From: Mucilaginibacter dorajii
GTDB lineage: Bacteria; Bacteroidota; Bacteroidia; Sphingobacteriales; Sphingobacteriaceae
Reading direction: 5' to 3'
NCBI RefSeq assembly: GCF_024808255.1
Contig: NZ_JANTYS010000020.1
Span: 1-64,000 of the forward strand
DNA: 64,000 nt
The notes beneath the pieces are model-generated. The model saw only the letters and a list, made by a program, of their open reading frames with translations, was not told the DNA's origin and did no database searches. The position numbers were made by a program, and so were the translations under genes. Positions 1 through 64,000 of the stretch are shown here, piece after piece; positions within the stretch are counted from its first letter, which is position 1; each line of letters opens with the position of its first letter.

Positions 1-60
1 CTCCTTGCTGAGAAATTCAACGAAAACAGATAAACATGGAGCCAATACGTTGCAAACATA

Positions 61-93
61 GAGGCCGCATCATTTGAATTATGATACGGCCTC
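61..93. terminator. hairpin downstream of the thioredoxin-like gene
   Basis: Two 13-base arms (61-73 and 81-93) pair with one mismatch around a 7-base loop. It sits 14 bases past the stop of the minus-strand gene at 107-1234, so it probably ends that transcript. No strong T-run follows on either strand, so it may act only as a 3' stabiliser. Confidence 0.5.
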
Positions 94-106
94 CTATGAG
101 ACGCAA

Positions 107-1234
107 CTATTTATATATCCTACCCATCGTAGCATCATCAAAGACCACTTTTTTCAATTCCTCTATATCAATAGCGCCCTGGTGGCGGTAAACTACTTTA
201 CCATCCGGATCAACCAGCATGGTGTAGGGTAATGCACCATCCCATTTGGGATCAACGGCCTCGATCATTTTGTATTTGTCATCGCCGGTGTACAGGTAGT
301 TGGGGCCGGATGCCTGCTTGCTTTTGAGAAAGCTGAGCGCTTTATCTTTACGTGCAGGGTCATCGGCACTGATGCTTACAAATTCCAAACCACGATCCCG
401 GTATAAATGCATAACGGTAACCAGGTCTGGAAACTCTGCCACGCAAGGCCCGCACCAGGTAGCCCATAGATTGATGAGTCGCAGTTTATCCGTTTTATTT
501 TTAATGAGATCAGCAATGCCCGCAGCATCGATAGTATCCAGCTTCACCGGTTCATTTGCCCAGGTAATGGCGGCCTTTTTTATCCAGTCTTGTTTTTCGG
601 CCCATTTAATGGAGCAGCCAAAGGTTTTAGTAACCGGCACCGCGACTTCTTTACCTGTCAGCAAGGCATCTATCGCATTACGTGCATCCAATGATTTTGG
701 CGTTTTAGCAGGATTTTCCATATCGTCTATCCGGCCGTTATAACGCAACTTTCTGTCCTTGTCAAAAATGAAGATATGCGGCGTAGCCACCGGGCCGTAT
801 TGGGTAGATGTAACTTCCGTTTCGCCATCGTACAAGTATGGAAAATTAAAGTGCCGGTCTTTGGCACGGATCTTCATATCCTCAAAAGAATCACCTACAT
901 CACTGTACCCCAATTCATCTAAGCGCAACGATGCCGGGTTATTGGGATCAATGGCTACTACTTTTACACCTTTTGCTGCATAGTCATCGGTGAGTTTTAC
1001 CAGCCTATCCTCATAAGCCTGCGATGTTGGGCAGTGGTTACAGATAAATACAATGGCCAGCACTTTGGCATCTTTAAAAGATTGAAGCGTATAGGTTTTG
1101 CCATCGATACCACCCAAGCGAAAATCGGGTGCCGCACTTCCAATGGCAAGCGTTGTACGGTTTACTTGTGCCGATACCGGATAATTTATACTTAGCAGGC
1201 AAAACAATAAAAAGATTTTCAGGGTAAGTTTCAT
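107..1234 (-). CDS. secreted two-domain thioredoxin-like protein (AhpC/TSA-type plus TlpA-type)
   Basis: 375 aa with an N-terminal signal peptide (about 1-22), so it should work in the periplasm. Two thioredoxin folds lie in tandem. The first is a peroxiredoxin/AhpC-TSA-like domain (about 28-195) with a CNHC motif at Cys65/Cys68 and a TP cis-proline near 151-152. The second is a TlpA/ResA-like domain (about 235-370) with the classic WCGPC motif at Cys261/Cys264. TlpA-family proteins reduce periplasmic disulfides, often for cytochrome maturation or oxidative stress; the substrate here is unknown. It lies 15 bases downstream of the GH9 gene on the same strand, so the two are probably co-transcribed, although no functional link is obvious. 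The tandem architecture recurs in Bacteroidota, as far as I know. Confidence 0.85.
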   Translation of the reverse strand: MKLTLKIFLLFCLLSINYPVSAQVNRTTLAIGSAAPDFRLGGIDGKTYTLQSFKDAKVLAIVFICNHCPTSQAYEDRLVKLTDDYAAKGVKVVAIDPNNPASLRLDELGYSDVGDSFEDMKIRAKDRHFNFPYLYDGETEVTSTQYGPVATPHIFIFDKDRKLRYNGRIDDMENPAKTPKSLDARNAIDALLTGKEVAVPVTKTFGCSIKWAEKQDWIKKAAITWANEPVKLDTIDAAGIADLIKNKTDKLRLINLWATWCGPCVAEFPDLVTVMHLYRDRGLEFVSISADDPARKDKALSFLKSKQASGPNYLYTGDDKYKMIEAVDPKWDGALPYTMLVDPDGKVVYRHQGAIDIEELKKVVFDDATMGRIYK

Positions 1235-1249
1235 AGTATTCCGGTTTTA

Positions 1250-3079
1250 TTATTCATGCAGGGCAACGGCCAACAGGTACCATGCAGTGTGGGGTAACCA
1301 CTGCTCGGCCCAGCGCCAATCGTAATCTTTATGTATCTGTGCGTATGAGAGGTTAAAGTCGATATCGTTCTCGTCATTCAGGCCAGATGTAACACCATTT
1401 ACAATACCGCCTGGCGCATTGGTATACTCAAATGTGCCAAAGAAACCATAGGCCGGATTATTATGCCCTGTGCCTTGCAACATACTGGCATCAAAAGGAT
1501 TTAAACCCAAAACCCAGTTGAGTTGATCAATAGCAAAAATTTCCAGTTGGTCATGAAAAGGTTTATCATCTGTAAATAAACCGGCCGCTAAGCGTGCGGC
1601 TGTAGCCATTGATGACAGGCGGGCGTTTTCGCCCTGCCACCATGGCGAAGCATCGCTACCCTGCGGGAAGAAGAATGAAGTACGCCTTTTACCCAAAGTA
1701 TCCTGTACCAGTTGGCGGCTGTAGCCAAATGGGTTGTTTATCTCATGTGTTACCTTCAATTCAAACTCTAATGAACTTTTAATGGCTTGCTTAATGGCTA
1801 CTTGCATCTCAGCATCGGCATAAGGATAATAATAAACAAGACTGGTAACCGGCAAACCGGCATCAGATGGATGAAAAAATGGCCTATCGGTACTATCGGC
1901 CCGCCAATAATTTTTGTAATTGTTCCAGGACGATAACCTGCTCAACAAGTTATTGGCACGTTTGGTAGCCACGGTTAAATATTCGGCCTTTTTAGTGGCC
2001 TTATACAACTCGGTGGCAGCACTCAAAGCACAATAATCATCCAGAATATTTTCTTTGCCATCAAAGGTCATGAGCTTATTATTCGCTTCCAGGAATTTGA
2101 AGGCATTTTCAGCTGCCTGAAGATATTGAGCGTTGGTAAAATCACCACTTACTTTTGCGATTGAAGCCATTGCAAGCGCTGCTATAGCAATACCGCCGCC
2201 AGAGCGATAACTTGCCTGGTAGCGATGCCAATCGCTGTTTTGTGCGTCGTTTTTAAGGGTTTGATCTTTAGTTTGTTTGATACGATAAGAAGCATCCTCG
2301 GCACGGATCACCCTATCTTTAGCCAGCTTACCCGGCCCTGGAGCCGATACCGAGCGATAAAAGGAGCCATTTTTAGCTTGCATCCTTACCAAATAATCGG
2401 CACCGTAAATGGCCTCATCCAATACCCGGCGGTTAATCTGCCTGAAATCGGTAACCGTTTTTTTATTGAGCAATTCGTTGGTTTTAAACAAACTCCAAAC
2501 TACCAGCGAAATTTGCTGCGGATTAAAATACAATGAAAAAGATAAGTGCGACAGGTGTTTACCATAATCGCCGGTGGCGTCATACCAGCCGCCATGGGCA
2601 TCAATGGTGTCTTTAGTAAGGCCGGCTAATAGCAAATGATGATCGGCCTTGTCAATTTCGCCGGCACTACGCTGGCCTTTAAAGTAATAAACCACATCGC
2701 TCATAGTAGCTTGCTCCAACACATTTTTACCAATTTTAAACGGGTATGAACTGATCTTTTTACCCTGCACATCTAACTGAATTTTATAAGTACCATCGGT
2801 ATTAAACCCGCTAAAATCAAGGGTATAAAACTCCCGCCCTTTCCAGCCGTTCACTTTACCGCTGTAAACAGCCTTGCCAGTATAAACAATTTTATCAGCC
2901 TCGTTTAGCAATGTAAATGAGCTGATAGCGTACTGTTTATCGGTAACTATGACTGCCTTTTTTGCCTGTGTATCCTCGTAGCCAACCTGGTTGGTTACTA
3001 TTTTGATGTTTTGGGCAATGGCGATACCGTGAAGCAGCATCACCGCCATGAATAAAAGCCCGAAAGTTTTGTTAATCAT
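1250..3079 (-). CDS. glycoside hydrolase family 9 protein (endoglucanase-type)
   Basis: 609 aa with signal peptide (about 1-22), an N-terminal immunoglobulin-like CelD_N domain (about 25-115) and a GH9 (alpha/alpha)6-barrel catalytic domain to the C-terminus. The GGWYDATGDYG stretch (residues 163-173) matches the GH9 GGWYDAGD motif that holds the nucleophilic-water Asp pair. Near the C-terminus come NPF and GTGHNNP, typical of GH9, and the final WLPHTAW segment. The family hydrolyses beta-1,4-glucans, sometimes beta-glucosamine or xyloglucan oligomers, by inversion; specificity cannot be read here. No dockerin or carbohydrate-binding module is seen. It is first in a two-gene minus-strand unit with the thioredoxin-like gene and is divergent from the PTS operon. 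Confidence 0.85.
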   Translation of the reverse strand: MINKTFGLLFMAVMLLHGIAIAQNIKIVTNQVGYEDTQAKKAVIVTDKQYAISSFTLLNEADKIVYTGKAVYSGKVNGWKGREFYTLDFSGFNTDGTYKIQLDVQGKKISSYPFKIGKNVLEQATMSDVVYYFKGQRSAGEIDKADHHLLLAGLTKDTIDAHGGWYDATGDYGKHLSHLSFSLYFNPQQISLVVWSLFKTNELLNKKTVTDFRQINRRVLDEAIYGADYLVRMQAKNGSFYRSVSAPGPGKLAKDRVIRAEDASYRIKQTKDQTLKNDAQNSDWHRYQASYRSGGGIAIAALAMASIAKVSGDFTNAQYLQAAENAFKFLEANNKLMTFDGKENILDDYCALSAATELYKATKKAEYLTVATKRANNLLSRLSSWNNYKNYWRADSTDRPFFHPSDAGLPVTSLVYYYPYADAEMQVAIKQAIKSSLEFELKVTHEINNPFGYSRQLVQDTLGKRRTSFFFPQGSDASPWWQGENARLSSMATAARLAAGLFTDDKPFHDQLEIFAIDQLNWVLGLNPFDASMLQGTGHNNPAYGFFGTFEYTNAPGGIVNGVTSGLNDENDIDFNLSYAQIHKDYDWRWAEQWLPHTAWYLLAVALHE

Positions 3080-3494
3080 ATACCTGGAGGAATTAATACC
3101 TGTTCTTTGTTAAAATACCTAAATATAAACCTCGAATCAAAAATCATCATTACAATTTTGCCCTGCTATTTTAAAAGCACTACATCACCACTACCCATAT
3201 AAATATTACACAGCTTGTTATAACTCCTTATAGCAGGATCATTACCGGCGCAGATCCCGATGTCGGCCTCTACATTAAAACTTTGTTGTGTAGTAGCGCA
3301 AAGCTGCCATTTATTTACATTAAGCAGCTTTGAATAAGTATTTTAAGTTTTAAGTAGTGGTAATGTAGGGCGGGTAAAATTTCATTTAGTTCAACTTTGT
3401 ACCATACTTGTAACGGATTATAAACCCAAAATCCTTACCAGTATAACGATGGATTTAAAACTCATCATTATATGGTAAGGTCTAAATTACAAGT
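3080..3494. other. divergent intergenic region, GH9 and PTS operon
   Basis: 415 bases between two divergent genes, so it must hold promoters for both. The right part (3392-3497) carries the structured PTS leader listed separately. In 3100-3390 I see no ORF, RNA gene or clear repeat. Confidence 0.6.
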
Positions 3495-3497
3495 ATG
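3392..3497 (+). promoter_or_regulatory. PTS operon promoter-like box and structured 5' leader
   Basis: CAACTTTG at 3392-3399 is one base off the Bacteroidota -7 element TAnnTTTG and would place transcription start near 3405. The 11 bases at 3403-3413 are exactly complementary to 3487-3497, which includes the ATG of the EIIA gene. Nested inside, 3433-3445 (CCTTACCAGTATA) pairs with 3469-3480 (TATATGGTAAGG) with one bulge. The folded leader would enclose the ribosome-binding region and bury the start codon. The pairing is seen in the sequence; a regulatory role is inference. Confidence 0.45.
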
Positions 3498-3917
3498 AGA
3501 AAGTTTCTGATTGCCACTCATGGTGCCTTTGCGCAGGGCGTAAGATCATCGCTCGATGTTATTATTGGCGAAACCGAAAACCTATTCCTCATCGGGGCTT
3601 ATTTAGATCAGAATATTTCGGTTGAGGATGAACTAATGCCTGTGCTTGATCAGATTACCGACGATGACGAACTGATTATTTTTACTGATTTGTTGGGCGG
3701 CAGCGTAAACAATATTATGATCAGGGAAGCGCTCAGACCAAATGTACACCTGGTATCTGGTTTTAATCTGCCGCTGCTTATCGAGATCATCCTGGCCGAT
3801 GCTGATACCCCGGTTGATGAGGTAATAGCAAGCGCCATCATAAACGCCAAGGAACAAATGGCCTACGTGAATAAGCTGATAGAAATTCAACAACAACACG
3901 ATTTCGACAATGATTAA
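3495..3917 (+). CDS. PTS mannose-family EIIA component
   Basis: 140 aa, the usual length of a free-standing EIIA of the mannose/fructose/sorbose family. The N-terminus FLIATHGAFAQG carries the phosphorylated histidine (His9), and IIFTDLLGGS matches the family DLxGGSP region. The protein takes phosphate from HPr (7693-7959) and passes it to EIIB in the cytoplasm. It is first in a six-gene operon and overlaps EIIB by 8 bases, which implies translational coupling. The sugar is not set by this subunit; the terminal deaminase gene suggests an amino sugar. Confidence 0.9.
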   Translation: MRKFLIATHGAFAQGVRSSLDVIIGETENLFLIGAYLDQNISVEDELMPVLDQITDDDELIIFTDLLGGSVNNIMIREALRPNVHLVSGFNLPLLIEIILADADTPVDEVIASAIINAKEQMAYVNKLIEIQQQHDFDND

Positions 3918-4380
3918 GCTTACCCGGATAGACGACAGGCTGGTTCACGGACAGGTTGCCTTTACCTGGACCCCAGCCATCAGCGCCGATTGCCTGTTGG
4001 TTGCCAATGATAAGGTTGCTAAAGATGAGTTTATGAAAATGACCTTAGGTTTGGCCAAACCAACATCGGCAAGATTGATCATTAAAACGCTGGCCGATGC
4101 TGCTACGTTTATAAACGACCCAAGAGCGCAACAAATGAAGATCCTGCTGATCGTGAGCTCGGTAAAAGACGCGGCCGTAATGGCAGATACAGTGAGCGAA
4201 ATAACATCTATAAATTTTGGCGGTATCCGCACCCAGGAAGGATCGAAACCGATAGCTAAAGCAATAGCCCTTACTAATAATGATATTATTGTTATTAAAG
4301 AGATGTTGGCTAAAGGGCTTGAGCTTGAAGTGAGACAGGTGCCTACCGATAAAAAAGTATTGATTGAAACCTTAATTTAA
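3910..4380 (+). CDS. PTS mannose-family EIIB component
   Basis: 156 aa, full length for the family. The N-terminal motif RIDDRLVHGQV places the phosphorylated histidine at His13. It receives phosphate from EIIA and phosphorylates the sugar carried by the EIIC-EIID membrane complex. The start overlaps the end of EIIA, and the stop is 11 bases before the GTG start of the fused membrane subunit. No cysteine replaces the histidine, which separates it from cellobiose-type EIIB. Confidence 0.9.
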   Translation: MIKLTRIDDRLVHGQVAFTWTPAISADCLLVANDKVAKDEFMKMTLGLAKPTSARLIIKTLADAATFINDPRAQQMKILLIVSSVKDAAVMADTVSEITSINFGGIRTQEGSKPIAKAIALTNNDIIVIKEMLAKGLELEVRQVPTDKKVLIETLI

Positions 4381-4391
4381 ACTATTGCAAA

Positions 4392-5984
4392 GTGCTGCTA
4401 ACATTTTTATTGCTTACGCTGATAGCCGTATTTGGGCATTTTGAAGATTTCCTGGGCACTACGCTGCTCAGCCGTCCTTTGGTATTGGGTCCGCTGGTGG
4501 GTTTGGTTTTGGGCGATGTAAGTCAGGGTGTAATAATTGGTGCCACACTTGAGCTGATATTTATGGGCAACATTAAAGTGGGTGCCGCCATACCTCCCGA
4601 TATTATCACCGGGGGCGTGCTGGGTACCGCCTTTGCCATATTATCGCACAAAGGCCCGGCCATAGCACTGGCGCTGGCAATACCCATATCTATTTTGGCC
4701 GAATTAGTGATCAGTGGTCTGTTCGTTTTCCGTGCCGTATTCAACAAAAAATTCAACCAATACGCCGAAGAGGGCAATTACAAACGTATCCAACGGTTAC
4801 ATATCCTATCGGGCTTATTAAAGCCGGTACTGATGGGCATTATTGTTTTTATCTCCTTAGAGGCTGGTTCAACAGCCATCAAATCATTTTTAGATTTGAT
4901 CCCAACATGGGTACAATCAGGTTTACAGGTGGCAGGCAACATGCTACCGGCGCTGGGTTTCGCGCTGTTAATGAACCTGATGTTCAATAAAAAAGTAGCC
5001 CCTTATTTTTTTCTCGGGTTTATCCTGGCAGCTTTTTTGAAGCTGCCTATTATAGCCATTGGGGGGCTCGGTGTAATCATCGCATTGATAGTTACTCAAG
5101 TCGCACCTAAACCTGCCGCTGTATCTAATGCTGATTTCGATTTTGACGATGTCCCGGTTGAAGCCTTACCCGCAGACAATCAACACAAACTAAGTAAAGG
5201 AACATTACGGGCATTGTTTTTTCGATCGTTAACGTTGGAGGCCAACTTCAACTTTGAAACCTGGCAAAATACAGGCTTTGCCTTTGCCATGATACCGGTG
5301 CTGAAAAAACTATACCACACCAAAGAAGCCATGGCATCGGCCTTAAAAAGGCATTTACAATTGTTTAACACCAGTCCGTACGGCTCTACGCTTATCATTG
5401 GTATTACTGCCGCTATGGAAGAGCAAAATGCAGCCGACAACGATTTTGAAGAGGATTCCATCAGTTCGGTAAAATTAGGTTTGATGGGGCCGTTGGCCGG
5501 TGTGTTCGATTCCCTTTTTTGGGGTACGTTTAAAGTAATAGCCGCGGGTGTTGGTACCTCATTGGCTATTAAGGGTAATATATTAGGGCCAATACTGTTC
5601 CTGTTGATATTTAACGTGCCACACCTCCTGCTGCGTTATAACCTCACTTTTATTGGTTATAACGCCGGCACAAAATTTCTGCAAAACCTGGCGCAAAATA
5701 ACGTAATGGACAGGCTTACCGCCGGTGCTGCCATTTTGGGACTGATGGTGGTAGGTGCCATGCCCGCCACCCTTATGAATATTAAAACCCCGCTCAGCAT
5801 GGGCAGCGCCGCGTCGGCCGTACAGGTACAGGCCATTTTAGATCAGGTAGTACCTGCCATGATCCCGCTCGGGCTTACCTTTTTGGTATATTATTTTGTA
5901 AAAAAACAAGTTAAAACCACCGTGTTATTATTGGGCTTGCTAACACTTGGTTTTGTGGGTAGCATAATTCATTTGTTTGTATGA
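4392..5984 (+). CDS. fused PTS EIIC-EIID membrane transporter (mannose family)
   Basis: 530 aa, starting with GTG. Residues about 1-235 are an EIIC domain (hydrophobic helices, with LGDVSQGVIIGATLELIFMG typical of sorbose-type EIIC). After a charged linker (about 236-265), residues about 270-530 are an EIID domain recognised by QNTGFAFAMIPVLKKLY and by PYGSTLIIGITAAMEEQ. In most mannose-family systems these are two genes, so one chain is notable. A linker reading straight through supports true fusion rather than a sequencing artefact. It forms the sugar channel in the inner membrane. The last four bases overlap the EI gene (ATGA). Confidence 0.88.
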   Translation: MLLTFLLLTLIAVFGHFEDFLGTTLLSRPLVLGPLVGLVLGDVSQGVIIGATLELIFMGNIKVGAAIPPDIITGGVLGTAFAILSHKGPAIALALAIPISILAELVISGLFVFRAVFNKKFNQYAEEGNYKRIQRLHILSGLLKPVLMGIIVFISLEAGSTAIKSFLDLIPTWVQSGLQVAGNMLPALGFALLMNLMFNKKVAPYFFLGFILAAFLKLPIIAIGGLGVIIALIVTQVAPKPAAVSNADFDFDDVPVEALPADNQHKLSKGTLRALFFRSLTLEANFNFETWQNTGFAFAMIPVLKKLYHTKEAMASALKRHLQLFNTSPYGSTLIIGITAAMEEQNAADNDFEEDSISSVKLGLMGPLAGVFDSLFWGTFKVIAAGVGTSLAIKGNILGPILFLLIFNVPHLLLRYNLTFIGYNAGTKFLQNLAQNNVMDRLTAGAAILGLMVVGAMPATLMNIKTPLSMGSAASAVQVQAILDQVVPAMIPLGLTFLVYYFVKKQVKTTVLLLGLLTLGFVGSIIHLFV

Positions 5985-7696
5985 TAAACGGCATAGGTGT
6001 ATCTACTGGCATAGCCATTGGCAAAGCGTTTATACTGCAAAAGCAGGCTAATGCTTTAACAGGTGTTTTATTAGCCGATGATTCGCTGATTGATATTGAA
6101 GTTGAAAAATTTGATACCGCCGTAAATAAAGCACTCATCGAAGTAAATATCCTGATTGATAGCTACGATGAAGCGAACGGTAACGAGGGCCTGGAAATAT
6201 TAGAAGCCCACATTGAGCTATTAAGCGATCCGCAGATCAAAGAAGATGTAACCGAAAAAATATCGGCAGAAAAGAAAAACGTAAACGACGCTGTCATAGA
6301 AGTAATTGCCGCCGCCGTAGCCATGTTTGCGGGCATGGACGACGAATATATGCAGGCCCGCGCTGCAGACGTGCACGATATCGGCAGGCGCATTCTTAGC
6401 AATTTAAACGCCTCCGGTAAATCATCGGCTCAAACCTATTCACCAGATACCATTATCATTGCCGAAGATTTGAGTCCCTCTGATACTATCAGCCTGGATA
6501 TTAAAAACGTGGCCGGTTTTGCTACGCAAATGGGTGGCAAAACATCACATGCCGCTATTGTTGCCAAATCAAGAGGCATTCCTGCTATTGTGGGATGTGG
6601 TGTATCATTAAACAAAATCAAAAACGGCGATCTATTGATCCTTGATGGGCAAACGGGCGATATTCTGATTAATCCCGATAAGGAAACTATTTTTGGATAC
6701 CGGTTAAAAAGAGAGAGCTGGCTTGTGGAAACCGCATTGCTAAAATCGCAAAAAGACAAACCGACTGTTACCACCGATGGAACAACTATACAACTGTTTG
6801 CTAACATTGCCAATGCAAATGAAATGGAACAGGCTCATGATTTTGGTGCCGAAGGCAGCGGCCTGCTACGTACCGAGCTATTGTTTATGAACCGTGACTC
6901 CCTGCCTACCGAAGACCAGCAATTTGAATTTTACAAAGCGGTAGCTCTAAAGGCGAAAGGAAAACCAGTTGTAATACGCACACTCGACATCGGTGGCGAT
7001 AAACAACTGCCCTATTTCAATATCCCTGCCGAGCAGAACCCTTTTTTAGGTTACCGTGCCATCCGGATCTGCCTGGACAGACCGGAACTTTTCAGTAGCC
7101 AGTTACGCGCCATTTTACGGGCCAGCGCTTTTGGCAAACTGAAGATCATGTTCCCGATGATTGCCAATGTGCAGGAAATCCGTGCGGCTAAAGTTATTTT
7201 AAATCAGGCTATTGATGAATTAAGTAATACCGGGATCAGTTTTGACCGGGCTATTGAAACAGGTATCATGATAGAGATTCCATCAGCTGCTGTTACTGCC
7301 GATTTGCTGGCCAAAGAAGTTGATTTTTTCAGCATCGGCACCAATGATCTTTGCCAGTATACCCTGGCTGTAGATAGGATGAACGAAAAAATAAGTCACC
7401 TGTATGATCCTTACAATCCCGGCGTACTCCGGCTGATAGATAACGTGATTAAACAAGCCCATAAAAACAATATTGAAGTAGGCATGTGCGGCGAACTGGC
7501 ATCAGATCCCAACGCCACGCTGTTGCTTATGGGTATGGGATTGACAGAATTTTCTATGAGCGCGACGTCTATCCCACATATCAAAAACATCATCATTAAT
7601 AACCATATGAATTTAGCTCATCAAATTTACCGGCAGGTAATGGCTATGGATAACTCCACACTTATCGCCGCTTATTTAAAGGAGATAACAACATGA
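5981..7696 (+). CDS. ptsI: phosphoenolpyruvate-protein phosphotransferase (PTS enzyme I)
   Basis: 571 aa, normal EI length. The phosphohistidine domain motif GGKTSHAAIVAKSRGIPA gives active-site His190. The C-terminal PEP-binding TIM barrel shows GxxGLLRTELLF, the FSIGTNDLCQYT segment and the GMCGELASD cysteine motif. It takes phosphate from PEP and loads HPr. Both ends overlap neighbours by four bases (ATGA), so this EI is translated with its own transporter and may be dedicated to it. General PTS enzymes are uncommon in Bacteroidota, so the cluster may be the cell's only PTS relay or an acquired cassette; that part is inference. Confidence 0.93.
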   Translation: MINGIGVSTGIAIGKAFILQKQANALTGVLLADDSLIDIEVEKFDTAVNKALIEVNILIDSYDEANGNEGLEILEAHIELLSDPQIKEDVTEKISAEKKNVNDAVIEVIAAAVAMFAGMDDEYMQARAADVHDIGRRILSNLNASGKSSAQTYSPDTIIIAEDLSPSDTISLDIKNVAGFATQMGGKTSHAAIVAKSRGIPAIVGCGVSLNKIKNGDLLILDGQTGDILINPDKETIFGYRLKRESWLVETALLKSQKDKPTVTTDGTTIQLFANIANANEMEQAHDFGAEGSGLLRTELLFMNRDSLPTEDQQFEFYKAVALKAKGKPVVIRTLDIGGDKQLPYFNIPAEQNPFLGYRAIRICLDRPELFSSQLRAILRASAFGKLKIMFPMIANVQEIRAAKVILNQAIDELSNTGISFDRAIETGIMIEIPSAAVTADLLAKEVDFFSIGTNDLCQYTLAVDRMNEKISHLYDPYNPGVLRLIDNVIKQAHKNNIEVGMCGELASDPNATLLLMGMGLTEFSMSATSIPHIKNIIINNHMNLAHQIYRQVMAMDNSTLIAAYLKEITT

Positions 7697-7959
7697 TCAG
7701 CAAAAATTATATTATTACGGCGGCCGATGGCATCCACGCCCGCCCGGCTACCGCATTGGTAAAACTCACCAAAAGATTTAAGGCCACCATCAGCATGAAA
7801 AAAGGTGAGCGCACGGTTAAGATTAACAGCCTGCTCAACATTCTTTCGCTTGCAGCCAAAGGGGGCGATACCATTACCATTATTGTCGACGGCGAGGACG
7901 AGGTAGGCGCTTTGGTAGCCATCGACATTTTTTTTCACGACGAACTAAAACACTTATAA
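7693..7959 (+). CDS. ptsH: phosphocarrier protein HPr
   Basis: 88 aa, standard HPr length. The ADGIHARPA motif gives the catalytic His15. A serine stands at position 46 in KINSLLNIL, matching the site that HPr kinase phosphorylates in Gram-positive bacteria; no HPr kinase gene is visible here. It shuttles phosphate from EI to EIIA. It overlaps EI by four bases and abuts the deaminase gene with a one-base overlap (TAATG). Confidence 0.93.
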   Translation: MISKNYIITAADGIHARPATALVKLTKRFKATISMKKGERTVKINSLLNILSLAAKGGDTITIIVDGEDEVGALVAIDIFFHDELKHL

Positions 7960-8717
7960 TGAAGATCACGATCACCAAAAACGAGCGCGAATTTAACGAA
8001 ACAGCCGCGTGGCGTATCATAGGTCAGATGCTTGAAAAACCAACATCAGTTATTGGCCTGTCAACCGGGCAAACCACCATGGACATGCACCGCATTGTAT
8101 CTGATATTTATAGCCAATACCCATTTGACGTGTCGCGCATTACGCTTTTTAATGTAGATGAATTAACCAACCTGCCCCGCGAGTATTCGGGTAGCTGCTA
8201 TACCATGATATTGAACCAGATAGCTGGTCCGTTGGGCATACCTGATGAAAACTTTATTATGCCCCCTACCATGAGCGACGATTTTGAGGCCGAAAGTGTG
8301 TTGTTTGAACAACGCCTGGCCCAACGCGGCGGAGCCGATTTGCAGATGCTTGGCATAGGCAGCAATGGCCATATAGGCATTAACCAGCCCGGTACGCCAT
8401 TGGAAAGCGAAACGTGGGTATCGCCAATGGATCCGGATTTTGAGGCCCGTGTACGCCGCGAAACACAGGTACAGGATGATGTTGTTTTGGGCGGACTAAC
8501 CCGTGGCATCAAAAACATTATGCACACCCGTAAACTTATCCTGATAGCCAAGGGGGCACACAAAGCCAACATTATTGAACAAGCCATTTTAGGGCCGGTT
8601 AGTACCGATATCCCTGCATCGGTGGTGCAACTTCATCCTAATTGCGAAATTCTTTTGGATGCAGATGCAGGTGCTTTGATTTATGAACAAGCTAAGGCAA
8701 GGGGATTTAATTTTTAG
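7959..8717 (+). CDS. NagB-like glucosamine/galactosamine-6-phosphate deaminase family protein
   Basis: 252 aa, matching the glucosamine-6-phosphate deaminase/6-phosphogluconolactonase fold. IGLSTGQTT is the phosphate-binding loop, FNVDELTNLP holds the catalytic base region, and GIGSNGHIGINQPGTP holds the ring-opening histidine. The known enzyme converts GlcN-6-P to fructose-6-P and ammonia. The glutamate that normally follows (NEPG) is glutamine here (NQPG), so activity or substrate may differ, for example galactosamine-6-P. It is the last gene of the PTS operon, which suggests that the imported sugar is an amino sugar. The start codon overlaps the HPr stop. Confidence 0.8.
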   Translation: MKITITKNEREFNETAAWRIIGQMLEKPTSVIGLSTGQTTMDMHRIVSDIYSQYPFDVSRITLFNVDELTNLPREYSGSCYTMILNQIAGPLGIPDENFIMPPTMSDDFEAESVLFEQRLAQRGGADLQMLGIGSNGHIGINQPGTPLESETWVSPMDPDFEARVRRETQVQDDVVLGGLTRGIKNIMHTRKLILIAKGAHKANIIEQAILGPVSTDIPASVVQLHPNCEILLDADAGALIYEQAKARGFNF

Positions 8718-8776
8718 TACACACCAACTACGTGCTCAATAAAAACCTGTATCTTTAATTACCTATTATTAAAATC

Positions 8777-9238
8777 ATGAAAAAAACCGGTTTAGCATTT
8801 AGTTTTATATTGCTGTTCGCTTTTAACTCTTTTAGCCAGGATCAAAAAGCGATGTTGTATAGCAAAGATCCTAAACTGGCCAAAAATAAAAAACTGGTAT
8901 ATGATTTTTGGCGTGAAGTACTGGAAGGCGGCCACCTTGATCTGGCTTCAAAATACCTGTTACCAACTTATATTCAACATAACCCCAATGTACCAACCGG
9001 CAGGCAGGGATTTATAAACTTCTTCTCAAAGTTTGCTAAACCTAAGGCAGTTAGCGCAACGGTTAAAGAAAACCTGATTTCGATAGTTGCCGAAGGGGAC
9101 CTGGTTGTACTGAGTTTTAAAGTAGAGCATCCAGACCCCAAAGTTCCCGGTAAAAGGTATACCACAACCTGGTTTGATATGTTGCGAATAGAAAACAACA
9201 AAATAGCCGAGCATTGGGACAGCGCGCTCAAAGAGTAA
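8777..9238 (+). CDS. secreted SnoaL/NTF2-like protein
   Basis: 153 aa with signal peptide (about 1-20, ending FNSFSQ). Residues about 38-150 form a SnoaL-like NTF2-fold domain: VYDFWREVLEGGHLD, the YIQHNPNVPTGRQGF segment and a C-terminal IAEHWDSA are typical of the family. Such proteins range from cyclases and isomerases to non-enzymatic ligand binders, so the function is open. It stands alone; 60 bases separate it from the PTS operon and a long repeat-bearing gap follows. Confidence 0.75.
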   Translation: MKKTGLAFSFILLFAFNSFSQDQKAMLYSKDPKLAKNKKLVYDFWREVLEGGHLDLASKYLLPTYIQHNPNVPTGRQGFINFFSKFAKPKAVSATVKENLISIVAEGDLVVLSFKVEHPDPKVPGKRYTTTWFDMLRIENNKIAEHWDSALKE

Positions 9239-9317
9239 TCAAGTCTTAAAAAGTATTCTATACTTTCATTCAAAATACATTTAGCACAGTTGCAGCAGGC
9301 TTTATTCCTTGTGCCAT

Positions 9318-9473
9318 CAGGGCAAACGTATCTAACCAAGGTTAACATAACTTAACACATTTCAGATAAAACACCATATAGATACCTAATAATCAATACT
9401 TTACATTTTAGCATGGTTAACACTAAACTGATGTATCGCGCAATTTAGGCGCATCCAAATATTTTGCCTGTTG
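9318..9473 (-). repeat. 156-bp interspersed repeat, copy 1 of 3
   Basis: Read on the minus strand it begins CAACAGGCAAAATATTTGG and ends GTTTGCCCTG, and contains TGTTAAGTTATGTTAACC. It aligns end to end with 41889-42043 and 56385-56540. The ends look like degenerate inverted repeats (ACAGGCAAA against TCAGGGCAAA). No coding potential is visible. Confidence 0.85.
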
Positions 9474-9703
9474 TTGGCCAATACAAGTCCATTCGACACC
9501 CGGATCATTTAACCGGGACCATGCAATAAAAACAAGGTTCCGTTTGATGTTCACATCAGCACAATTTACCAATTCATCTATACAAAACCTCGGTTCACCG
9601 ATAAACGATTGTCTGACAGAATCCTATTACTCACCTTTGAACCAGTGGTCAGGCTATCGGGACATATCCTGTTCACCATGTTCTGTTTTTTTCATAAGGT
9701 TGA

Positions 9704-9729
9704 AGCGCCCTGCAGCAAAACAGGGCGCT
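9704..9729. terminator. perfect 9-bp GC-rich hairpin
   Basis: AGCGCCCTG at 9704-9712 and CAGGGCGCT at 9721-9729 pair perfectly around an 8-base loop, followed by TATTTAT. It could end a transcript from the left or act as an attenuator in the leader of the histidine kinase gene. The T-run is poor. Confidence 0.4.
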
Positions 9730-9842
9730 TATTTATAAACCAGGTAAATAACAACAGGCACCTTTATAGTGAAAACGTAATTATTTTAAGATGATGTCTT
9801 ATTTAGCGACGTACTGCTATATTTAATAAATTTTTTTACCAG

Positions 9843-11021
9843 ATGATCGTTTCCAAAAAAGCCACCAATATTTTCATTCACGCTGCAGGCTGGTTGGTAT
9901 TTTTTGGTTTCCCGCTGTTATTTATGAACCGTACACAGCAAAGCAGCAGCAGTACGTATACTATTATTCAATCGCCATACTACTGGCTGTTTTGTCTCAC
10001 CTATATTTTCATGTTTTACTTTAACGCCTGGTTCCTGGTGCCAAGGTTTGTTTTCAAAAAAAACTATTTTGCATACGGGCTTATTGTGCTGCTGCTATCG
10101 GGCTGTGTGTACTTTTTGCAGCCTTTTGATAATTTACTGCTGCACAACCTGCTTAAGGAGAAACAAACCACTGTTGTGCCTATAGGGCCGCAGTTGATAC
10201 CCAATGCAGATAGTGGTTCAGTAGGCCCTAAAAACCTACCCTTCGGGCCGCTGCCTCATGAAGACCTGCGGATGCAGGACCCCAGCTTAAAAAAGCCATC
10301 CAACCAGGTGATCTTTATACATCAATCGGGCAATATAGATATGGTGGGCCTGTTCATTTTTATTATTGTGATAGGTTTAGGCATTGCCATGAGTACTGTG
10401 CAAAAATGGCAGCTTACAGAGCAAATGGTGATCAGGGCCGAAGCCGAAAAGGCGCATGCCGAACTGTCATTCCTCAAAGCGCAGATCAACCCGCATTTCC
10501 TGTTCAACACACTCAATAACATCTACGCGCTATCGGTTACAGACAGTGAGCATACGTCAGAGAGTATCATGAAGCTATCTAACATCATGCGCTATGTAAC
10601 CGACGAGGTTACAGAAGATTTGGTATTGCTGCAAAGTGAGGTTGATTGTATCAATGATTACATCGACCTGCAAAAGCTTCGCCTGGGTAAAAAAACCACG
10701 CTCGATTTTGATGTTACCGGCGAAATCAATCATCAAAAAGTACCTCCCCTGGTGTTAATGACCTTTATTGAAAACGTTTTTAAATATGGGGTGAGCAAAC
10801 ACGAGGCTTCGGCCATTGGCATAACCCTCAATGTTTCACCCGGAAAAATTTTGTTCGCCTGCGAAAATACCATATTCGACAACCGCCCTGCAAGCGGCCG
10901 CAAGGGCATCGGCATCAGCAATACACGCCGACGGCTCCAGCACATCTATCCCGGTAAACACCGGCTCACCATCACCCAGGATAATTCAACGTTTAGGGTG
11001 GAGTTAGAGATTGATATTTAA
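9843..11021 (+). CDS. LytS/YehU-type sensor histidine kinase
   Basis: 392 aa. Four hydrophobic stretches (about 11-28, 47-66, 77-94 and 168-184) give a membrane-embedded sensor with a Pro-rich loop between 105 and 155. A short coiled segment leads to a His_kinase (PF06580) domain with LKAQINPHFLFNTLNN, placing the phosphorylated histidine at His218, and a degenerate HATPase_c region with FIENVFKYG and GKGIGISNTRRRL-like motifs. It should phosphorylate the LytTR regulator encoded 90 bases downstream. The stimulus cannot be inferred. Confidence 0.9.
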   Translation: MIVSKKATNIFIHAAGWLVFFGFPLLFMNRTQQSSSSTYTIIQSPYYWLFCLTYIFMFYFNAWFLVPRFVFKKNYFAYGLIVLLLSGCVYFLQPFDNLLLHNLLKEKQTTVVPIGPQLIPNADSGSVGPKNLPFGPLPHEDLRMQDPSLKKPSNQVIFIHQSGNIDMVGLFIFIIVIGLGIAMSTVQKWQLTEQMVIRAEAEKAHAELSFLKAQINPHFLFNTLNNIYALSVTDSEHTSESIMKLSNIMRYVTDEVTEDLVLLQSEVDCINDYIDLQKLRLGKKTTLDFDVTGEINHQKVPPLVLMTFIENVFKYGVSKHEASAIGITLNVSPGKILFACENTIFDNRPASGRKGIGISNTRRRLQHIYPGKHRLTITQDNSTFRVELEIDI

Positions 11022-11111
11022 ACTATTCGAAGCTAAATGATACAACCTTACTAATTGTTGAGTGCAAGCTTAGCCTTGCATGGTATTTCTGTTTATTTAA
11101 ATAACATCAAG

Positions 11112-11807
11112 ATGCAGTTAAAATGTGTAGCCATTGATGATGAACCGCTGGCGCTGGAGATCATCAAAAAATATGTATCAGATTATCCATCACTTAAAAT
11201 GGTGAACACCTTTGAAGACGCGATATCTGGTGCCGAGTACTTAAAAAGAAACAAGGTAGATGTGCTTTTCCTGGATATAAATATGCCAGATATTACCGGG
11301 GTAGACCTGGTACGCTCGCTCGACGAAAAGCCCATGATCATATTCACCACAGCCTATAAAAAATTTGCATTTGAGGGCTTTGAGCTGGAAGCTGTGGATT
11401 ATTTGCTGAAGCCCATTAACAGCACCCGCTTTGGCGCTGCTGTGCATAAAGCAATTGACCAGTACCAATTTAAACATGCCGACCATACTGCCGAGGACGA
11501 GCACATCTACGTACACTCGGAATACCGGGTGATCAAGATAGGAATTCGGGATATTGAATATATTGAAAGCATGCAGGATTATATCAAAATACACCTGTTA
11601 AGCGCCGAAAAACCGGTACTTACGCTGATGTCATTAAAAAGCATGATAGAAAAGATCCCGGCGGGCCAGTTTATCCGCATACACAGGAGTTTTGTGGTAT
11701 CCAGGGCACAGATCAGATCGATATACAACCGTAAGGTGAAGCTGCGCAATATTGAGCTTCCTGTGGGTACCAACTACGCCGATTTTATAAAAGACTGGGC
11801 AAAATAA
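11112..11807 (+). CDS. LytTR-family response regulator
   Basis: 231 aa from the ATG at 11112. The open frame extends to 11055, but the first 19 codons precede the canonical start MQLKCVAIDDEP and are not family-like. The receiver domain (about 1-120) has acidic Asp9/Asp10, phosphoacceptor Asp55 (VLFLDINMPD) and the K in LLKPIN. The C-terminal LytTR DNA-binding domain (about 140-230) shows IEYIESMQDYIKIHL and IRIHRSFVVS. It pairs with the upstream kinase. Targets are unknown. Confidence 0.9.
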   Translation: MQLKCVAIDDEPLALEIIKKYVSDYPSLKMVNTFEDAISGAEYLKRNKVDVLFLDINMPDITGVDLVRSLDEKPMIIFTTAYKKFAFEGFELEAVDYLLKPINSTRFGAAVHKAIDQYQFKHADHTAEDEHIYVHSEYRVIKIGIRDIEYIESMQDYIKIHLLSAEKPVLTLMSLKSMIEKIPAGQFIRIHRSFVVSRAQIRSIYNRKVKLRNIELPVGTNYADFIKDWAK

Positions 11808-11905
11808 TGCTTCAATGCCGGTTCATCGGCACATTCAAGGTATTGAACGACACATTGTTTTATGCCTGAAGGAATTAGCCCAACTTTAGATTAGTGAAAA
11901 GAATC

Positions 11906-11987
11906 AAGAGTCAAGAATCAAGACTTTTGCATGAAGCTGAAAAATGCCCACAAAGAAGTTTTTCTTCTGTCTTGATTCTTGACTCTT
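11906..11987. repeat. inverted repeat with perfect 19-base arms
   Basis: Arms 11906-11924 and 11969-11987 are exact reverse complements built from AAGAATCAAGAGTC-type words, with a 44-base spacer. A partial third copy of the word follows at 11991-12000. Similar 'TCTTGACTCTTGATTC' palindromes are familiar as dispersed intergenic elements in Bacteroidota. It separates the LytTR gene from the PqqD/ATP-grasp region. Confidence 0.7.
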
Positions 11988-12012
11988 AATTCTTGACTCT
12001 AATTTTAAACAA

Positions 12013-12390
12013 ATGAAGCCCCTTAGCAGCAAAAAAAAGATCCTGATTTTGGATAAGAACAGTAGAATGTTATCTGTAATTGATGATATTATGTATTACG
12101 GCGATTTTGACGTTCATTTAACCTATGACCCTAACGCCATTTACGATAAAGCAAAGGTGATAAATCCCGATCTGATCATTTTAGATTACCTGCTGCTTGA
12201 TGTGGACTGCGCTTTGGTATGTCAGGATTTTAAAGATGATGCCCAGTTGCGTGAGGTACCCATTATTGTGGTAACCTCCTTCAAAACAAAAAAAGGATTG
12301 GAAGAATCTTACAAATGCGACGCTCTTTTTGTAAAACCATTGGATATGGAATTGCTAGCATCACGCATGGAATATTTAATGGCATCATAA
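12013..12390 (+). CDS. stand-alone response-regulator receiver domain protein
   Basis: 125 aa, a single receiver domain with no output domain. Phosphoacceptor Asp58 lies in LIILDYLLLD, the conserved Thr/Ser in VVTSFK and the Lys in LFVKPLD. Only one residue of the usual N-terminal acidic pair is present (LILDKN). It may relay phosphate or act by protein contact. It is 92 bases upstream of the PqqD-like gene on the same strand, so it could be the first gene of that operon or an independent regulator of it. Confidence 0.85.
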   Translation: MKPLSSKKKILILDKNSRMLSVIDDIMYYGDFDVHLTYDPNAIYDKAKVINPDLIILDYLLLDVDCALVCQDFKDDAQLREVPIIVVTSFKTKKGLEESYKCDALFVKPLDMELLASRMEYLMAS

Positions 12391-12482
12391 TTAAGGCATT
12401 ATTAAAAAACATCAGTTTTGTAAAAGCCGCATAAACCAATTAAGTTTAACCTTTATTATTAACGGTACCTGCAAACAGTTAA

Positions 12483-12731
12483 ATGAAGATCAAAAGTAAC
12501 ATAGCCACCAGCGAAAACGGGTTTATTTTTAATCCCGCCACAGGCGATTCCTTTTCTGGTAATGCCATAGCGGCAACCTTGCTGCTGGCCATGAAAAGCG
12601 GCAAAACCGAACAGGAAATAAAACAGGATATTCTTGACCGCTATGATGTTAAAGCCGATCAGTTAAACCGCGACTGGGAAGACTGGATGTTGCAGTTAAA
12701 GGAAGCCAACCTGCTTGAAATTGACGCATAA
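12483..12731 (+). CDS. PqqD-like peptide chaperone (RiPP recognition element)
   Basis: 82 aa, the length of a free-standing PqqD-family protein. The pattern of an N-terminal beta-hairpin (GFIFNPATGDSF, then an AATLLLAMKSGKTEQEI helix) and a C-terminal winged-helix half (ILDRYDV, then LNRDWEDWMLQLKEANLLE) fits the PqqD/RRE fold. Known members bind leader peptides and present them to modifying enzymes. It overlaps the ATP-grasp start by one base. The next protein but one carries a leader-like YxxP motif, so an in-operon client is possible (inference). Confidence 0.75.
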   Translation: MKIKSNIATSENGFIFNPATGDSFSGNAIAATLLLAMKSGKTEQEIKQDILDRYDVKADQLNRDWEDWMLQLKEANLLEIDA

Positions 12732-13783
12732 TGGCCAACAGATACGCTAATTTATGTATTGCCATTACCGGGCTTAATGCCAATGACAATCCAGGCCCGG
12801 GGATGGCAGTGATCCGTTCTTTAAAGGAAAGTTTTGGAGATAGTTTAAGAATAATTGGCTTGTCATATGAATCATTGGAGCCGGGGATTTACATGCGCGA
12901 CCAGGTAAACAAAACCTACCAGGTACCTTACCCAACAGAGGGTACAACCGCTTTGCTCGATCGTCTTGCTTACATCCATCAGCAGGAAAACCTTGACCTG
13001 TTGATCCCCAATTTTGATTCGGAGTTGTTTAATTTTATCAAAATAGCGCCGCAGTTGCAGGTTATGGGCATTACAACCTTTTTGCCGGGCCATCAGCAAC
13101 TAAGTCTTCGGGATAAGGTTCATTTAAAGGAGTTTGGCGAAAAGAACGGCTTCTACGTACCTGCAGATCAAAAGCTATACCACGCTGATGACCTGCGGAA
13201 AGCTGTAGATGAATTCAATTTCCCGATGATGATTAAGGGGAAATTTTATGATGCACATATCGTTTATACAATGGACCAGGCGCTTAAAGCATTTCACCAG
13301 CTTAACGCAAGCTGGGGTATTCCTGTAATTGCGCAACAGTACATTAAAGGCACCGAAATCAACATAGCTGCTCTTGGCGATGGCAGAGGCAATAATATTA
13401 GCGTAGTAGCCATGCGCAAGCTTTACATCACCGAAAAAGGTAAAGCCTGGGCGGGCGTTACCATAAAAGATGATAAACTAATTGAACTGGCTAATAAATT
13501 CGCGATTACAACCGCCTGGAAAGGCGGCTACGAAATGGAGATTATGAGTAATGATAAGGGGCATTTATATATTTTAGAGATCAACCCCCGTTTCCCGGCC
13601 TGGATTTACTTAACAACAGCAGCAGGGCAAAACCAGCCGGCTGCACTTGTAAAAATGGCGTTGGGCAATGATGTTGCGCCCTTTGAAGATTACCAGGCAG
13701 GCAAATTATTTGTACGCTATTCCTGGGACCATATTGCCGACATAACCGATTTTCAGCAGATCTCGGTATTTGGCGAATTATAA
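12731..13783 (+). CDS. ATP-grasp ligase
   Basis: 350 aa. Residues about 1-110 are a pre-ATP-grasp Rossmann-like domain (NPGPGMAVIRSL) and about 125-310 an ATP-grasp domain. ATP-binding Lys169 lies in MMIKGKFYDA, and Mg ligands are Glu270 (GGYEMEIM) and Glu283/Asn285 with Arg287 in LEINPRF. The family joins a carboxylate to an amine, thiol or imine through an acyl phosphate. The acceptor is unknown. Coupled by overlap to the PqqD-like gene and 10 bases before the PLP enzyme, so these three probably work on one substrate. It does not look like a known primary-metabolism ligase. Confidence 0.85.
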   Translation: MANRYANLCIAITGLNANDNPGPGMAVIRSLKESFGDSLRIIGLSYESLEPGIYMRDQVNKTYQVPYPTEGTTALLDRLAYIHQQENLDLLIPNFDSELFNFIKIAPQLQVMGITTFLPGHQQLSLRDKVHLKEFGEKNGFYVPADQKLYHADDLRKAVDEFNFPMMIKGKFYDAHIVYTMDQALKAFHQLNASWGIPVIAQQYIKGTEINIAALGDGRGNNISVVAMRKLYITEKGKAWAGVTIKDDKLIELANKFAITTAWKGGYEMEIMSNDKGHLYILEINPRFPAWIYLTTAAGQNQPAALVKMALGNDVAPFEDYQAGKLFVRYSWDHIADITDFQQISVFGEL

Positions 13784-13793
13784 CTGAAGCATA

Positions 13794-15149
13794 ATGGAAA
13801 AGCTGCCGTACGAAAAACCCTATATAAAAAAACTGCACGCCGGTGTCATGAACAAATTTGGCACCCGTAGTGGCGTACAACCTGTTAAAAGCATTGATGG
13901 GGTTTTGGTTAAAACATTAATTGAAAATTACGGTTCGCCTGTATTTGTGTTATCAGAAAAGCAGATTCGCAAAAACTACCGCTCGGCCTATAGGGCGTTT
14001 AGCACCCGTTACCCCAAAGTGCAGTTTGCCTGGAGCTATAAAACAAATTACCTGAATGCTGTTTGCCAGGTATTTCACCAGGAAGGCAGCTGGGCCGAGG
14101 TAGTATCGGGCTTTGAGTATGAGAAAGCCGTAGGCAACGGTGTACCCGGTAATAAGATCATATTCAATGGCCCGGGCAAATCAAATGATGAACTAAAAAC
14201 GGCCATCAAAAATGACTCGCTTATCCATATAGATCATTTTGAAGAACTAAACCAGCTACTTATCCTAAGCCAGGAGCTTACCGGTAAGCCGCGCGTTGCT
14301 ATCCGTGTAAACATGGATACCGGTGTATACCCACTTTGGGATCGTTTTGGTTTTAATTACGAAAACGGCGAGGCCTGGACTGCTCTCAGTAAGGTTATCG
14401 ACTCGGGAAAATTACATTTAGCCGGTTTGCATTGCCATATTGGTACATATATGCTTACTACCGATGCCTACGGTATTGCCGCCAACAAACTTTGTGATTT
14501 GGCTATGAACTGCCAAACCCAACTGAACCATAAAATTGAATATATTGACATGGGCGGTGGTTTTCCGTCAACCAATACGCTGAAAGGCGCTTATTTGCCC
14601 GGGCAGGATACTGTCCCATCGGTTGACGATTTTGCGGAGGTTATTACCTCTACCCTGCTTAATTTTGGCTTTGCCAACGAAGATCTGCCTATGCTCATCC
14701 TCGAAAGCGGTCGCGTTTTAATTGACGATGCAGGTTACCTGCTGGGTACCATAATAGCAAATAAGCGTTTAAGCACGGGCAAAAGGGCGCTTATTGTCGA
14801 TTTTGGAGTAAACGTCCTGTTCACCTCCTTTTGGTATGACCATCAGGTTAGCCCCGCGCAGGATTTTATGCCCCATAACGAAAATATGGTAATTTACGGT
14901 CCGCTTTGCATGAATATCGATGTGATTCGCGAAGGCATTAATCTCCCGTTACTTAATCCCGGCGACCAGGTAGTAGTGCACAAGGTTGGCGCTTACAACA
15001 TGACCCAATGGATGCAGTTCATTACCTTAAGGCCGGCCGTAGTTTTGATAGATGAGCAACAGCGCCCCCACCTCATCCGGTCAAACGAAACATTGGGTTA
15101 TATCGAGGAGCCTGAATTTATACCTATTCATTTAAAAGCCAATAAGTGA
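13794..15149 (+). CDS. fold-type III PLP enzyme, diaminopimelate/ornithine decarboxylase-like
   Basis: 451 aa. Residues about 45-300 are the alanine-racemase-like PLP barrel with Schiff-base Lys83 (FAWSYKTNYL), the LHCHIGTY segment and the phosphate-binding DMGGGFPS loop. Residues about 300-430 are the C-terminal beta domain with LESGRVLIDDAG and a YGPLCMNID region, in which the catalytic Cys sits as in DAP/ornithine decarboxylases. Before the fold is a 35-residue extension with YEKPYIKKLHAG (residues 6-17), which resembles the YxxPxLxxxG leader motif read by RRE domains in lasso-peptide systems. Primary lysC/lysA-type context is absent. It overlaps the next gene by four bases. Confidence 0.8.
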   Translation: MEKLPYEKPYIKKLHAGVMNKFGTRSGVQPVKSIDGVLVKTLIENYGSPVFVLSEKQIRKNYRSAYRAFSTRYPKVQFAWSYKTNYLNAVCQVFHQEGSWAEVVSGFEYEKAVGNGVPGNKIIFNGPGKSNDELKTAIKNDSLIHIDHFEELNQLLILSQELTGKPRVAIRVNMDTGVYPLWDRFGFNYENGEAWTALSKVIDSGKLHLAGLHCHIGTYMLTTDAYGIAANKLCDLAMNCQTQLNHKIEYIDMGGGFPSTNTLKGAYLPGQDTVPSVDDFAEVITSTLLNFGFANEDLPMLILESGRVLIDDAGYLLGTIIANKRLSTGKRALIVDFGVNVLFTSFWYDHQVSPAQDFMPHNENMVIYGPLCMNIDVIREGINLPLLNPGDQVVVHKVGAYNMTQWMQFITLRPAVVLIDEQQRPHLIRSNETLGYIEEPEFIPIHLKANK

Positions 15150-17302
15150 AGCAAGTATCAGCCTTTATAAAATCTATCGTTAATTCCTATTCGGTGCTGT
15201 TTTTTTCACAGAACCGGGTATTAGGGATCATTTTGCTGCTGGTTTCTTTTTTCAATCCAATTTCTGGTGTGGCTGGGCTTAGTTGTGTTATCCTTTCTTT
15301 GCTGGTGTGCCATCTGCTAAAGTTTCATGGCGATAACCTGCAATTGGGTATCTACAGTTTTAACAGCTTATTACTGGGGATAGCGTTTGGTGCTTTTTAC
15401 CATGTAAATTTCCTATTTGTGATTTGGCTGATTACAGCTTGTGTTATGGTGACTTTTACCTCTGTCATCATTTCAAATCACCTTGCAAAATCAAAACTCC
15501 CTATGCTTTCACTGCCATTCATCCTGCTTTTTTGGATAGTTTTATCGGCGGCAAATAGTATTTTTAATACCGGGCTGCAACAAAAAAGCAGCTACCTTTT
15601 AGAGGAAATTTATACAGGTACCGGCAATATTGCCGGCATTGAAGCATCACTGGCCTTAGCATTACCTAACCTGGTTGGCTTGTTCTTCCGCGCTTTAAGC
15701 GCCGTTCTTTTTTTGCACAGTGTCATCGCCGGTATTTTAATCAGCATCGGCATGCTTATCCACTCGCGTATTGCGTTTAGCTTGTTAATTATCAGTTTCA
15801 TTACGGCCTGTGCTTTAAATAGCGTTACCCACACTTATCCCGAAGGCATCAGCTACTATCACCTGGGTGCAAACTTAATGATGGCCGCAGTCGCTATCGG
15901 GAGCTTTTTTACTATCCCCTCCCTGCGCTCCTATCTGTTGGCTGTGCTAAGTATTCCGCTGGGCTTTATAACCATTAATGGCCTCACCGGTTTTATGAGC
16001 GTACACGCGCTGCCTATATTTTCATTGCCATTTTGCATTGTAAACATTGGTATGCTTTGCCTGTTGTTGCAACGCAAGTGGACTGGCAAGCTTCAATTAG
16101 CACATATCCAGCATTACTCGCCCGAAAGAAACCTGTACCAGTATTTAAACCAGGAGCAACGTTTAAACGATTTAAAATATATCCGCCTAAACCTTCCTTT
16201 TATGGGCTATTGGACGGTTTCGCAAGGCTATGATGGCAACATTACCCACAAAGGCGACTGGGGGCAAGCCTTAGATTTTGTGATAACCGATGACGAGCAA
16301 AATACTTATCAATACCCCGGCACTTTACCCGAGCATTTTTACTGCTTTAATAAACCTGTACTGGCCTGCGCGGATGGTATTGTAGAAGCGGTTGTTAGCC
16401 ACGTAGAGGATAACGCCATTGGTAAACAAAACCTCAAGGAAAACTGGGGTAATACCATCGTAATAAAACACTTAAATGGCTTATACTCTAAAGTATCGCA
16501 CCTCAAAAAAAACTCTATCAAAGTAAAACCGGGCGAATTAGTGAAACAGGGCGACCTGTTAGCTCAGTGTGGCAATTCCGGTCGTTCACCAGAACCACAT
16601 TTGCATTTTCAATTGCAGGTTACACCTTATATCGGATCCAAAACTTTACGTTATCCGTTTGCTGGTTACTTTAACAAGATCAATGGTAAAAATCTGTTAG
16701 AAAGCTATGCTATACCAGCCGATGGTTTGTTGATAAGCAATGCCGAGGTAAATAGTCCGTTAAAAAAAGCGTTCGACCTGCAACCAGGCTATACCGCCAA
16801 ACTTGTTGATAGCAATAGTTTAGGCCAGTACTGGGAGGTTTTTAAAGATCCATTGGGGCAATTGTATATTTATTGCAAAACAACAGGCGCTGCTGCTTAT
16901 TTTATCAATAACGGTTCGATGTTTTATTTTACCAGTTTTTATGGCGATAAGCAATCATTGCTGTATAAATTTTATCTTGCAGCCTATAAAGTTATTTTTA
17001 ATGATGCAGAGGATCTGGTGATTAATGATAATCTGCCCTTGCATTTAACTCATAGTAAAGCCCTTCTTTGGTTGCAGGATATCATAGCTCCGTTTTACAG
17101 GTTTATGGATATCAGTTACAGGGGTAATGTTTTAACTAAAAAAAACGGTTTAAGTATCATATCAAAACAATATACCATCATCGGCAAAAAGCAAACACAA
17201 ACAACAGAGGCCTCGGTCTATATAGATCATGGTAGCCTGCAAAGCTTTAATATTACTATAAACGGCGAACATACTGAAGCAACATGGAGTACAGAAAACT
17301 AA
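15146..17302 (+). CDS. urea-transporter domain fused to an M23 metallopeptidase domain
   Basis: 718 aa. Residues about 10-310 contain around ten hydrophobic helices matching the urea transporter family (GDNLQLGIYSFNSLLLGIAFG and a second related half near 235-280). Residues about 340-500 are an M23 peptidase: His368 and Asp371/Asp377 in HKGDWGQALD, and His485/His487 in PEPHLHFQL supply the zinc site. About 200 further residues (510-718) have no family I recognise. M23 enzymes usually cut peptidoglycan cross-bridges or glycine-rich peptides. It is coupled to the PLP enzyme (ATGA-type overlap) and overlaps the next gene by 19 bases. The fusion suggests export or processing of a small product across the inner membrane (inference). 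Confidence 0.8.
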   Translation: MKQVSAFIKSIVNSYSVLFFSQNRVLGIILLLVSFFNPISGVAGLSCVILSLLVCHLLKFHGDNLQLGIYSFNSLLLGIAFGAFYHVNFLFVIWLITACVMVTFTSVIISNHLAKSKLPMLSLPFILLFWIVLSAANSIFNTGLQQKSSYLLEEIYTGTGNIAGIEASLALALPNLVGLFFRALSAVLFLHSVIAGILISIGMLIHSRIAFSLLIISFITACALNSVTHTYPEGISYYHLGANLMMAAVAIGSFFTIPSLRSYLLAVLSIPLGFITINGLTGFMSVHALPIFSLPFCIVNIGMLCLLLQRKWTGKLQLAHIQHYSPERNLYQYLNQEQRLNDLKYIRLNLPFMGYWTVSQGYDGNITHKGDWGQALDFVITDDEQNTYQYPGTLPEHFYCFNKPVLACADGIVEAVVSHVEDNAIGKQNLKENWGNTIVIKHLNGLYSKVSHLKKNSIKVKPGELVKQGDLLAQCGNSGRSPEPHLHFQLQVTPYIGSKTLRYPFAGYFNKINGKNLLESYAIPADGLLISNAEVNSPLKKAFDLQPGYTAKLVDSNSLGQYWEVFKDPLGQLYIYCKTTGAAAYFINNGSMFYFTSFYGDKQSLLYKFYLAAYKVIFNDAEDLVINDNLPLHLTHSKALLWLQDIIAPFYRFMDISYRGNVLTKKNGLSIISKQYTIIGKKQTQTTEASVYIDHGSLQSFNITINGEHTEATWSTEN

Positions 17303-18471
17303 TCATATTGCTGGCTTTGCCATTTATTTTCCTGACCGCCAAAGCGCAGGAGAATAACCGTATCCTGACCGATAGCATTGCCGAAGAACTTTATAACGCC
17401 GGCGACTGGAAACAGTTGATCACCTGGGGAAATAAGCCCATGGCAGATACCTCTGATTTCCCGGCCTTGCATTTTAAAATAGGTTATGCCTATATGGTGA
17501 CCGGCAATTATAAAGCGGCCATAAATCAATTTGACTTTGTTTTAAATAAAGAGCCCGCTAACTCTACAGCGCGGCTTTATCAATATTACTGCAACAACTA
17601 TTTAAATAACAACGCGGGTGCCTCCTATCAGGCCGGCTATTTAGATAAAGAAACCTTACATTCTATAAAACTTTCACCGTTTGGATTAGTAACGGCAGAT
17701 GTTGAAAGTGGTATTAAGCTACCTAATAATAATGAACGCGATAACGGCTTTTTTGAAAGGGCCGGAATCAGCACCAGGCTGTGGTGGCGGTTTCAGTTAG
17801 ATCAGTCATATATTTCCTTTGACCAAAAAATATTCAGGGAGTTTTACAGGGATAGATATGGTGATAAATTTTTATTCGGTAAAACAGATAAACAAAAAGA
17901 ATACTTTGCCAGGCTGCAATTTACAATTAACGATAAGTTGAGTGCAATTGGATCCTACCATTACATTTACACAACTTTTAGAGGCAAAACAGACTATAGT
18001 AATTTAGGGTTGCTTGGCATAACATATACCGGACAATATGTTAATTTGCAGGGAGACATTAACTGGGGCAATTTAATTGGTAAAGCATTAAAACAATATG
18101 ATGCCAAATTGGATTTTTATCCACTGGGCAACCTTAACTTTTACACAACAAGCAGGGCTTCGGTATTGGATTTAAGCGGAGTTAAGAGCTTTATTTACAA
18201 CCAGGCAATAGGGTTTAAACTATTAAACAATACATGGATCGAAACAGCGGCAACCTTCGGTAACGAGGATGACTACCTTGATAATGATGGTTTGTATGTT
18301 TATAACTCCATTGACCCAACTAAGTTCAAAGCCGGCGAAACCTTGTTTTACCAGGTAAGCAAACACGCGCTGTTGAGGTTAAACTATCTTTATGAAAAGA
18401 AAACCGACATTTATCGGGATATAAATTATAATCAAAATTCTGTTACGTTAGGTATAACATGGAAATTTTAA
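17284..18471 (+). CDS. TPR-containing outer-membrane beta-barrel protein (YaiO-like)
   Basis: 395 aa with signal peptide (about 1-21, ending TAKA). Residues about 30-115 hold two TPR-like helix pairs (NAGDWKQLITWGN, then GYAYMVTGNYKAAINQFDFVLNKEP). From about 135 onwards the sequence alternates polar and hydrophobic residues with aromatic girdles and ends in WKF, the C-terminal phenylalanine typical of outer-membrane barrels. It may form the outer-membrane exit or anchor for the system. Overlaps the preceding gene by 19 bases and the next by 13. Confidence 0.7.
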   Translation: MEYRKLIILLALPFIFLTAKAQENNRILTDSIAEELYNAGDWKQLITWGNKPMADTSDFPALHFKIGYAYMVTGNYKAAINQFDFVLNKEPANSTARLYQYYCNNYLNNNAGASYQAGYLDKETLHSIKLSPFGLVTADVESGIKLPNNNERDNGFFERAGISTRLWWRFQLDQSYISFDQKIFREFYRDRYGDKFLFGKTDKQKEYFARLQFTINDKLSAIGSYHYIYTTFRGKTDYSNLGLLGITYTGQYVNLQGDINWGNLIGKALKQYDAKLDFYPLGNLNFYTTSRASVLDLSGVKSFIYNQAIGFKLLNNTWIETAATFGNEDDYLDNDGLYVYNSIDPTKFKAGETLFYQVSKHALLRLNYLYEKKTDIYRDINYNQNSVTLGITWKF

Positions 18472-19079
18472 AAAAGACGTTTATAACAGCATTTTTATTT
18501 TTTCTGGCAATAGGCTTGCGGGCGCAAACCGGCGTGGCGCTGCAAAAAGCGTTTCGCAATAGCTACTCTGATGAGCAAAACAAAAACTATGTTGCCGCAA
18601 TTAATGATATATACCCTTATCTAAACGATAACAATTACGAAATCAACATCCGTTTGGGATGGCTGCATTATCTCAGTAAAAACTATACCGCATCACAGTC
18701 CTATTATCAAAAAGCCATCAGTTTAAAGCCAATGTCTATCGAGGCCAAATTTGGCTATGTTAAACCGCTTTCATTTTTACAAAGCTGGGATAGGGTAATT
18801 GAACAATACCTGGCTATCTTGAAAATTGATCCGCAAAATACGCAGGCAAACTACTGGGCAGGTATAATTTATTATAACCGCAAACAATATGATGCGGCAA
18901 TTAAATGTTTTAAAGTTTTAGTTACCCTTTACCCATTTGATTACGATGGTAACCACATGCTGGGATGGAGTAATTTAATGGCGGGAAAAAAAGCAGACGC
19001 TAAAGTCTTTTTTGAAAAAGCGTTAGTAATAAAACCATCAGATGCTTCCAGTACAGACGGGTTAAACCGTTGCAATTAA
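18459..19079 (+). CDS. secreted TPR-repeat protein
   Basis: 206 aa with signal peptide (about 1-23). Four or five TPR units run through the rest, for example LGWLHYLSKNYTASQSYYQ, AGIIYYNRKQYDAAIKCFK and LGWSNLMAGKKADAKVFFE. TPRs are protein-protein adaptors, so it is probably periplasmic and bridges the barrel protein and inner-membrane fusion protein. Last gene of the cluster; 150 bases of gene-free sequence follow. Confidence 0.8.
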   Translation: MEILKKTFITAFLFFLAIGLRAQTGVALQKAFRNSYSDEQNKNYVAAINDIYPYLNDNNYEINIRLGWLHYLSKNYTASQSYYQKAISLKPMSIEAKFGYVKPLSFLQSWDRVIEQYLAILKIDPQNTQANYWAGIIYYNRKQYDAAIKCFKVLVTLYPFDYDGNHMLGWSNLMAGKKADAKVFFEKALVIKPSDASSTDGLNRCN

Positions 19080-19229
19080 AAATGTTTATCGGTTTAATAA
19101 CCCTGTTTATCGATTCCTGCTTTAATTTAGCACGTTGATTTTTACCTTTAATTGGACAAATAATATATTTTGACACAATTTATTAAATACCCAACCCAAT
19201 TAAAGTTATAACCGTATATAAAGCTATAT

Positions 19230-20318
19230 ATGAAAATAAAACATATACTTTTTAAAGTACAAATGGCAGGCTGTCTGTTGCTGATGATAGTTTCCGCTTC
19301 CTGCAAAAAAGATAAAACTTCCCCTATTGCTGCAAATGCAACCCCTACAACCCTGGGTTTATATGAATATGCAAGCGATGTTAACAAAAGGGTGCTTATA
19401 GCCATCACAAAAATAGGTACGCAAACCGTAAACTACGGGAGTATATTTGACACCGGATCACCGGGTATGACCATGGACGCCAATGGCATTATTCCCGCGT
19501 CAATGATCACCTCATCGGGCTTTGTATTTACTACTGATTCGGTTGTTGTAAACGGCATTACTATTACATCAAAAAAGGATTCAATCAGCTACGGCGATGC
19601 TACCGGTATCACCAAAGAATACGGCAATCTTGCATACACCAATGTTACTGTGGGTAACTCACTTGGCAGTATCGAATTAAAGCGCGTTCCTTTTTTTCTA
19701 TATTATAAAATTATTGACAGCAAAAAGAATCAGTTAGCTGCTCACTCAGCTGATGTTTTTGGTGTAGGACCGGGTTTAAGTAGTACTATCACAGCCATAT
19801 CAAGCCCTTTACGTTTTTTCACATATGGCACCGGTCTTACCAATGGCTTTAAGCTGGCTACATTGCCAACTGCCAGCTTTTTAACCACACCAACCTATGT
19901 TGCAGGTTTGCTCACAGTTGGTTTAACAAGTGATGATCTTTCGTCGGCAGGGTTCATTATGCATCCCTTAACACCAACAGTTTTATATGGTTACTCGCCC
20001 AACATACCTGGTACGATAACCTATGGTGGCACTACAATTTCGGCCCAATTCCTTTTTGATACAGGTACACCATCTGTAACAGTTATCGAAAACAGGCTGG
20101 CCTCTGTAGGGAAGCTTCCATCAAATACCACCGTAACCTTAACAACAACTAAAGGTTTTACCTATACTTATGTAACGTCAAATACAGGCAACCTTACCGA
20201 AGTTCAAAACCCCAGCAATACACAGGATTACCGTACAATTTTAGCTTTGGATTTTTTTATCAAAAACGAATACCTGACAGATTATACCAATCACCAGATT
20301 GGTTTGAAGAATAATTAA
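19230..20318 (+). CDS. pepsin-like (A1-type) aspartic protease homologue, lipoprotein
   Basis: 362 aa lipoprotein: lipobox VSASC with Cys25. Two catalytic-type motifs lie 203 residues apart, IFDTGSPG (Asp74) and FLFDTGTPS (Asp277), as in bilobal pepsins. Between them SISYGDATG (119-126) lies where the pepsin flap (YGTG) is expected and is followed by a TVTVG-like NVTVG. ADVFGVGPGLSS resembles the pepsin DGILGLAYPSISS turn. The C-terminus TILALDFFIKNEYL then HQIGL mirrors the pepsin WILGDVFIRxYYTVFD and KVGLA ending. Bacterial A1 peptidases such as shewasins are known but rare. It should face the periplasm or cell surface. The client is unknown, and catalytic activity needs testing. Confidence 0.7.
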   Translation: MKIKHILFKVQMAGCLLLMIVSASCKKDKTSPIAANATPTTLGLYEYASDVNKRVLIAITKIGTQTVNYGSIFDTGSPGMTMDANGIIPASMITSSGFVFTTDSVVVNGITITSKKDSISYGDATGITKEYGNLAYTNVTVGNSLGSIELKRVPFFLYYKIIDSKKNQLAAHSADVFGVGPGLSSTITAISSPLRFFTYGTGLTNGFKLATLPTASFLTTPTYVAGLLTVGLTSDDLSSAGFIMHPLTPTVLYGYSPNIPGTITYGGTTISAQFLFDTGTPSVTVIENRLASVGKLPSNTTVTLTTTKGFTYTYVTSNTGNLTEVQNPSNTQDYRTILALDFFIKNEYLTDYTNHQIGLKNN

Positions 20319-20454
20319 TCGATAAATTCATTCATCGATTTTAAACCCCCATTCGTCGACACAAAACACCATCAACACCACACCCGAATTAATTTTAAAT
20401 AACAAACCCGGGCAACCAAAACGGGCGCTAATTATTAATCAAAATTAAATTCAG

Positions 20455-21357
20455 ATGAAAATGAAACTTACTTATCCATGGTTGTTGATGCTGGTAGCAA
20501 TGATTGCTTTAGCATCATGCAAAAAAGAAAGCGGAACTAAATCAACATCCAGCACCACATCAACCGTTAATGCAAGCGGCGCGTTGGCAATCAGCCTGGC
20601 ATCGGGCAGCACAACAGACACTATTTACATAGTTGGCTGCTATGGCAAACACCAACAGCCGGATAGCGTTGCATTCAGCACGCTACCAACGGCTATAGGC
20701 ACCTATTTAACCGCAAATTACAGCGGTTATACTTTTAAAAAGGCTTTCACTATTTTAGATAGCTCAAAAGCCATTGTTAACTACATCGTTGTTATAAAAT
20801 ATAACAGCGCATTAATCGGTCTGAAATTTACAGCTGCAGGCGTTTTTGTTAGCGCTTTGGAGCAAAGAGATGGCCATGACCTTGGCAGCGGACCAGGCTG
20901 GCACCATGGTGGTCCTTTTGATAACAGGGATGGCCTGCACCGGGATACCATAGCTATATCGGCATTGCCAACAGCTGTGAGCAGCTATTTTAAAACCACT
21001 TACCCTACCGATACCTTGCTGCACGCATCAATAACACCAGATAGCGCTTATGTGCTTATCAGCAAAAATAATGGTTTGTTTGCAACTGCAATAAAGGCAA
21101 ACGGTACCTTAATAAAACGTACCCAAATTGATTTACACGTTGGTAAACATACTGCCATTACAGAAGCAAGCTTGCCAACGGCAATTACTACTTACTTAAC
21201 CACAACCTATCCGGGTTATGTATTTGACAAGGCGTTTTCACACAGTGTAGCCGGCGTTGTAAAAGGTTACGATGTGTTAATTTCATCAAATAACACCAAA
21301 TACGTAGTGGTATTTGATGCCACGGGGACTTTTGTAAAAGCCTTCGCTGTTCATTAA
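20455..21357 (+). CDS. PepSY-like triple-repeat lipoprotein
   Basis: 300 aa lipoprotein (lipobox ALASC, Cys22). Three copies of a PepSY-like unit begin at residues 78, 171 and 240 with LPTAIGTYL, LPTAVSSYF and LPTAITTYL, each followed by a YPGY/F-like strand. A His/Gly-rich linker (about 139-163) separates units one and two. PepSY-like domains are thought to bind or inhibit peptidases; a neighbouring pepsin-like protein makes an inhibitor-protease relation tempting, but that is inference. The two genes are 136 bases apart and may be separate transcripts. Confidence 0.7.
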   Translation: MKMKLTYPWLLMLVAMIALASCKKESGTKSTSSTTSTVNASGALAISLASGSTTDTIYIVGCYGKHQQPDSVAFSTLPTAIGTYLTANYSGYTFKKAFTILDSSKAIVNYIVVIKYNSALIGLKFTAAGVFVSALEQRDGHDLGSGPGWHHGGPFDNRDGLHRDTIAISALPTAVSSYFKTTYPTDTLLHASITPDSAYVLISKNNGLFATAIKANGTLIKRTQIDLHVGKHTAITEASLPTAITTYLTTTYPGYVFDKAFSHSVAGVVKGYDVLISSNNTKYVVVFDATGTFVKAFAVH

Positions 21358-21379
21358 AATTCTTCGAGTAATATATAGT

Positions 21380-21412
21380 AAAACCGGTTGTCTTTAGGTA
21401 GATGCCGGTTTT
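21380..21412. terminator. bidirectional rho-independent terminator
   Basis: AAAACCGG (21380-21387) pairs with CCGGTTTT (21405-21412), followed by more T residues on the plus strand, and with an A-run giving T residues on the minus strand. It lies between the convergent PepSY-like gene and cytochrome/FG-GAP gene. Confidence 0.75.
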
Positions 21413-21419
21413 TTTGTGC

Positions 21420-23003
21420 TTACTTTTTAGGCTGATAAAGCTGGTTTAGAAATATGGAGATACCATATTTGGCATTTTTCCATTTATCATCCAACTCTTT
21501 TGGCACCGCACCTGGGCTTTGGGCAAAGTTACCGGCTATAATATCCATATCGCCATCACCATCAATATCGGCAGCTTCTAAGGTCAGGGATTTTATTGGG
21601 ATATCGCTTTTGAGGATATAAGGTTTAAAGATGAATTTGTTTTGATCAGTATTTTCAAGATATACAAAAGATTCATCAATTAATTTACCAAAATCGGGAA
21701 AGAAAGCACTACAGGCCAGGTCAACATCGCCGTCTTTATCAAAATCCTCAGCTACTACGCGCGTTACCCCATACATCGGGTAAAAGAAACGTTCTTTAAA
21801 GATTCCGTTCCCCTGGTTTATGTTGATCCTGATACCGTGGTAGGGTTTTAGTATTTGTGAATAATCGGCATTATCACCGTGCGCGGTAATAATATCGGTT
21901 AACCCATCATGATTATAGTCAACCAGCGTCATATCGGTAGTACCATAGTTAGGTGGGAAACGCAACACCCTTTTCGCTTTGAATTTGAGGTTATCTTTCT
22001 GGTAAAAAACATAAACGCTTTCATCGCCCTGGGAGAACATGGCTACGATATCTTTTTTGCCATCGCCGTCCATATCCTTTACATAACACTTAATGGCACC
22101 GGCAAGCGGTAGTAAAACATCTTCGGTGTATTTCCCGGCTTTGTCTTTTTTAAACAGCGATAAGCCACCTGTTTTATTGCCGAAATTGCATACGATAATC
22201 TCGGGGACGCCATCATTGTTCAGATCTTCAATTTCGGTATGTACAGGGCGATGTAAGGGCTCAAGCAGCGTTGTACTGGTGCTATCCTTATAATTTACAT
22301 ATGATCCTAAACTTAGCTCGGTAGGATATAGTTTACCAATTTCGGTAAAATAGGTGCCGCCTTTATAAAAATTGAAATCGACCACCGGGCTTTGGGTTTG
22401 AATGGTTTTGGTTACACCAATATTATATTTCCAGGTGAGTACTTCTTTAAAATAGTTACCTATCCAAAGGGTTTTGGTTTGATCATCAAACTCCAGCCCT
22501 GTGATCATAGATGGCCCTTCGGCACTTACCTGTATATCTTCCCGTTTAAACTGGGTTAGCAAACTATTGCGGGTTAGTCTGCTTTCGTCCTCAACAACGG
22601 TATCGGGTGCAAGGCTGATGATATAGTTGGTTAATTTATCCCACTCGTCCTGCGTTAACACCGGGCTTTCGGGTATGATGTTATTTTTTTTAACGATGGC
22701 CCGCTCCTCTGGCGATAAGCCACGCAAAGGATCGTAATTTGGATAAATGATGCCCATACGGGCCGCCATAATAGGCAGTACATGTAAACTCCAAACCTGT
22801 TTGGTTAAACTTGCAGGATCGGGCAACATGTGGCAACTGGCGCAATATACTGTAAATAGGGCTTTGCCGCCGTCATCTGTTTTTAACGACTTTGCTGTAG
22901 TTACAGCGCTTTTGACAATAAAAGAATTCAGGACGATCAGTAAGGTTAAAACAAAAAGCGATGTAAAAATGATCGTCCTGAATTTCATTAAATTATGGTT
23001 CAA
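21420..23003 (-). CDS. c-type cytochrome with FG-GAP/VCBS repeats
   Basis: 527 aa with an N-terminal hydrophobic signal/anchor. A single haem site CASCH (Cys54, Cys57, His58) lies in a short cytochrome-c-like domain up to about residue 135. After that come FG-GAP/VCBS propeller blades with calcium-binding loops such as DLNNDGVPEI, DMDGDGKKDI, DYNHDGLTDI and DIDGDGDMDII. Function unknown; such proteins often accompany sugar-degradation loci and may bind carbohydrate or carry electrons. It overlaps the upstream GH2 gene by 11 bases. A second start (Met6) is also possible. Confidence 0.8.
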   Translation of the reverse strand: MNHNLMKFRTIIFTSLFVLTLLIVLNSFIVKSAVTTAKSLKTDDGGKALFTVYCASCHMLPDPASLTKQVWSLHVLPIMAARMGIIYPNYDPLRGLSPEERAIVKKNNIIPESPVLTQDEWDKLTNYIISLAPDTVVEDESRLTRNSLLTQFKREDIQVSAEGPSMITGLEFDDQTKTLWIGNYFKEVLTWKYNIGVTKTIQTQSPVVDFNFYKGGTYFTEIGKLYPTELSLGSYVNYKDSTSTTLLEPLHRPVHTEIEDLNNDGVPEIIVCNFGNKTGGLSLFKKDKAGKYTEDVLLPLAGAIKCYVKDMDGDGKKDIVAMFSQGDESVYVFYQKDNLKFKAKRVLRFPPNYGTTDMTLVDYNHDGLTDIITAHGDNADYSQILKPYHGIRININQGNGIFKERFFYPMYGVTRVVAEDFDKDGDVDLACSAFFPDFGKLIDESFVYLENTDQNKFIFKPYILKSDIPIKSLTLEAADIDGDGDMDIIAGNFAQSPGAVPKELDDKWKNAKYGISIFLNQLYQPKK

Positions 23004-25668
23004 TAGTTATTACGCGGTTTGTTAAAGGACCGTTCCAACCATCAATACCTACAACCAGTTTCTTTTGACCGGTAGGCAGATTATAATCAATGATCACCTT
23101 CTTTTCTTCACCTGGTAAAATAGTAACATAGTTATCGCTATAAAATGCAGGCAATATCCTGGTTTTGGTATCGGCATCCATCAACGAAACCCGGTTAAAA
23201 AATGCCAGCGGATTATGTTCCTTATTAACTAACGTAACTTCTACCTTGCCCGGTTTTATGAACCTTGCACTTGCAGTTAAATCTTCTGTTTTCATTTTTT
23301 GCAGACCGGAAAAAGCACCTTTACTATCAGGGATCCAGTAAGTGTTATCGGTGATCACTTTTTTGTTTTCATCCAGCAGTTGCAGAGAAAGAAAAACGCC
23401 CTCTTTAGCGGCAGCTTTATCAATGGTTTCTTTTATCGAAAAGTATTTTTTTACGGTTGTAGCGTTAATATCAGCAAAAACCTGGGTAAGTAGTTTTTCG
23501 TTGCCTTCCATATCATAAGTTTTAACCACCATCATCATGCTGCGGCGGGCTTTAAACGTATTGTTGGCTACCATCACCATGCCATTAATAGGATTATACA
23601 TAATATGAAATGGCGCGCTGCCGTTGTGCAATCCGTATAAGCAGGCATTGGGATCAAGATAGTAGTCATACATCTGCCCGCGCATGGCAGTCCATGGGTT
23701 TTGGGTTTTCCAGATAATGAAACCGGTATACCAATCCCACATGTGCGAGGTAAAACCTTCGGCCAATCCGCGATATTGATCATAGTTTACCAACTGCGCT
23801 TTTAAAGCAAAATCCGCCGCATTTTTGGCTTTGCCATATTTGTTAATGCTGGTATCATACCCAATATATTTATGATAATCCCAAACGCTATCCACCTTTG
23901 ATTTGTGGGTATCCTCGTCATAAACAGGTGGCACCATATTGGCAGTAGGGATAAATCTTTTTAATGATTCGTAATCGCCAACACCAACTGAGCCGACTTC
24001 GGAATTGAAGGGATAGGTTTTATGCTCCCAAAACACCGATAGCGGCTGAATACCATAAGGGCCATCGCCATTACCGCCCAATTCATTATGCGACATGCTA
24101 TCCGAGTTTGAATAATCAACAAACCAGCGGGTGTTATCTAATTTAGGTAAAATGGTATCACGCAAAGCGGTAAGGATATCTTCGGGCGGGGTAATTTCAT
24201 TACCGCCGCACCAAATAGCCAATGAGGCATAGTTGCGTACCATTTTAATTTGATCAATTGCCGAGCGCAGGAACAAACCGTGGTCATCCGGGTATTTACG
24301 ACGGGTCCACTGGTCGTCAAACTTCTGCGGGTCCTGCCAGCGACCGTTACAATCACCAGATCCCCAAAGGTCCTGGAATACCAGGATGCCATATTTATCG
24401 CAGGCCTCAAAAAACTCTGGTCTTTCAATCATAGCACCGCCCCAAACCCTGATAAGGTTCAGGTTCATATCGCGATGGTAGCGTACCTCGGCATCGTAAC
24501 GCGTATCTGAAAGGCGCAACATGGCGTCAGAAATTACCCAGTTACCGCCTTTAATAAATATCTTTTGTCCGTTTACATAAGTTTGACGGCTGCCGGTATG
24601 TTCGTTATAATCACTCGTAAGCTGCCTCACTCCTATTTTAAGCACCTGCTGATCTGAAACCGATTTTCCATTTACAGCAAACTTCAGTTTAAAATTGTAC
24701 AGGTTTTGCGGCCCGTAACCATTTGGCCACCACAGTTTAGGATTAAGTAGACTGTAATCATTAAAGCTTACGTCGGCTATTGAATTTGCTTTAAGGCTTA
24801 CACTTTTTGAAATGGTTTTGCCATCCAACTCAAAGCTTAACAATCCTGTAACGGCGGCAGCGGTTGGGTTGCTTAAAGAAGCTGATACCTTAATAATAGC
24901 AGGCTGTTGGGCACCTTCTGGCAGTCTTACGCCGGACACCACTGTTACTATGTGCTCATCCGTGATACGGACAGCGCCTGTTTTTTGAATGGTTACCTTA
25001 TCCCAGATGCCGGTGTTGCGGTCGCGCATCGGCTGAATCCAATCCCAGCCGGCGGTGTACTGCAGACCGACATTACGTGCAATGGTACCATCACCACCCT
25101 GGCCTCCATTAGGGTTACCCACAACATCTGGCGGATGTACTAATACGGCCAAACGGTTATCGCCGTTTTTAGCTAAAAATGGAGTTATATTATAGCTAAA
25201 GCGTAAGAACATGCCTTTTTGAATGGTTTTATTCAGTTTATGGCCGTTTAAGTAAATATCACAGCTATAATTTACGCCACGAAAGTTCAAGTAAACCTGC
25301 CCGCCATTTTGGGTTGGCAATTCTTTAAAATCTTTGGTGAACCAATAGGTATAATAGTTGGAGCCAGTTTTATAAATGTCGGCAATGCGCTCGTTATTCA
25401 TTCCCCAGAAAGGATCTGGAATTTTTTGATTGTTTAACAATGTGGTTAACACTGTACCAGGTACGATTGCAGGCATCCAGCTACCTGTATTAAAAGCTGT
25501 GGTAGAAAGAATAGCACCATTATCCTTAACGCTGCCAATCGGCGCGCATTTCCAGCCTGAGTTTAACTCATAACTGCTTTGCGCAGATAGGCTTCTAACA
25601 GATAAAAGAAGGACGAACGTAAAAAACGTTTTGATTTTGTAAGAACTAAATAATGATCTTAAGGACAT
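22993..25668 (-). CDS. glycoside hydrolase family 2 (beta-mannosidase / exo-beta-glucosaminidase type)
   Basis: 891 aa with signal peptide (about 1-29). N-terminal sugar-binding jelly roll (about 35-230), Ig-like domain, TIM barrel (about 350-650) and C-terminal beta domains. Acid/base Glu491 lies in AIWCGGNEITPP and the nucleophile Glu557 in FNSEVGSVG. PMRDRNTGIWDKV and the ILVFQDLWGSGDCNGRW segment are typical of the exo-beta-D-glucosaminidase/mannosylglycoprotein endo-mannosidase branch of GH2. Exact sugar is not decided. Second gene of the minus-strand operon after GH29. Confidence 0.85.
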   Translation of the reverse strand: MSLRSLFSSYKIKTFFTFVLLLSVRSLSAQSSYELNSGWKCAPIGSVKDNGAILSTTAFNTGSWMPAIVPGTVLTTLLNNQKIPDPFWGMNNERIADIYKTGSNYYTYWFTKDFKELPTQNGGQVYLNFRGVNYSCDIYLNGHKLNKTIQKGMFLRFSYNITPFLAKNGDNRLAVLVHPPDVVGNPNGGQGGDGTIARNVGLQYTAGWDWIQPMRDRNTGIWDKVTIQKTGAVRITDEHIVTVVSGVRLPEGAQQPAIIKVSASLSNPTAAAVTGLLSFELDGKTISKSVSLKANSIADVSFNDYSLLNPKLWWPNGYGPQNLYNFKLKFAVNGKSVSDQQVLKIGVRQLTSDYNEHTGSRQTYVNGQKIFIKGGNWVISDAMLRLSDTRYDAEVRYHRDMNLNLIRVWGGAMIERPEFFEACDKYGILVFQDLWGSGDCNGRWQDPQKFDDQWTRRKYPDDHGLFLRSAIDQIKMVRNYASLAIWCGGNEITPPEDILTALRDTILPKLDNTRWFVDYSNSDSMSHNELGGNGDGPYGIQPLSVFWEHKTYPFNSEVGSVGVGDYESLKRFIPTANMVPPVYDEDTHKSKVDSVWDYHKYIGYDTSINKYGKAKNAADFALKAQLVNYDQYRGLAEGFTSHMWDWYTGFIIWKTQNPWTAMRGQMYDYYLDPNACLYGLHNGSAPFHIMYNPINGMVMVANNTFKARRSMMMVVKTYDMEGNEKLLTQVFADINATTVKKYFSIKETIDKAAAKEGVFLSLQLLDENKKVITDNTYWIPDSKGAFSGLQKMKTEDLTASARFIKPGKVEVTLVNKEHNPLAFFNRVSLMDADTKTRILPAFYSDNYVTILPGEEKKVIIDYNLPTGQKKLVVGIDGWNGPLTNRVITIEP

Positions 25669-25705
25669 TGCGATTATTTTGTAGATGGTATATGTGTGTA
25701 AATGA

Positions 25706-27145
25706 TCAATACTGAATTTTAAATACCGCGGCTTGGTTTAAGCCGTTTTGCGTTTGTAAAGATGCAGGTATATTTATATTAATTACACCTTGCACTACCG
25801 TATATTTTATTTTTTGATTGATACCCAGCAGCGTTATTTTTTTCACCTTACCCTGATCTTTTAAATGGAGTGATATCGTAGCCGGCAAAACTACAGCATC
25901 TTTATCTTTTGCTGCCAAAACAAATGCGTAAACGCTTTTGCCCACTTTGGTATAATAGGTATTTCCTTCAGAATAAGGCGCTATGGCTTCTGAGTTATAG
26001 ATACCTTCACCATTGATCTTGATCCAATCGCCAATTTGCTTAAGGCGATTGTAAGCTACCGGATCCCAGTCACCATCTGGGCCGGGCCCAATATTCATTA
26101 ACAGGTTACCGCCCCGCGAAACGATCTTTACCAATAAGGTTACGATCTCGTTTGCCGATTTATAGTGATCGCCGGGAACATAGCTCCAGGAATTGCCCAT
26201 GGTAATACAACTTTCCCAGGGGTGATCAAGCGGCGCATCGGGTACTTGTTGCTCTGGCGTAGTATAATTTTCATATTGGCCGGCAACAGTACGATCTACT
26301 ACGATAAGCCCCGGTTGTTTTACCCTGGCGGCGGTTGCTATTTTGGTCATATCTATATCCTGATCATACGGGATAGTTTTTTGCCAGTCAACGCTGGCAT
26401 CTATTGTATTTTTAGGCCTTACCCATCCGCCATCGAGCCATAAGATATCTACCTTACCATAACCGGTCATTAATTCCTGGATCTGGTTAAAAGTAAAATC
26501 TTTAAATTTTTGCCAGCGCTCAGGATATTTTGCCGGATCGTAATTCACATTTCTATCCTTTGGCGGAAAATATGGCCACCAGTAATTCTCGTTATGCCAA
26601 TCGGGTTTTGAAAAATAGGCTCCAATCATAAAATTCTCTTTACTAAACGCGCTGAAAACCTCCTTAGCCACATTGCTTCGCGGATTGGTTGAAAATGGTG
26701 TTTTAGGGCTGGTAATTTTATAATCCGATTGTTTGGTATCAAACATGGTAAAACCGTCGTGATGCTTAGTTGTAAATACCACATACTTCATCCCGGCATA
26801 CTTTGCGGCGGCCACCCATTTTTCTGGGCTAAACTTTGTAGGATTAAAGGTAGTTTGTAAGTTTTCATACGCTTTTTTATAACCATAATAGTCGGCCCCG
26901 TAAGGTCCGCGACGTTGTGTCCATCCCTCATCCTCGGGGCAAATGCTCCAACTTTCAACTACTCCCCATTGGCTGTAGGTACCCCAGTGCATAAATAAGC
27001 CAAATTTAAGTCCTTGCCATTTATGCAGATTCTTTTGAACCAAAGAATCATTAGGCACAACATAATCTTTAGACATATTATGTTCCTGAGCAGCTATTTT
27101 ACCTGCGAGTAAGATACAAGCCAAAAAAAACGGTAGTTTTTTCAT
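25706..27145 (-). CDS. alpha-L-fucosidase, glycoside hydrolase family 29
   Basis: 479 aa with signal peptide (about 1-19). GH29 signatures are clear: KFGLFMHWGTYS, YVVFTTKHHDGF and ILWLDGGWV, the last holding nucleophile Asp238. A short C-terminal beta domain follows. It removes alpha-linked fucose with retention. Length and the PWESCITMG segment resemble the broad-specificity GH29A branch, which is only suggestive. It leads an operon with GH2 and the cytochrome/FG-GAP gene, and its promoter lies in the AT-rich 27146-27597 region shared with the ECF sigma gene. Confidence 0.92.
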   Translation of the reverse strand: MKKLPFFLACILLAGKIAAQEHNMSKDYVVPNDSLVQKNLHKWQGLKFGLFMHWGTYSQWGVVESWSICPEDEGWTQRRGPYGADYYGYKKAYENLQTTFNPTKFSPEKWVAAAKYAGMKYVVFTTKHHDGFTMFDTKQSDYKITSPKTPFSTNPRSNVAKEVFSAFSKENFMIGAYFSKPDWHNENYWWPYFPPKDRNVNYDPAKYPERWQKFKDFTFNQIQELMTGYGKVDILWLDGGWVRPKNTIDASVDWQKTIPYDQDIDMTKIATAARVKQPGLIVVDRTVAGQYENYTTPEQQVPDAPLDHPWESCITMGNSWSYVPGDHYKSANEIVTLLVKIVSRGGNLLMNIGPGPDGDWDPVAYNRLKQIGDWIKINGEGIYNSEAIAPYSEGNTYYTKVGKSVYAFVLAAKDKDAVVLPATISLHLKDQGKVKKITLLGINQKIKYTVVQGVININIPASLQTQNGLNQAAVFKIQY

Positions 27146-27311
27146 TTATATATTTTTTAGAGTTCGATTTTTTAAACTATTGTGTCCAAAAGACGTATTG
27201 GTGTTAATTTCAGGTAATTTTCGGCAAGCAAAAGATAAAATATTGAAAATAATATCGATAAATTTTCATAAATAGAGATACTTAGTGTATACAATACATT
27301 AATAGATTCAC

Positions 27312-27346
27312 AATTGAATTTATTCACCAAATGAACAAATTCAATT
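27312..27346. repeat. 15-bp stem inverted repeat in the divergent promoter region
   Basis: AATTGAATTT (27312-27321) pairs with AAATTCAATT (27337-27346). After one mismatch, TTCA pairs with TGAA, leaving the loop CCAAA. It could be an operator for a dimeric regulator or a hairpin in the leader of either transcript. Confidence 0.45.
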
Positions 27347-27547
27347 ATTTTGGTATAATTATATGCAATAATGGCATTAAAAATGTCCACACTACACTTT
27401 AAAAGCCGTTAAATACCGTCACAAACACTCTAATGACAACTTTTATTGGCAATTTGCCTACACACTAAGTAAATAAATTTTGAGAAGCATTAAATTTCGA
27501 TTAAAAAGTTGACAACTTTAAAATAAATGTTTCTTTTTGTTATCAAA

Positions 27548-27576
27548 TTGTTACATTGCATTATATTATTGTTTTG
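27548..27576 (+). promoter_or_regulatory. candidate sigma-ABfr-type promoter of the ECF sigma gene
   Basis: TTG at 27548-27550, an 18-base spacer and TTGTTTTG at 27569-27576, one base off the Bacteroidota -7 consensus TAnnTTTG. Predicted start is near 27583. Confidence 0.35.
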
Positions 27577-27597
27577 GCGACACTTAATTAAAAGCTA

Positions 27598-28218
27598 TTG
27601 AAAATTTCTAAAACTGACACTTCGGATTTATGGATGCAGGTATGTTTTAATGATGATATCAAGGCATTTGAAATGCTTTTCCACACATTAAATACCCGGC
27701 TCATTAAGTTTTGCGTGTTTTACATCCGCCAGAAAGAGGCAGCCGAAGAAATTGTATCAGATGTATTTATTAAGTGCTGGGAATCGCGCAAAAATCTTAC
27801 TGAAATCGCTAATCTGGAAACCTACCTTTTTGTAGCTGTCAAAAATCAATCTTTCAATTACCTAAAAAAATTCTCCAATATCCATCTTGTACAAATAGAA
27901 GCTTCAGACGAAGTAGAATTTGTAAATACATTTGATCCCGAAAAGGAAATGGAGCGTAAAGAACTTCATTTTTTATTGGATAAAGCTGTCGCTTCACTCC
28001 CTCAGCAAGCCTGTATCATCTTTAAACTCATTAAAGAAGATGGTATGAAATACAAAGAGGTTGCCGAAATTTTAAATATCTCACCACGTACCGTACAAAC
28101 CCAGCTTTTTAGAGCGATGAAGAAATTGAGCATCATCCTGTCTGCTCATCAATTAACTTCAAAATCGGCCGAAAAGGCATCTTCTGGTCAACAGACTATA
28201 GGGCTTCCGTTGTTATAA
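27598..28218 (+). CDS. ECF-type RNA polymerase sigma factor
   Basis: 206 aa from a TTG start; an ATG at 27631 would give 195 aa and is equally possible, since both leave region 2 intact. Region 2 (about 20-85, AFEMLFHTLNTRLIKFC, then EEIVSDVFIKCWE) and region 4 (about 125-180, LPQQACIIFKL, then SPRTVQTQLFRAMKKL) are typical of FecI-like Bacteroidota sigma factors. It should be held by the FecR-like protein encoded next and drive the SusC/SusD genes downstream when the STN domain of SusC signals substrate. Confidence 0.9.
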   Translation: MKISKTDTSDLWMQVCFNDDIKAFEMLFHTLNTRLIKFCVFYIRQKEAAEEIVSDVFIKCWESRKNLTEIANLETYLFVAVKNQSFNYLKKFSNIHLVQIEASDEVEFVNTFDPEKEMERKELHFLLDKAVASLPQQACIIFKLIKEDGMKYKEVAEILNISPRTVQTQLFRAMKKLSIILSAHQLTSKSAEKASSGQQTIGLPLL

Positions 28219-28308
28219 ACATTCTTTTTAAATTTTTTTTCAAAGGTTGTAGGCAATTTTAAAAAAAATATTGTCCTAACTAAAAACAAGCTCTATTTAC
28301 GCTTATAA

Positions 28309-29409
28309 ATGGTTACGGAAAGATTTATTGAACTGCTTACAAAAAAACTCTCAGATGAGATCGATGCACAGGAATTGGAGGAATTCAATTTTTTGATTGC
28401 AAACGATGAGGATTGCAGACAGCAAAATACTTTCTTTAAAGCTTACTGGATTAAAAACGAAGAACAATATTCAAATACTGATATGATGTTTCAACGCATC
28501 AGGAGTAAAATTGAAGTTCCGCAAAGCGATGAAACAGCACAAGCATCGGCAGAAATAAAACCTGCTTTTTTCAAACGTCATCGTATTACTGTTTTATGGC
28601 CAGCCGTAGCCGCACTTTTTGTAATTGGTTTAAGTTTATTTGCAGGCTACTACTTTATAAACAGCAATTCAAAAAAAAATGAGATTGCCGATCTGCAGCA
28701 AAAAAAAACGCCGAGCAGGGTAAAATCCAAGATCTATTTAAGCGATGGATCAATTGTTACTTTAAATTCAGAAACAACTTTGAAATATCCGCCATCTTTT
28801 AAAGGAGCAACACGTGAAGTTTACCTAAACGGCGAAGCCTTTTTTGATGTGGCCAAAGATCACCTGCATCCTTTTATAGTACATGCCGGCAATATGAGCA
28901 TCAGGGTTTTAGGCACAGCGTTCAATGTAAAATCATACAAAAATGACATTGCCAGTGAAACCACGTTGATAAGAGGTGCGATTGAAGTAACCCTGGCCGA
29001 CAGGCCATCAGACAGGATTATCCTAAAACCCAACGAAAAGCTTATTTTAAAAAGTTCAACTTTTAAAAGGCATACTATAAACAGACACCTGGTAGCTCAA
29101 ACGCCTGATAGTGCTAAAACAAGCTATGCTTTAACCAACCTTACTTACCTGCGGTCAAACGATACTACCATTGTTGAAACTTCATGGGTAAACAACAGGC
29201 TTATATTTAAAGACGAGGACTTTACCGAGATAGCTAACAAAATGGAGCGCTGGTATGGTGTTAAGATAAAGTTTAAAAACCCGGCAGTAAGAGACTATCA
29301 CTTTACGGGAGTTTTTGAAAGAGAAAGCATTACACAGGCACTTGGTGCTTTGCAACTCGTAGAGTCATTTTCATATAAGTACAAAAACGAAACCGTATAT
29401 ATTTATTAA
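28309..29409 (+). CDS. FecR-family anti-sigma factor
   Basis: 366 aa. Cytoplasmic N-terminus (about 1-95), one transmembrane helix (about 97-117, VAALFVIGLSLFAGYYFI), periplasmic FecR domain (about 130-235, with LSDGSIVTLNSETTLKYP and the EVYLNGEAFFDVA segment) and a C-terminal DUF4974 domain (about 295-365). It carries the signal from the STN domain of the receptor to the ECF sigma factor. 90 bases downstream of the sigma gene and 178 bases upstream of SusC. Confidence 0.92.
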   Translation: MVTERFIELLTKKLSDEIDAQELEEFNFLIANDEDCRQQNTFFKAYWIKNEEQYSNTDMMFQRIRSKIEVPQSDETAQASAEIKPAFFKRHRITVLWPAVAALFVIGLSLFAGYYFINSNSKKNEIADLQQKKTPSRVKSKIYLSDGSIVTLNSETTLKYPPSFKGATREVYLNGEAFFDVAKDHLHPFIVHAGNMSIRVLGTAFNVKSYKNDIASETTLIRGAIEVTLADRPSDRIILKPNEKLILKSSTFKRHTINRHLVAQTPDSAKTSYALTNLTYLRSNDTTIVETSWVNNRLIFKDEDFTEIANKMERWYGVKIKFKNPAVRDYHFTGVFERESITQALGALQLVESFSYKYKNETVYIY

Positions 29410-29471
29410 CCTAACGCAGCTATTAAATAAGCCTATGACATAAAGAAAGCTTTACATACCCAAAAACAAAA

Positions 29472-29498
29472 CGGGAATTACCAGTGTGGCAACTCCCG
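29472..29498. terminator. hairpin between FecR and SusC genes
   Basis: Arms CGGGAATTACC and GGCAACTCCCG pair over 11 positions with two mismatches and a short loop. No T-run follows, so it may be a processing or attenuation site that sets receptor level apart from sigma/FecR level. Confidence 0.35.
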
Positions 29499-29587
29499 CG
29501 AAGATGAAGATCTGTTAGTTAATCACGCAATGCTCTCTCGAACAGAACATTGCCATTTAATCAAGTCACCTTTAATTAAGTAAAAGT

Positions 29588-32500
29588 ATGAAATATTTTA
29601 AACACCCAAAGGGTGTAAGAGATAACTATTGGCTATTTAAGTCCATAATAATAATGAAATTGACATTTATTTTAACGGTATTCTTTAGCCTGCAAACCAT
29701 GGCGAAGGTGTACTCACAACAAAAAGTCACCTTTAATATGAAATCCGCTGATTTCAAGAAAGTTATCTCTGCTATACAAAAGCAGACTAACTATCATTTT
29801 GTTTTCAGCGAACGTAAAATCCCGTCGACCCAAAAGATAACACTGAGTGTTCAAAACGAAGATGTTACTTCGGTATTGAACAAAGTGTTGGCAAATACCG
29901 ATTTCACTTACACTCAACTTGAAAACAACCTGATAGTAATTACCGGCAAAAATGAAACCTTGGTAGCAGCCGCAGTTGTTAAAGGTAAGGTGTTAGATGA
30001 AAAGGGTACGCCTGCCCCGGGCGTGTCTGTAAGAATCAAAGGTACTTCTACAGGTACCACTACAGATGCAAATGGTAATTTCTCCATTAATGCTCCCGAT
30101 AACGCGGTACTTGTTTTCTCATTTTTAGGGTTTGAAAATCAAGAAGTTTCAGTTGCGGGTAAAACCGACATTACTGTAAAACTTGTGGTAGCTTCTAAAA
30201 GCTTAAACGAAGTTGTTGTAACTGCATTGGGTATCAGTAAGGAACAGAAAAAATTGGGCTACTCGGTAACAACAGTTAACGGCGATGCTTTAAATAAAGC
30301 AAAAGAAAGTAACGTTGCCTTATCATTACAGGGGCGTGTTGCCGGTTTAAGCGTTGGTGCTTCAAACGGTGGCCCGGGTTCATCTGCAAGGGTATTATTA
30401 CGTGGCTTAACCAGCTTTACTGCAAGCAGTCCGCTGTATGTTATCAATGGTGTACCAATGGATAACACACAACGCGGTTCATCTGGCGAATGGGGTGGTG
30501 CCGATTATGGCGATGGTATCTCTAACATCAACCCCGATGATATTGAATCAATGACTGTGCTTAAAGGTCAGTCCGCTTCTGCACTTTACGGTTCACGTGC
30601 TGCAAACGGTGTTATTTTGATCACCACCAAAACGGGCAAAAAAAATTCTCCGTTTGGTGTTGAGTTTAACACCAACATACAATTTGATAAACCGGTGGAT
30701 AACACTGATTTTCAACAAGTATACGGTCAGGGTATACTGGATCCAACAACAGGTGTGGCTGCAAAACCTACAACACTTGATTTAGCACGTGCATCAGGTA
30801 ACCTTGCGTGGGGTACTAAGATGGATGGATCTGATGTTATGCAAATTGATGGTAAAATGCATAAATATTCGCCGGTAAGTAATTACATTGATTTTTACCG
30901 TACAGCTCCAAGCTTTACCAATACAGCATCATTTACAGGTGGTAACGAAACAGGTGCCTTCCGTTTGTCAGCTTCTGACCTGCGCGCTAATTCAATGGTG
31001 CCAAATAGCTACCTTGATAGAAAAACTTTTAACTTCAATGGCAGCGAACAGATAAATAAAAAATTAAATGTTAACGTTGTAGCCAACTATGTAATAGAAA
31101 ACTCTAAAAACAGATCGAGCTTAAGCGATGGCCCGGGTAACCCTAACAACGTACAATTTTTAGCACCAAACCAGGATCAGGCTACTTTAGCACCCGGTAC
31201 AACTGCTAACGGTAAAGAGTTGACATTTACTGATGACAGCTATGTAACTAACCCATATTTTGCTGCCTATAATTTCATTAGCAACGTTAGCAGAACTCGT
31301 TTGATTTCTGCAATATCTGCTAAATATGACATTACTAACTGGATTTACCTGCAAGGACGTATGGGTTATGATGACAGCAATGACAGCAGGGTAAACATTG
31401 AGCCTACTGGTACAGCTTATCGTAATGATAACGGCACCATGAACACCACCCAAACGCATATTAAGGAGTTTAATACCGACGTTTTGGTTAACGCTAAACA
31501 TTCTCTTGTAGAAGACCTTTTAAACTTAGATTTGTCTATTGGCGGTAACATCCGTAAAAGCGAATTAACAGGTACATTTATTAATGGCCAAAACGGATTT
31601 ATCATTCCTTATTTCTATAGTTTAACAAACTTTAAAACTCGTGATTCAGGTCCGCAGATTGATCCGGCAAGCAAAAAACAAGTTAACTCAGCTTACTACT
31701 CAGCAGATTTTTCAATCAAAAACTTCTTAGTATTAAGCACTACCGGTCGTTATGATTACTATAGCACCATTTCAAAAGCTATTGGTCCTGGTATATTCTC
31801 GCCATCGGTTTCTGGTAGCTTTATCTTCTCTGAGCTATATCACATGAATGGTGTGGATTTAGGTAAAGTAAGGTTATCATTTGCACAAACCAGTAACGAT
31901 GCGACTGCTTATTCCAACACAGTTTATTACAGCCTAAACAACTCAATCAATGGTACACCAGCGGCGGGTTTCAGCAGCCAGTTACCTAACTTATTTTTAA
32001 AACCATTTACTTTAAAAGAAATTGAAGCAGGTTTAGAAATGAAATTCTGGGGTGATAGGTTTGGTTTTGATGCTACCGTGTTTTCTCGTAAAACAAATAA
32101 CGAAATCATCAATGGTAACCTGGATTGGTCTACCGGGTACACTAACCGCTACATCGGCACCGGTTCTACCCAAAACCGTGGTGTAGAGATTGAAGTTCAT
32201 GGAACCCCGGTTAAAAAATCAGGTTTCAGCTGGACTCCTTCATTCAACTTTACTTATGTAAAAAACAAAATTCTGCAAACTGATGGTATAACCAATAATA
32301 ACATTGGCTTTGGTACCTTCCGCCCCGCGGCGAGTTCAGGAATAGCGGTTACAGCACTTGTTGTAGGTTTAGCCGGCCCGCAGATTTTAGCTACAGACTA
32401 CAAGCGCGATGCTTCGGGTAATATTATGTATGATGCCTCTGGGCTTCCACAACGTGGCGATTTAAAACCAATGGGATCAACCATTCCTAAAATTTATGGT

Positions 32501-33010
32501 GGTTTAAACAACACGTTCAACTTCAAACAATTTAATTTAGGTTTCCTTGTTGATTATCGTTTTGGTAACAAAGTACTTTCAGCAACTGAGAATGCCAGCA
32601 TTTTCAGAGGTTTGAATAAACTTACCCTTGCGGGCCGTGAAACAGGTGTAGTTGGAATAGGTGTTAACCCGGCAGGAACAGCCAATACAGTAAATGCACA
32701 AGCTCAAACTTACTACCAGGCCTTAGCCACCAATGTTGGTGCAGTATCTGTTTTAGACGGTAGTTTTATTAAGTTACGTCAGATAACTTTTGGTTATACC
32801 TTCAACTCTTCTTTCCTAAGGGGCACACCATTTAGTAGTATTGGTGTATCAGCAGTTGGTCGTAATCTTTGGACTATTATGAAACATACCAACAACATTG
32901 ATCCTGAATCTGGTTTCTCTGCCGATCCAAAATATGCAGGTATAGAAGGTGCCAGTTTGCCTTTCGCCAGGACTTATGGTTTAAACTTAAACTTTAAATT
33001 CAAAAACTAA
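29588..33010 (+). CDS. SusC/RagA-type TonB-dependent receptor with STN domain
   Basis: 1140 aa. Signal sequence with a long n-region (about 1-44; an internal start at Met23 is possible). STN/secretin-TonB signalling domain (about 47-118), carboxypeptidase-regulatory-like domain (about 130-200, KGKVLDEKGTPAPGVSVRIK), plug with LNEVVVTALG, and a beta-barrel ending NLNFKFKN. The STN domain fits its place after the sigma/FecR pair: it reports ligand binding to FecR. With SusD it imports glycans across the outer membrane by TonB energy. Confidence 0.95.
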   Translation: MKYFKHPKGVRDNYWLFKSIIIMKLTFILTVFFSLQTMAKVYSQQKVTFNMKSADFKKVISAIQKQTNYHFVFSERKIPSTQKITLSVQNEDVTSVLNKVLANTDFTYTQLENNLIVITGKNETLVAAAVVKGKVLDEKGTPAPGVSVRIKGTSTGTTTDANGNFSINAPDNAVLVFSFLGFENQEVSVAGKTDITVKLVVASKSLNEVVVTALGISKEQKKLGYSVTTVNGDALNKAKESNVALSLQGRVAGLSVGASNGGPGSSARVLLRGLTSFTASSPLYVINGVPMDNTQRGSSGEWGGADYGDGISNINPDDIESMTVLKGQSASALYGSRAANGVILITTKTGKKNSPFGVEFNTNIQFDKPVDNTDFQQVYGQGILDPTTGVAAKPTTLDLARASGNLAWGTKMDGSDVMQIDGKMHKYSPVSNYIDFYRTAPSFTNTASFTGGNETGAFRLSASDLRANSMVPNSYLDRKTFNFNGSEQINKKLNVNVVANYVIENSKNRSSLSDGPGNPNNVQFLAPNQDQATLAPGTTANGKELTFTDDSYVTNPYFAAYNFISNVSRTRLISAISAKYDITNWIYLQGRMGYDDSNDSRVNIEPTGTAYRNDNGTMNTTQTHIKEFNTDVLVNAKHSLVEDLLNLDLSIGGNIRKSELTGTFINGQNGFIIPYFYSLTNFKTRDSGPQIDPASKKQVNSAYYSADFSIKNFLVLSTTGRYDYYSTISKAIGPGIFSPSVSGSFIFSELYHMNGVDLGKVRLSFAQTSNDATAYSNTVYYSLNNSINGTPAAGFSSQLPNLFLKPFTLKEIEAGLEMKFWGDRFGFDATVFSRKTNNEIINGNLDWSTGYTNRYIGTGSTQNRGVEIEVHGTPVKKSGFSWTPSFNFTYVKNKILQTDGITNNNIGFGTFRPAASSGIAVTALVVGLAGPQILATDYKRDASGNIMYDASGLPQRGDLKPMGSTIPKIYGGLNNTFNFKQFNLGFLVDYRFGNKVLSATENASIFRGLNKLTLAGRETGVVGIGVNPAGTANTVNAQAQTYYQALATNVGAVSVLDGSFIKLRQITFGYTFNSSFLRGTPFSSIGVSAVGRNLWTIMKHTNNIDPESGFSADPKYAGIEGASLPFARTYGLNLNFKFKN

Positions 33011-33014
33011 ACAG

Positions 33015-34595
33015 ATGAAAAAACGATATATTTTTAACTTCCTGTTAGCGGGCGCTACGTTAATGGTAAGCTGTACCAAAAATTTCGAACAGATAAACAC
33101 ACAACCAGATAAAACAACGGCCACGCTTATCGATCCAAACTATTTCATGTCGCAGGCGCAAATGACTTTTTCACAAACCGGCTATGATCAGTTGCTTTTC
33201 CAAAGTATGTGGATGCAGTCACTATCATCAACGTTCAGCTATTATAGCAATGGCGATAAGTATGTTTTTGGCGGCGGAGGTACAGGTTACTACAACCGCA
33301 CATGGAACAGAGGATACAGTGCCCTTACATTGGTTGACGAAATGAAAAGCCTGGTGAAGGGTAAGGCAGAATATGCCAACCTTGACGCTTGTGGTACTAT
33401 TTTACGTGCGATGTTTATACAACGTATAACAGATTTATACGGAGATGTACCTTATTCACAGGAAGGCCAGGCTAAAAGCGGAGTATTTTCACCAGTGTTT
33501 GACACACAAAAGGATATATATACCGCAATACTTACCCAGCTTGAGCAGGCAACTGCTGCGCTTGATGCATCAAAAGCAACTCCAACAGCTGATTTATTCT
33601 ACGGTGGTAACATTCCTCAATGGAAACGTTTAGGGTACTCTTTAATGTTAAAGGCAGCTATGCGTTTAACAAAAGTTGATGCGGCTACTGCCAAAACTTA
33701 TGCAGAAAAAGCTTACGCCGGCGGTACCATGTCTGCCATTGCAGATAACGCTAAAGTGATGACAGATGCTAACGGCAATACCAGCAGCAACTCTGATGCT
33801 TTACTGGTTACTGATGACTTCAGAGAAGTTCGTTGGGGAAAAACCATAATTGATTTTATGAAAACCACTAACGACCCACGTATTTCGGCTATTGCTGAAA
33901 TAACTGATGGTAACGGTCGTGCCGCTAATGAAGACCGCACTAAAGCTGGTATCACTACAGCAAGTTTGCAAATTGGTATGCCAAATGGCTATACTACAGG
34001 TACTATTGCCAGCGCCCCTGGTTACCCGGGTGCAACTCCTGCAGCATCGGCTACGGATGCTCCTGCACCGTTGGGCAAATATTCCCGCCCGCGCCTGTTT
34101 GTTTATGCAGACAGGATAAGTGCTAACTTCATTTACACATATGGCGAATCTGAATTATTGTTAGCTGAAGCGGCTACAAGAGGTTGGAACACAGGTGTTG
34201 CGGCTACACATTATGCCGCCGCGTTAACGGCAGATATGGCTACACTTGCACAATATAACCCAAGTGCGGCAGCTACTGTAAACGCCGGTGATATCACTAC
34301 TTATGTTGCAGCCCATCCTTTAGTGGCAGCAACCGCTTTAGAGCAAATTAACATGGAGTATTATGTGGCTACTTCAACCACATTCGATTTCAACGAGACA
34401 TTTGCTAACTGGAGAAGATCTGGGTATCCTGTATTAACACCAATTACCTATACTGGCCAGTTCATAACAGGCCAGGTTCCACGCAGAATGCCTTATCCTA
34501 CCACGCTTATACAAACAAACGGCACAAATTATGCCGCTGCTGTTACGCGTCAGGGTGCAGATAATTTTGCTACCCGGGTTTATTGGGATAAATAA
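33015..34595 (+). CDS. SusD/RagB-type nutrient-binding lipoprotein
   Basis: 526 aa lipoprotein (Cys20 in LMVSC). The overall pattern, with RITDLYGDVPYSQEGQ, GGNIPQWKRLGYSLMLKAAMR in part, and a C-terminal QINMEYYVATSTTFDFNETFANWRRSGYP-type region read in pieces, fits the SusD_2 branch (PF12771-like). It caps the SusC barrel on the cell surface. Starts four bases after SusC and ends just before a strong terminator. Confidence 0.92.
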   Translation: MKKRYIFNFLLAGATLMVSCTKNFEQINTQPDKTTATLIDPNYFMSQAQMTFSQTGYDQLLFQSMWMQSLSSTFSYYSNGDKYVFGGGGTGYYNRTWNRGYSALTLVDEMKSLVKGKAEYANLDACGTILRAMFIQRITDLYGDVPYSQEGQAKSGVFSPVFDTQKDIYTAILTQLEQATAALDASKATPTADLFYGGNIPQWKRLGYSLMLKAAMRLTKVDAATAKTYAEKAYAGGTMSAIADNAKVMTDANGNTSSNSDALLVTDDFREVRWGKTIIDFMKTTNDPRISAIAEITDGNGRAANEDRTKAGITTASLQIGMPNGYTTGTIASAPGYPGATPAASATDAPAPLGKYSRPRLFVYADRISANFIYTYGESELLLAEAATRGWNTGVAATHYAAALTADMATLAQYNPSAAATVNAGDITTYVAAHPLVAATALEQINMEYYVATSTTFDFNETFANWRRSGYPVLTPITYTGQFITGQVPRRMPYPTTLIQTNGTNYAAAVTRQGADNFATRVYWDK

Positions 34596-34610
34596 TACTT
34601 ACTTTATTAA

Positions 34611-34642
34611 CTAACAAGGAGACAATATTGTCTCCTTGTTAG
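34611..34642. terminator. perfect 32-base palindrome terminator after SusD
   Basis: The 16 bases CTAACAAGGAGACAAT are followed directly by their exact reverse complement and then TTTT. This is a strong intrinsic terminator on the plus strand. It splits sigma/FecR/SusC/SusD from the FG-GAP, haloperoxidase and GH3 genes. Confidence 0.85.
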
Positions 34643-34712
34643 TTTTATCACCTTTATAAAATTTGTTTTTAAAACTGCGTGCCCCCGATCATGAGTTTTT
34701 ATTAAAGTACTT

Positions 34713-37700
34713 ATGCCCCTTTTTACTTTTTCTTTCGTTAAACGCTTAACCGCACCATCTGCTATAATTGTAGTGGCATTTTGTTTTACAGCGCTTCCCT
34801 CCTATGCGCAGCAGCCGCTGTTTAACTTGCTTAACAGTAAGGAAACCAATATTAAATTCAGCAATGATATCAACGAAACGGAGTCACTCAACGTGTTATC
34901 CTACGAGTATTTTTACAATGGTGGCGGTGTAGCCGTTGGCGATATTAATAATGATGGCCTGCCCGATTTGATGTTTACCGGTAATATGAAGCCCAATAAG
35001 CTTTATCTAAACATGGGGCACATGAAATTTAAGGATATTACAGCCAGCGCAAGCCCTGATTTAGGCGGCCGACCAGGTTCCTGGAAAACCGGCGTTACCA
35101 TGGCAGATGTCAACGGTGATGGCCTGCTGGATATATACGTTTGCTACTCGGGTAAAACAGATAATGCTACCCGCAGCAACCAGCTATTTATAAACCAGGG
35201 TAATAATAAATTTAAAGAAGAAGCAAACGCTTACGGTTTAGATGACCCGGGATACAGCACTCAGGCTGTATTTTTTGATTATGACAACGACGGCGATCTG
35301 GATATGTTCTTGCTTAACCATAACATCAAAAAGATTGACAATATGGAGCTGGCCCGCTATAAAGATCAAACAGATGATTTGGCCAGCAATAAATTATTCA
35401 GGAACGATGGTGGTCATTTTACCGATGTATCAAAAGTTGCAGGCATAGTTCAAAATCCGCTCACCTTTGGTTTGGGTGTGGCCATTGCCGATATCAACAA
35501 AGATGGCTGGCCCGATATTTATGTAACCAACGATTACAACGAACCGGATTATATCTACATCAATAATCACGACGGTACTTTTAAAGAGAAATCAAAAGAT
35601 ATGCTGAGGCATATGTCGCACTTTTCGATGGGTGTTGATATTGCCGATTTTAATAATGACGGCCTACCCGATATTATAACCCTTGATATGTTGCCAGAGG
35701 ATAACCATCGGCAAAAATCACTACAATTAGAAGAAAACTACGAGTCCTTCGCGTTAATGCAAAACCAGGGACTTTACAAACAATATATGCGCAACATGCT
35801 GCAGCTCAACAACGGCGACGGCACATTCAGCGAAATTGCGCAGCTTGCAGGCTTATCAAATACAGACTGGAGCTGGTGCCCCCTTATTGCCGACTTTGAC
35901 AACGATGGTTATAAAGATATTTTCATTACCAACGGCTATTTGAGAGATTACACCAACAAAGATTTTTTACGATACTGGGGCGATTACAAAATTAAAAAAG
36001 CTATGGCGGGCGAGCCTTTCCGCCTGATGGACCTAATTATGGCCATGCCATCAACAGCTGTGCCCGATTATATTTTCAGAAACAACCACGACCTTACCTT
36101 CAGCAATAAACAGGTAGAATGGGGTTTAAACCAGCAAAACATTTCGAGCGGTGCCGTATATGTCGATCTTGATAATGACGGCGACCTCGACCTGGTTGTA
36201 AATAATATTAACCAACCGGCATCTATCTATCAGAACACCAGCCGCGAGGTTAACAATACCTCATACATTGCTGTAAAACTAAAGGGCACGGGTAAAAACA
36301 CCAATGCGATTGGCGCAAAAGTTACCGTGTACAACGGCAAGAATATCCAATACCAGGAAGTAAACCCTAATCGTGGCTATCTTTCCTGCGTATCAACTAC
36401 GTTAAACTTTGGTTTAGGCGATGCTAAATCGGTTGATTCTGTACTTATCATTTGGCCCGATAACTCATCGCAGGTATTAAAGGATGTTAAAGCCGACCAG
36501 CTGTTGACCATCAAATATCAGCCTACCGAAAAATCTTTTTCAAAGTCGACAGCAACCCTTAAACCCATTTTTAAACGAGCCGAACCGATCATCGATTTTA
36601 AACCAGAAGAGATCACCCTGAATGATTTCAAACGCCAGTTACTGATGCTATTCATGTATTCAAAAGCAGCTCCGGTTATTGTTAAAGCGGATGTTAACGG
36701 TGATGGCCTGGAAGATTTGTTTGTAAGCGGCGAGAAAGACAGTCCGGGTAAAATTTACCTACAACAACCAGATGGCAAATATGTAGCTAAAGATATTATT
36801 CGCGGCAGTCCCGATAACATAGGCACTACATCGGCAGCAGCATTTTTTGATGTCAATGGCGATGGCAAGCCCGATTTGTATATTGCTAAAGGAGGTTACT
36901 CATTATACGAACCTAATACACCTGAACTACAGGACGAACTTTATCTAAACGAAGGCAACGGTCGTTTTGTGCTTTCGCCTAATGCATTGCCGGTGCTTAA
37001 CGCCAACAGTAAATCGGTTGTAAAACCATTTGATTTTGATGGCGACGGAGATATAGACATTTTTATTGGCGGCAGGGTGATCCCCGGCCAATACCCGGTT
37101 ACGCCACAAAGCTACCTGTTGATTAACGATGGTAAAGGTAAATTCACAGCTGCAATTATCCCGTTCAATAAAATCGGCATGGTAACAGATGCCCAATGGA
37201 TAGATTTAAATGGCGATGGCCGTAAAGACCTGGTTTTATGCGGCGAACTGATGCCCATAACCATCCTGATCAATGATAAAGATGGCTTTAAAGATAAAAC
37301 CGCCAACTATTTTGCCACGCCTCAAAAAGGGTTCTGGAACAAGATCACGTTTGCTGATGTAAATGGCGATGGCAAACCCGACCTGATTGCCGGTAACCTG
37401 GGTTTAAACACCCAAATCCGCGCCACCGATAAAGAACCTGGTGAAATGTATTTTGCCGATTTTGATAACAATGGTTCTATCGATCCCTTCTTTAATTTTT
37501 ACATCCAGGGCAAAAGTTATCCTTTTGTAAGCAGGGACGAACTCAACGAACAGATTTACCCTATGCGCAGGCGTTTTAGCTCTTATAAAGCTTATGCCGA
37601 TGCCTCTATAAATGAGGTTTTAACACCGGAAGAATTAAGTAAAGCACAAAAGCTAACCGTAAACACTACCAAAACAACGCTTTATATTAACCAGAGCGGC

Positions 37701-38027
37701 AAGTTTGTAGAAACTGCGTTACCAACCGAAGCCCAGTTTGCACCGGCTACACAAATTTTAACCGGCGATTACGATCATGATGGCCTTATAGATATTTTGC
37801 TACTGGGGAACCACTCCGATAACCGCCTTAAAATAGGCAGCATTGATGCCAATTACGGCTGCCTGTTAAAGGGTGATGGCAAAGGGGGCTTTGTGTATAT
37901 ACCTCAGCCTACGTCGGGTCTCTCGGTTATTGGCGATGTAAAATCGGCTGTTGAGGTTACCATTAATAAGATCCCATATTTACTAATTGGCGTAAGTGAC
38001 GGGCCACTTCAATTTTACCAGGAATAA
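34713..38027 (+). CDS. CRTAC-like FG-GAP/VCBS and ASPIC/UnbV protein
   Basis: 1104 aa with signal peptide (about 1-32). Two blocks of FG-GAP/VCBS propeller repeats carry many calcium loops (DINNDGLPDL, DYDNDGDLDM, DFDNDGYKDI, DVNGDGKPDL). Between them, about 510-605, lies an ASPIC/UnbV domain (IAVKLKGTGKNTNAIGAKV then LNFGLGDA). Such proteins are common beside SusC/SusD and GH genes, and a carbohydrate-binding or scaffold role is assumed, not shown. The stop overlaps the next start by one base. Confidence 0.85.
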   Translation: MPLFTFSFVKRLTAPSAIIVVAFCFTALPSYAQQPLFNLLNSKETNIKFSNDINETESLNVLSYEYFYNGGGVAVGDINNDGLPDLMFTGNMKPNKLYLNMGHMKFKDITASASPDLGGRPGSWKTGVTMADVNGDGLLDIYVCYSGKTDNATRSNQLFINQGNNKFKEEANAYGLDDPGYSTQAVFFDYDNDGDLDMFLLNHNIKKIDNMELARYKDQTDDLASNKLFRNDGGHFTDVSKVAGIVQNPLTFGLGVAIADINKDGWPDIYVTNDYNEPDYIYINNHDGTFKEKSKDMLRHMSHFSMGVDIADFNNDGLPDIITLDMLPEDNHRQKSLQLEENYESFALMQNQGLYKQYMRNMLQLNNGDGTFSEIAQLAGLSNTDWSWCPLIADFDNDGYKDIFITNGYLRDYTNKDFLRYWGDYKIKKAMAGEPFRLMDLIMAMPSTAVPDYIFRNNHDLTFSNKQVEWGLNQQNISSGAVYVDLDNDGDLDLVVNNINQPASIYQNTSREVNNTSYIAVKLKGTGKNTNAIGAKVTVYNGKNIQYQEVNPNRGYLSCVSTTLNFGLGDAKSVDSVLIIWPDNSSQVLKDVKADQLLTIKYQPTEKSFSKSTATLKPIFKRAEPIIDFKPEEITLNDFKRQLLMLFMYSKAAPVIVKADVNGDGLEDLFVSGEKDSPGKIYLQQPDGKYVAKDIIRGSPDNIGTTSAAAFFDVNGDGKPDLYIAKGGYSLYEPNTPELQDELYLNEGNGRFVLSPNALPVLNANSKSVVKPFDFDGDGDIDIFIGGRVIPGQYPVTPQSYLLINDGKGKFTAAIIPFNKIGMVTDAQWIDLNGDGRKDLVLCGELMPITILINDKDGFKDKTANYFATPQKGFWNKITFADVNGDGKPDLIAGNLGLNTQIRATDKEPGEMYFADFDNNGSIDPFFNFYIQGKSYPFVSRDELNEQIYPMRRRFSSYKAYADASINEVLTPEELSKAQKLTVNTTKTTLYINQSGKFVETALPTEAQFAPATQILTGDYDHDGLIDILLLGNHSDNRLKIGSIDANYGCLLKGDGKGGFVYIPQPTSGLSVIGDVKSAVEVTINKIPYLLIGVSDGPLQFYQE

Positions 38028-39370
38028 TGAACCACTTTAAAAGATCGCTTATAGTATTTTGCGCGATAACAGCGCAGCATTGTTTTGCGCAAACCCCGGC
38101 CAATAATTACCCCGACTATTTACAGCCAGATCATGCTGTAAACGCGGTAACTATGGTAATGGTGCACGATGTAGTTAGTCCGCCGGTTGCAGCGCGTTAT
38201 TATGCCTATACCATGATGGGGGCGTATAACATTGTTGCAGCCAATAACAAAAGCATTCCACAACTGCAAAAGGTTGTAAAAGACTATAAAGCGAACACCA
38301 GTTTAGATACCATCAGCTTTAAGTATGACTATAAAGTAGCCGCTTTTTACAGCATTTTAGAAACAGCCAAACTGATGCTGCCTTCGGGCTTTATGCTGAA
38401 AGATGATGAAGACGCCTTTGTACAACTGCTGCAAAAAACCAATGTTGATAAAACCATTATAGCTAACTCGATTAAGGTTGGCGAAATGGCATCCAAGATA
38501 GCGTTAGCCTTTTCAAAAACAGATCATTACAGTCGGCTGAGCGCGCTTAAAAGATATACGCCTATTAAGGACGAAAGCAAATGGTACCCTACCCCACCAG
38601 GATACTTTGAAGCGGTTGAACCAAACTGGCGCACTATTCGCACTATGGTTATTGATTCGGCTACGCAGTATAAACCTGCCGCGCTGATCCCTTTCAGTAA
38701 AGATACTACCTCGGCATTTTATGGCCAGGTTAAGGCGGTGTATGACATATCCAAACACCTAACTACCGATCAACTAAATATGGCTTTATTTTGGGATTGT
38801 AACCCGTTTGCCATCACCACATCGGGCCATATGGCTATCGGTTATAAAAAGATAAGTCCGGGTGGCCACTGGATGCATATTGCCGGGCTGGTTACCAAAC
38901 AGGCCGGGCTTGATTTTGATCATTCAACAGTAGTTATAGCCCTTGAGGGTTTAACATTGATGGATGCCTTTATCAGCTGCTGGGAAGAGAAGTTTACCAG
39001 CAACCGCATCCGCCCCGAAACGTATATCAATCGTTACATGGATGTAAAATGGCAGCCGGTGTTGCAAACGCCCCCATTTCCTGAATATACCAGCGGGCAT
39101 GCGGTGATCTCCAATGCATCGGCCGAGTTGCTTACCTACCTCCTGGGCGATAACTTTGCTTATACCGATAATACCGAGATCCCATTTGGCAGCAGCCAGC
39201 GCGATTTTAAATCATTCAGACAAGCCGCAGCCGAGGCTTCGATGTCGCGCTTTTATGGTGGCATCCATTATATGCAAAGCATTGAAAATGGCAATGTGCA
39301 AGGCCAAAAAGTTGGAGGCGGCATTATAGCTAAAATAAAAAAAGCGGGCATTACACCGCTTATTAAATAA
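38027..39370 (+). CDS. vanadium-dependent haloperoxidase / PAP2-like protein
   Basis: 447 aa with signal peptide (about 1-22). The C-terminal half has the vanadate/phosphate pocket: KFTSNRIRP, then YTSGHAVIS (acid/base-type His358), then SRFYGGIHY (His414). Vanadium haloperoxidases and acid phosphatases share this pocket, so halide oxidation, phosphatase or another activity cannot be told apart from sequence. Co-transcribed with the CRTAC-like gene (one-base overlap) and followed by GH3. The same neighbour pair recurs in Bacteroidota as far as I recall. Confidence 0.82.
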   Translation: MNHFKRSLIVFCAITAQHCFAQTPANNYPDYLQPDHAVNAVTMVMVHDVVSPPVAARYYAYTMMGAYNIVAANNKSIPQLQKVVKDYKANTSLDTISFKYDYKVAAFYSILETAKLMLPSGFMLKDDEDAFVQLLQKTNVDKTIIANSIKVGEMASKIALAFSKTDHYSRLSALKRYTPIKDESKWYPTPPGYFEAVEPNWRTIRTMVIDSATQYKPAALIPFSKDTTSAFYGQVKAVYDISKHLTTDQLNMALFWDCNPFAITTSGHMAIGYKKISPGGHWMHIAGLVTKQAGLDFDHSTVVIALEGLTLMDAFISCWEEKFTSNRIRPETYINRYMDVKWQPVLQTPPFPEYTSGHAVISNASAELLTYLLGDNFAYTDNTEIPFGSSQRDFKSFRQAAAEASMSRFYGGIHYMQSIENGNVQGQKVGGGIIAKIKKAGITPLIK

Positions 39371-39405
39371 GAATTGTTTATTTGTACCACCCATTCCACG
39401 CATTA

Positions 39406-41595
39406 ATGAAATCTATCGCACAAAAAATGATAAAAGCAAGTGCAGCCTGCTTGTTGGGCGGCGCTTGTTTATTAACTACACTACCCGCTATTGCGCAAAA
39501 CAAACCTATTTTCAGGGATAATTCGCAATCGATTGAATTAAGGATTAAAGACCTGGTGTCAAAACTGACCTTAGAGGAAAAAGTATCCTTATTGGGCTAC
39601 CGTAGCAAAGCGGTTGAGCGGTTGGGCATCCCGGCCTATAACTGGTGGAACGAAGGTTTGCACGGTGTAGCAAGAGCCGGCGAGGCTACCATATTTCCGC
39701 AGGCTATTGGTTTGGCAGCTACTTTTAATGAAAACCTGGTTGATTCTGTATCTGACGCCATATCTACCGAGGCACGCGCAAAATACAATCTATCTACCGC
39801 GATGGGGCGCCATTTGCAATACATGGGCTTAACTTTTTGGACACCCAACATCAACATTTTCCGTGACCCACGCTGGGGCCGTGGACAGGAAACCTATGGC
39901 GAAGACCCATTTTTAACAGCGCACATCGGTTCGGCATTTGTTAAGGGGATGCAGGGTACCGATCCACTTCATTTAAAAGCATCGGCCACGGCCAAACACT
40001 TTGCCGCCCATAGCGGACCCGAAGCAACCCGTGATTACTTTGATGCCATAGTTGATGAAAAAGATATGCGCGAAACTTACCTGTATGCCTTTCACGCCCT
40101 GGTAAGTAATGGCGTTGAATCGGTAATGACGGCCTACAACAGTATCAACGGTGTGCCTAATTCGGTGAACAAAAACCTGGTAACAGATATATTAAGGAAC
40201 GAGTGGGGCTTTAAAGGCCACGTAGTAACCGACTGCGGCGCGTTGGATGATGTATTTTTAACCCACAAAACTATCCCTACTGCACCAGAGGCAGCGGCTG
40301 CTGCAATTAAAGCGGGGATAGATTTGGATTGCTCGTCGGTTTTTCAAAACGATATTATCAAAGCTATCCTGCTAAAACTATTGACAGAAAAAGAAGTTGA
40401 CGTTGCACTTAGCCATTTACTGAAAACGCAGTTTAAACTGGGATTTTTTGACGATGCGGCGGCAAGTCCGTATAAAACTTACGGGACTGATAGCCTGCAC
40501 AATACTACACATATTAACCTGGCGCGTAAGGCTGCGCAACAGAGCATGGTGTTGTTAAAAAACGACGGTAACATACTACCGTTTAAACAGGGTCAGTACT
40601 CCAGCTTTATGGTTTTGGGGCCCAATGCCGCAGCTTTGGATGCCATGATTGGCAGCTATCATGGCGTAAGCAGCAAGGTGGTAAACTTTGTTGAAGGCAT
40701 TACCGCCGCTGTTGACCCTGCAACCCGCGTGGAGTATGATTTGGGTTGCGATTACCGGGATACCACCCATTTCGGCGGTATCTGGGGCGCGGGCAATGCC
40801 GATGTTACCATTGCGGTATTGGGCCTGTCGCCGGTATTGGAAGGCGAAGCAGGCGATGCATTCCTTGCCGAATCGGGCGGTGATAAAAAGAACCTTAGCC
40901 TGCCTACCAGCGAAATTGCTTTTATGAAAGCGCTACGCGCGGGTGTTAAAAAACCTATCATCGCGGTAATTACCGCGGGTAGCGATGTAGACGTATCGGC
41001 CATTGCGCCCTATGCAGACGCCATAATTTTTGCCTGGTACCCCGGCGAACAAGGCGGCAACGCGCTGGCCGATATTGTTTTCGGCAAGGTAAGTCCATCC
41101 GGACACCTCCCGCTTACCTTTTACAATTCGGTTAATGATCTGCCCAAATATGAAAGCTATAGTATGAAAGGCCGCACCTACCGCTATTTTGGTGGAGCTG
41201 TACAATATCCTTTTGGATTTGGGATGAGTTATAGCACATTTGGCTACGAGGCCACCACTACCCCATCAAAGCAATATGCAGCTAAAGACACCATCAACGT
41301 ACAGGTAAAAGTTAAAAATACCGGCAACATCAATGCTGATGACGTTGTACAGGCCTACATCAAATACCCGGCAATTGACAGGATGCCTTTGAAGGAGCTG
41401 AAAGGTTTTAAAAGGGTTTCTGTTGCAAAAGGAAACGAACAACTGATCACCATAAAAATACCTGTTAAAGAACTTCAGAAATGGGACCTTACCAAGCATA
41501 ACTGGAAGCTTTACCCCGGTGATTATAAGCTGATCATAGGCGAAAATTCGGCTGATGAAAAACTTAGTTTTAGCTTCAAACTGAACGGTAAATAG
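39406..41595 (+). CDS. glycoside hydrolase family 3 (beta-xylosidase/beta-glucosidase type)
   Basis: 729 aa from the ATG at 39406; the frame extends eight codons to a TTG at 39382, but the ATG leads directly into a good signal peptide. GH3 N-domain with YNWWNEGLHGVARAGEAT (xylosidase-branch signature), FRDPRWGRGQETYGEDP and VVTDCGALDD (nucleophile Asp276). The C-domain (about 380-600) carries the GH3 second alpha/beta sandwich, and a FnIII-like domain ends the protein. The PA14 insert of many Bacteroidota GH3 xylosidases is missing. Removes terminal beta-sugar residues in the periplasm. Confidence 0.9.
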   Translation: MKSIAQKMIKASAACLLGGACLLTTLPAIAQNKPIFRDNSQSIELRIKDLVSKLTLEEKVSLLGYRSKAVERLGIPAYNWWNEGLHGVARAGEATIFPQAIGLAATFNENLVDSVSDAISTEARAKYNLSTAMGRHLQYMGLTFWTPNINIFRDPRWGRGQETYGEDPFLTAHIGSAFVKGMQGTDPLHLKASATAKHFAAHSGPEATRDYFDAIVDEKDMRETYLYAFHALVSNGVESVMTAYNSINGVPNSVNKNLVTDILRNEWGFKGHVVTDCGALDDVFLTHKTIPTAPEAAAAAIKAGIDLDCSSVFQNDIIKAILLKLLTEKEVDVALSHLLKTQFKLGFFDDAAASPYKTYGTDSLHNTTHINLARKAAQQSMVLLKNDGNILPFKQGQYSSFMVLGPNAAALDAMIGSYHGVSSKVVNFVEGITAAVDPATRVEYDLGCDYRDTTHFGGIWGAGNADVTIAVLGLSPVLEGEAGDAFLAESGGDKKNLSLPTSEIAFMKALRAGVKKPIIAVITAGSDVDVSAIAPYADAIIFAWYPGEQGGNALADIVFGKVSPSGHLPLTFYNSVNDLPKYESYSMKGRTYRYFGGAVQYPFGFGMSYSTFGYEATTTPSKQYAAKDTINVQVKVKNTGNINADDVVQAYIKYPAIDRMPLKELKGFKRVSVAKGNEQLITIKIPVKELQKWDLTKHNWKLYPGDYKLIIGENSADEKLSFSFKLNGK

Positions 41596-41630
41596 CCGAA
41601 ATACAAACAAAGTATAGCTAACAGGGTTAA

Positions 41631-41835
41631 AATAGCTGTAACAAGCTATATGATCATGTTTATGATTGGATATTGAAATACGAACCAGGCCTGGTTGTGG
41701 GCCTGGTTGTATTATTAGTTGGCCTATGGCTTATCAACCTGTTTGTAAGGTGGTCGCACTCGGGAATACATAAAAAAATGTAGATCCCTCTTTAAAACCT
41801 TTCCTGCTAAGTCTCATTGGGATTTCTTTTTAATT
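41631..41835 (+). pseudogene. remnant of a MscS-type mechanosensitive channel N-terminus
   Basis: The frame of 41631-41780 reads YDHVYDWILKYEPGLVVG, then LVVLLVGLWLINLFVRW and HSGIHKKM before a stop. This fits the first transmembrane helix of MscS proteins. In the next frame, from 41780, the sequence continues as VDPSLKPFLLSLIGISF, the usual MscS sequence after that helix. One missing A in the A7 run at 41772-41778 would join the two frames (HKKNVDPSLKPF). After that the reading ends in stops, so only a truncated, frameshifted stub remains. No start codon in good context is seen. Confidence 0.7.
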
Positions 41836-41888
41836 AATAAATTAATTAAAAATTAGGTAACTTATTGAAATATATGGGTTTATGAAAT

Positions 41889-42043
41889 CAACAGGCACAA
41901 ATATTTAGAAGCGCCTAACTTGCGCGATGCATCAATTTATGTTAACCTTGTAAAAATATAAAATGCTGATTATTAAATATTTACAAAATAAAAATCTAAA
42001 ATATGTTAAGTTATGTTAACCCAATTTAGATGCGTTTACCCTG
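41889..42043 (+). repeat. 155-bp interspersed repeat, copy 2 of 3
   Basis: Begins CAACAGGCACAAATATTT and ends GTTTACCCTG; holds ATGTTAAGTTATGTTAACCC. Aligns with 9318-9473 (reverse) and 56385-56540. Lies 53 bases after the channel remnant. Confidence 0.85.
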
Positions 42044-42059
42044 TAAGTGGACTACAAAA

Positions 42060-42090
42060 GACTTACGAAGTTTTGAAAACTGCGTAAGTC
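42060..42090. terminator. 15-bp-stem hairpin between convergent genes
   Basis: GACTTACGAAGTTTT and AAAACTGCGTAAGTC pair with one mismatch around a minimal loop. It may end both the GH3 and DUF5107 transcripts. No flanking T-run is present, so it could instead be a dispersed palindrome. Confidence 0.45.
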
Positions 42091-42140
42091 CTGGGCTCTT
42101 CGGTCGGTCTTGAGCATGAGCGAAGCGGCTGCAAAAATAA

Positions 42141-45100
42141 TTAAATTAACTCTCTAAGTATCCTAATCCCAGGATCGCTCAACTCTGTTTGTTGATACCT
42201 ACCACTTTCAAATACAGCTTTAACCCACTGCAATACTTGATCATCAGGGTACTGTTTAACCTCGGCATTCAGCCAGTTAACTGCGGCCGCCTTATCCTGT
42301 AGTTTTTCAATAGCCCAGGCCGTAACCAAATCATTAGCCGGTAAAAAATTGCTTACGGTATTCTCTATTTTAGGTTTAAAGTCAGTGATCTTTTGCAAGA
42401 ATTTGTTGGCTTCAATGGTGTTGCCTTGTTTGAGATAACATTGATAGCTCATCCAATCCTCCAGGCGTTCATCCACGTTTTCAGCATACGGTTTACCTAC
42501 GCCGAGGTTGGCAGGCCAGTTTTTTGCTTCTTTGATGAAGGTTAACGCGGCGGCATAATTTTTAGTCTTCATCTTTTGAGCAGCCTGCATCAGTTCGGTT
42601 TCCCGGTACAATTCCCTACCAATGGTAGCACCTTCAAATGGCAGGATATTGATACGGGATAATAGTTTGCCACAATCATTATAGCGTTTATTCAATAGCA
42701 GAGTTTTGGCATACAAAATACCGATGATATAATTATCGGCGTGAGTTTTATAAAAAGGCTCAACAATGGCCAAAGCATCGGCATATTGGTTATGATTTAT
42801 ATAATATTCGCCAAGCAATTTATTATAACGCCAGCCTTTATCCAGTTTTACCGCCATGTTCAAATCGGCTAAATCGGTCGCTCCTATCTGCATAGCAGCA
42901 CGGGCAGCATAAAAGGGCGCAAAATCCGGTTCATTGCCGCATTGGGCAAATAGCTTTTTACTTTCCTCTATCCTGTTACGATCTTTATACAACAACGCCA
43001 GGAAATATTTTGGTTTCCAGCTATTGCTTTGCTGCACTGCCCACTGTAATACATCCTCATCACTGTTACGAAACGGGAATACAAAAGCAGCTGTTAAAGA
43101 ATTGCCTTTGGTTAGTAATTCATTATAAGATTTTCCCTGTTGCTGTGCCAAAAATGCCAACCTGTAATTAACCAAAACATTGACCGGCGATAATTGTAAA
43201 ACCTGCTCGCTTTCGGTAATACAGCCGTTTTTATAATAACTATCGGCAAGATCTAAATAACTCTCAATAGGTTGCTCGTTGCGAACCATAGAATTGAAAG
43301 CGGTTTTATTCGCTTCAGTTGACTGCAATAGATACTTTTCAAATGCCACAAAATGACTAAGCGGCTCGTAAGCCAATATCGTATCCAAAACCGTCGTGGC
43401 ATTTTTAACATCTTTTAACCTCCGGTAGGCAATGGCCTGCACCTGCAATGCTCCTATATCGTACCTGTTAAAATCCAACGCTCTTGAAGTAAACTCCAAT
43501 GCCTTTGGGTAGTTTTTTTCTTTAAGATATAAACTTCCCAAAGCCGAATAAGCCGTGTTCCTGTACTCTACCGATAACGACGCGATATCAAAGCCGTCTT
43601 TGGCATCGGTGATATTACCTAATTGTGTATTGCTCACACCGTAATAATAATTGGCAGCCCCATCATTGGTATTGATGCTTAAAGCGGTTTTAGCATAACT
43701 TAAGGCTTCGGTATAACGCATGTTGTGGTACAAGAGTACAGCGGTTTGCACCAATGCCGGCAGGTAATATGGATCTTTGCTTAATGCTTCCTTCAGCTTT
43801 GTTTCCGCTTCGGGATACATTTTCTGATCCATCAGTTCTTTACCCTGGGTATATAAACCATAGACGCTGTTCCAATCGAAATCTTTTGGCAAATCAAGCG
43901 GGCGATTTAAATTATCAGCATCAGGCTTACTATTATAAATGAGCTTATTACTACCTAATGTTACCACCACATCTTTTGCATCGGCTTTGATAGAATCGGT
44001 AAAGATTTGTAGCGGGTTTAAGGTTAGTTTTTTACTGTAGATGACTTTATCCCCCTGTTTTACCTCCAACACATCATCTGTTTGTTGTACCGGGTTAAAG
44101 TATAATTTAAGCCAGCCGCCGGCAGCCTTCACATTTAAAGCGCCATAGTTATTAGCTTGTACAAAGCCTTTCGTTTTCATTACCGGGTACCAGTATTCCG
44201 TCCAGGTATCTGATGCGCCGGGTGCAAAGCTTTTGTGTTTAAACGGTGTAAAAGTACTTTTTGGCGATGTTTGGTTGAATAACCTGCCTGATTGGATTTC
44301 GGAGTATTGCCCATCATTGTCGGTGAGCAGTTTTTCCCAGATCATCCCCTGGTTTGACAATCCCCATATCCAGATCTTTTTACCTGCTTTATCCTCATGG
44401 CCGCCATAACGCGCCATCCCAAAATCATCATCGTGCCAGTAAGCGCCAAAAAAATCGGTGTACTTGCCAAACACATGATATGATTTGTAGCCGCCGAAGT
44501 TATTGTTATCATAAAAAGAGATGTCCTTCCCGTTTTGTTTGTTGATGGGCCAATCACTGTATTCGCCCTGGTGGCCAAGGTAATTGGTACCCGGGAAAAT
44601 GTATTGCAGGTTATCCTTTGTTTTTATCCCGGTGTTCATCCAATGGTAGTACGGTTCCTCAATCGGGGTTGAGTTATACCAGAAAGATTTGGTGGTAAAG
44701 TATGCTTTATCCTTAGGCAGATTAACCTCCATTGTCCAGGTGGTACTGGTAAGCAGGTCAAGCACGCTGATGATACAGCTTACGCTGCCATCGGCATTTT
44801 TGCGGGTGAGATAATCAACAGGGGTTACGGAATTTGGGGTATGACCGATGATACCGTAGTTTGGTTCAATGCCACCGCTCGTCCATGGGCCGCGCATGGC
44901 GATGTCCCTGAATTTGATCACGTGGTTTTCGTAAACAATAGGTTTGCCTGTCGATTTTTCAATGGCCGACCAGATCTTTCCTCCTATCTGCGGCATAATG
45001 GTAAGCCGGATGTATTGGTTTTCCAGCTCTACTATCTTCCACTCTTTTTGTACCGGTTTATCCGTAAATCCGTCGTAACGGAAATACGGATAAACATTGG

Positions 45101-45242
45101 TAAAATTGGGGATGGGGTTAGGATCAGAAAAAGGATAACTGGTGATGGTTTTGTTATACTCCTTAACACTTGCCTCCTGTTGGGCCAAAGCCCGCCCTGC
45201 TCCCATGCAAAAGCACAGGACTATCAGCCATTGTTTCTTCAT
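42141..45242 (-). CDS. DUF5107 domain protein with TPR repeats
   Basis: 1033 aa with signal peptide (about 1-20). Residues about 35-340 form a large beta-rich DUF5107-type domain resembling galactose-mutarotase-like sandwiches (ENQYIRLTIMPQIGGKIW is its usual opening). Residues about 455-1000 are a chain of TPR units (for example AKTALSINTNDGAANYYYG). No catalytic residues can be assigned. It lies 9 bases downstream of the TIM-barrel gene, so the two form one transcript; a role in sensing or handling sugars is inferred only from company. Confidence 0.8.
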   Translation of the reverse strand: MKKQWLIVLCFCMGAGRALAQQEASVKEYNKTITSYPFSDPNPIPNFTNVYPYFRYDGFTDKPVQKEWKIVELENQYIRLTIMPQIGGKIWSAIEKSTGKPIVYENHVIKFRDIAMRGPWTSGGIEPNYGIIGHTPNSVTPVDYLTRKNADGSVSCIISVLDLLTSTTWTMEVNLPKDKAYFTTKSFWYNSTPIEEPYYHWMNTGIKTKDNLQYIFPGTNYLGHQGEYSDWPINKQNGKDISFYDNNNFGGYKSYHVFGKYTDFFGAYWHDDDFGMARYGGHEDKAGKKIWIWGLSNQGMIWEKLLTDNDGQYSEIQSGRLFNQTSPKSTFTPFKHKSFAPGASDTWTEYWYPVMKTKGFVQANNYGALNVKAAGGWLKLYFNPVQQTDDVLEVKQGDKVIYSKKLTLNPLQIFTDSIKADAKDVVVTLGSNKLIYNSKPDADNLNRPLDLPKDFDWNSVYGLYTQGKELMDQKMYPEAETKLKEALSKDPYYLPALVQTAVLLYHNMRYTEALSYAKTALSINTNDGAANYYYGVSNTQLGNITDAKDGFDIASLSVEYRNTAYSALGSLYLKEKNYPKALEFTSRALDFNRYDIGALQVQAIAYRRLKDVKNATTVLDTILAYEPLSHFVAFEKYLLQSTEANKTAFNSMVRNEQPIESYLDLADSYYKNGCITESEQVLQLSPVNVLVNYRLAFLAQQQGKSYNELLTKGNSLTAAFVFPFRNSDEDVLQWAVQQSNSWKPKYFLALLYKDRNRIEESKKLFAQCGNEPDFAPFYAARAAMQIGATDLADLNMAVKLDKGWRYNKLLGEYYINHNQYADALAIVEPFYKTHADNYIIGILYAKTLLLNKRYNDCGKLLSRINILPFEGATIGRELYRETELMQAAQKMKTKNYAAALTFIKEAKNWPANLGVGKPYAENVDERLEDWMSYQCYLKQGNTIEANKFLQKITDFKPKIENTVSNFLPANDLVTAWAIEKLQDKAAAVNWLNAEVKQYPDDQVLQWVKAVFESGRYQQTELSDPGIRILRELI

Positions 45243-45251
45243 CAGCTTAGC

Positions 45252-48239
45252 TTATTTAATGATCAATAACCAACCTTTTCCTTTTTCAACCGGGATCCTG
45301 TCATTCAAACCGAATGTTTTGGCCGACTGAAAGCTTTTGATTTCGGGTGCAGTGATAGTAGCTTTAGTTGGATCAATACCAAGTTTATTCCAGTCGATAG
45401 CCAGTTTAAAATCGGTATCGGCATCTTCCCAGCTTGCTATTGCAACCATAACTGCTCCTGCCTTTTTGTACACAGTTGCAATCACTTTGGCTTTATCTGT
45501 TTTTACGGGATTATCCTCAACCCAATAGCCAATCATCTTTGTACCCTTCATGCCAAAGTTATCCCAGGCCTTCCATATCGGGCGCGGATCAGCACCGTCG
45601 CTCCATGGCATCCGGTTAGTCATTCCGTAAACCATACCACGCCATTTATTGCCGCCGCCCTGCAGCATTTCGCCCATTAAACCAAAAGGGATTCCACTTA
45701 CTTCGGTCAGGAAGAAATCAGGATCGTTCTTCTCGTAATCAAAATACTCACCAAACCACAAGCGGTTCAGGTATGGGAAATGCTCCATGTACAGATTTGC
45801 GCTATTGTTAAAACCGTCGCTTTTATTGTATTGATTGGCCGAGTGAAGATCGATAATCCCGGGGTGCCCGTCTTTAGTCAACACGCGTTTAACACGTTTC
45901 ATGGTTACACGGTCAAAGGCTACGTCATCTAAATAAATACCATCAATACCTACGTTTTGGGTAAGCCAGTTCATGCCTTCCACATAGTAATTATGCCAAC
46001 GGTTCATACCGCTGTTAATGATGGCGGCATCCTTAATTTCGGGAACAAACCAGGCAGCAATGTAGTCGTCGCCAACGTGCTCCTGTAACCAGCTAAAGCC
46101 GCCGCCTTTACCTGGTGAATAAATTTCATGACCTAAGCTGCGTAAAGCAAAAGTTTCATAAGCATGGTTTGATAACTCACGGATGGTATTATAAATTTTC
46201 ACCTTTAAACCTGCCGCGTGTGCCGAATCGTCATAAGCCTTCATTTTTTGCCAGGCGATGAACGGGTAGTTTATAGTTGGATTGATAGCAGTAGCATGGT
46301 GAATATTGATTAACGTAGCACCTGCATCCTTTATGGTATCAATAGGCTTATACGCGTGATAAAAGCGGGTAGCCCATTGAAAATCGGTATTAATGGTGTG
46401 GAATGGCGTAACGAGCAAAGTAAAATTATAATACAACTCCTCGCCTTTTTTCAAGTCCCTTGCGCCGCTATAATTGTTTACCAATACGGCTTTGCCGTCA
46501 TCGGCTATTTTGATGCCTCCTTTGTTATCATTGCCCCATGATGACGGCAATATCAACGGTTTTTGCAGGTAGAAATTGGTATTTAGCGGACGAACATATT
46601 TTTCATCGCGCAGCGAATACTGCAAACCACCGTTTACATTACCAACCCAGGCACCATCCTGGTTTTTATGGGCAACATCCCATTTCCATTCAAAATTCTC
46701 TGGCCGGTAGCCCCCTTTTTGGCCAAGGCCAATCATGTATTTAGCGTAATCCTTTTTAAAGGGAATATGCATGGTAATATCTTTTAAGCTCACATCCTGC
46801 AGGGCTTTTACTTTTACAGTGTAGGCGATAAACCCATCAAACTCCAATGAAGCAGTCACCGTCATTTGCAGGGAATCATTTGCGCTAATGGCTGTCCACT
46901 GTACGGTTCCGGCTTCTTTTTTGGTGAACTGTACACCCTGGCTTTTCAGGTTAATTTTGTTACCGGCCGCATTTATAAAATGAAAGTGGATACCTTCTGT
47001 TAACAGGTTATTAGGAACCGTTGCATATTCCGTCATTTCGGGCGTAAAGTAGGTTTGGATCTGTTTAGGGAAACCATCGCTATTAACTTCTATTTTCCGG
47101 CCTAATAAACTCACGGTATTACCATTTACAGCCAGCGGCGTATAAGGTGCAATAACGGTATTTTGCTGTGCCATGGTAGAGTTAAGCCAGCCAAGGCGGG
47201 TCATTTTATAGGGTTCACTTACACCGCCATCTTTTAATGTCTTGCTACTAACTTTAATTGAAATTGATACAACCTTTGGTGCCTGTCCTACTACGCTGAT
47301 GGTAGCCTTACCAGTATAGGTTGATGGCAAAGCAGATGAAGGCACATCAACGCCGCACCATAAGGCCTGGATCTCGCCCTGCGCTACGTTTACAGTTTTG
47401 GTTAATGGTTTCGCATCATAGGTAGTACCACCAGTATTAATACAAAATAAAGCTGATGCCGGGATGGTTTTACCTGTTGGCGAAGTAAGGTTGCTAAATG
47501 TAACCTTCACATCCTGGATGTTTTGCAAAGCGTAAATACCCAACTGAAAAGCAAAGTTTTCACCGCGCGCGGCTGTGCCTGTATATTTAGCTTGCGGACC
47601 AAGCTCTATCCATCGTTGTGGCAGGTCTTTGGTCATACGGATAGAATTAAGCCTATCCTCCGGAAAAACCAGGAATGCCGTTGAGCTATTCTTTTTGATC
47701 AGCGCATCGGTTTCTGCTTTTGTGGCGATAACTTCCATTGGGTAAAAGCTATTGAAGGCATCTATGGACTGAAACTCTTTTACCATTGCCGTTTGTACAT
47801 TAGTGGCAGAGCTTACTCTGCTCAACCAGTCCTGCGACGCGGTATTTTCGGGTTTTAAATAAACTCCCTTGGGATAATTAGACCTGCCTTCATTTTTGTA
47901 AGGCATATAATACACGTAGTAAGTACCCTTACCCGACGTTGACTCAAAAACGATCTCGCCCGATTCGCGGTTTATTGTAACCGTTTTTACGTTGGTGATC
48001 TTCCGTTTTGTTTGCGCATCCTGGATGATGATCCTTTTGCCTTCAGGATCGTTATCCCTTCTTCTCCATGGGATGATCACTTTGGCAATATTACTTGTGC
48101 CGTTAAAGGTCACTATCACACGGTGGTTTCCTAATGAATCGGGCAGCCAGCATTTGTCGCAATTGGTATACGGTATTTTTTGTGCCGAAGCAGTAAAACC
48201 GGCTAACAGGAAAATGATGGCAAAAAATTGTTTTTTCAT
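45252..48239 (-). CDS. large secreted glycoside-hydrolase-like protein (DUF6067/GH123-related?)
   Basis: 995 aa with signal peptide (about 1-19). N-terminal half is beta-rich, with an early PYTNCDKCWLPDSLGNHRV segment. The C-terminal half looks like a TIM barrel: HHATAINPTINYPF, KVKIYNTIREL, the DGIYLDDVAFDR segment with paired Asp, and IDLHSANQYN. The layout resembles glycoside hydrolases annotated as DUF6067 or GH123-related, but I could not confirm the family. First gene of the unit with DUF5107. It was probably exported to act on a complex glycan. Confidence 0.6.
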   Translation of the reverse strand: MKKQFFAIIFLLAGFTASAQKIPYTNCDKCWLPDSLGNHRVIVTFNGTSNIAKVIIPWRRRDNDPEGKRIIIQDAQTKRKITNVKTVTINRESGEIVFESTSGKGTYYVYYMPYKNEGRSNYPKGVYLKPENTASQDWLSRVSSATNVQTAMVKEFQSIDAFNSFYPMEVIATKAETDALIKKNSSTAFLVFPEDRLNSIRMTKDLPQRWIELGPQAKYTGTAARGENFAFQLGIYALQNIQDVKVTFSNLTSPTGKTIPASALFCINTGGTTYDAKPLTKTVNVAQGEIQALWCGVDVPSSALPSTYTGKATISVVGQAPKVVSISIKVSSKTLKDGGVSEPYKMTRLGWLNSTMAQQNTVIAPYTPLAVNGNTVSLLGRKIEVNSDGFPKQIQTYFTPEMTEYATVPNNLLTEGIHFHFINAAGNKINLKSQGVQFTKKEAGTVQWTAISANDSLQMTVTASLEFDGFIAYTVKVKALQDVSLKDITMHIPFKKDYAKYMIGLGQKGGYRPENFEWKWDVAHKNQDGAWVGNVNGGLQYSLRDEKYVRPLNTNFYLQKPLILPSSWGNDNKGGIKIADDGKAVLVNNYSGARDLKKGEELYYNFTLLVTPFHTINTDFQWATRFYHAYKPIDTIKDAGATLINIHHATAINPTINYPFIAWQKMKAYDDSAHAAGLKVKIYNTIRELSNHAYETFALRSLGHEIYSPGKGGGFSWLQEHVGDDYIAAWFVPEIKDAAIINSGMNRWHNYYVEGMNWLTQNVGIDGIYLDDVAFDRVTMKRVKRVLTKDGHPGIIDLHSANQYNKSDGFNNSANLYMEHFPYLNRLWFGEYFDYEKNDPDFFLTEVSGIPFGLMGEMLQGGGNKWRGMVYGMTNRMPWSDGADPRPIWKAWDNFGMKGTKMIGYWVEDNPVKTDKAKVIATVYKKAGAVMVAIASWEDADTDFKLAIDWNKLGIDPTKATITAPEIKSFQSAKTFGLNDRIPVEKGKGWLLIIK

Positions 48240-48442
48240 GGTATAAATTTAATCAGTACTTCTGTATTTACATCTACCCGCGTCATGCCGAATTTATTTC
48301 GGCATCTCACAGGACAGGTTTACTTCATGCCGCATATTTAGCATGTAGGGTCCTGAAACAAGTTCAGGATGGCTTCCGTTTTATAACTACTATATCAATT
48401 ATGTCATTGCTTCGTTCTTATGATGTTTTGTGAAAAATGTTT

Positions 48443-48529
48443 GTCATCCTGAGGAACGAAGGATCTATTCTACGCCATGCCTGTTTGCCCTGGAAGTTCG
48501 CGAATAGATGCTTCGTTCCTCAGCATGAC
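48443..48529. repeat. MITE-like palindrome, 28-base arms
   Basis: Arms 48443-48470 (begins GTCATCCTGAGGAACGAAGG) and 48502-48529 are reverse complements with two mismatches. The 31-base loop contains TGTTTGCCCTGG. It is followed at 48577-48603 by a tail shared with 51204-51230. Related to the element at 51069-51159. Confidence 0.8.
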
Positions 48530-48576
48530 AAGATGGAGAGGATAGTTTGACATGTCATTTTCACCTTCAAAGGCCA

Positions 48577-48603
48577 CCGGATTTTACAACTTGCAATGAC
48601 ATA
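48577..48603. repeat. 27-base direct repeat, left copy
   Basis: CCGGATTTTACAAC then TTGCAATGACATA; differs by one base from 51204-51230, same orientation. With the palindromes it brackets the two-gene cytochrome/sulfotransferase unit. Confidence 0.75.
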
Positions 48604-48612
48604 TTATTTGGC

Positions 48613-49635
48613 CTAAATGGCCGGCGTTATCCCCTTCCCTTCCCAGTAATCAATAATGGGTTTGTATGGGCCGTATTTATGTTGTTGTTCTGAGAAAGGG
48701 TCTTTAAACGGCCCTTTATCGTAATCTATCGCTTTTTCTTCGTGATTAGGGTAATCTTCCTCCTTGGTTGTTTTGGCAGCCGGGCGTTTGTGTATTTTAT
48801 CGTCGTTTACAAAAGCGGCAATATCCAAAGCTTCGGCATCGGTAAGGAATGGTTTGCCCGGTGTTGTTTTATCATAAGGCATGTTGCCTTTTAACCACTG
48901 TGCCAGTTTAACCACACGGTGCATACTTGAACCCGGCCTGTAAGCCAATAAACCCCATACCGGCGGATACTTGTAAGTTACCTGGTCAAATCTCATTTTG
49001 CCTTCGCCATTGGCGGCATGGCAGCGTTGGCAATGCTCAATATACAGTTTTTCGCCATTTTCCGGCGATGCCGCATGATCCGGCAACTCAACAAGCATAT
49101 TTTTAAGTCCTTTGGTTTTTGCATCTATCTGGGTAGAATCACTCAGAAATTTCAGGTAAGCCATAATGGAAATCATTTCCTTGCTATCCAACGGTAATGG
49201 CCGGCCTAAATTGGGGCGCATTACGCAGTTGTTGATCCGCTCGGCCAATGACAGTATCCTGCCTTCACGGGCACGGTATTGCGGATAATCCCTAAACGCC
49301 CTCACCAGGTTAAACGCGTACGGCCTTGCACCGGCGTCGCGGTGGCAATTGGTACAATTCATTTTATTGCCTGTGTAATGACCATTAATACCATCCGGAC
49401 CAATGTAATACGCCGTATGCAACATCAGCTCGCGACCATATTTAACGGCTGCGCCATATTTGCCGCCAGGCATTTTTGAGGTATCAACACTAACCACGCT
49501 ATCAGCATGGGCAATTAACGAGTCTATTGCAACCCCTTCGGCTTTGTTGCCGTTGCAGGAGCTTAACAGCTGCATGGCGTTGGCCAGTACAAATATCCCG
49601 AACAGGAAAAATATATAGGTATATCTCTTTTTCAT
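48613..49635 (-). CDS. dihaem c-type cytochrome, TsdA (thiosulfate dehydrogenase)-like
   Basis: 340 aa, lipoprotein-type signal (LLSSC, Cys27). Two haem sites: CTNCH (Cys94, Cys97, His98) and CQRCH (Cys202, Cys205, His206). Between them, ERINNCVMRPNLGRPLP supplies Cys137, which lies 39 residues after the first haem His; in TsdA a cysteine at a similar spacing is the unusual axial ligand of haem 1. TsdA joins two thiosulfates to tetrathionate in the periplasm. Four bases separate it from the aryl-sulfotransferase gene, so the two are co-transcribed. The true substrate is untested. Confidence 0.75.
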   Translation of the reverse strand: MKKRYTYIFFLFGIFVLANAMQLLSSCNGNKAEGVAIDSLIAHADSVVSVDTSKMPGGKYGAAVKYGRELMLHTAYYIGPDGINGHYTGNKMNCTNCHRDAGARPYAFNLVRAFRDYPQYRAREGRILSLAERINNCVMRPNLGRPLPLDSKEMISIMAYLKFLSDSTQIDAKTKGLKNMLVELPDHAASPENGEKLYIEHCQRCHAANGEGKMRFDQVTYKYPPVWGLLAYRPGSSMHRVVKLAQWLKGNMPYDKTTPGKPFLTDAEALDIAAFVNDDKIHKRPAAKTTKEEDYPNHEEKAIDYDKGPFKDPFSEQQHKYGPYKPIIDYWEGKGITPAI

Positions 49636-49638
49636 TCG

Positions 49639-51048
49639 TTAATCAGCTAAAGGTTTTAAATAAGGATCAAGCTGGGCATACCTGATAAACCCGGCACGAT
49701 ATGTTGGTACCGATGTTTCCATCGTCCATTGTAAAACGCCCTTGGTATTGGCCAGTACAATAATGTGCCTTTTGGAGCAGCAAACCAGTGTGGTAGTATC
49801 GTTGACTAAATATGCGCTCCCCATCCTTCCGTTAAAGATCTGTTTAGGGAGCTGAAAGTGCATAGCTATCTGAGCGGTTTTGGCCTGCTCATTCACTTTC
49901 ATGGCAAATACACCGCTCTGGTGCTTTTCAACACCGTTATCAAAAAACATCAGGTCGCCGTGCTGGTTAATATGGGCTGCGTGCGCCTGGGTAAAATTAC
50001 ATTCGGCAGGCAGGGCAATATCACCGCCTTTTCCAAACTTGTAGATCACTTTACCGGTAGTGGCATTAATTTTCCAGATCTGCCCGTTATTGTAAAACGA
50101 CATGAGGTAGTTACCGTCTGTATCATAATTAAGACTGTTGGCGTGCATCCAGTCTTTTTTTGTTTTAAGCAGATGTGGGTCTTTTAACGGATCGAGCACA
50201 TTGAACACACTCCATCGGTAAATTTCTTTACCCGTTTTATCCATCACCAAAATGCCGTCGCCATTAACAGTATCTTTTTTGCTACCGCCAACTTTGGTTA
50301 AATCCATAATCTTTTGATCGACAAAAAGAGTGACTAACTGGCCTTTGTTATTTTTCAGAATTTCGTGGTGAATGGTTTGTTTAAAATCGGCATCACCCTT
50401 TTTGAGATGTAACAAAGTATCACCCGCTAAATCGATTTCTAATATCTCGCTGCCATAGCTGGTAGGCTCGTCATTACGGCCAAGTATGGATAACAAGGTG
50501 TTGTCTTTTGTAAAGTTGATCACCTTAAAACCGAGCCTGTCAATCATATGGTACCACCTGATGCGGCCTTTATAATCAACCAGGTAAGCAACACCGGGGG
50601 CATATCGTTTGTTGATGAGCATTAAACCATCTTTAAAAACAGGCGGCAATGCCGCCTTATCGGCTGTTTTGGCATTAAACTGATCCTGCAAAAAAAGCGG
50701 CAACTCATGCGATTTAAAGGTGTAGATTTTGCTTATCGTTTTTTTACCATCGGCAACCGTTACAATATCGTAAGAGTAAGCTGTATTGGGGGTGATGTTG
50801 CATAGCACGAAAGAATGGGCGTCCGCGTTTTTTGATACCACCGAAGTGTATTTTTTACCCGCGCTGCTGTCGGCCCAATATTCGGCATAAACATCGGCCT
50901 TGCGGGTGGTGGTAACGTCAATCCTGATTTTCAGGTCGTTATTTTTATGCAGGCCTAAGTGGATCTCCTTAACCGTTACCGGCGCGTTACAGCCTGTCAA
51001 TATCACCGCAGTAAGTAACACTATAAAATAACTGAAGCTATATCTCAT
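49639..51048 (-). CDS. aryl-sulfotransferase (ASST)-like lipoprotein
   Basis: 469 aa lipoprotein (ILTGC, Cys20). A fibronectin-like N-terminus (about 25-115) leads to a beta-propeller with ASST motifs: KQTIHHEILKN, DWMHANSLNYD, and TQAHAAHINQHGDLMFFDNG, which supply the conserved histidines. ASST enzymes move sulfate between phenolic compounds without PAPS. It is first in the minus-strand pair with the TsdA-like cytochrome; the pairing hints at sulfur chemistry on aryl sulfates, which is inference. Whole unit sits between matching repeats. Confidence 0.82.
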   Translation of the reverse strand: MRYSFSYFIVLLTAVILTGCNAPVTVKEIHLGLHKNNDLKIRIDVTTTRKADVYAEYWADSSAGKKYTSVVSKNADAHSFVLCNITPNTAYSYDIVTVADGKKTISKIYTFKSHELPLFLQDQFNAKTADKAALPPVFKDGLMLINKRYAPGVAYLVDYKGRIRWYHMIDRLGFKVINFTKDNTLLSILGRNDEPTSYGSEILEIDLAGDTLLHLKKGDADFKQTIHHEILKNNKGQLVTLFVDQKIMDLTKVGGSKKDTVNGDGILVMDKTGKEIYRWSVFNVLDPLKDPHLLKTKKDWMHANSLNYDTDGNYLMSFYNNGQIWKINATTGKVIYKFGKGGDIALPAECNFTQAHAAHINQHGDLMFFDNGVEKHQSGVFAMKVNEQAKTAQIAMHFQLPKQIFNGRMGSAYLVNDTTTLVCCSKRHIIVLANTKGVLQWTMETSVPTYRAGFIRYAQLDPYLKPLAD

Positions 51049-51068
51049 TTTATTAATTTTAATCCAAT

Positions 51069-51159
51069 TATGTCATTGCGAGGAACGAAGCAATCTCGTA
51101 GTTATGCTTATTCGCCCTGTAGTACTACGAGATTGCCGCGCTGCGCTCGCAATGACATA
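51069..51159. repeat. MITE-like palindrome flanking the sulfotransferase unit
   Basis: Arms 51069-51102 (begins TATGTCATTGCGAGGAACGA) and 51124-51159 pair at both ends (14 and 12 bases) with an asymmetric middle. The loop contains TTATTCGCCCTG, close to the loop word of the element at 48443-48529. The outer word TGTCATTGCGAGGAACGAAG is a well-known type of intergenic palindrome in this phylum. Confidence 0.8.
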
Positions 51160-51203
51160 GTTTTATATTTGCTTCGTGCCTACCCATGACAACTTTAAAA
51201 TCC

Positions 51204-51230
51204 CCGGATTTTACAACTCGCAATGACATA
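51204..51230. repeat. 27-base direct repeat, right copy
   Basis: CCGGATTTTACAAC then TCGCAATGACATA; one mismatch to 48577-48603, same orientation, 2.6 kb apart. Confidence 0.75.
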
Positions 51231-51307
51231 GTGTTTATGCCTTCTCTCCAAAATAGCGATGGGCATACACCCATCGCTAACAAACAACTCAATCAATCAA
51301 AAAAGTC

Positions 51308-52828
51308 TTATTGCTGCCTGCCCGCGTTACTCAAATTAGGATTAATTTGAGTTTGGCTAAGCGGATAAGGGAAAAACTCATCGCGCGGCAGTTGTACTGT
51401 TTGCGTTTGGCCTGTGCGTTTCAGATAGGCGTTTACAACTACATCATATTTACCAAATCTTTTTAAATCGGCTCTTCTTTTACCCTCATAGTATAACTCC
51501 CATCCACGTTCCTGTAACAATGCATCACGGAATGTTGATTGGGTAAGTGTCGAAGCCACCAGTTGTTTAGCATGTGAGCGGGCTTTTACCTGGTTCACTA
51601 AAGCAACAGCTTCGGCAGTTGGGCCGCCAAGTTCGTTCAGGGCTTCTGCCCTGCTTAGCAATACATCGGCATAGCGTAAAATATCAACACTGTGGCCATC
51701 ATAATAGGTGTTTGCACCGTTTGGATCGGCATATTTCATGGTAGCCACATCTGGCATATATAATACACCGGCAGGGGCTGTAGCACCCGGTGATGGCTCT
51801 TCTTTATGGGTTAAACCATCCACACCATCATATTGGGTAAAAAACATTTTTTTACGATCGTCCTCATCACCATAGCTGTGATAAAAATCCCAGGTTACGG
51901 CATAATACTGCCACCTATCTGTAAGATAGGGATGGCTAAGCGGACCAAAGTGATTTAACAGTTCGGTACCGTTCACATTCGCATCGCTCAATACCGAAAA
52001 AATATTTTCAGAACACCAGGTATTGGCTTCTTTAAATAAGCCGGCATAGCTTGGGTAAAGCTGGTAAATATTTAAATCTATTACCTGTTTGGTTAAGTCG
52101 GCCGCTTTTTGCCATTGGTGTTGACGCAGGTATATTTTTGCCAGTAAAAACGTGGCTGCCCCTTTTGTGGCCCGGCCAACATCATTGGTACTGTAAATAT
52201 CGCTCTTGCTGTAATCTACAGGCAATACGGTAATGGCATTTTGCAAATCGGCAATCATCAGGGCATCAACATCGGCAACCGGAGATGGCGATGTTTTAGC
52301 TGTATAATTGGGATTGGCAATATCCTTTTCGGTATTTAAAATTACCGGGCCCCACGAATCGGTAAGATCGGAATAAGCGATGGCGCGTAGAAATTTCATT
52401 TCGGCCAAAAACTGGCTTTTTTGAGCAGCGCTAATAGTGGTCATGGCCGATATATTGTATATAGCGTTATTGGCGTTGGCCACCAGTTTATATATCTGCC
52501 TGTAATCCTCACCTATAAGTCCGTTAGCCGAGTTCCATTGAATATTGGAAAGCTGACCAGGATCGCCCGTGTAACTGCAATGGGCCACATCTGTTGTAAG
52601 ATCGGTAAGCGCAAAGTGGCGCACTGTCCAATAATCAAAGTTATCGCCTACCGAAGGACCTTTAAGCCGGGCATAAACGGCGTTAACCGCCGCGATAGCA
52701 TCAGATTTTGTTAAAAAAGCGTTTTGGCTGGTCAAGCTGCTATAGATCTTGGGCTCCAGGCTTGATTTGTTGCAGGAAAATGCGGAAAATACCGCCGCTG
52801 CCAGGAGTATAATATTATATTTTTTCAT
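51308..52828 (-). CDS. SusD/RagB-type nutrient-binding lipoprotein
   Basis: 506 aa from the ATG at 52828, which leads straight into a lipoprotein signal (FSAFSC, Cys19). The frame begins at 52870, but that would add 14 residues overlapping the SusC stop. Standard SusD features: FLTKSDAIAAVNAVYARLK, LRAIAYSDLTDSWGPVIL and the C-terminal LLQERGWELYYEGKRRADLKRFG segment read in parts. It binds glycan for the SusC encoded upstream. Last gene of the LacI-operator-controlled transport pair. Confidence 0.92.
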   Translation of the reverse strand: MKKYNIILLAAAVFSAFSCNKSSLEPKIYSSLTSQNAFLTKSDAIAAVNAVYARLKGPSVGDNFDYWTVRHFALTDLTTDVAHCSYTGDPGQLSNIQWNSANGLIGEDYRQIYKLVANANNAIYNISAMTTISAAQKSQFLAEMKFLRAIAYSDLTDSWGPVILNTEKDIANPNYTAKTSPSPVADVDALMIADLQNAITVLPVDYSKSDIYSTNDVGRATKGAATFLLAKIYLRQHQWQKAADLTKQVIDLNIYQLYPSYAGLFKEANTWCSENIFSVLSDANVNGTELLNHFGPLSHPYLTDRWQYYAVTWDFYHSYGDEDDRKKMFFTQYDGVDGLTHKEEPSPGATAPAGVLYMPDVATMKYADPNGANTYYDGHSVDILRYADVLLSRAEALNELGGPTAEAVALVNQVKARSHAKQLVASTLTQSTFRDALLQERGWELYYEGKRRADLKRFGKYDVVVNAYLKRTGQTQTVQLPRDEFFPYPLSQTQINPNLSNAGRQQ

Positions 52829-52869
52829 TTGCTTTATTTTTTGTTGATCCGTTTGATGGATGATTTTCA

Positions 52870-55800
52870 TTAATGAACAGAAACCTTGATACCAAATGTT
52901 ACCGTTTTAAATGCAGGGAAAGAGTTAAAATCCAAACCGCCGCCAAGGTTATTGGTGGAGTTATCAACTCCCGCCACCGGGTGAGCGTTCGCTTCCGGGT
53001 CGGTACCTTTATAACCGGTTATGGTAAACAAATTTTGCGCTTCTCCATAGATCCGGATACCCTGTATTATTTTCATGTGTTGAAACAGCGACGACGGGAA
53101 GTTATAAGCCAGCGTAAGCGATTTTAAACGTACATACGAGGCATTTTCAACAAAGCGTGAATTCACATAACTACCGTAGGTGCTTAGGTAATAACCTTCA
53201 CGTGGCACTGATGTATTTTCGTTTTTGCCGGCAACAAACCTGTTTAATGCAGCAACCCCTGTTGTTGATTCCAGCACCATGTTATTCATATTGTATAGGT
53301 AATAATCAAACGCGCCCTGGAAAAAGATGCCCAGATCAATACCTTTATAATGAAAATCGTTACCAAAACCAGCCATATAATGCGGGTTTGAATTACCAAG
53401 ATAAGTACGATCGGCCGGGGTGATCACGCCGTCGCCGTTAACATCTTTATATTTAGGATCACCTGCTTTTGAATTTGGTTGCGGCGCGTATTTTTCGCCG
53501 GTTTTAACCACACCTTCATAAACATAACCATAAAGTTCGCCAAGCTCAATACCCGGCACCAGCCTGGTAAATTCCTGGGCAGATACAGTGCCGCTTGGAT
53601 TAGCCGTATTTGAGCTGATCACACTTACTCCACGACCCAGATCCAGCGCTTTTTGTTTATTATAAGCAAAAGTTATATTAGTATTCCATGAAAAGTCGCT
53701 GCTGTGAATGTTGTTTGTATTTACAGATAGCTCAATCCCTTTATTTTGGATAGCGCCACCATTTACATACTGGCTGCTAAAGCCCCACTCCTGCCCAATA
53801 GGGATCTGAATTAAAAGATCGGTAGTTTTTTTGCTATAATAATCAATGGTGGCATTAATTCGGCCGTTAGCAAATCCCATGTCTAAGCCCGCGTCAAACT
53901 GCGCTGTGCTTTCCCATTTCAGGTTAGGGTTGGCCAAACTTTTCGGCTCGATACCTGGCTGTAACTGTCCGCTTGTATTAACAACTGTATTATACGGACC
54001 AAAAGTAGAAAGGTATAAACTGGCCGGGATTCTATCGTTACCGGTTATACCGTAACTAACCCTCAATTTTAAATTAGAGAAAGTATTAAGGTTTTTAATA
54101 AAGTCTTCATCGGTAAATTTGTAAGCAACGGCACCCGATGGGAAAAAGCCTGTTCTTTTGTTTGCACCAAAGTTTGATGACCTGTCATCCCTGTAAGAAA
54201 AAGTAGCCAATACCTTATCTTTATAGCTGTAGTTAAGCCTTGTGAAATATGAAGTAAGCAAGGCCTCTGTTTTACTGCTGCCATAACCATTGCTTAATGA
54301 ACCGGCGTTAAGATTATAGTAGAGAAAAGCATCGGTTGAAAAACCTTTCGAACCGGCGTTTAATGATTCTGCAACATCTTTTTGGTTTGAGTTACCTAAT
54401 AAAACAGTAAAGTCATGATCTTTATTGATGTTGAACTTATAGGTAAAATAATTCTCTACTATCCACCTAAAGGTTGATGAAGTTTTCTCGCTTGCAACAC
54501 CACCTTGCTTTGCCCCGGAAATAGTTGTTTGAGGCAAATACTGGCCGGCAGTAGTTTGGCTATACTCGCTGCCCGCGGTTAGGTGGTAGGTTAAGCCTTT
54601 TATCAATTTATAATCTAAACCTATATTGGCGTTTACCAATTTGTTGCCACTATTATTGGTTGGCTCCAACAAACCAGCCAAAGCATTGCTTTTGCCGCCT
54701 TGTATAACATAATAGTTATAAGTTCCATCGGCGTTATAAGGCAGCACATTTGGTGGTGCGGTTAACAAACTAAACAACGGCGCGGTGATATCGCCTGTAT
54801 ATGTTTGGAGCGTTGAGGTTGAACTGGCGCCGTAAAAGTTAGCGTTTAGCTTCAAATTCTCATTCATTGTTTTTTCGGCACCTATCCTTGCGGTATATCT
54901 TTCAAAACCGGTGTGCTGTAAAACACCTACCTGTTTTATATAATTACCAGATGCGTATATCTTAGAAGTTTGGTCGCCCGCGCTTAAGCTAATGCTGCGG
55001 TTTTGAACGGTTGCATTTTGAGTTGCCAGTTTTAACCAATTGGTATTGGCTACCGTAAAGCTTGTTGGGTATGGTTGTGGTTTACCATCTTCAAGCGCGG
55101 TAGCGTTTTGGATATCGGTATACTGCTGCCCGGTTAGTAAGCCTGGTTTATAGGTTAAATACTGCGTACCTCCGGCAATATCAGCATCTAAAGAAACCGT
55201 GCCGTTTTTACCTTTTTTGGTGGTGATTAAAACTACACCATTACCACCCCTTGCACCATAAATAGCCGTAGCGGCAGCATCTTTTAGTACCTGGATGTCA
55301 TCCACATCATTAGGGTTTATCTGGCTGCCATTATCACTAATAAAACCATCAATTACATACAATGGCGATGTTGATGTATTAATAGAGTTGCCACCCCTTA
55401 CAGTAATGTTGATGCCAGAACCCGGAGCCGAGCTTGCTTGTTGCACCTGAACACCGGCCGCTTTACCCTGTATGGCTTGCCCAATATTGGTACTGGTACC
55501 ACCAAGGGTTAGGTTATCGCTTTTAATAGAACTTACAGAACCGGTAAGGTCGCCCTTTTTAACCGAGCCGTAACCTACTACTACAACTTCGTTTAGTTTA
55601 TTAAGGTCTTCCTGTAAAACTACAGCTATCTCGCCACTGCCTGCGGTAACTTCCTGTGGTTTGTATCCTATATAAGATATAACCAAAACATGAGTACTAC
55701 CTTTAAGGGTAAGTTTAAACTTTCCGTTTAAATCTGTTGTGGTGTTATTTTTAATACCCTTTTCGGTTACGGTTGCGCCAATAATGGCCCCGTCCTTATC

Positions 55801-55956
55801 TTTTACGGTACCGGTTACCACCGTTTGCGCGCTTGCAAGTGCAGGCAACAATAAAAACAGGAAACAGCAGGCAAGTTTAAAAAGAGAATGGCCAATGCCT
55901 CCCTTTTTTAAAACGCTTCTGAAACCTGGGTCGAGGTGTGAGTAAACTTTAATCAT
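52870..55956 (-). CDS. SusC/RagA-type TonB-dependent receptor without STN domain
   Basis: 1028 aa with signal peptide (about 1-43). A carboxypeptidase-like domain (about 45-120) opens with VTGTVKDKDGAIIGATV, then comes the plug with LNEVVVVGYGSVKKGDLTGS and the beta-barrel ending FGIKVSVH. Unlike the receptor at 29588-33010 it has no STN domain and no ECF/FecR partner, in keeping with control by the LacI operators at 56071 and 56105 just upstream. TAACCTTG at 56041-56048 (minus) is a near-consensus -7 box. Confidence 0.95.
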   Translation of the reverse strand: MIKVYSHLDPGFRSVLKKGGIGHSLFKLACCFLFLLLPALASAQTVVTGTVKDKDGAIIGATVTEKGIKNNTTTDLNGKFKLTLKGSTHVLVISYIGYKPQEVTAGSGEIAVVLQEDLNKLNEVVVVGYGSVKKGDLTGSVSSIKSDNLTLGGTSTNIGQAIQGKAAGVQVQQASSAPGSGINITVRGGNSINTSTSPLYVIDGFISDNGSQINPNDVDDIQVLKDAAATAIYGARGGNGVVLITTKKGKNGTVSLDADIAGGTQYLTYKPGLLTGQQYTDIQNATALEDGKPQPYPTSFTVANTNWLKLATQNATVQNRSISLSAGDQTSKIYASGNYIKQVGVLQHTGFERYTARIGAEKTMNENLKLNANFYGASSTSTLQTYTGDITAPLFSLLTAPPNVLPYNADGTYNYYVIQGGKSNALAGLLEPTNNSGNKLVNANIGLDYKLIKGLTYHLTAGSEYSQTTAGQYLPQTTISGAKQGGVASEKTSSTFRWIVENYFTYKFNINKDHDFTVLLGNSNQKDVAESLNAGSKGFSTDAFLYYNLNAGSLSNGYGSSKTEALLTSYFTRLNYSYKDKVLATFSYRDDRSSNFGANKRTGFFPSGAVAYKFTDEDFIKNLNTFSNLKLRVSYGITGNDRIPASLYLSTFGPYNTVVNTSGQLQPGIEPKSLANPNLKWESTAQFDAGLDMGFANGRINATIDYYSKKTTDLLIQIPIGQEWGFSSQYVNGGAIQNKGIELSVNTNNIHSSDFSWNTNITFAYNKQKALDLGRGVSVISSNTANPSGTVSAQEFTRLVPGIELGELYGYVYEGVVKTGEKYAPQPNSKAGDPKYKDVNGDGVITPADRTYLGNSNPHYMAGFGNDFHYKGIDLGIFFQGAFDYYLYNMNNMVLESTTGVAALNRFVAGKNENTSVPREGYYLSTYGSYVNSRFVENASYVRLKSLTLAYNFPSSLFQHMKIIQGIRIYGEAQNLFTITGYKGTDPEANAHPVAGVDNSTNNLGGGLDFNSFPAFKTVTFGIKVSVH

Positions 55957-56070
55957 ACGTTTCTGGTGTTAGTATCAATTAATTAATTGTTAGATTTTTG
56001 TTAGTTCTGTGCTTGGTTTGAATATTGGAAGTTAGATATACAAGGTTAAAAAGGCTTGTTTTTACACAGC

Positions 56071-56082
56071 GCAAACGTTTGC
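56071..56082. promoter_or_regulatory. LacI-type operator 1 (upstream of SusC)
   Basis: GCAAACGTTTGC, a perfect 12-base palindrome with central CG, as in LacI-family operators. It overlaps the expected -33 region of the SusC promoter. Confidence 0.75.
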
Positions 56083-56103
56083 ATAAGCCTAAACAAGCAT
56101 TAC

Positions 56104-56114
56104 GCAAACGTTTG
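56104..56114. promoter_or_regulatory. LacI-type operator 2 (upstream of SusC)
   Basis: GCAAACGTTTG; core CAAACGTTTG at 56105-56114, 33 bases from operator 1, about three helical turns, allowing two dimers on one face. Confidence 0.7.
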
Positions 56115-56384
56115 ATAAATAACAAATTGCATGTTATACAATTGACTAAACGGGGTGATTTAATGACGATTAGAGACGATTTAACAGCCTGTTAACATGT
56201 ATAATTCCAAGATTCTGCGTGTTTTGGACAGATGCAATGCAAACGCATCAAAATAGTTAACGGCGATAAGCTGTTTTTAATAATAGCAAACGGAATAAGC
56301 TTATACCGTCGGAATATATCAACATCAAACGATACCTTGTTTTTATCGCCCGATCCTGGTTCATTCGGCACCTGTATTCGGCAC

Positions 56385-56540
56385 CAACAGGCACAAATAT
56401 TTGGATGCCCCTAAACTGCACGACACATCAGTTTAGTGTTAACCTTGTTAAAATATAAAACACTGATTATTAAATGTTTATAAAATATATTTTTGAAATA
56501 TGTTAAGTTATGTTAACCCAATCAGATGCCTTTTTCCCTG
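56385..56540 (+). repeat. 156-bp interspersed repeat, copy 3 of 3
   Basis: Begins CAACAGGCACAAATATTTGG and ends TTTTTCCCTG; carries ATGTTAAGTTATGTTAACCC. Aligns with 41889-42043 and, reversed, 9318-9473. Its left end abuts the ATTCGGCACC tandem word. Confidence 0.85.
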
Positions 56541-56610
56541 GTTGTGGAAACTTAAATTATGTGTGCCACGAGTTGCGCTTTGCTAAACCCGCGGCAGCTA
56601 CCAAAAACAA

Positions 56611-56644
56611 CACGGCCCATGTAGCAGATGCTATATGGGCCGTG
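56611..56644 (-). terminator. rho-independent terminator of the GH109 transcript
   Basis: CACGGCCCATGTAGC pairs with GCTATATGGGCCGTG (one G-T) around the loop AGAT. On the minus strand TTGTTTTTGG follows, giving the U-run. It is 26 bases past the GH109 stop. Confidence 0.8.
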
Positions 56645-56669
56645 GATTCACCGTGGTATCAACTTATAT

Positions 56670-58022
56670 CTAAAACCCGCTATCATCCAAAGCAAAGGTA
56701 TTTTTTCTATCCTTCCATTTACCTTTGGTAAAATCAGGGAACTCAATAGAAGCATTTCCTTTTTTGAGTGATTGCGTTGATAGCGGTGTGATCACACTCA
56801 TGGTTACAGAATCATACACATCAATGGGTGTTTGTTTCTTTTGCTTTACCGATTCGATAAAGGCGTTAAATACAAACCAGTCCATACCGCCATGGCCGGC
56901 GCCCTGGGCCAGTTTTTCGTACTTTTTCCATAGTGGATGATCATACTTATCAAACCATTGCTGTGCAGGCTCCCAGGCGTCGTCTTCTTTTGATTTATGG
57001 TCGATATAAACGCTTTTGTTTACATCCATCCACAGGCCCTTGGTGCCCTGCACCCTAAAACCTAAGGAATATGGGCGCGGCAAATGCGTATCGTGGCTTA
57101 GCATCACCGTTTCGCCATTTGAACAGTTGATCATGGTGGTAGTTACATCTCCATTTTTATAGTTGATCTTCGCGTTGGGGTGGCCGGGCGATAATTCCTC
57201 TATGTAGGTGCCCAAACCGCGCGCCTTCGAACTAAAAGATACCAGGTTGGTAAAACGGTTACCCGCGTTTATATTGGCATAATGCATACAAGGACCTACT
57301 CCATGGGTTGGATAAATATCGCCATCCACATCTATATTAAACTGGGTACGCCATTGGGCTTCGCTTAACGCATTGGGGCCATACTCCACACCGGTATTGC
57401 CGTAACTACCTTTACCATCATTAAATAATACCGATCTTAAATTATGCTGGTAACCACCTTCCAAATGAATGATCTCACCAAAAAGGTCCTGCCGTACCAT
57501 GTTAAGCGCGGCCATCACATCACGGCGATAGCAAACATTTTCAAGGGTCATATACGGCATGCCTGTTTTTTCGGAAGTGTGCACAATATCCCAATGATCT
57601 TCTACTGTAAGGCCTGCGATAACTTCGCAGCCCACGTATTTACCGGCCTTCATGGCATCAATAGCCTGTGAATGGTGAAACTGCCATGGTGTGGCTATGA
57701 TCACGGCATCGATATCTTTATGGTCTAACAGCATTTTGTAGGCATCCAATCCGCCGGTGTATTCTTTTACCGGGGCATGGCCCTTTTTTGCAATGTATTC
57801 TCGGCAAATTTTCAATGAATGCTCCTGCGTATCACAAATGGCTACCACTTCTACGTCATCGCGCAGCAGGCCTTCGGCAATATGGCTCATGCCACGTGCC
57901 CCAACGCCAATGTAACCTAATCTTACTTTGGCCTGAGCAGATGCAAATAAGCTGCCGGTGGGCAATATGCTAAATCCGGCGGCGGCAATAGCGCTGTTTT
58001 TTATAAATTCTCTTCTTTCCAT
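56670..58022 (-). CDS. Gfo/Idh/MocA-fold glycosidase, GH109-like (alpha-N-acetylgalactosaminidase type)
   Basis: 450 aa. Twin-arginine-type signal (MERREFIKNS, then a hydrophobic stretch to about 30). Rossmann NAD-binding domain with GYIGVGARGMSH (35-46) and EVVAICDT. The C-terminal domain carries EGGYQHNLR and YPTHGVGPCMHY, the latter holding the catalytic-type His of GH109, plus GAGHGGMDW. GH109 enzymes use bound NAD to cleave alpha-GalNAc linkages. Other MocA oxidoreductases are an alternative. Second gene after DUF3472, under the operator at 59417. Confidence 0.82.
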   Translation of the reverse strand: MERREFIKNSAIAAAGFSILPTGSLFASAQAKVRLGYIGVGARGMSHIAEGLLRDDVEVVAICDTQEHSLKICREYIAKKGHAPVKEYTGGLDAYKMLLDHKDIDAVIIATPWQFHHSQAIDAMKAGKYVGCEVIAGLTVEDHWDIVHTSEKTGMPYMTLENVCYRRDVMAALNMVRQDLFGEIIHLEGGYQHNLRSVLFNDGKGSYGNTGVEYGPNALSEAQWRTQFNIDVDGDIYPTHGVGPCMHYANINAGNRFTNLVSFSSKARGLGTYIEELSPGHPNAKINYKNGDVTTTMINCSNGETVMLSHDTHLPRPYSLGFRVQGTKGLWMDVNKSVYIDHKSKEDDAWEPAQQWFDKYDHPLWKKYEKLAQGAGHGGMDWFVFNAFIESVKQKKQTPIDVYDSVTMSVITPLSTQSLKKGNASIEFPDFTKGKWKDRKNTFALDDSGF

Positions 58023-58038
58023 TATAACTGGTTGTATT

Positions 58039-59322
58039 TTATTTAACTGGTAAATTACTTAGGTTGATAACAGGCCGCCTGGTTACAGCAGCACGCGTAA
58101 ATGGGATGTTTAGCTTTACAAAGCCATCAAAAAAGCCACCATTTTGCAGGTAAAATTTATCCGCTTCTACACCACCGGCGTAATCTTTGCGGTAATTGGC
58201 CTTTGCCGTGGCATCGCCGGTGTAGGTTGCACCTGTTAATTGTTGCCAGTTATTGGCATCATTGGCAATCCATTGATTGGTAAACAGGGCTTTGCGTGTT
58301 TTATCGCCGTTTTCCGGTTCAAAGTTTTCTACAAAAGAATAAAGGTTTGTAAGGTAAGTAGCTTTTTGCGGGCGGTTAAAACTGGCTATTAAAAACCATT
58401 TTCCGGCGGCAACATCCTCAAAATAAGCAGTAAAAATAGTTGAGTTTTTAGCCGCATCGGGCTCTGCACTTAACAAAAACGCGTAGGCCTTACCTGCCTG
58501 CCAGGGGTAGCGCATATAGCTTTGCCCGCCCGACCCTTCGTTACCAAATTCGCCTATATGAACACCTTCGCCACCTTTTATCAGCTTAATGCGCATACTA
58601 TCGGGAATACTTTTAGGGTCTTCGGTATTAAAAGGGCTCCATACCGAAAATAACACCCTGCGTTCTGTAGGTGAATTTACCTGCATGCCAAAGTATCCCT
58701 GCCCAAAGCCATCGGCCATAAAATATGATCCTACAATATCCTGCCCCTTAGGTGCTATAATCTCATTGTAAAACCACTTTACATTTGTTTTTTTATCGCC
58801 GGGGATAGTATAACGCAAGTGTACCGATGGCCCCCTCCTACCAAAATGGAATGAACTGCCCTGTTTTACGTAGGCAACATCTGCATCCGGCTTTGCGACT
58901 TGAATAACCAGGTCTGTTACATCGGCGTAAACAGCACCTGTTTTGCTGATCCCCTTCAATTCAATTTTTACATGCCCGGCATAGTTAAGGTGAATTGTAC
59001 CCATTTCAATGGTATCAAAAGCACGGTTACTTATCTTTTTTGAAATGTAATTATCGCCGGCTTTAATACTTATCTTGCTTTCGCCCTGCGGCACTCTCAG
59101 GCGCAGGCTCAGTTTAAGGTCCTGCGCTACCGAAACCCGGAAATAGATATCCGTTTTGGTGCCCTTCCAGTTCAGCAAGCCCTCATCAGTTATGGTATCA
59201 GGATTAATAACCCAGGCATTACCACCAACGGGAATAACGTGTTTATACTCCTGGGCAATGGAAACATCGCGGCTAACCAAGATTAACAGTATAGAAAAAC
59301 AGGTGTAGATGTATTTTTTCAT
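58039..59322 (-). CDS. secreted DUF3472/DUF5077-type protein
   Basis: 427 aa with signal peptide (about 1-23). N-terminal DUF5077-like beta domain (about 30-150), then DUF3472 (about 155-350; SSFHFGRRGPSVHLRY and YFGMQVNSPTERRVLFSVW). Function unknown; the jelly-roll look suggests carbohydrate binding. It starts the GH109 operon, 16 bases upstream of that gene, and lies directly behind a LacI-type operator, so it is probably induced with the transport genes. Confidence 0.78.
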   Translation of the reverse strand: MKKYIYTCFSILLILVSRDVSIAQEYKHVIPVGGNAWVINPDTITDEGLLNWKGTKTDIYFRVSVAQDLKLSLRLRVPQGESKISIKAGDNYISKKISNRAFDTIEMGTIHLNYAGHVKIELKGISKTGAVYADVTDLVIQVAKPDADVAYVKQGSSFHFGRRGPSVHLRYTIPGDKKTNVKWFYNEIIAPKGQDIVGSYFMADGFGQGYFGMQVNSPTERRVLFSVWSPFNTEDPKSIPDSMRIKLIKGGEGVHIGEFGNEGSGGQSYMRYPWQAGKAYAFLLSAEPDAAKNSTIFTAYFEDVAAGKWFLIASFNRPQKATYLTNLYSFVENFEPENGDKTRKALFTNQWIANDANNWQQLTGATYTGDATAKANYRKDYAGGVEADKFYLQNGGFFDGFVKLNIPFTRAAVTRRPVINLSNLPVK

Positions 59323-59415
59323 AACGTAATATCAAGCGAACAATAAACGGGGTATCGTTTTATAAATGTAATAGCATTCAGCGTTTTAGCGAAAAACATT
59401 GGCGTTCAATTCAAC

Positions 59416-59427
59416 GCAAACGTTTGA
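59416..59427. promoter_or_regulatory. LacI-type operator 3 (upstream of DUF3472-GH109)
   Basis: GCAAACGTTTGA; core CAAACGTTTG at 59417-59426. A near-consensus -7 box, TACATTTA read on the minus strand (59363-59370), lies between it and the gene. Confidence 0.7.
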
Positions 59428-59447
59428 AAACTGGCCATTTTTATCCT

Positions 59448-60521
59448 TTAAATGGTGTTTGTTGTAAATTCAAAAATGGTTTTGCTTTTAAAGATTTTTC
59501 CGGGTTTCAGTACGGTTGATGGAAAATGCGCGTGATTAGGCGCATCAGGATAATGCTGTGTTTCTAAACAAAGGCCGCCGCGGCGCATATATTTAGCACC
59601 ATTTTTCCCCGGCGAATTATCTTCAATAAAATTACCCGTGTATAAATGTACCGATGGTTCTGTAGTGTAAACATTCATCACCCTACCGCTTACAGGTTCG
59701 GTTACGCTGGCGGCCATCAGCAGGCCATCAAAATCCTCGGTTTTAATCACGAAGGAATGATCGTAACCTGCACTCAGGATCAATTGCTCATTGTTATCTT
59801 CTATCCTTTCGCCAATTGCTGTGGCCTGCCTGAAATCAAATGGAGTTCCGTTAACAGGCTCAAGTTCTCCTATCGGTACCTGCTTGGGGCTTACCGGCAG
59901 GTAATTTTGCAGGGGCATCATCAACTGATGTCCTAAAATAGAAGTACCGGCCTGCCCCGACAAATTAAAATAAGCGTGCTGGGTTAAATTGACCAGGGTG
60001 GTTTTTGTTGTTGTAGCCTTAAAATCAACTGTCAGCTGGTTTTTATTATTCAGGGTATAGGTAACGGTAGTGCTTAATTCGCCGGGAAAACCTTCCTCTC
60101 CATCGGCGCTAATGTATTGCAAGATTACACCCGTTTTACCTTCCTGCGCAAAATGCTTTGCTGTCCATACCTTTTTGTTGAAACCAATCGCCCCGCCATG
60201 GTGATGAAAACCTCCGGGTTTTACGGTTAACTGATATTGCTCCCCATCCAGTGTAACCAGGCCACCATCTATACGGTTGGCAAAGCGGCCCACAATGGCG
60301 CCTGTGTAATACGGGTCATTAACGTAGCCTTGCACATCGTCGTAACCTAAAACAACATCGGCCATATTACCGTCTTTGTCGGGTGTATTGATAGCCTGGA
60401 TAGACGCACCATAATTGGTGATGCAAACCGTCATTCCGTTTTTATTGCAAAGCTGGTAAAGTAAAATGTGCTTCCCATCCACTTCGCCCCAGTTTTTAAC
60501 CGTTATTGTATTGGCATTCAT
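59448..60521 (-). CDS. galM: aldose 1-epimerase (galactose mutarotase)
   Basis: 357 aa without a clear signal peptide, so probably cytoplasmic. GalM motifs: YGASIQAI, GAIVGRFANRI, FHHHGG, the NLTQHAYFNL segment with a catalytic His, and CLETQHYPDAPNH with the catalytic Glu. It interconverts alpha and beta anomers of free aldoses, feeding them to the sugar kinase. Divergent from lacI across a region with one operator, so both may respond to the repressor. Confidence 0.92.
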   Translation of the reverse strand: MNANTITVKNWGEVDGKHILLYQLCNKNGMTVCITNYGASIQAINTPDKDGNMADVVLGYDDVQGYVNDPYYTGAIVGRFANRIDGGLVTLDGEQYQLTVKPGGFHHHGGAIGFNKKVWTAKHFAQEGKTGVILQYISADGEEGFPGELSTTVTYTLNNKNQLTVDFKATTTKTTLVNLTQHAYFNLSGQAGTSILGHQLMMPLQNYLPVSPKQVPIGELEPVNGTPFDFRQATAIGERIEDNNEQLILSAGYDHSFVIKTEDFDGLLMAASVTEPVSGRVMNVYTTEPSVHLYTGNFIEDNSPGKNGAKYMRRGGLCLETQHYPDAPNHAHFPSTVLKPGKIFKSKTIFEFTTNTI

Positions 60522-60630
60522 ATTAAGGCTTATAAAGGTTTAATTCAGTAAATTGTGATTGCGTTTTTTGTTGTGATGAAATTAGTTATTAGCCGCGTGT
60601 AAACCGGCCAACTGCAACTTAAAATAACAC

Positions 60631-60642
60631 GCAAACGTTTGC
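60631..60642. promoter_or_regulatory. LacI-type operator 4 (galM-lacI divergent region)
   Basis: GCAAACGTTTGC, identical to operator 1, between divergent galM and lacI. TAACTTTA (60682-60689) is a near-consensus -7 box for lacI. The site suggests autoregulation plus control of galM. Confidence 0.75.
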
Positions 60643-60718
60643 AATAGCCCGCTTACAAACTGTAATTTCATAATAATGTCCTAACTTTAAATTTATAATC
60701 AACCCCAAAAGTAGGCCA

Positions 60719-61744
60719 ATGCAATCAAAACCAACTACTATAAAAGAGATAGCGCAACTGCTGGGCATTTCTGTATCCACGGTATCACGGGCTTTGCATG
60801 ATCACCCCAGTATTGGACTAACCACCCGGGCAAAAGTTAAAAAACTGGCAGGCGAGCTTAACTACGAACCTAACCAAACCGCCATATTTTTACAAAAGGG
60901 AAAAACCCACACCATCGGCGTTATTTTACCCGAGCTTTCTGAAGCATTTTTTTCATCGGCCATCAGTGCCATTGAAGATACCGCTTATAAAAAGAATTAT
61001 ACGGTACTGCTTGCCCAATCACATGATGACGAGGTTAAGGAAAAACAGCTGGTTGAGAAAATGAAAAACCACCGTGTAGACGGCTTATTGGTTTCTGTTG
61101 GTAAAAACACATCTTCTTTTCAGCATTTCGAAAACCTTAAAAAGTACAATATCCCGGTTGTTTATTTTGATCGTATCCCCAATATACCCAATATCCATTA
61201 CGTTGCCTGCAACATGGAAATTGGTACAATTGAGGCGGTGAGCTTTTTGCTAAAGAAAGGGCACCGGGCCATTGGCATGATTAACGGCCCGCAAACTATG
61301 GTGGCAACGGGCGAACGCAAGGAAGGTTATATTAAGGCGATGACCAAAAACAGGCTTAAATATGATCCGTCGCTTATTGTATCCTGCGATTTGACAGAAG
61401 AAGGTACCAAAAAAGCATTGGACGACTTACTTGCCAACAAACGGAAGCCAACCGCCATTGTTACTTTTAACGATTATGTAGCACTTTTTGCCATTAAATA
61501 CGCCCAAAAGCTTAACATAAAATTAAACCAGGACCTTGAATTTGTAAGCTATGCCAATTTACCTTTGATCAATTACATGGAAAACATACCGGCGGCTTCT
61601 GTAGAACAATTCCCCTACCTCCAGGGGCAAAAAGCAACCGATATTTTGATGGACCTGCTACACCACCAGGATAAAGGCAGCAACGAACAAAGCGCTTATT
61701 ACAAGATTATCATCGAATCGCAGCTCATCGAAAACAAAAAATAA
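60719..61744 (+). CDS. LacI-family transcriptional repressor
   Basis: 341 aa. N-terminal helix-turn-helix TIKEIAQLLGISVSTVSRAL (4-23) and hinge region to about 60, then the periplasmic-binding-protein-like effector domain (THTIGVILPELSEAFFSS, DGLLVSVGKN, YFDRIP, FVSYANLPLINYME). Its effector is probably a sugar or sugar phosphate released by the locus. Five palindromes CAAACGTTTG near its own gene, galM, DUF3472/GH109, SusC and the kinase make it the likely regulator of the whole 51-63 kb locus. Confidence 0.92.
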   Translation: MQSKPTTIKEIAQLLGISVSTVSRALHDHPSIGLTTRAKVKKLAGELNYEPNQTAIFLQKGKTHTIGVILPELSEAFFSSAISAIEDTAYKKNYTVLLAQSHDDEVKEKQLVEKMKNHRVDGLLVSVGKNTSSFQHFENLKKYNIPVVYFDRIPNIPNIHYVACNMEIGTIEAVSFLLKKGHRAIGMINGPQTMVATGERKEGYIKAMTKNRLKYDPSLIVSCDLTEEGTKKALDDLLANKRKPTAIVTFNDYVALFAIKYAQKLNIKLNQDLEFVSYANLPLINYMENIPAASVEQFPYLQGQKATDILMDLLHHQDKGSNEQSAYYKIIIESQLIENKK

Positions 61745-61761
61745 ACTACTATAAAAAACGG

Positions 61762-61773
61762 TCAAACGTTTGC
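61762..61773. promoter_or_regulatory. LacI-type operator 5 (upstream of sugar kinase)
   Basis: TCAAACGTTTGC; core CAAACGTTTG at 61763-61772, just after the lacI stop and immediately before the first possible kinase start codons. It could block initiation or act as a roadblock to readthrough from lacI. Confidence 0.7.
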
Positions 61774-61799
61774 GCATGGGTTTCATTAACCTATTAAGT

Positions 61800-62912
61800 A
61801 TGTTTGATTCTGTTAACCACAATAATATGTTTGATGATATCCTAAAAAGCTTTGGACTGAACGTTGCAGAGTATGAAATCCAGGCTTTTGGCTCCGGTTT
61901 AATAAACCATACCTACAAGGTTAGCGGGAATGGCGGTGCCTATATTCTTCAACAAATTAATACCGCTGTTTTTAAAACACCAGAGTATATTGCCAACAAC
62001 TTAGCTTTGGTAAAAGATTATCTGAACAAAATCGCCCCTGGATATCTTTTTGTGGCTCCACTTAAAACTACCAACGGCGAGTTCATGGTTAAATCGGCAG
62101 ATGGCCAGTTTTACCGGTTGTTTCCGTTTATTAAGGGATCGCATACCGTAAACTTTTTACAGGATAAAAAGCAAGCCTTTGAGGCGGCAGTGCAATTTGG
62201 CAGGTTTACCCATTTGCTTAACGACTTTGATATCGATCAGCTTAAATATACTTTATCTGATTTTCATAACCTTAAACTAAGGTTTGATCAGTTTAAAACC
62301 GCATCACAAAACGCCGAGCCTGCTAAATTAGAACAGGCCGCCACCCAGATTAAAGAAGTTTATAACCATTTCGAGATCCTGCAAACCTATAACCAACTGG
62401 TAACCAACAATGAAATTCCGCTAAGGGCAATTCATCACGATACCAAGATTAACAATGTATTGTTTGATGATAACCAAAACGCGCTTTGCCTTGTAGATTT
62501 GGATACCGTGATGCCAGGTTATTATTTAAGTGATGTGGGCGATATGATGCGCACCTATCTATCGCCGGCTAATGAAGAGGAAAAAGATCTTGATAAGATC
62601 CATATCCGCGAAGACTTTTTCAGGGCGATATATAAAGGTTATATGACCGAGATGGGCGACATTTTAACAGAAACTGAAAAACAGCTGTTCATTTTTTCGG
62701 GCAAGCTGATGATCTATATGCAGGGCCTGCGCTTTTTGACCGATTTTTTGAACGATGATATTTATTACGGCGCTCAATATCCCAGTCATAACTTAACCCG
62801 GGCAAAAAACCAGTTTAAGCTGCTTTTCGAGTACGTTAATACTGAACATATATTTAAACAATTGATTGGCAGCGTAAACCGTGAGTTTTTATCCGCTGCC
62901 AATCAAAAGTAA
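61800..62912 (+). CDS. APH-fold sugar kinase, N-acetylhexosamine 1-kinase-like
   Basis: 370 aa from the ATG at 61800; the frame runs back to a TTG at 61770, inside operator 5, and another ATG lies at 61827. Aminoglycoside-phosphotransferase fold: FGSGLINHTYKV P-loop-like strand, HHDTKINNVLFD catalytic loop, and LVDLDTVMPGYYLSDVGD metal loop. NahK-type kinases make N-acetylhexosamine-1-phosphates; homoserine or choline kinases share the fold. Beside a GH109-like enzyme and GalM, an N-acetylgalactosamine or galactose-type substrate is plausible but not shown. Confidence 0.8.
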   Translation: MFDSVNHNNMFDDILKSFGLNVAEYEIQAFGSGLINHTYKVSGNGGAYILQQINTAVFKTPEYIANNLALVKDYLNKIAPGYLFVAPLKTTNGEFMVKSADGQFYRLFPFIKGSHTVNFLQDKKQAFEAAVQFGRFTHLLNDFDIDQLKYTLSDFHNLKLRFDQFKTASQNAEPAKLEQAATQIKEVYNHFEILQTYNQLVTNNEIPLRAIHHDTKINNVLFDDNQNALCLVDLDTVMPGYYLSDVGDMMRTYLSPANEEEKDLDKIHIREDFFRAIYKGYMTEMGDILTETEKQLFIFSGKLMIYMQGLRFLTDFLNDDIYYGAQYPSHNLTRAKNQFKLLFEYVNTEHIFKQLIGSVNREFLSAANQK

Positions 62913-64000
62913 TTATTGTTTCTTTTCGGCAGGTACAAATTCATTCATCACCGCTTCCCTGATCAAAGCAGGGGGCAATAATCCCTGCGACAGGATAAAA
63001 TCATGAAACCGTAAAGCGCTGAACTTGTCGCCTAAAGCAGTTTCCGCATCTTTACGCAAAGCCAGCATTTTAATATAACCATAAAAATAGCTGTTGGCCT
63101 GGCCCGGAGCTTTTAGCGAATAACGATCTACTTCCTGTTGGGCAAACGCTTTTGACTGCACTACATCGGTCATTAAAATATCTAAAGCCTGCTGCTGGGT
63201 AACCTTGCCGGCCTGCAATTCGGGATCTAAAAACGCGCGGGCTGCACGCAGCAACCTGTAATCTAAAGAAACCAGCTGACCTTCCAACGGCATATACGGG
63301 CGAACAATGTATTCTGAATACAATCCCCATCCTTCGGCGTTGGTGGAGTTGAAGGCATACAAAGCGCGGGCTTTTGAAACACCTTCTTCAACCATTTTAT
63401 CAAACTGTAACTCGTGACCCGGACGGGCTTCATGGGCTGTAATAGTCCAGGATGCTGCATCAAAAGTAAAATCGTCATACTTGGCTCCGGTCTTTTCACC
63501 CGGCGCAGGCGGCATATTCAGGGGTAATACAAATACGCCACGCTGCCCTGTATTATTTAAAAACGGCGGCGGCACCATGTGCGGGGCCGGCCCTTGCGCG
63601 GTTTCGGCAGCTGTTGCCAAACGGATTATTGCCGGGCGGTTAGGCAGGGTTACCAATTGATGCTCACGAATGATAGCTTCGATATCCTTTAGATGTTTTT
63701 CATAAAGCGGGATAATCGAATCGCCGTGGATTTGCTCCTTCTTTAACTCTTTGATCACATCCCGATAGTCTGCCGATGCCAGGTGCCTGTTTTGCGCCAC
63801 CTGCGTAGCAATAGGCTGCATTTGAGCCTGAATATCCGTAAAGGCGGCGTGAGCCAGTTTAGCCAATTCCGCGGGTGGTAAATCAACGCCATAACCTTCC
63901 AGGTTTAAAGCATACTCTTCTGGCGGCAGCCTGAAATCTGTACGGGCTTTTATCAGCACGTTATCGCGGGTCCACTGGTCATAATCCTCAACTTGTTTTT
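62913..64000 (-). CDS. DUF885 family peptidase-like protein (truncated by window edge)
   Basis: The frame stays open to the right edge: beyond the apparent GTG at 63959 the minus strand still codes (DYDQWTRDN and onward), so the start lies outside. The visible 362 codons are the C-terminal part of a DUF885 protein. TAHEARPGHELQF holds the HExxPGH zinc-binding motif, and IRPYMPLEGQLVSLDYR with ARAFLDPELQAG are typical. Members are thought to be metallopeptidases, mostly secreted. It converges on the kinase gene, with adjoining stop codons. Confidence 0.85.
   Translation of the reverse strand, partial: KQVEDYDQWTRDNVLIKARTDFRLPPEEYALNLEGYGVDLPPAELAKLAHAAFTDIQAQMQPIATQVAQNRHLASADYRDVIKELKKEQIHGDSIIPLYEKHLKDIEAIIREHQLVTLPNRPAIIRLATAAETAQGPAPHMVPPPFLNNTGQRGVFVLPLNMPPAPGEKTGAKYDDFTFDAASWTITAHEARPGHELQFDKMVEEGVSKARALYAFNSTNAEGWGLYSEYIVRPYMPLEGQLVSLDYRLLRAARAFLDPELQAGKVTQQQALDILMTDVVQSKAFAQQEVDRYSLKAPGQANSYFYGYIKMLALRKDAETALGDKFSALRFHDFILSQGLLPPALIREAVMNEFVPAEKKQ

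Follow-up and report, generated by a model that had tools for sequence, protein, structure and literature searches.

A conserved Bacteroidota gene set that may use leader recognition on a tagged decarboxylase without a precursor peptide

The known function of RREs is to read precursor peptides that are later discarded. Peptidase-fused exporters (PCATs) carry a C39 peptidase on the cytoplasmic face of an ABC pump, and outer-membrane proteins of the PgaA/YaiO type combine TPR with a barrel. For the RRE LppB, PMC13381572 shows that N33 and D70 bind YxxP. The locus studied here lies in a window of 64,000 nucleotides from Mucilaginibacter dorajii (contig NZ_JANTYS010000020.1). We propose, with about even confidence, that it encodes a Bacteroidota-wide biosynthesis-and-export system using leader recognition without a precursor peptide, in which an RRE would dock a tagged decarboxylase to a ligase.

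The seven same-strand genes of the preliminary description, from the stand-alone receiver to the last TPR gene, were all recovered as ORFs in their expected places, with Pfam assignments over the cut-offs except for the 395-aa TPR protein (Table 1). Pfam and NCBIfam searches covered ten window proteins. PADLOC gave no match for six proteins, and a promoter scan found no more sites than in shuffles.

Table 1. Positions of genes and domains in the window
Feature	Position	Strand	Basis or remark
His_kinase-family sensor histidine kinase, likely system regulator	9843..11021	+	Pfam PF06580
LytTR-type response regulator	11112..11807	+	Pfam Response_reg and LytTR; conserved together with histidine kinase
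Stand-alone receiver domain, accessory	12013..12390	+	Pfam Response_reg; mainly Mucilaginibacter loci
PqqD-type RRE, 82 aa	12483..12731	+	Pfam PqqD
ATP-grasp ligase, 350 aa	12731..13783	+	Pfam ATPgrasp_Ter and ATP-grasp_3
Alanine-racemase-fold PLP decarboxylase	13794..15149	+	Pfam Orn_Arg_deC_N and Orn_DAP_Arg_deC
Leader-like decarboxylase N-terminal tag, residues 1-23 (YxxPxI, G17, K21, G23)	13794..13862	+	
UT-M23 fusion, 718 aa	15146..17302	+	Pfam UT and Peptidase_M23; AlphaFold model; structural matches
UT-fold channel domain of UT-M23, 10 TM	15146..16111	+	
M23 metallopeptidase domain of UT-M23, predicted cytoplasmic	16175..16711	+	
C-terminal domain of UT-M23	16712..17302	+	Barely covered by fold matches
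Secreted TPR protein, 395 aa, inferred C-terminal beta-barrel	17284..18471	+	
Secreted TPR protein	18459..19079	+	Pfam TPR_2 and others

The genes for PqqD, ATP-grasp, PLP decarboxylase, UT-M23, TPR-barrel and TPR proteins form a conserved six-gene unit. Across three overlapping sets of loci, the order PqqD/ATP-grasp/PLP/UT-M23 was kept in 31/35, 72/80 and 30/33 cases, and this core was accompanied by a TPR gene in 30/35, 69/80 and 26/33; 10 of the 15 loci without the standard four-gene order were contig ends. Since nearly full-length copies of the UT-M23 fusion occurred in 35 of 120 related genomes (25/73 in the genus, own genome included, and 10/47 outside; two copies with one in-frame stop), a chance grouping is excluded. 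The ATP-grasp gene was found in 34 of 395 sampled Bacteroidota genomes and 27 of 170 genera, spread patchily across much of the phylum, and PqqD, ATP-grasp, PLP and UT-M23 stood in order in 30/30 loci (29/33 other ATP-grasp carriers examined). Two genomes (G098 and G113) had UT-M23 apart from a PqqD/ATP-grasp/PLP trio located elsewhere, one (G112) had UT-M23 without the trio and also without a PqqD over the cut-off or a tag, and in two (G620 and G677) ATP-grasp and PLP lay on different contigs. That the genes act as one system had been claimed before, a non-conserved gene order being named as counter-evidence, and the order proved conserved; the receiver gene, counted then as a member, is a local regulator largely restricted to Mucilaginibacter loci and falls outside the core. 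Because the histidine kinase/LytTR pair (9843-11807) lies upstream (21/35 and 40/80 loci; 0/33 in the distant set), the boundaries first drawn were slightly narrow. An acetyltransferase gene upstream of PqqD was rejected as a core gene, being absent from the window's family. As previously suggested, no named pathway with this gene set was found, nor was a description of it in the open-access literature; the 2009 study of ATP-grasp amidoligases by Iyer et al. may show this neighbourhood.

The decarboxylase has both Pfam domains of AR-fold PLP decarboxylases, with K83 (PLP lysine), G254-256 (GGG loop) and C372 (interface Cys) invariant. Its nearest solved relative was 7kh2 (E 7e-73), an N-citrylornithine decarboxylase, whose CM-x-x-D loop it shares as CMNID, unlike the CESSD of DAP decarboxylase; it scored 218.1 against the cut-off of 297.9 for the diaminopimelate decarboxylase model TIGR01048, and its loop lacks the CES-x-D pattern. 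For the ATP-grasp ligase, the nearest solved structure was 2pn1, a distant likeness to D-Ala ligase was seen, and the best NCBIfam matches were carbamoyl-phosphate-synthase-like, with no graspetide ligase model among the matches listed. The UT-M23 fusion yielded an AlphaFold model with pLDDT 88.6, and its M23 zinc-binding or catalytic residues (H368, D377, H452, H485 and H487) were intact in 64/64 and in 129/129 distinct copies; its C-terminal domain had no sequence match in the PDB. Lys plus Arg in the UT part amounted to 8.7 on the face that carries the termini versus 2.8 on the opposite face (64/64), and the M23 domain is predicted from topology and this charge bias to lie in the cytoplasm, so that periplasmic trimming is unlikely. 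An unlikely alternative is a peptidoglycan system in which a periplasmic M23 domain cuts peptides, UT imports them, and ATP-grasp and a DAP-decarboxylase-like enzyme remodel them. It would suit the intact M23 residues, the ligase's resemblance to D-Ala ligase and the inclusion of DAPDC in the decarboxylase family, but not the cytoplasmic placement of M23; moreover, the fusion begins directly in its UT domain, Met takes the place of the DAPDC-loop Glu, and the own genome has a separate LysA with a CESTD motif and without the tag.

PqqD matched its Pfam domain with 36.8 bits (curated cut-off 23.4) and was the sole PF05402 match over the cut-off in a scan of its own genome. Its best NCBIfam match was lasso_PqqD, below the cut-off, and its profile retrieved only lasso RREs from the PDB at E up to 1 (TbiB1, 1.6e-9; TfuB1, 7.9e-6; 9x90, 0.3). 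According to PMC13381572 and the PDB-match alignments, N27 and D64 of PqqD align with N33 and D70 of LppB. N27 was present in 121/121 and D64 in 116/121 sequences; among 13 further genomes, N27 was Ser in three, and the tag was altered in two of these. The lasso RRE matches and the retention of both YxxP-contact residues thus point to PqqD as a likely leader-binding protein, which had been its proposed role. A LysW-like amino-group carrier at the PqqD C-terminus was rejected, as this end is not conserved.

The motif [YF]xxPx[ILVM], to which lasso-type RREs bind, was carried by the decarboxylase N-terminus in 138/138 full-length copies. In most of them it was followed by G..NKFG, and K21 was found at fixed spacing in 113/113 distinct rows. 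At E below 0.1, a profile search of nine genomes gave no tag outside the decarboxylase; the tag occurs once in the own genome, whose sole RRE over the cut-off is PqqD. The strict motif form was found in 104 ORFs among 147 loci, all of decarboxylase length. The leader-like peptide is the decarboxylase N-terminus, which corrects the preliminary description. D64 of PqqD was lost in 5/5 rows with a Phe tag and in 0/116 with a Tyr tag; since the five Phe-tag rows form one clade (98/93), this paired Tyr/Asp change was counted as one event. The same rule was obeyed in 13/13 further readable pairs (of 15 loci), and three further Phe-tag genomes come from family f15, which the Phe-tag clade already includes. 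The tag had low confidence in the structure model, which is no proof of a free tail because dimer-interface loops share this low confidence. Together, the motif, the conserved contact residues and the one paired change suggest that PqqD docks the tag.

A separate precursor peptide had not been seen in the preliminary description, and none emerged from a survey of 134 whole loci with 1.5 kb flanks, in which the core genes were set aside and 1799 ORFs of 20-120 aa on the same strand were compared. No small-ORF family, as grouped by BLAST at E up to 1e-4 (a procedure that very short or fast-changing peptides may escape), was common to all loci: the widest spanned 14/134, at the place of the acetyltransferase gene, and the second widest was a Pedobacter cold-shock-type gene in 11 loci. 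The Pedobacter 63-aa downstream gene reads as a cold-shock-type protein (family named by eye). The PLP/UT gaps of nine genomes held no common ORF, and no precursor gene, the usual RiPP criterion, was found in the cluster; genome-wide, only the tag profile was used for this search. Pfam/NCBIfam matches of the window genes included neither a lasso cyclase (asparagine-synthetase-like) nor a B2 protease, nor an acyl-carrier protein among the genes searched. We regard as quite unlikely a true RiPP pathway whose real substrate is an unlinked or unannotated precursor, the decarboxylase tag being a mimic or a secondary use. Such a pathway would suit the presence of a PqqD-type RRE and an ATP-grasp enzyme, both hallmarks of RiPPs, and the tag motif, which matches lasso leaders; against this, both tag searches led to the decarboxylase only, although a motif-less precursor would escape them, no small-ORF family was widespread, and the ATP-grasp matches were of the carbamoyl-phosphate-synthase type.

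The closeness of the decarboxylase to N-citrylornithine decarboxylase also raises the idea of a rhizoferrin-related route to an exported siderophore-like or citryl-amine compound. This is very unlikely, as NIS synthetase, TonB receptor and MFS exporter were all absent among the ten window proteins searched, and the decarboxylase reached 215.5 with the FslC NCBIfam model, whose cut-off is 500. In another genome, however, one locus (L199) has a gene just upstream that was judged TonB-receptor-like by eye.

The UT domain scored 150.8 bits in Pfam and matched the UT-B fold with Z 35.9 and an rmsd of 2.6 over 315 residues. The polar pore-helix residues of dvUT, Q24 and E187, are both replaced in the window's UT-M23 protein, the Q24 position being hydrophobic. 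Among 129 distinct UT-M23 copies, the E187 position was never Glu or Gln; the Q24 position was Gln in 29, mostly in a distant branch where part of a urea-type pore thus survives, and Glu in three. With a polar pore-helix residue missing in every copy seen, urea is doubtful as cargo, and an operon for uptake and metabolism of urea or small amides, despite the clear UT fold and the first pore Gln of some copies, is highly improbable, the more so as the own genome's stand-alone UT has Gln at both positions.

In the 395-aa protein, the TPR match did not reach the Pfam cut-off but was evident from a profile, and PDB matches covered the TPR part only; a C-terminal barrel is suggested, and distant relatives have a separate barrel-like gene (judged by eye). 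Of the parts earlier assigned to the system, the ATP-grasp and decarboxylase route and the outer-membrane TPR/barrel proteins are thus upheld, the barrel by inference; for the fusion said to move or trim the product, the inner-membrane location stands, while periplasmic trimming and urea cargo do not fit.

If the RRE indeed docks the tagged decarboxylase, the following route can be envisaged. PqqD would bind the YxxPxI tag and thereby bring the decarboxylase to the ATP-grasp ligase, which would couple a carboxylate or amine to the side chain of an amino acid. The decarboxylase would then remove the free alpha-carboxylate to give a decarboxylated amide, as suggested by its nearest relatives, which act on acylated amino acids. 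At the cytoplasmic mouth of the channel, the M23 peptidase may trim or release the product before exit, as in peptidase-fused exporters; the small product would leave through the UT-fold channel, and the outer-membrane TPR/barrel pair would complete its exit. In a rather improbable extension, the tag would serve not only for docking but also as a carrier, K21 being a candidate attachment site. PqqD would hold YxxPxI and present the invariant Lys21, the ligase would load an amino acid onto it through the side-chain carboxylate, the cargo would be decarboxylated by the very enzyme to whose tail it is attached, and cytoplasmic M23 would free it into the channel; in such a RiPP-like pathway, the precursor peptide would have turned into an arm of its own enzyme.

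Docking of a tagged enzyme by PqqD, if true, would broaden the role of RREs phylum-wide, provide a new genome-mining signature (RRE plus tagged enzyme, without precursor) and could help to account for PqqD genes found without a precursor. Unexpected in itself is the predicted position of a metallopeptidase on the cytoplasmic side of a urea-transporter fold. The product of the system is probably a compound that has never been sought.

Among described systems, the lasso/LPP RREs (TbiB1, TfuB1 and LppB, with YxxPxL leaders) resemble this one in the PqqD profile, the N27/D64 contacts and the tag motif, and the distance from Tyr(-17) to the cleavage region in lasso leaders equals the spacing from the tag's Tyr to Lys-Phe-Gly; here, however, the leader forms part of an enzyme, and core peptide, cyclase and B2 protease were not seen in the cluster. 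Butirosin BtrI/BtrJ/BtrK, of which BtrJ is the ATP-grasp enzyme, likewise pair a ligase with an AR-fold decarboxylase, whose substrate there is an amino acid bound to a carrier, but use an acyl-carrier protein where the cluster genes offer an RRE and a tag. The N-citrylornithine decarboxylases FigC/FslC share fold, catalytic residues and the CM-x-x-D loop; they differ in that the present cluster is without NIS synthetase and its enzyme stays below the NCBIfam cut-off and has a conserved tag outside the matched region. With the urea transporters dvUT and UT-B, residues 1-338 of UT-M23 share the full 10-TM fold, whereas the second polar pore-helix residue is replaced in all copies and the first in most, and two domains are fused. 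PCATs also have a peptidase on the transporter's cytoplasmic face, as predicted here, yet the present pair is M23 and a channel. Finally, the 395-aa protein recalls PgaA/YaiO in its TPR and putative barrel, although it matches no such named family in Pfam/NCBIfam.

The genes of the core, PqqD (an RRE), ATP-grasp, PLP decarboxylase and UT-M23, are associated well beyond the window. All seven genes of the cluster lie at the positions assigned to them in the preliminary description, with the expected Pfam domains. Near-full-length UT-M23, a fusion of a urea-transporter-fold domain, an M23 peptidase domain and a C-terminal domain of unknown fold, was present in 35 of 120 related genomes, and the core order was kept in 31 of these 35 loci (first set). 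One of the four exceptions (L044) is explained by a contig end; two genomes (G098 and G113) carry the trio of PqqD, ATP-grasp and PLP elsewhere or on other contigs, and the last (G112) has UT-M23 but lacks a match to ATP-grasp and matches the decarboxylase family only weakly. A separate collection, the best 80 of 449 named loci, with organisms partly shared with the first set, had the core order in 72 loci, and seven others were cut by contig ends; the remaining one, the Bacteroidales locus L141, has additional genes between PqqD, ATP-grasp and PLP. L141 also carries a second TPR copy. Nearest among these 80 was the locus of Mucilaginibacter flavus (79% UT-M23 identity).

Across the phylum, ATP-grasp was found in 34 of 395 genomes and 27 of 170 genera, the window's own genome counted. 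Twenty-nine of the 33 other carriers contributed 30 loci, all with the core order (G151, G246, G364 and G484 were left out of this count); together with three loci of the separated trio in G098 and G113, these make up the distant set of 33. Wider searches were positive in 17 of 241 cases within one taxonomic order, two of them already known, and in 1 of 98 within one class, a genome already known. In both G620 and G677, the ATP-grasp contig lacked PqqD and PLP, and a tagged PLP gene lay on another contig.

The decarboxylase carries a conserved, leader-like N-terminal tag. Alignment of its profile to the nearest solved relatives begins at about residue 28 to 33, and the preceding stretch is strongly conserved. 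YxxPx[LIVM] occurred in 133 of 142 decarboxylase hits and FERPxI in five; since the other four were truncated ORFs, [YF]xxPx[ILVM] is present in 138/138 full-length copies, drawn from three overlapping locus sets. P9 and K21 were invariant across 113 distinct tag rows (Tyr in 108, Phe in 5), G17 and G23 were each present in 110, and the Tyr-to-Lys spacing was constant at 15; twelve YESP/YEGP copies fell outside this count because of the pattern used, and the Lys is present in these too. As background, 2037 other ORFs of ≥100 aa were scanned, and 71 had [YFW]xxPx[ILVM] within the first 40 residues. When nine genomes were searched with a tag profile, E < 0.1 was reached only on the decarboxylase, in all eight decarboxylase-bearing genomes, and this search detected no tag in G112. 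The tag and the Met loop are both absent from LysA of the window's own genome. In PMC13381572, [Y/W]xxPx[L/V/I/A/F/Y] is the motif for most discrete lasso RREs, and PMC10368454 places YxxPxL of lasso leaders at −17 to −12 and Gly at +1; on the latter count, K21 of the window falls at −2 and G23 at +1. The decarboxylase model had a mean pLDDT of ∼40 at residues 1 to 27 and ≥90 at 234 of 451 residues, with low values also in loops expected to be covered by the partner subunit.

PqqD was the sole match above the cut-off in its own genome (7.16 Mb, 55 contigs). With the E limit set at 1, its profile matched three PDB chains, each of them a lasso RRE: TbiB1 (1.6e-9), TfuB1 (7.9e-6) and 9x90 (0.3, alone not significant). 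D64 of the window aligned to Asp in TbiB1 and TfuB1 and to Gln97 in 9x90, and N27 to Gly60 of 9x90. Subtracting 18 from the numbering makes Gln97 and Gly60 Q79 and G42 of PbaB1, and from these residue numbers we infer that 9x90 is PbaB1. According to PMC13381572, LppB D70 bonds the leader Tyr and N33 fixes the Pro, N33A nearly abolished complex formation, and PbaB1 carrying G42N/Q79D bound a Tyr leader strongly. Among 121 distinct PqqD/tag pairs, N27 was invariant, and residue 64 was Asp in 116/116 Tyr-tag pairs; all five Phe-tag pairs had another residue there, four Tyr and one His. Fifteen further loci, two without PqqD or PLP in reach, gave 13 readable pairs, all obeying this rule by eye (3 Phe/Tyr, 10 Tyr/Asp); N27 was replaced by Ser in three of them, with the tag altered in two of the three. 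These three loci (L262, L263 and L264) belong to one genus, and their recognition pair is possibly drifting. Because the five Phe-tag rows form one clade, and the three further Phe genomes come from family f15, which that clade already includes, the exchange represents a single paired change, which supports the contact and makes statistics impossible. Docking of PqqD on the tag, as predicted from these sequences, is well supported.

A separate precursor peptide was not found among 1799 same-strand ORFs of 20 to 120 aa, outside the core genes and within 1.5 kb, at 134 whole-core loci: the widest BLAST family occurred in only 14 loci, at the place of the acetyltransferase gene, and the second widest, in 11 loci, was a Pedobacter cold-shock-type gene.

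In the UT-M23 model (pLDDT 88.6), residues 1 to 338 matched human UT-B (Z 35.9) and residues ∼344 to 522 matched M23 domains (Z up to 14.8); the C-terminal 195 residues had no match to PDB by sequence. The M23 zinc and catalytic residues were intact in 129/129 distinct copies from all three sets. Positions of the Gln and Glu in the two pore helices of dvUT were set by alignment, and were hydrophobic and Ala/Ser in 64/64 rows of one UT-M23 alignment. Across the 129 copies, the second position was never Glu or Gln, and the first was Gln in 29 (8/35 first, 0/80 named, 21/27 distant) and Glu in 3. A stand-alone UT in the window's own genome, with Gln at both positions, provides a natural control. 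Loops of the UT domain held 8.7 K+R on the termini side versus 2.8 opposite, the termini side being higher in 64/64, and still in 60/64 when the C-terminal stretch was dropped. Since positive residues favor the inside, M23 is predicted to be cytoplasmic. UT-B Q68, among residues lining the intracellular side in PMC10541013, is taken to be the first pore-helix Gln, in agreement with a cytoplasmic M23. At L200, UT-M23 was present as two ORFs (358 and 393 aa), which may reflect gene disruption, a sequencing error or a naturally divided protein.

The nearest solved decarboxylase was N-citrylornithine decarboxylase 7kh2 (249 bits), followed by DAP decarboxylase 1twi (188); PLP-lysine, Gly loop and interface Cys were all invariant. 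PMC7857480 groups the former with SbnH, AcsE, MccE and BtrK, unrelated to polyamine synthesis, and gives glutamate on an 87-aa carrier as the BtrK substrate. The nearest solved relative of ATP-grasp, 2pn1, is labelled only carbamoyl-phosphate synthase large subunit. By analogy with family chemistry, the cluster would carry out ligation, decarboxylation and export. In a more novel but unlikely reading, the tag would also act as a carrier.

Partner genes varied. Kinase and LytTR genes lay upstream in 21/35 first-set, 40/80 named and 0/33 distant loci. An ORF of 166 to 170 aa directly preceded PqqD in 25/80 named loci (e.g., L107, L113, L118 and L133; several carriers are labelled Chitinophagaceae); all eight copies inspected, one of them longer, resembled GNAT acetyltransferases by eye, and the product of the cluster may be a substrate of this protein. 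The distant branch has a TPR protein and a separate barrel-like protein of 270 to 300 aa (by eye) instead of the TPR-barrel fusion; at L193, L192, L191 and L210, the gene directly upstream of PqqD repeatedly encodes a secreted protein of ∼280 aa whose C-terminal domain looks sorting-like by eye. The secreted protein downstream of the window's cluster had no match in Pfam or NCBIfam; its gene takes the same place after the TPR gene at several more loci of Mucilaginibacter, L034, L067 and L072 among them, and not at others. In several Mucilaginibacter loci (L049, L052, L053 and L054), the PLP–UT-M23 gap holds repeat-like DNA, which extends it to ∼290 to 355 bases.

Additional gene adjoining the cluster
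Feature	Position	Length	Location
Secreted protein	19230-20318	362 aa	After TPR gene

Searches of the open-access literature found no description of the gene set. The parts of the cluster come from known families, and of each whole known system compared, at least one defining feature is absent here. We rate the cluster as a new form of RRE-guided biosynthesis.
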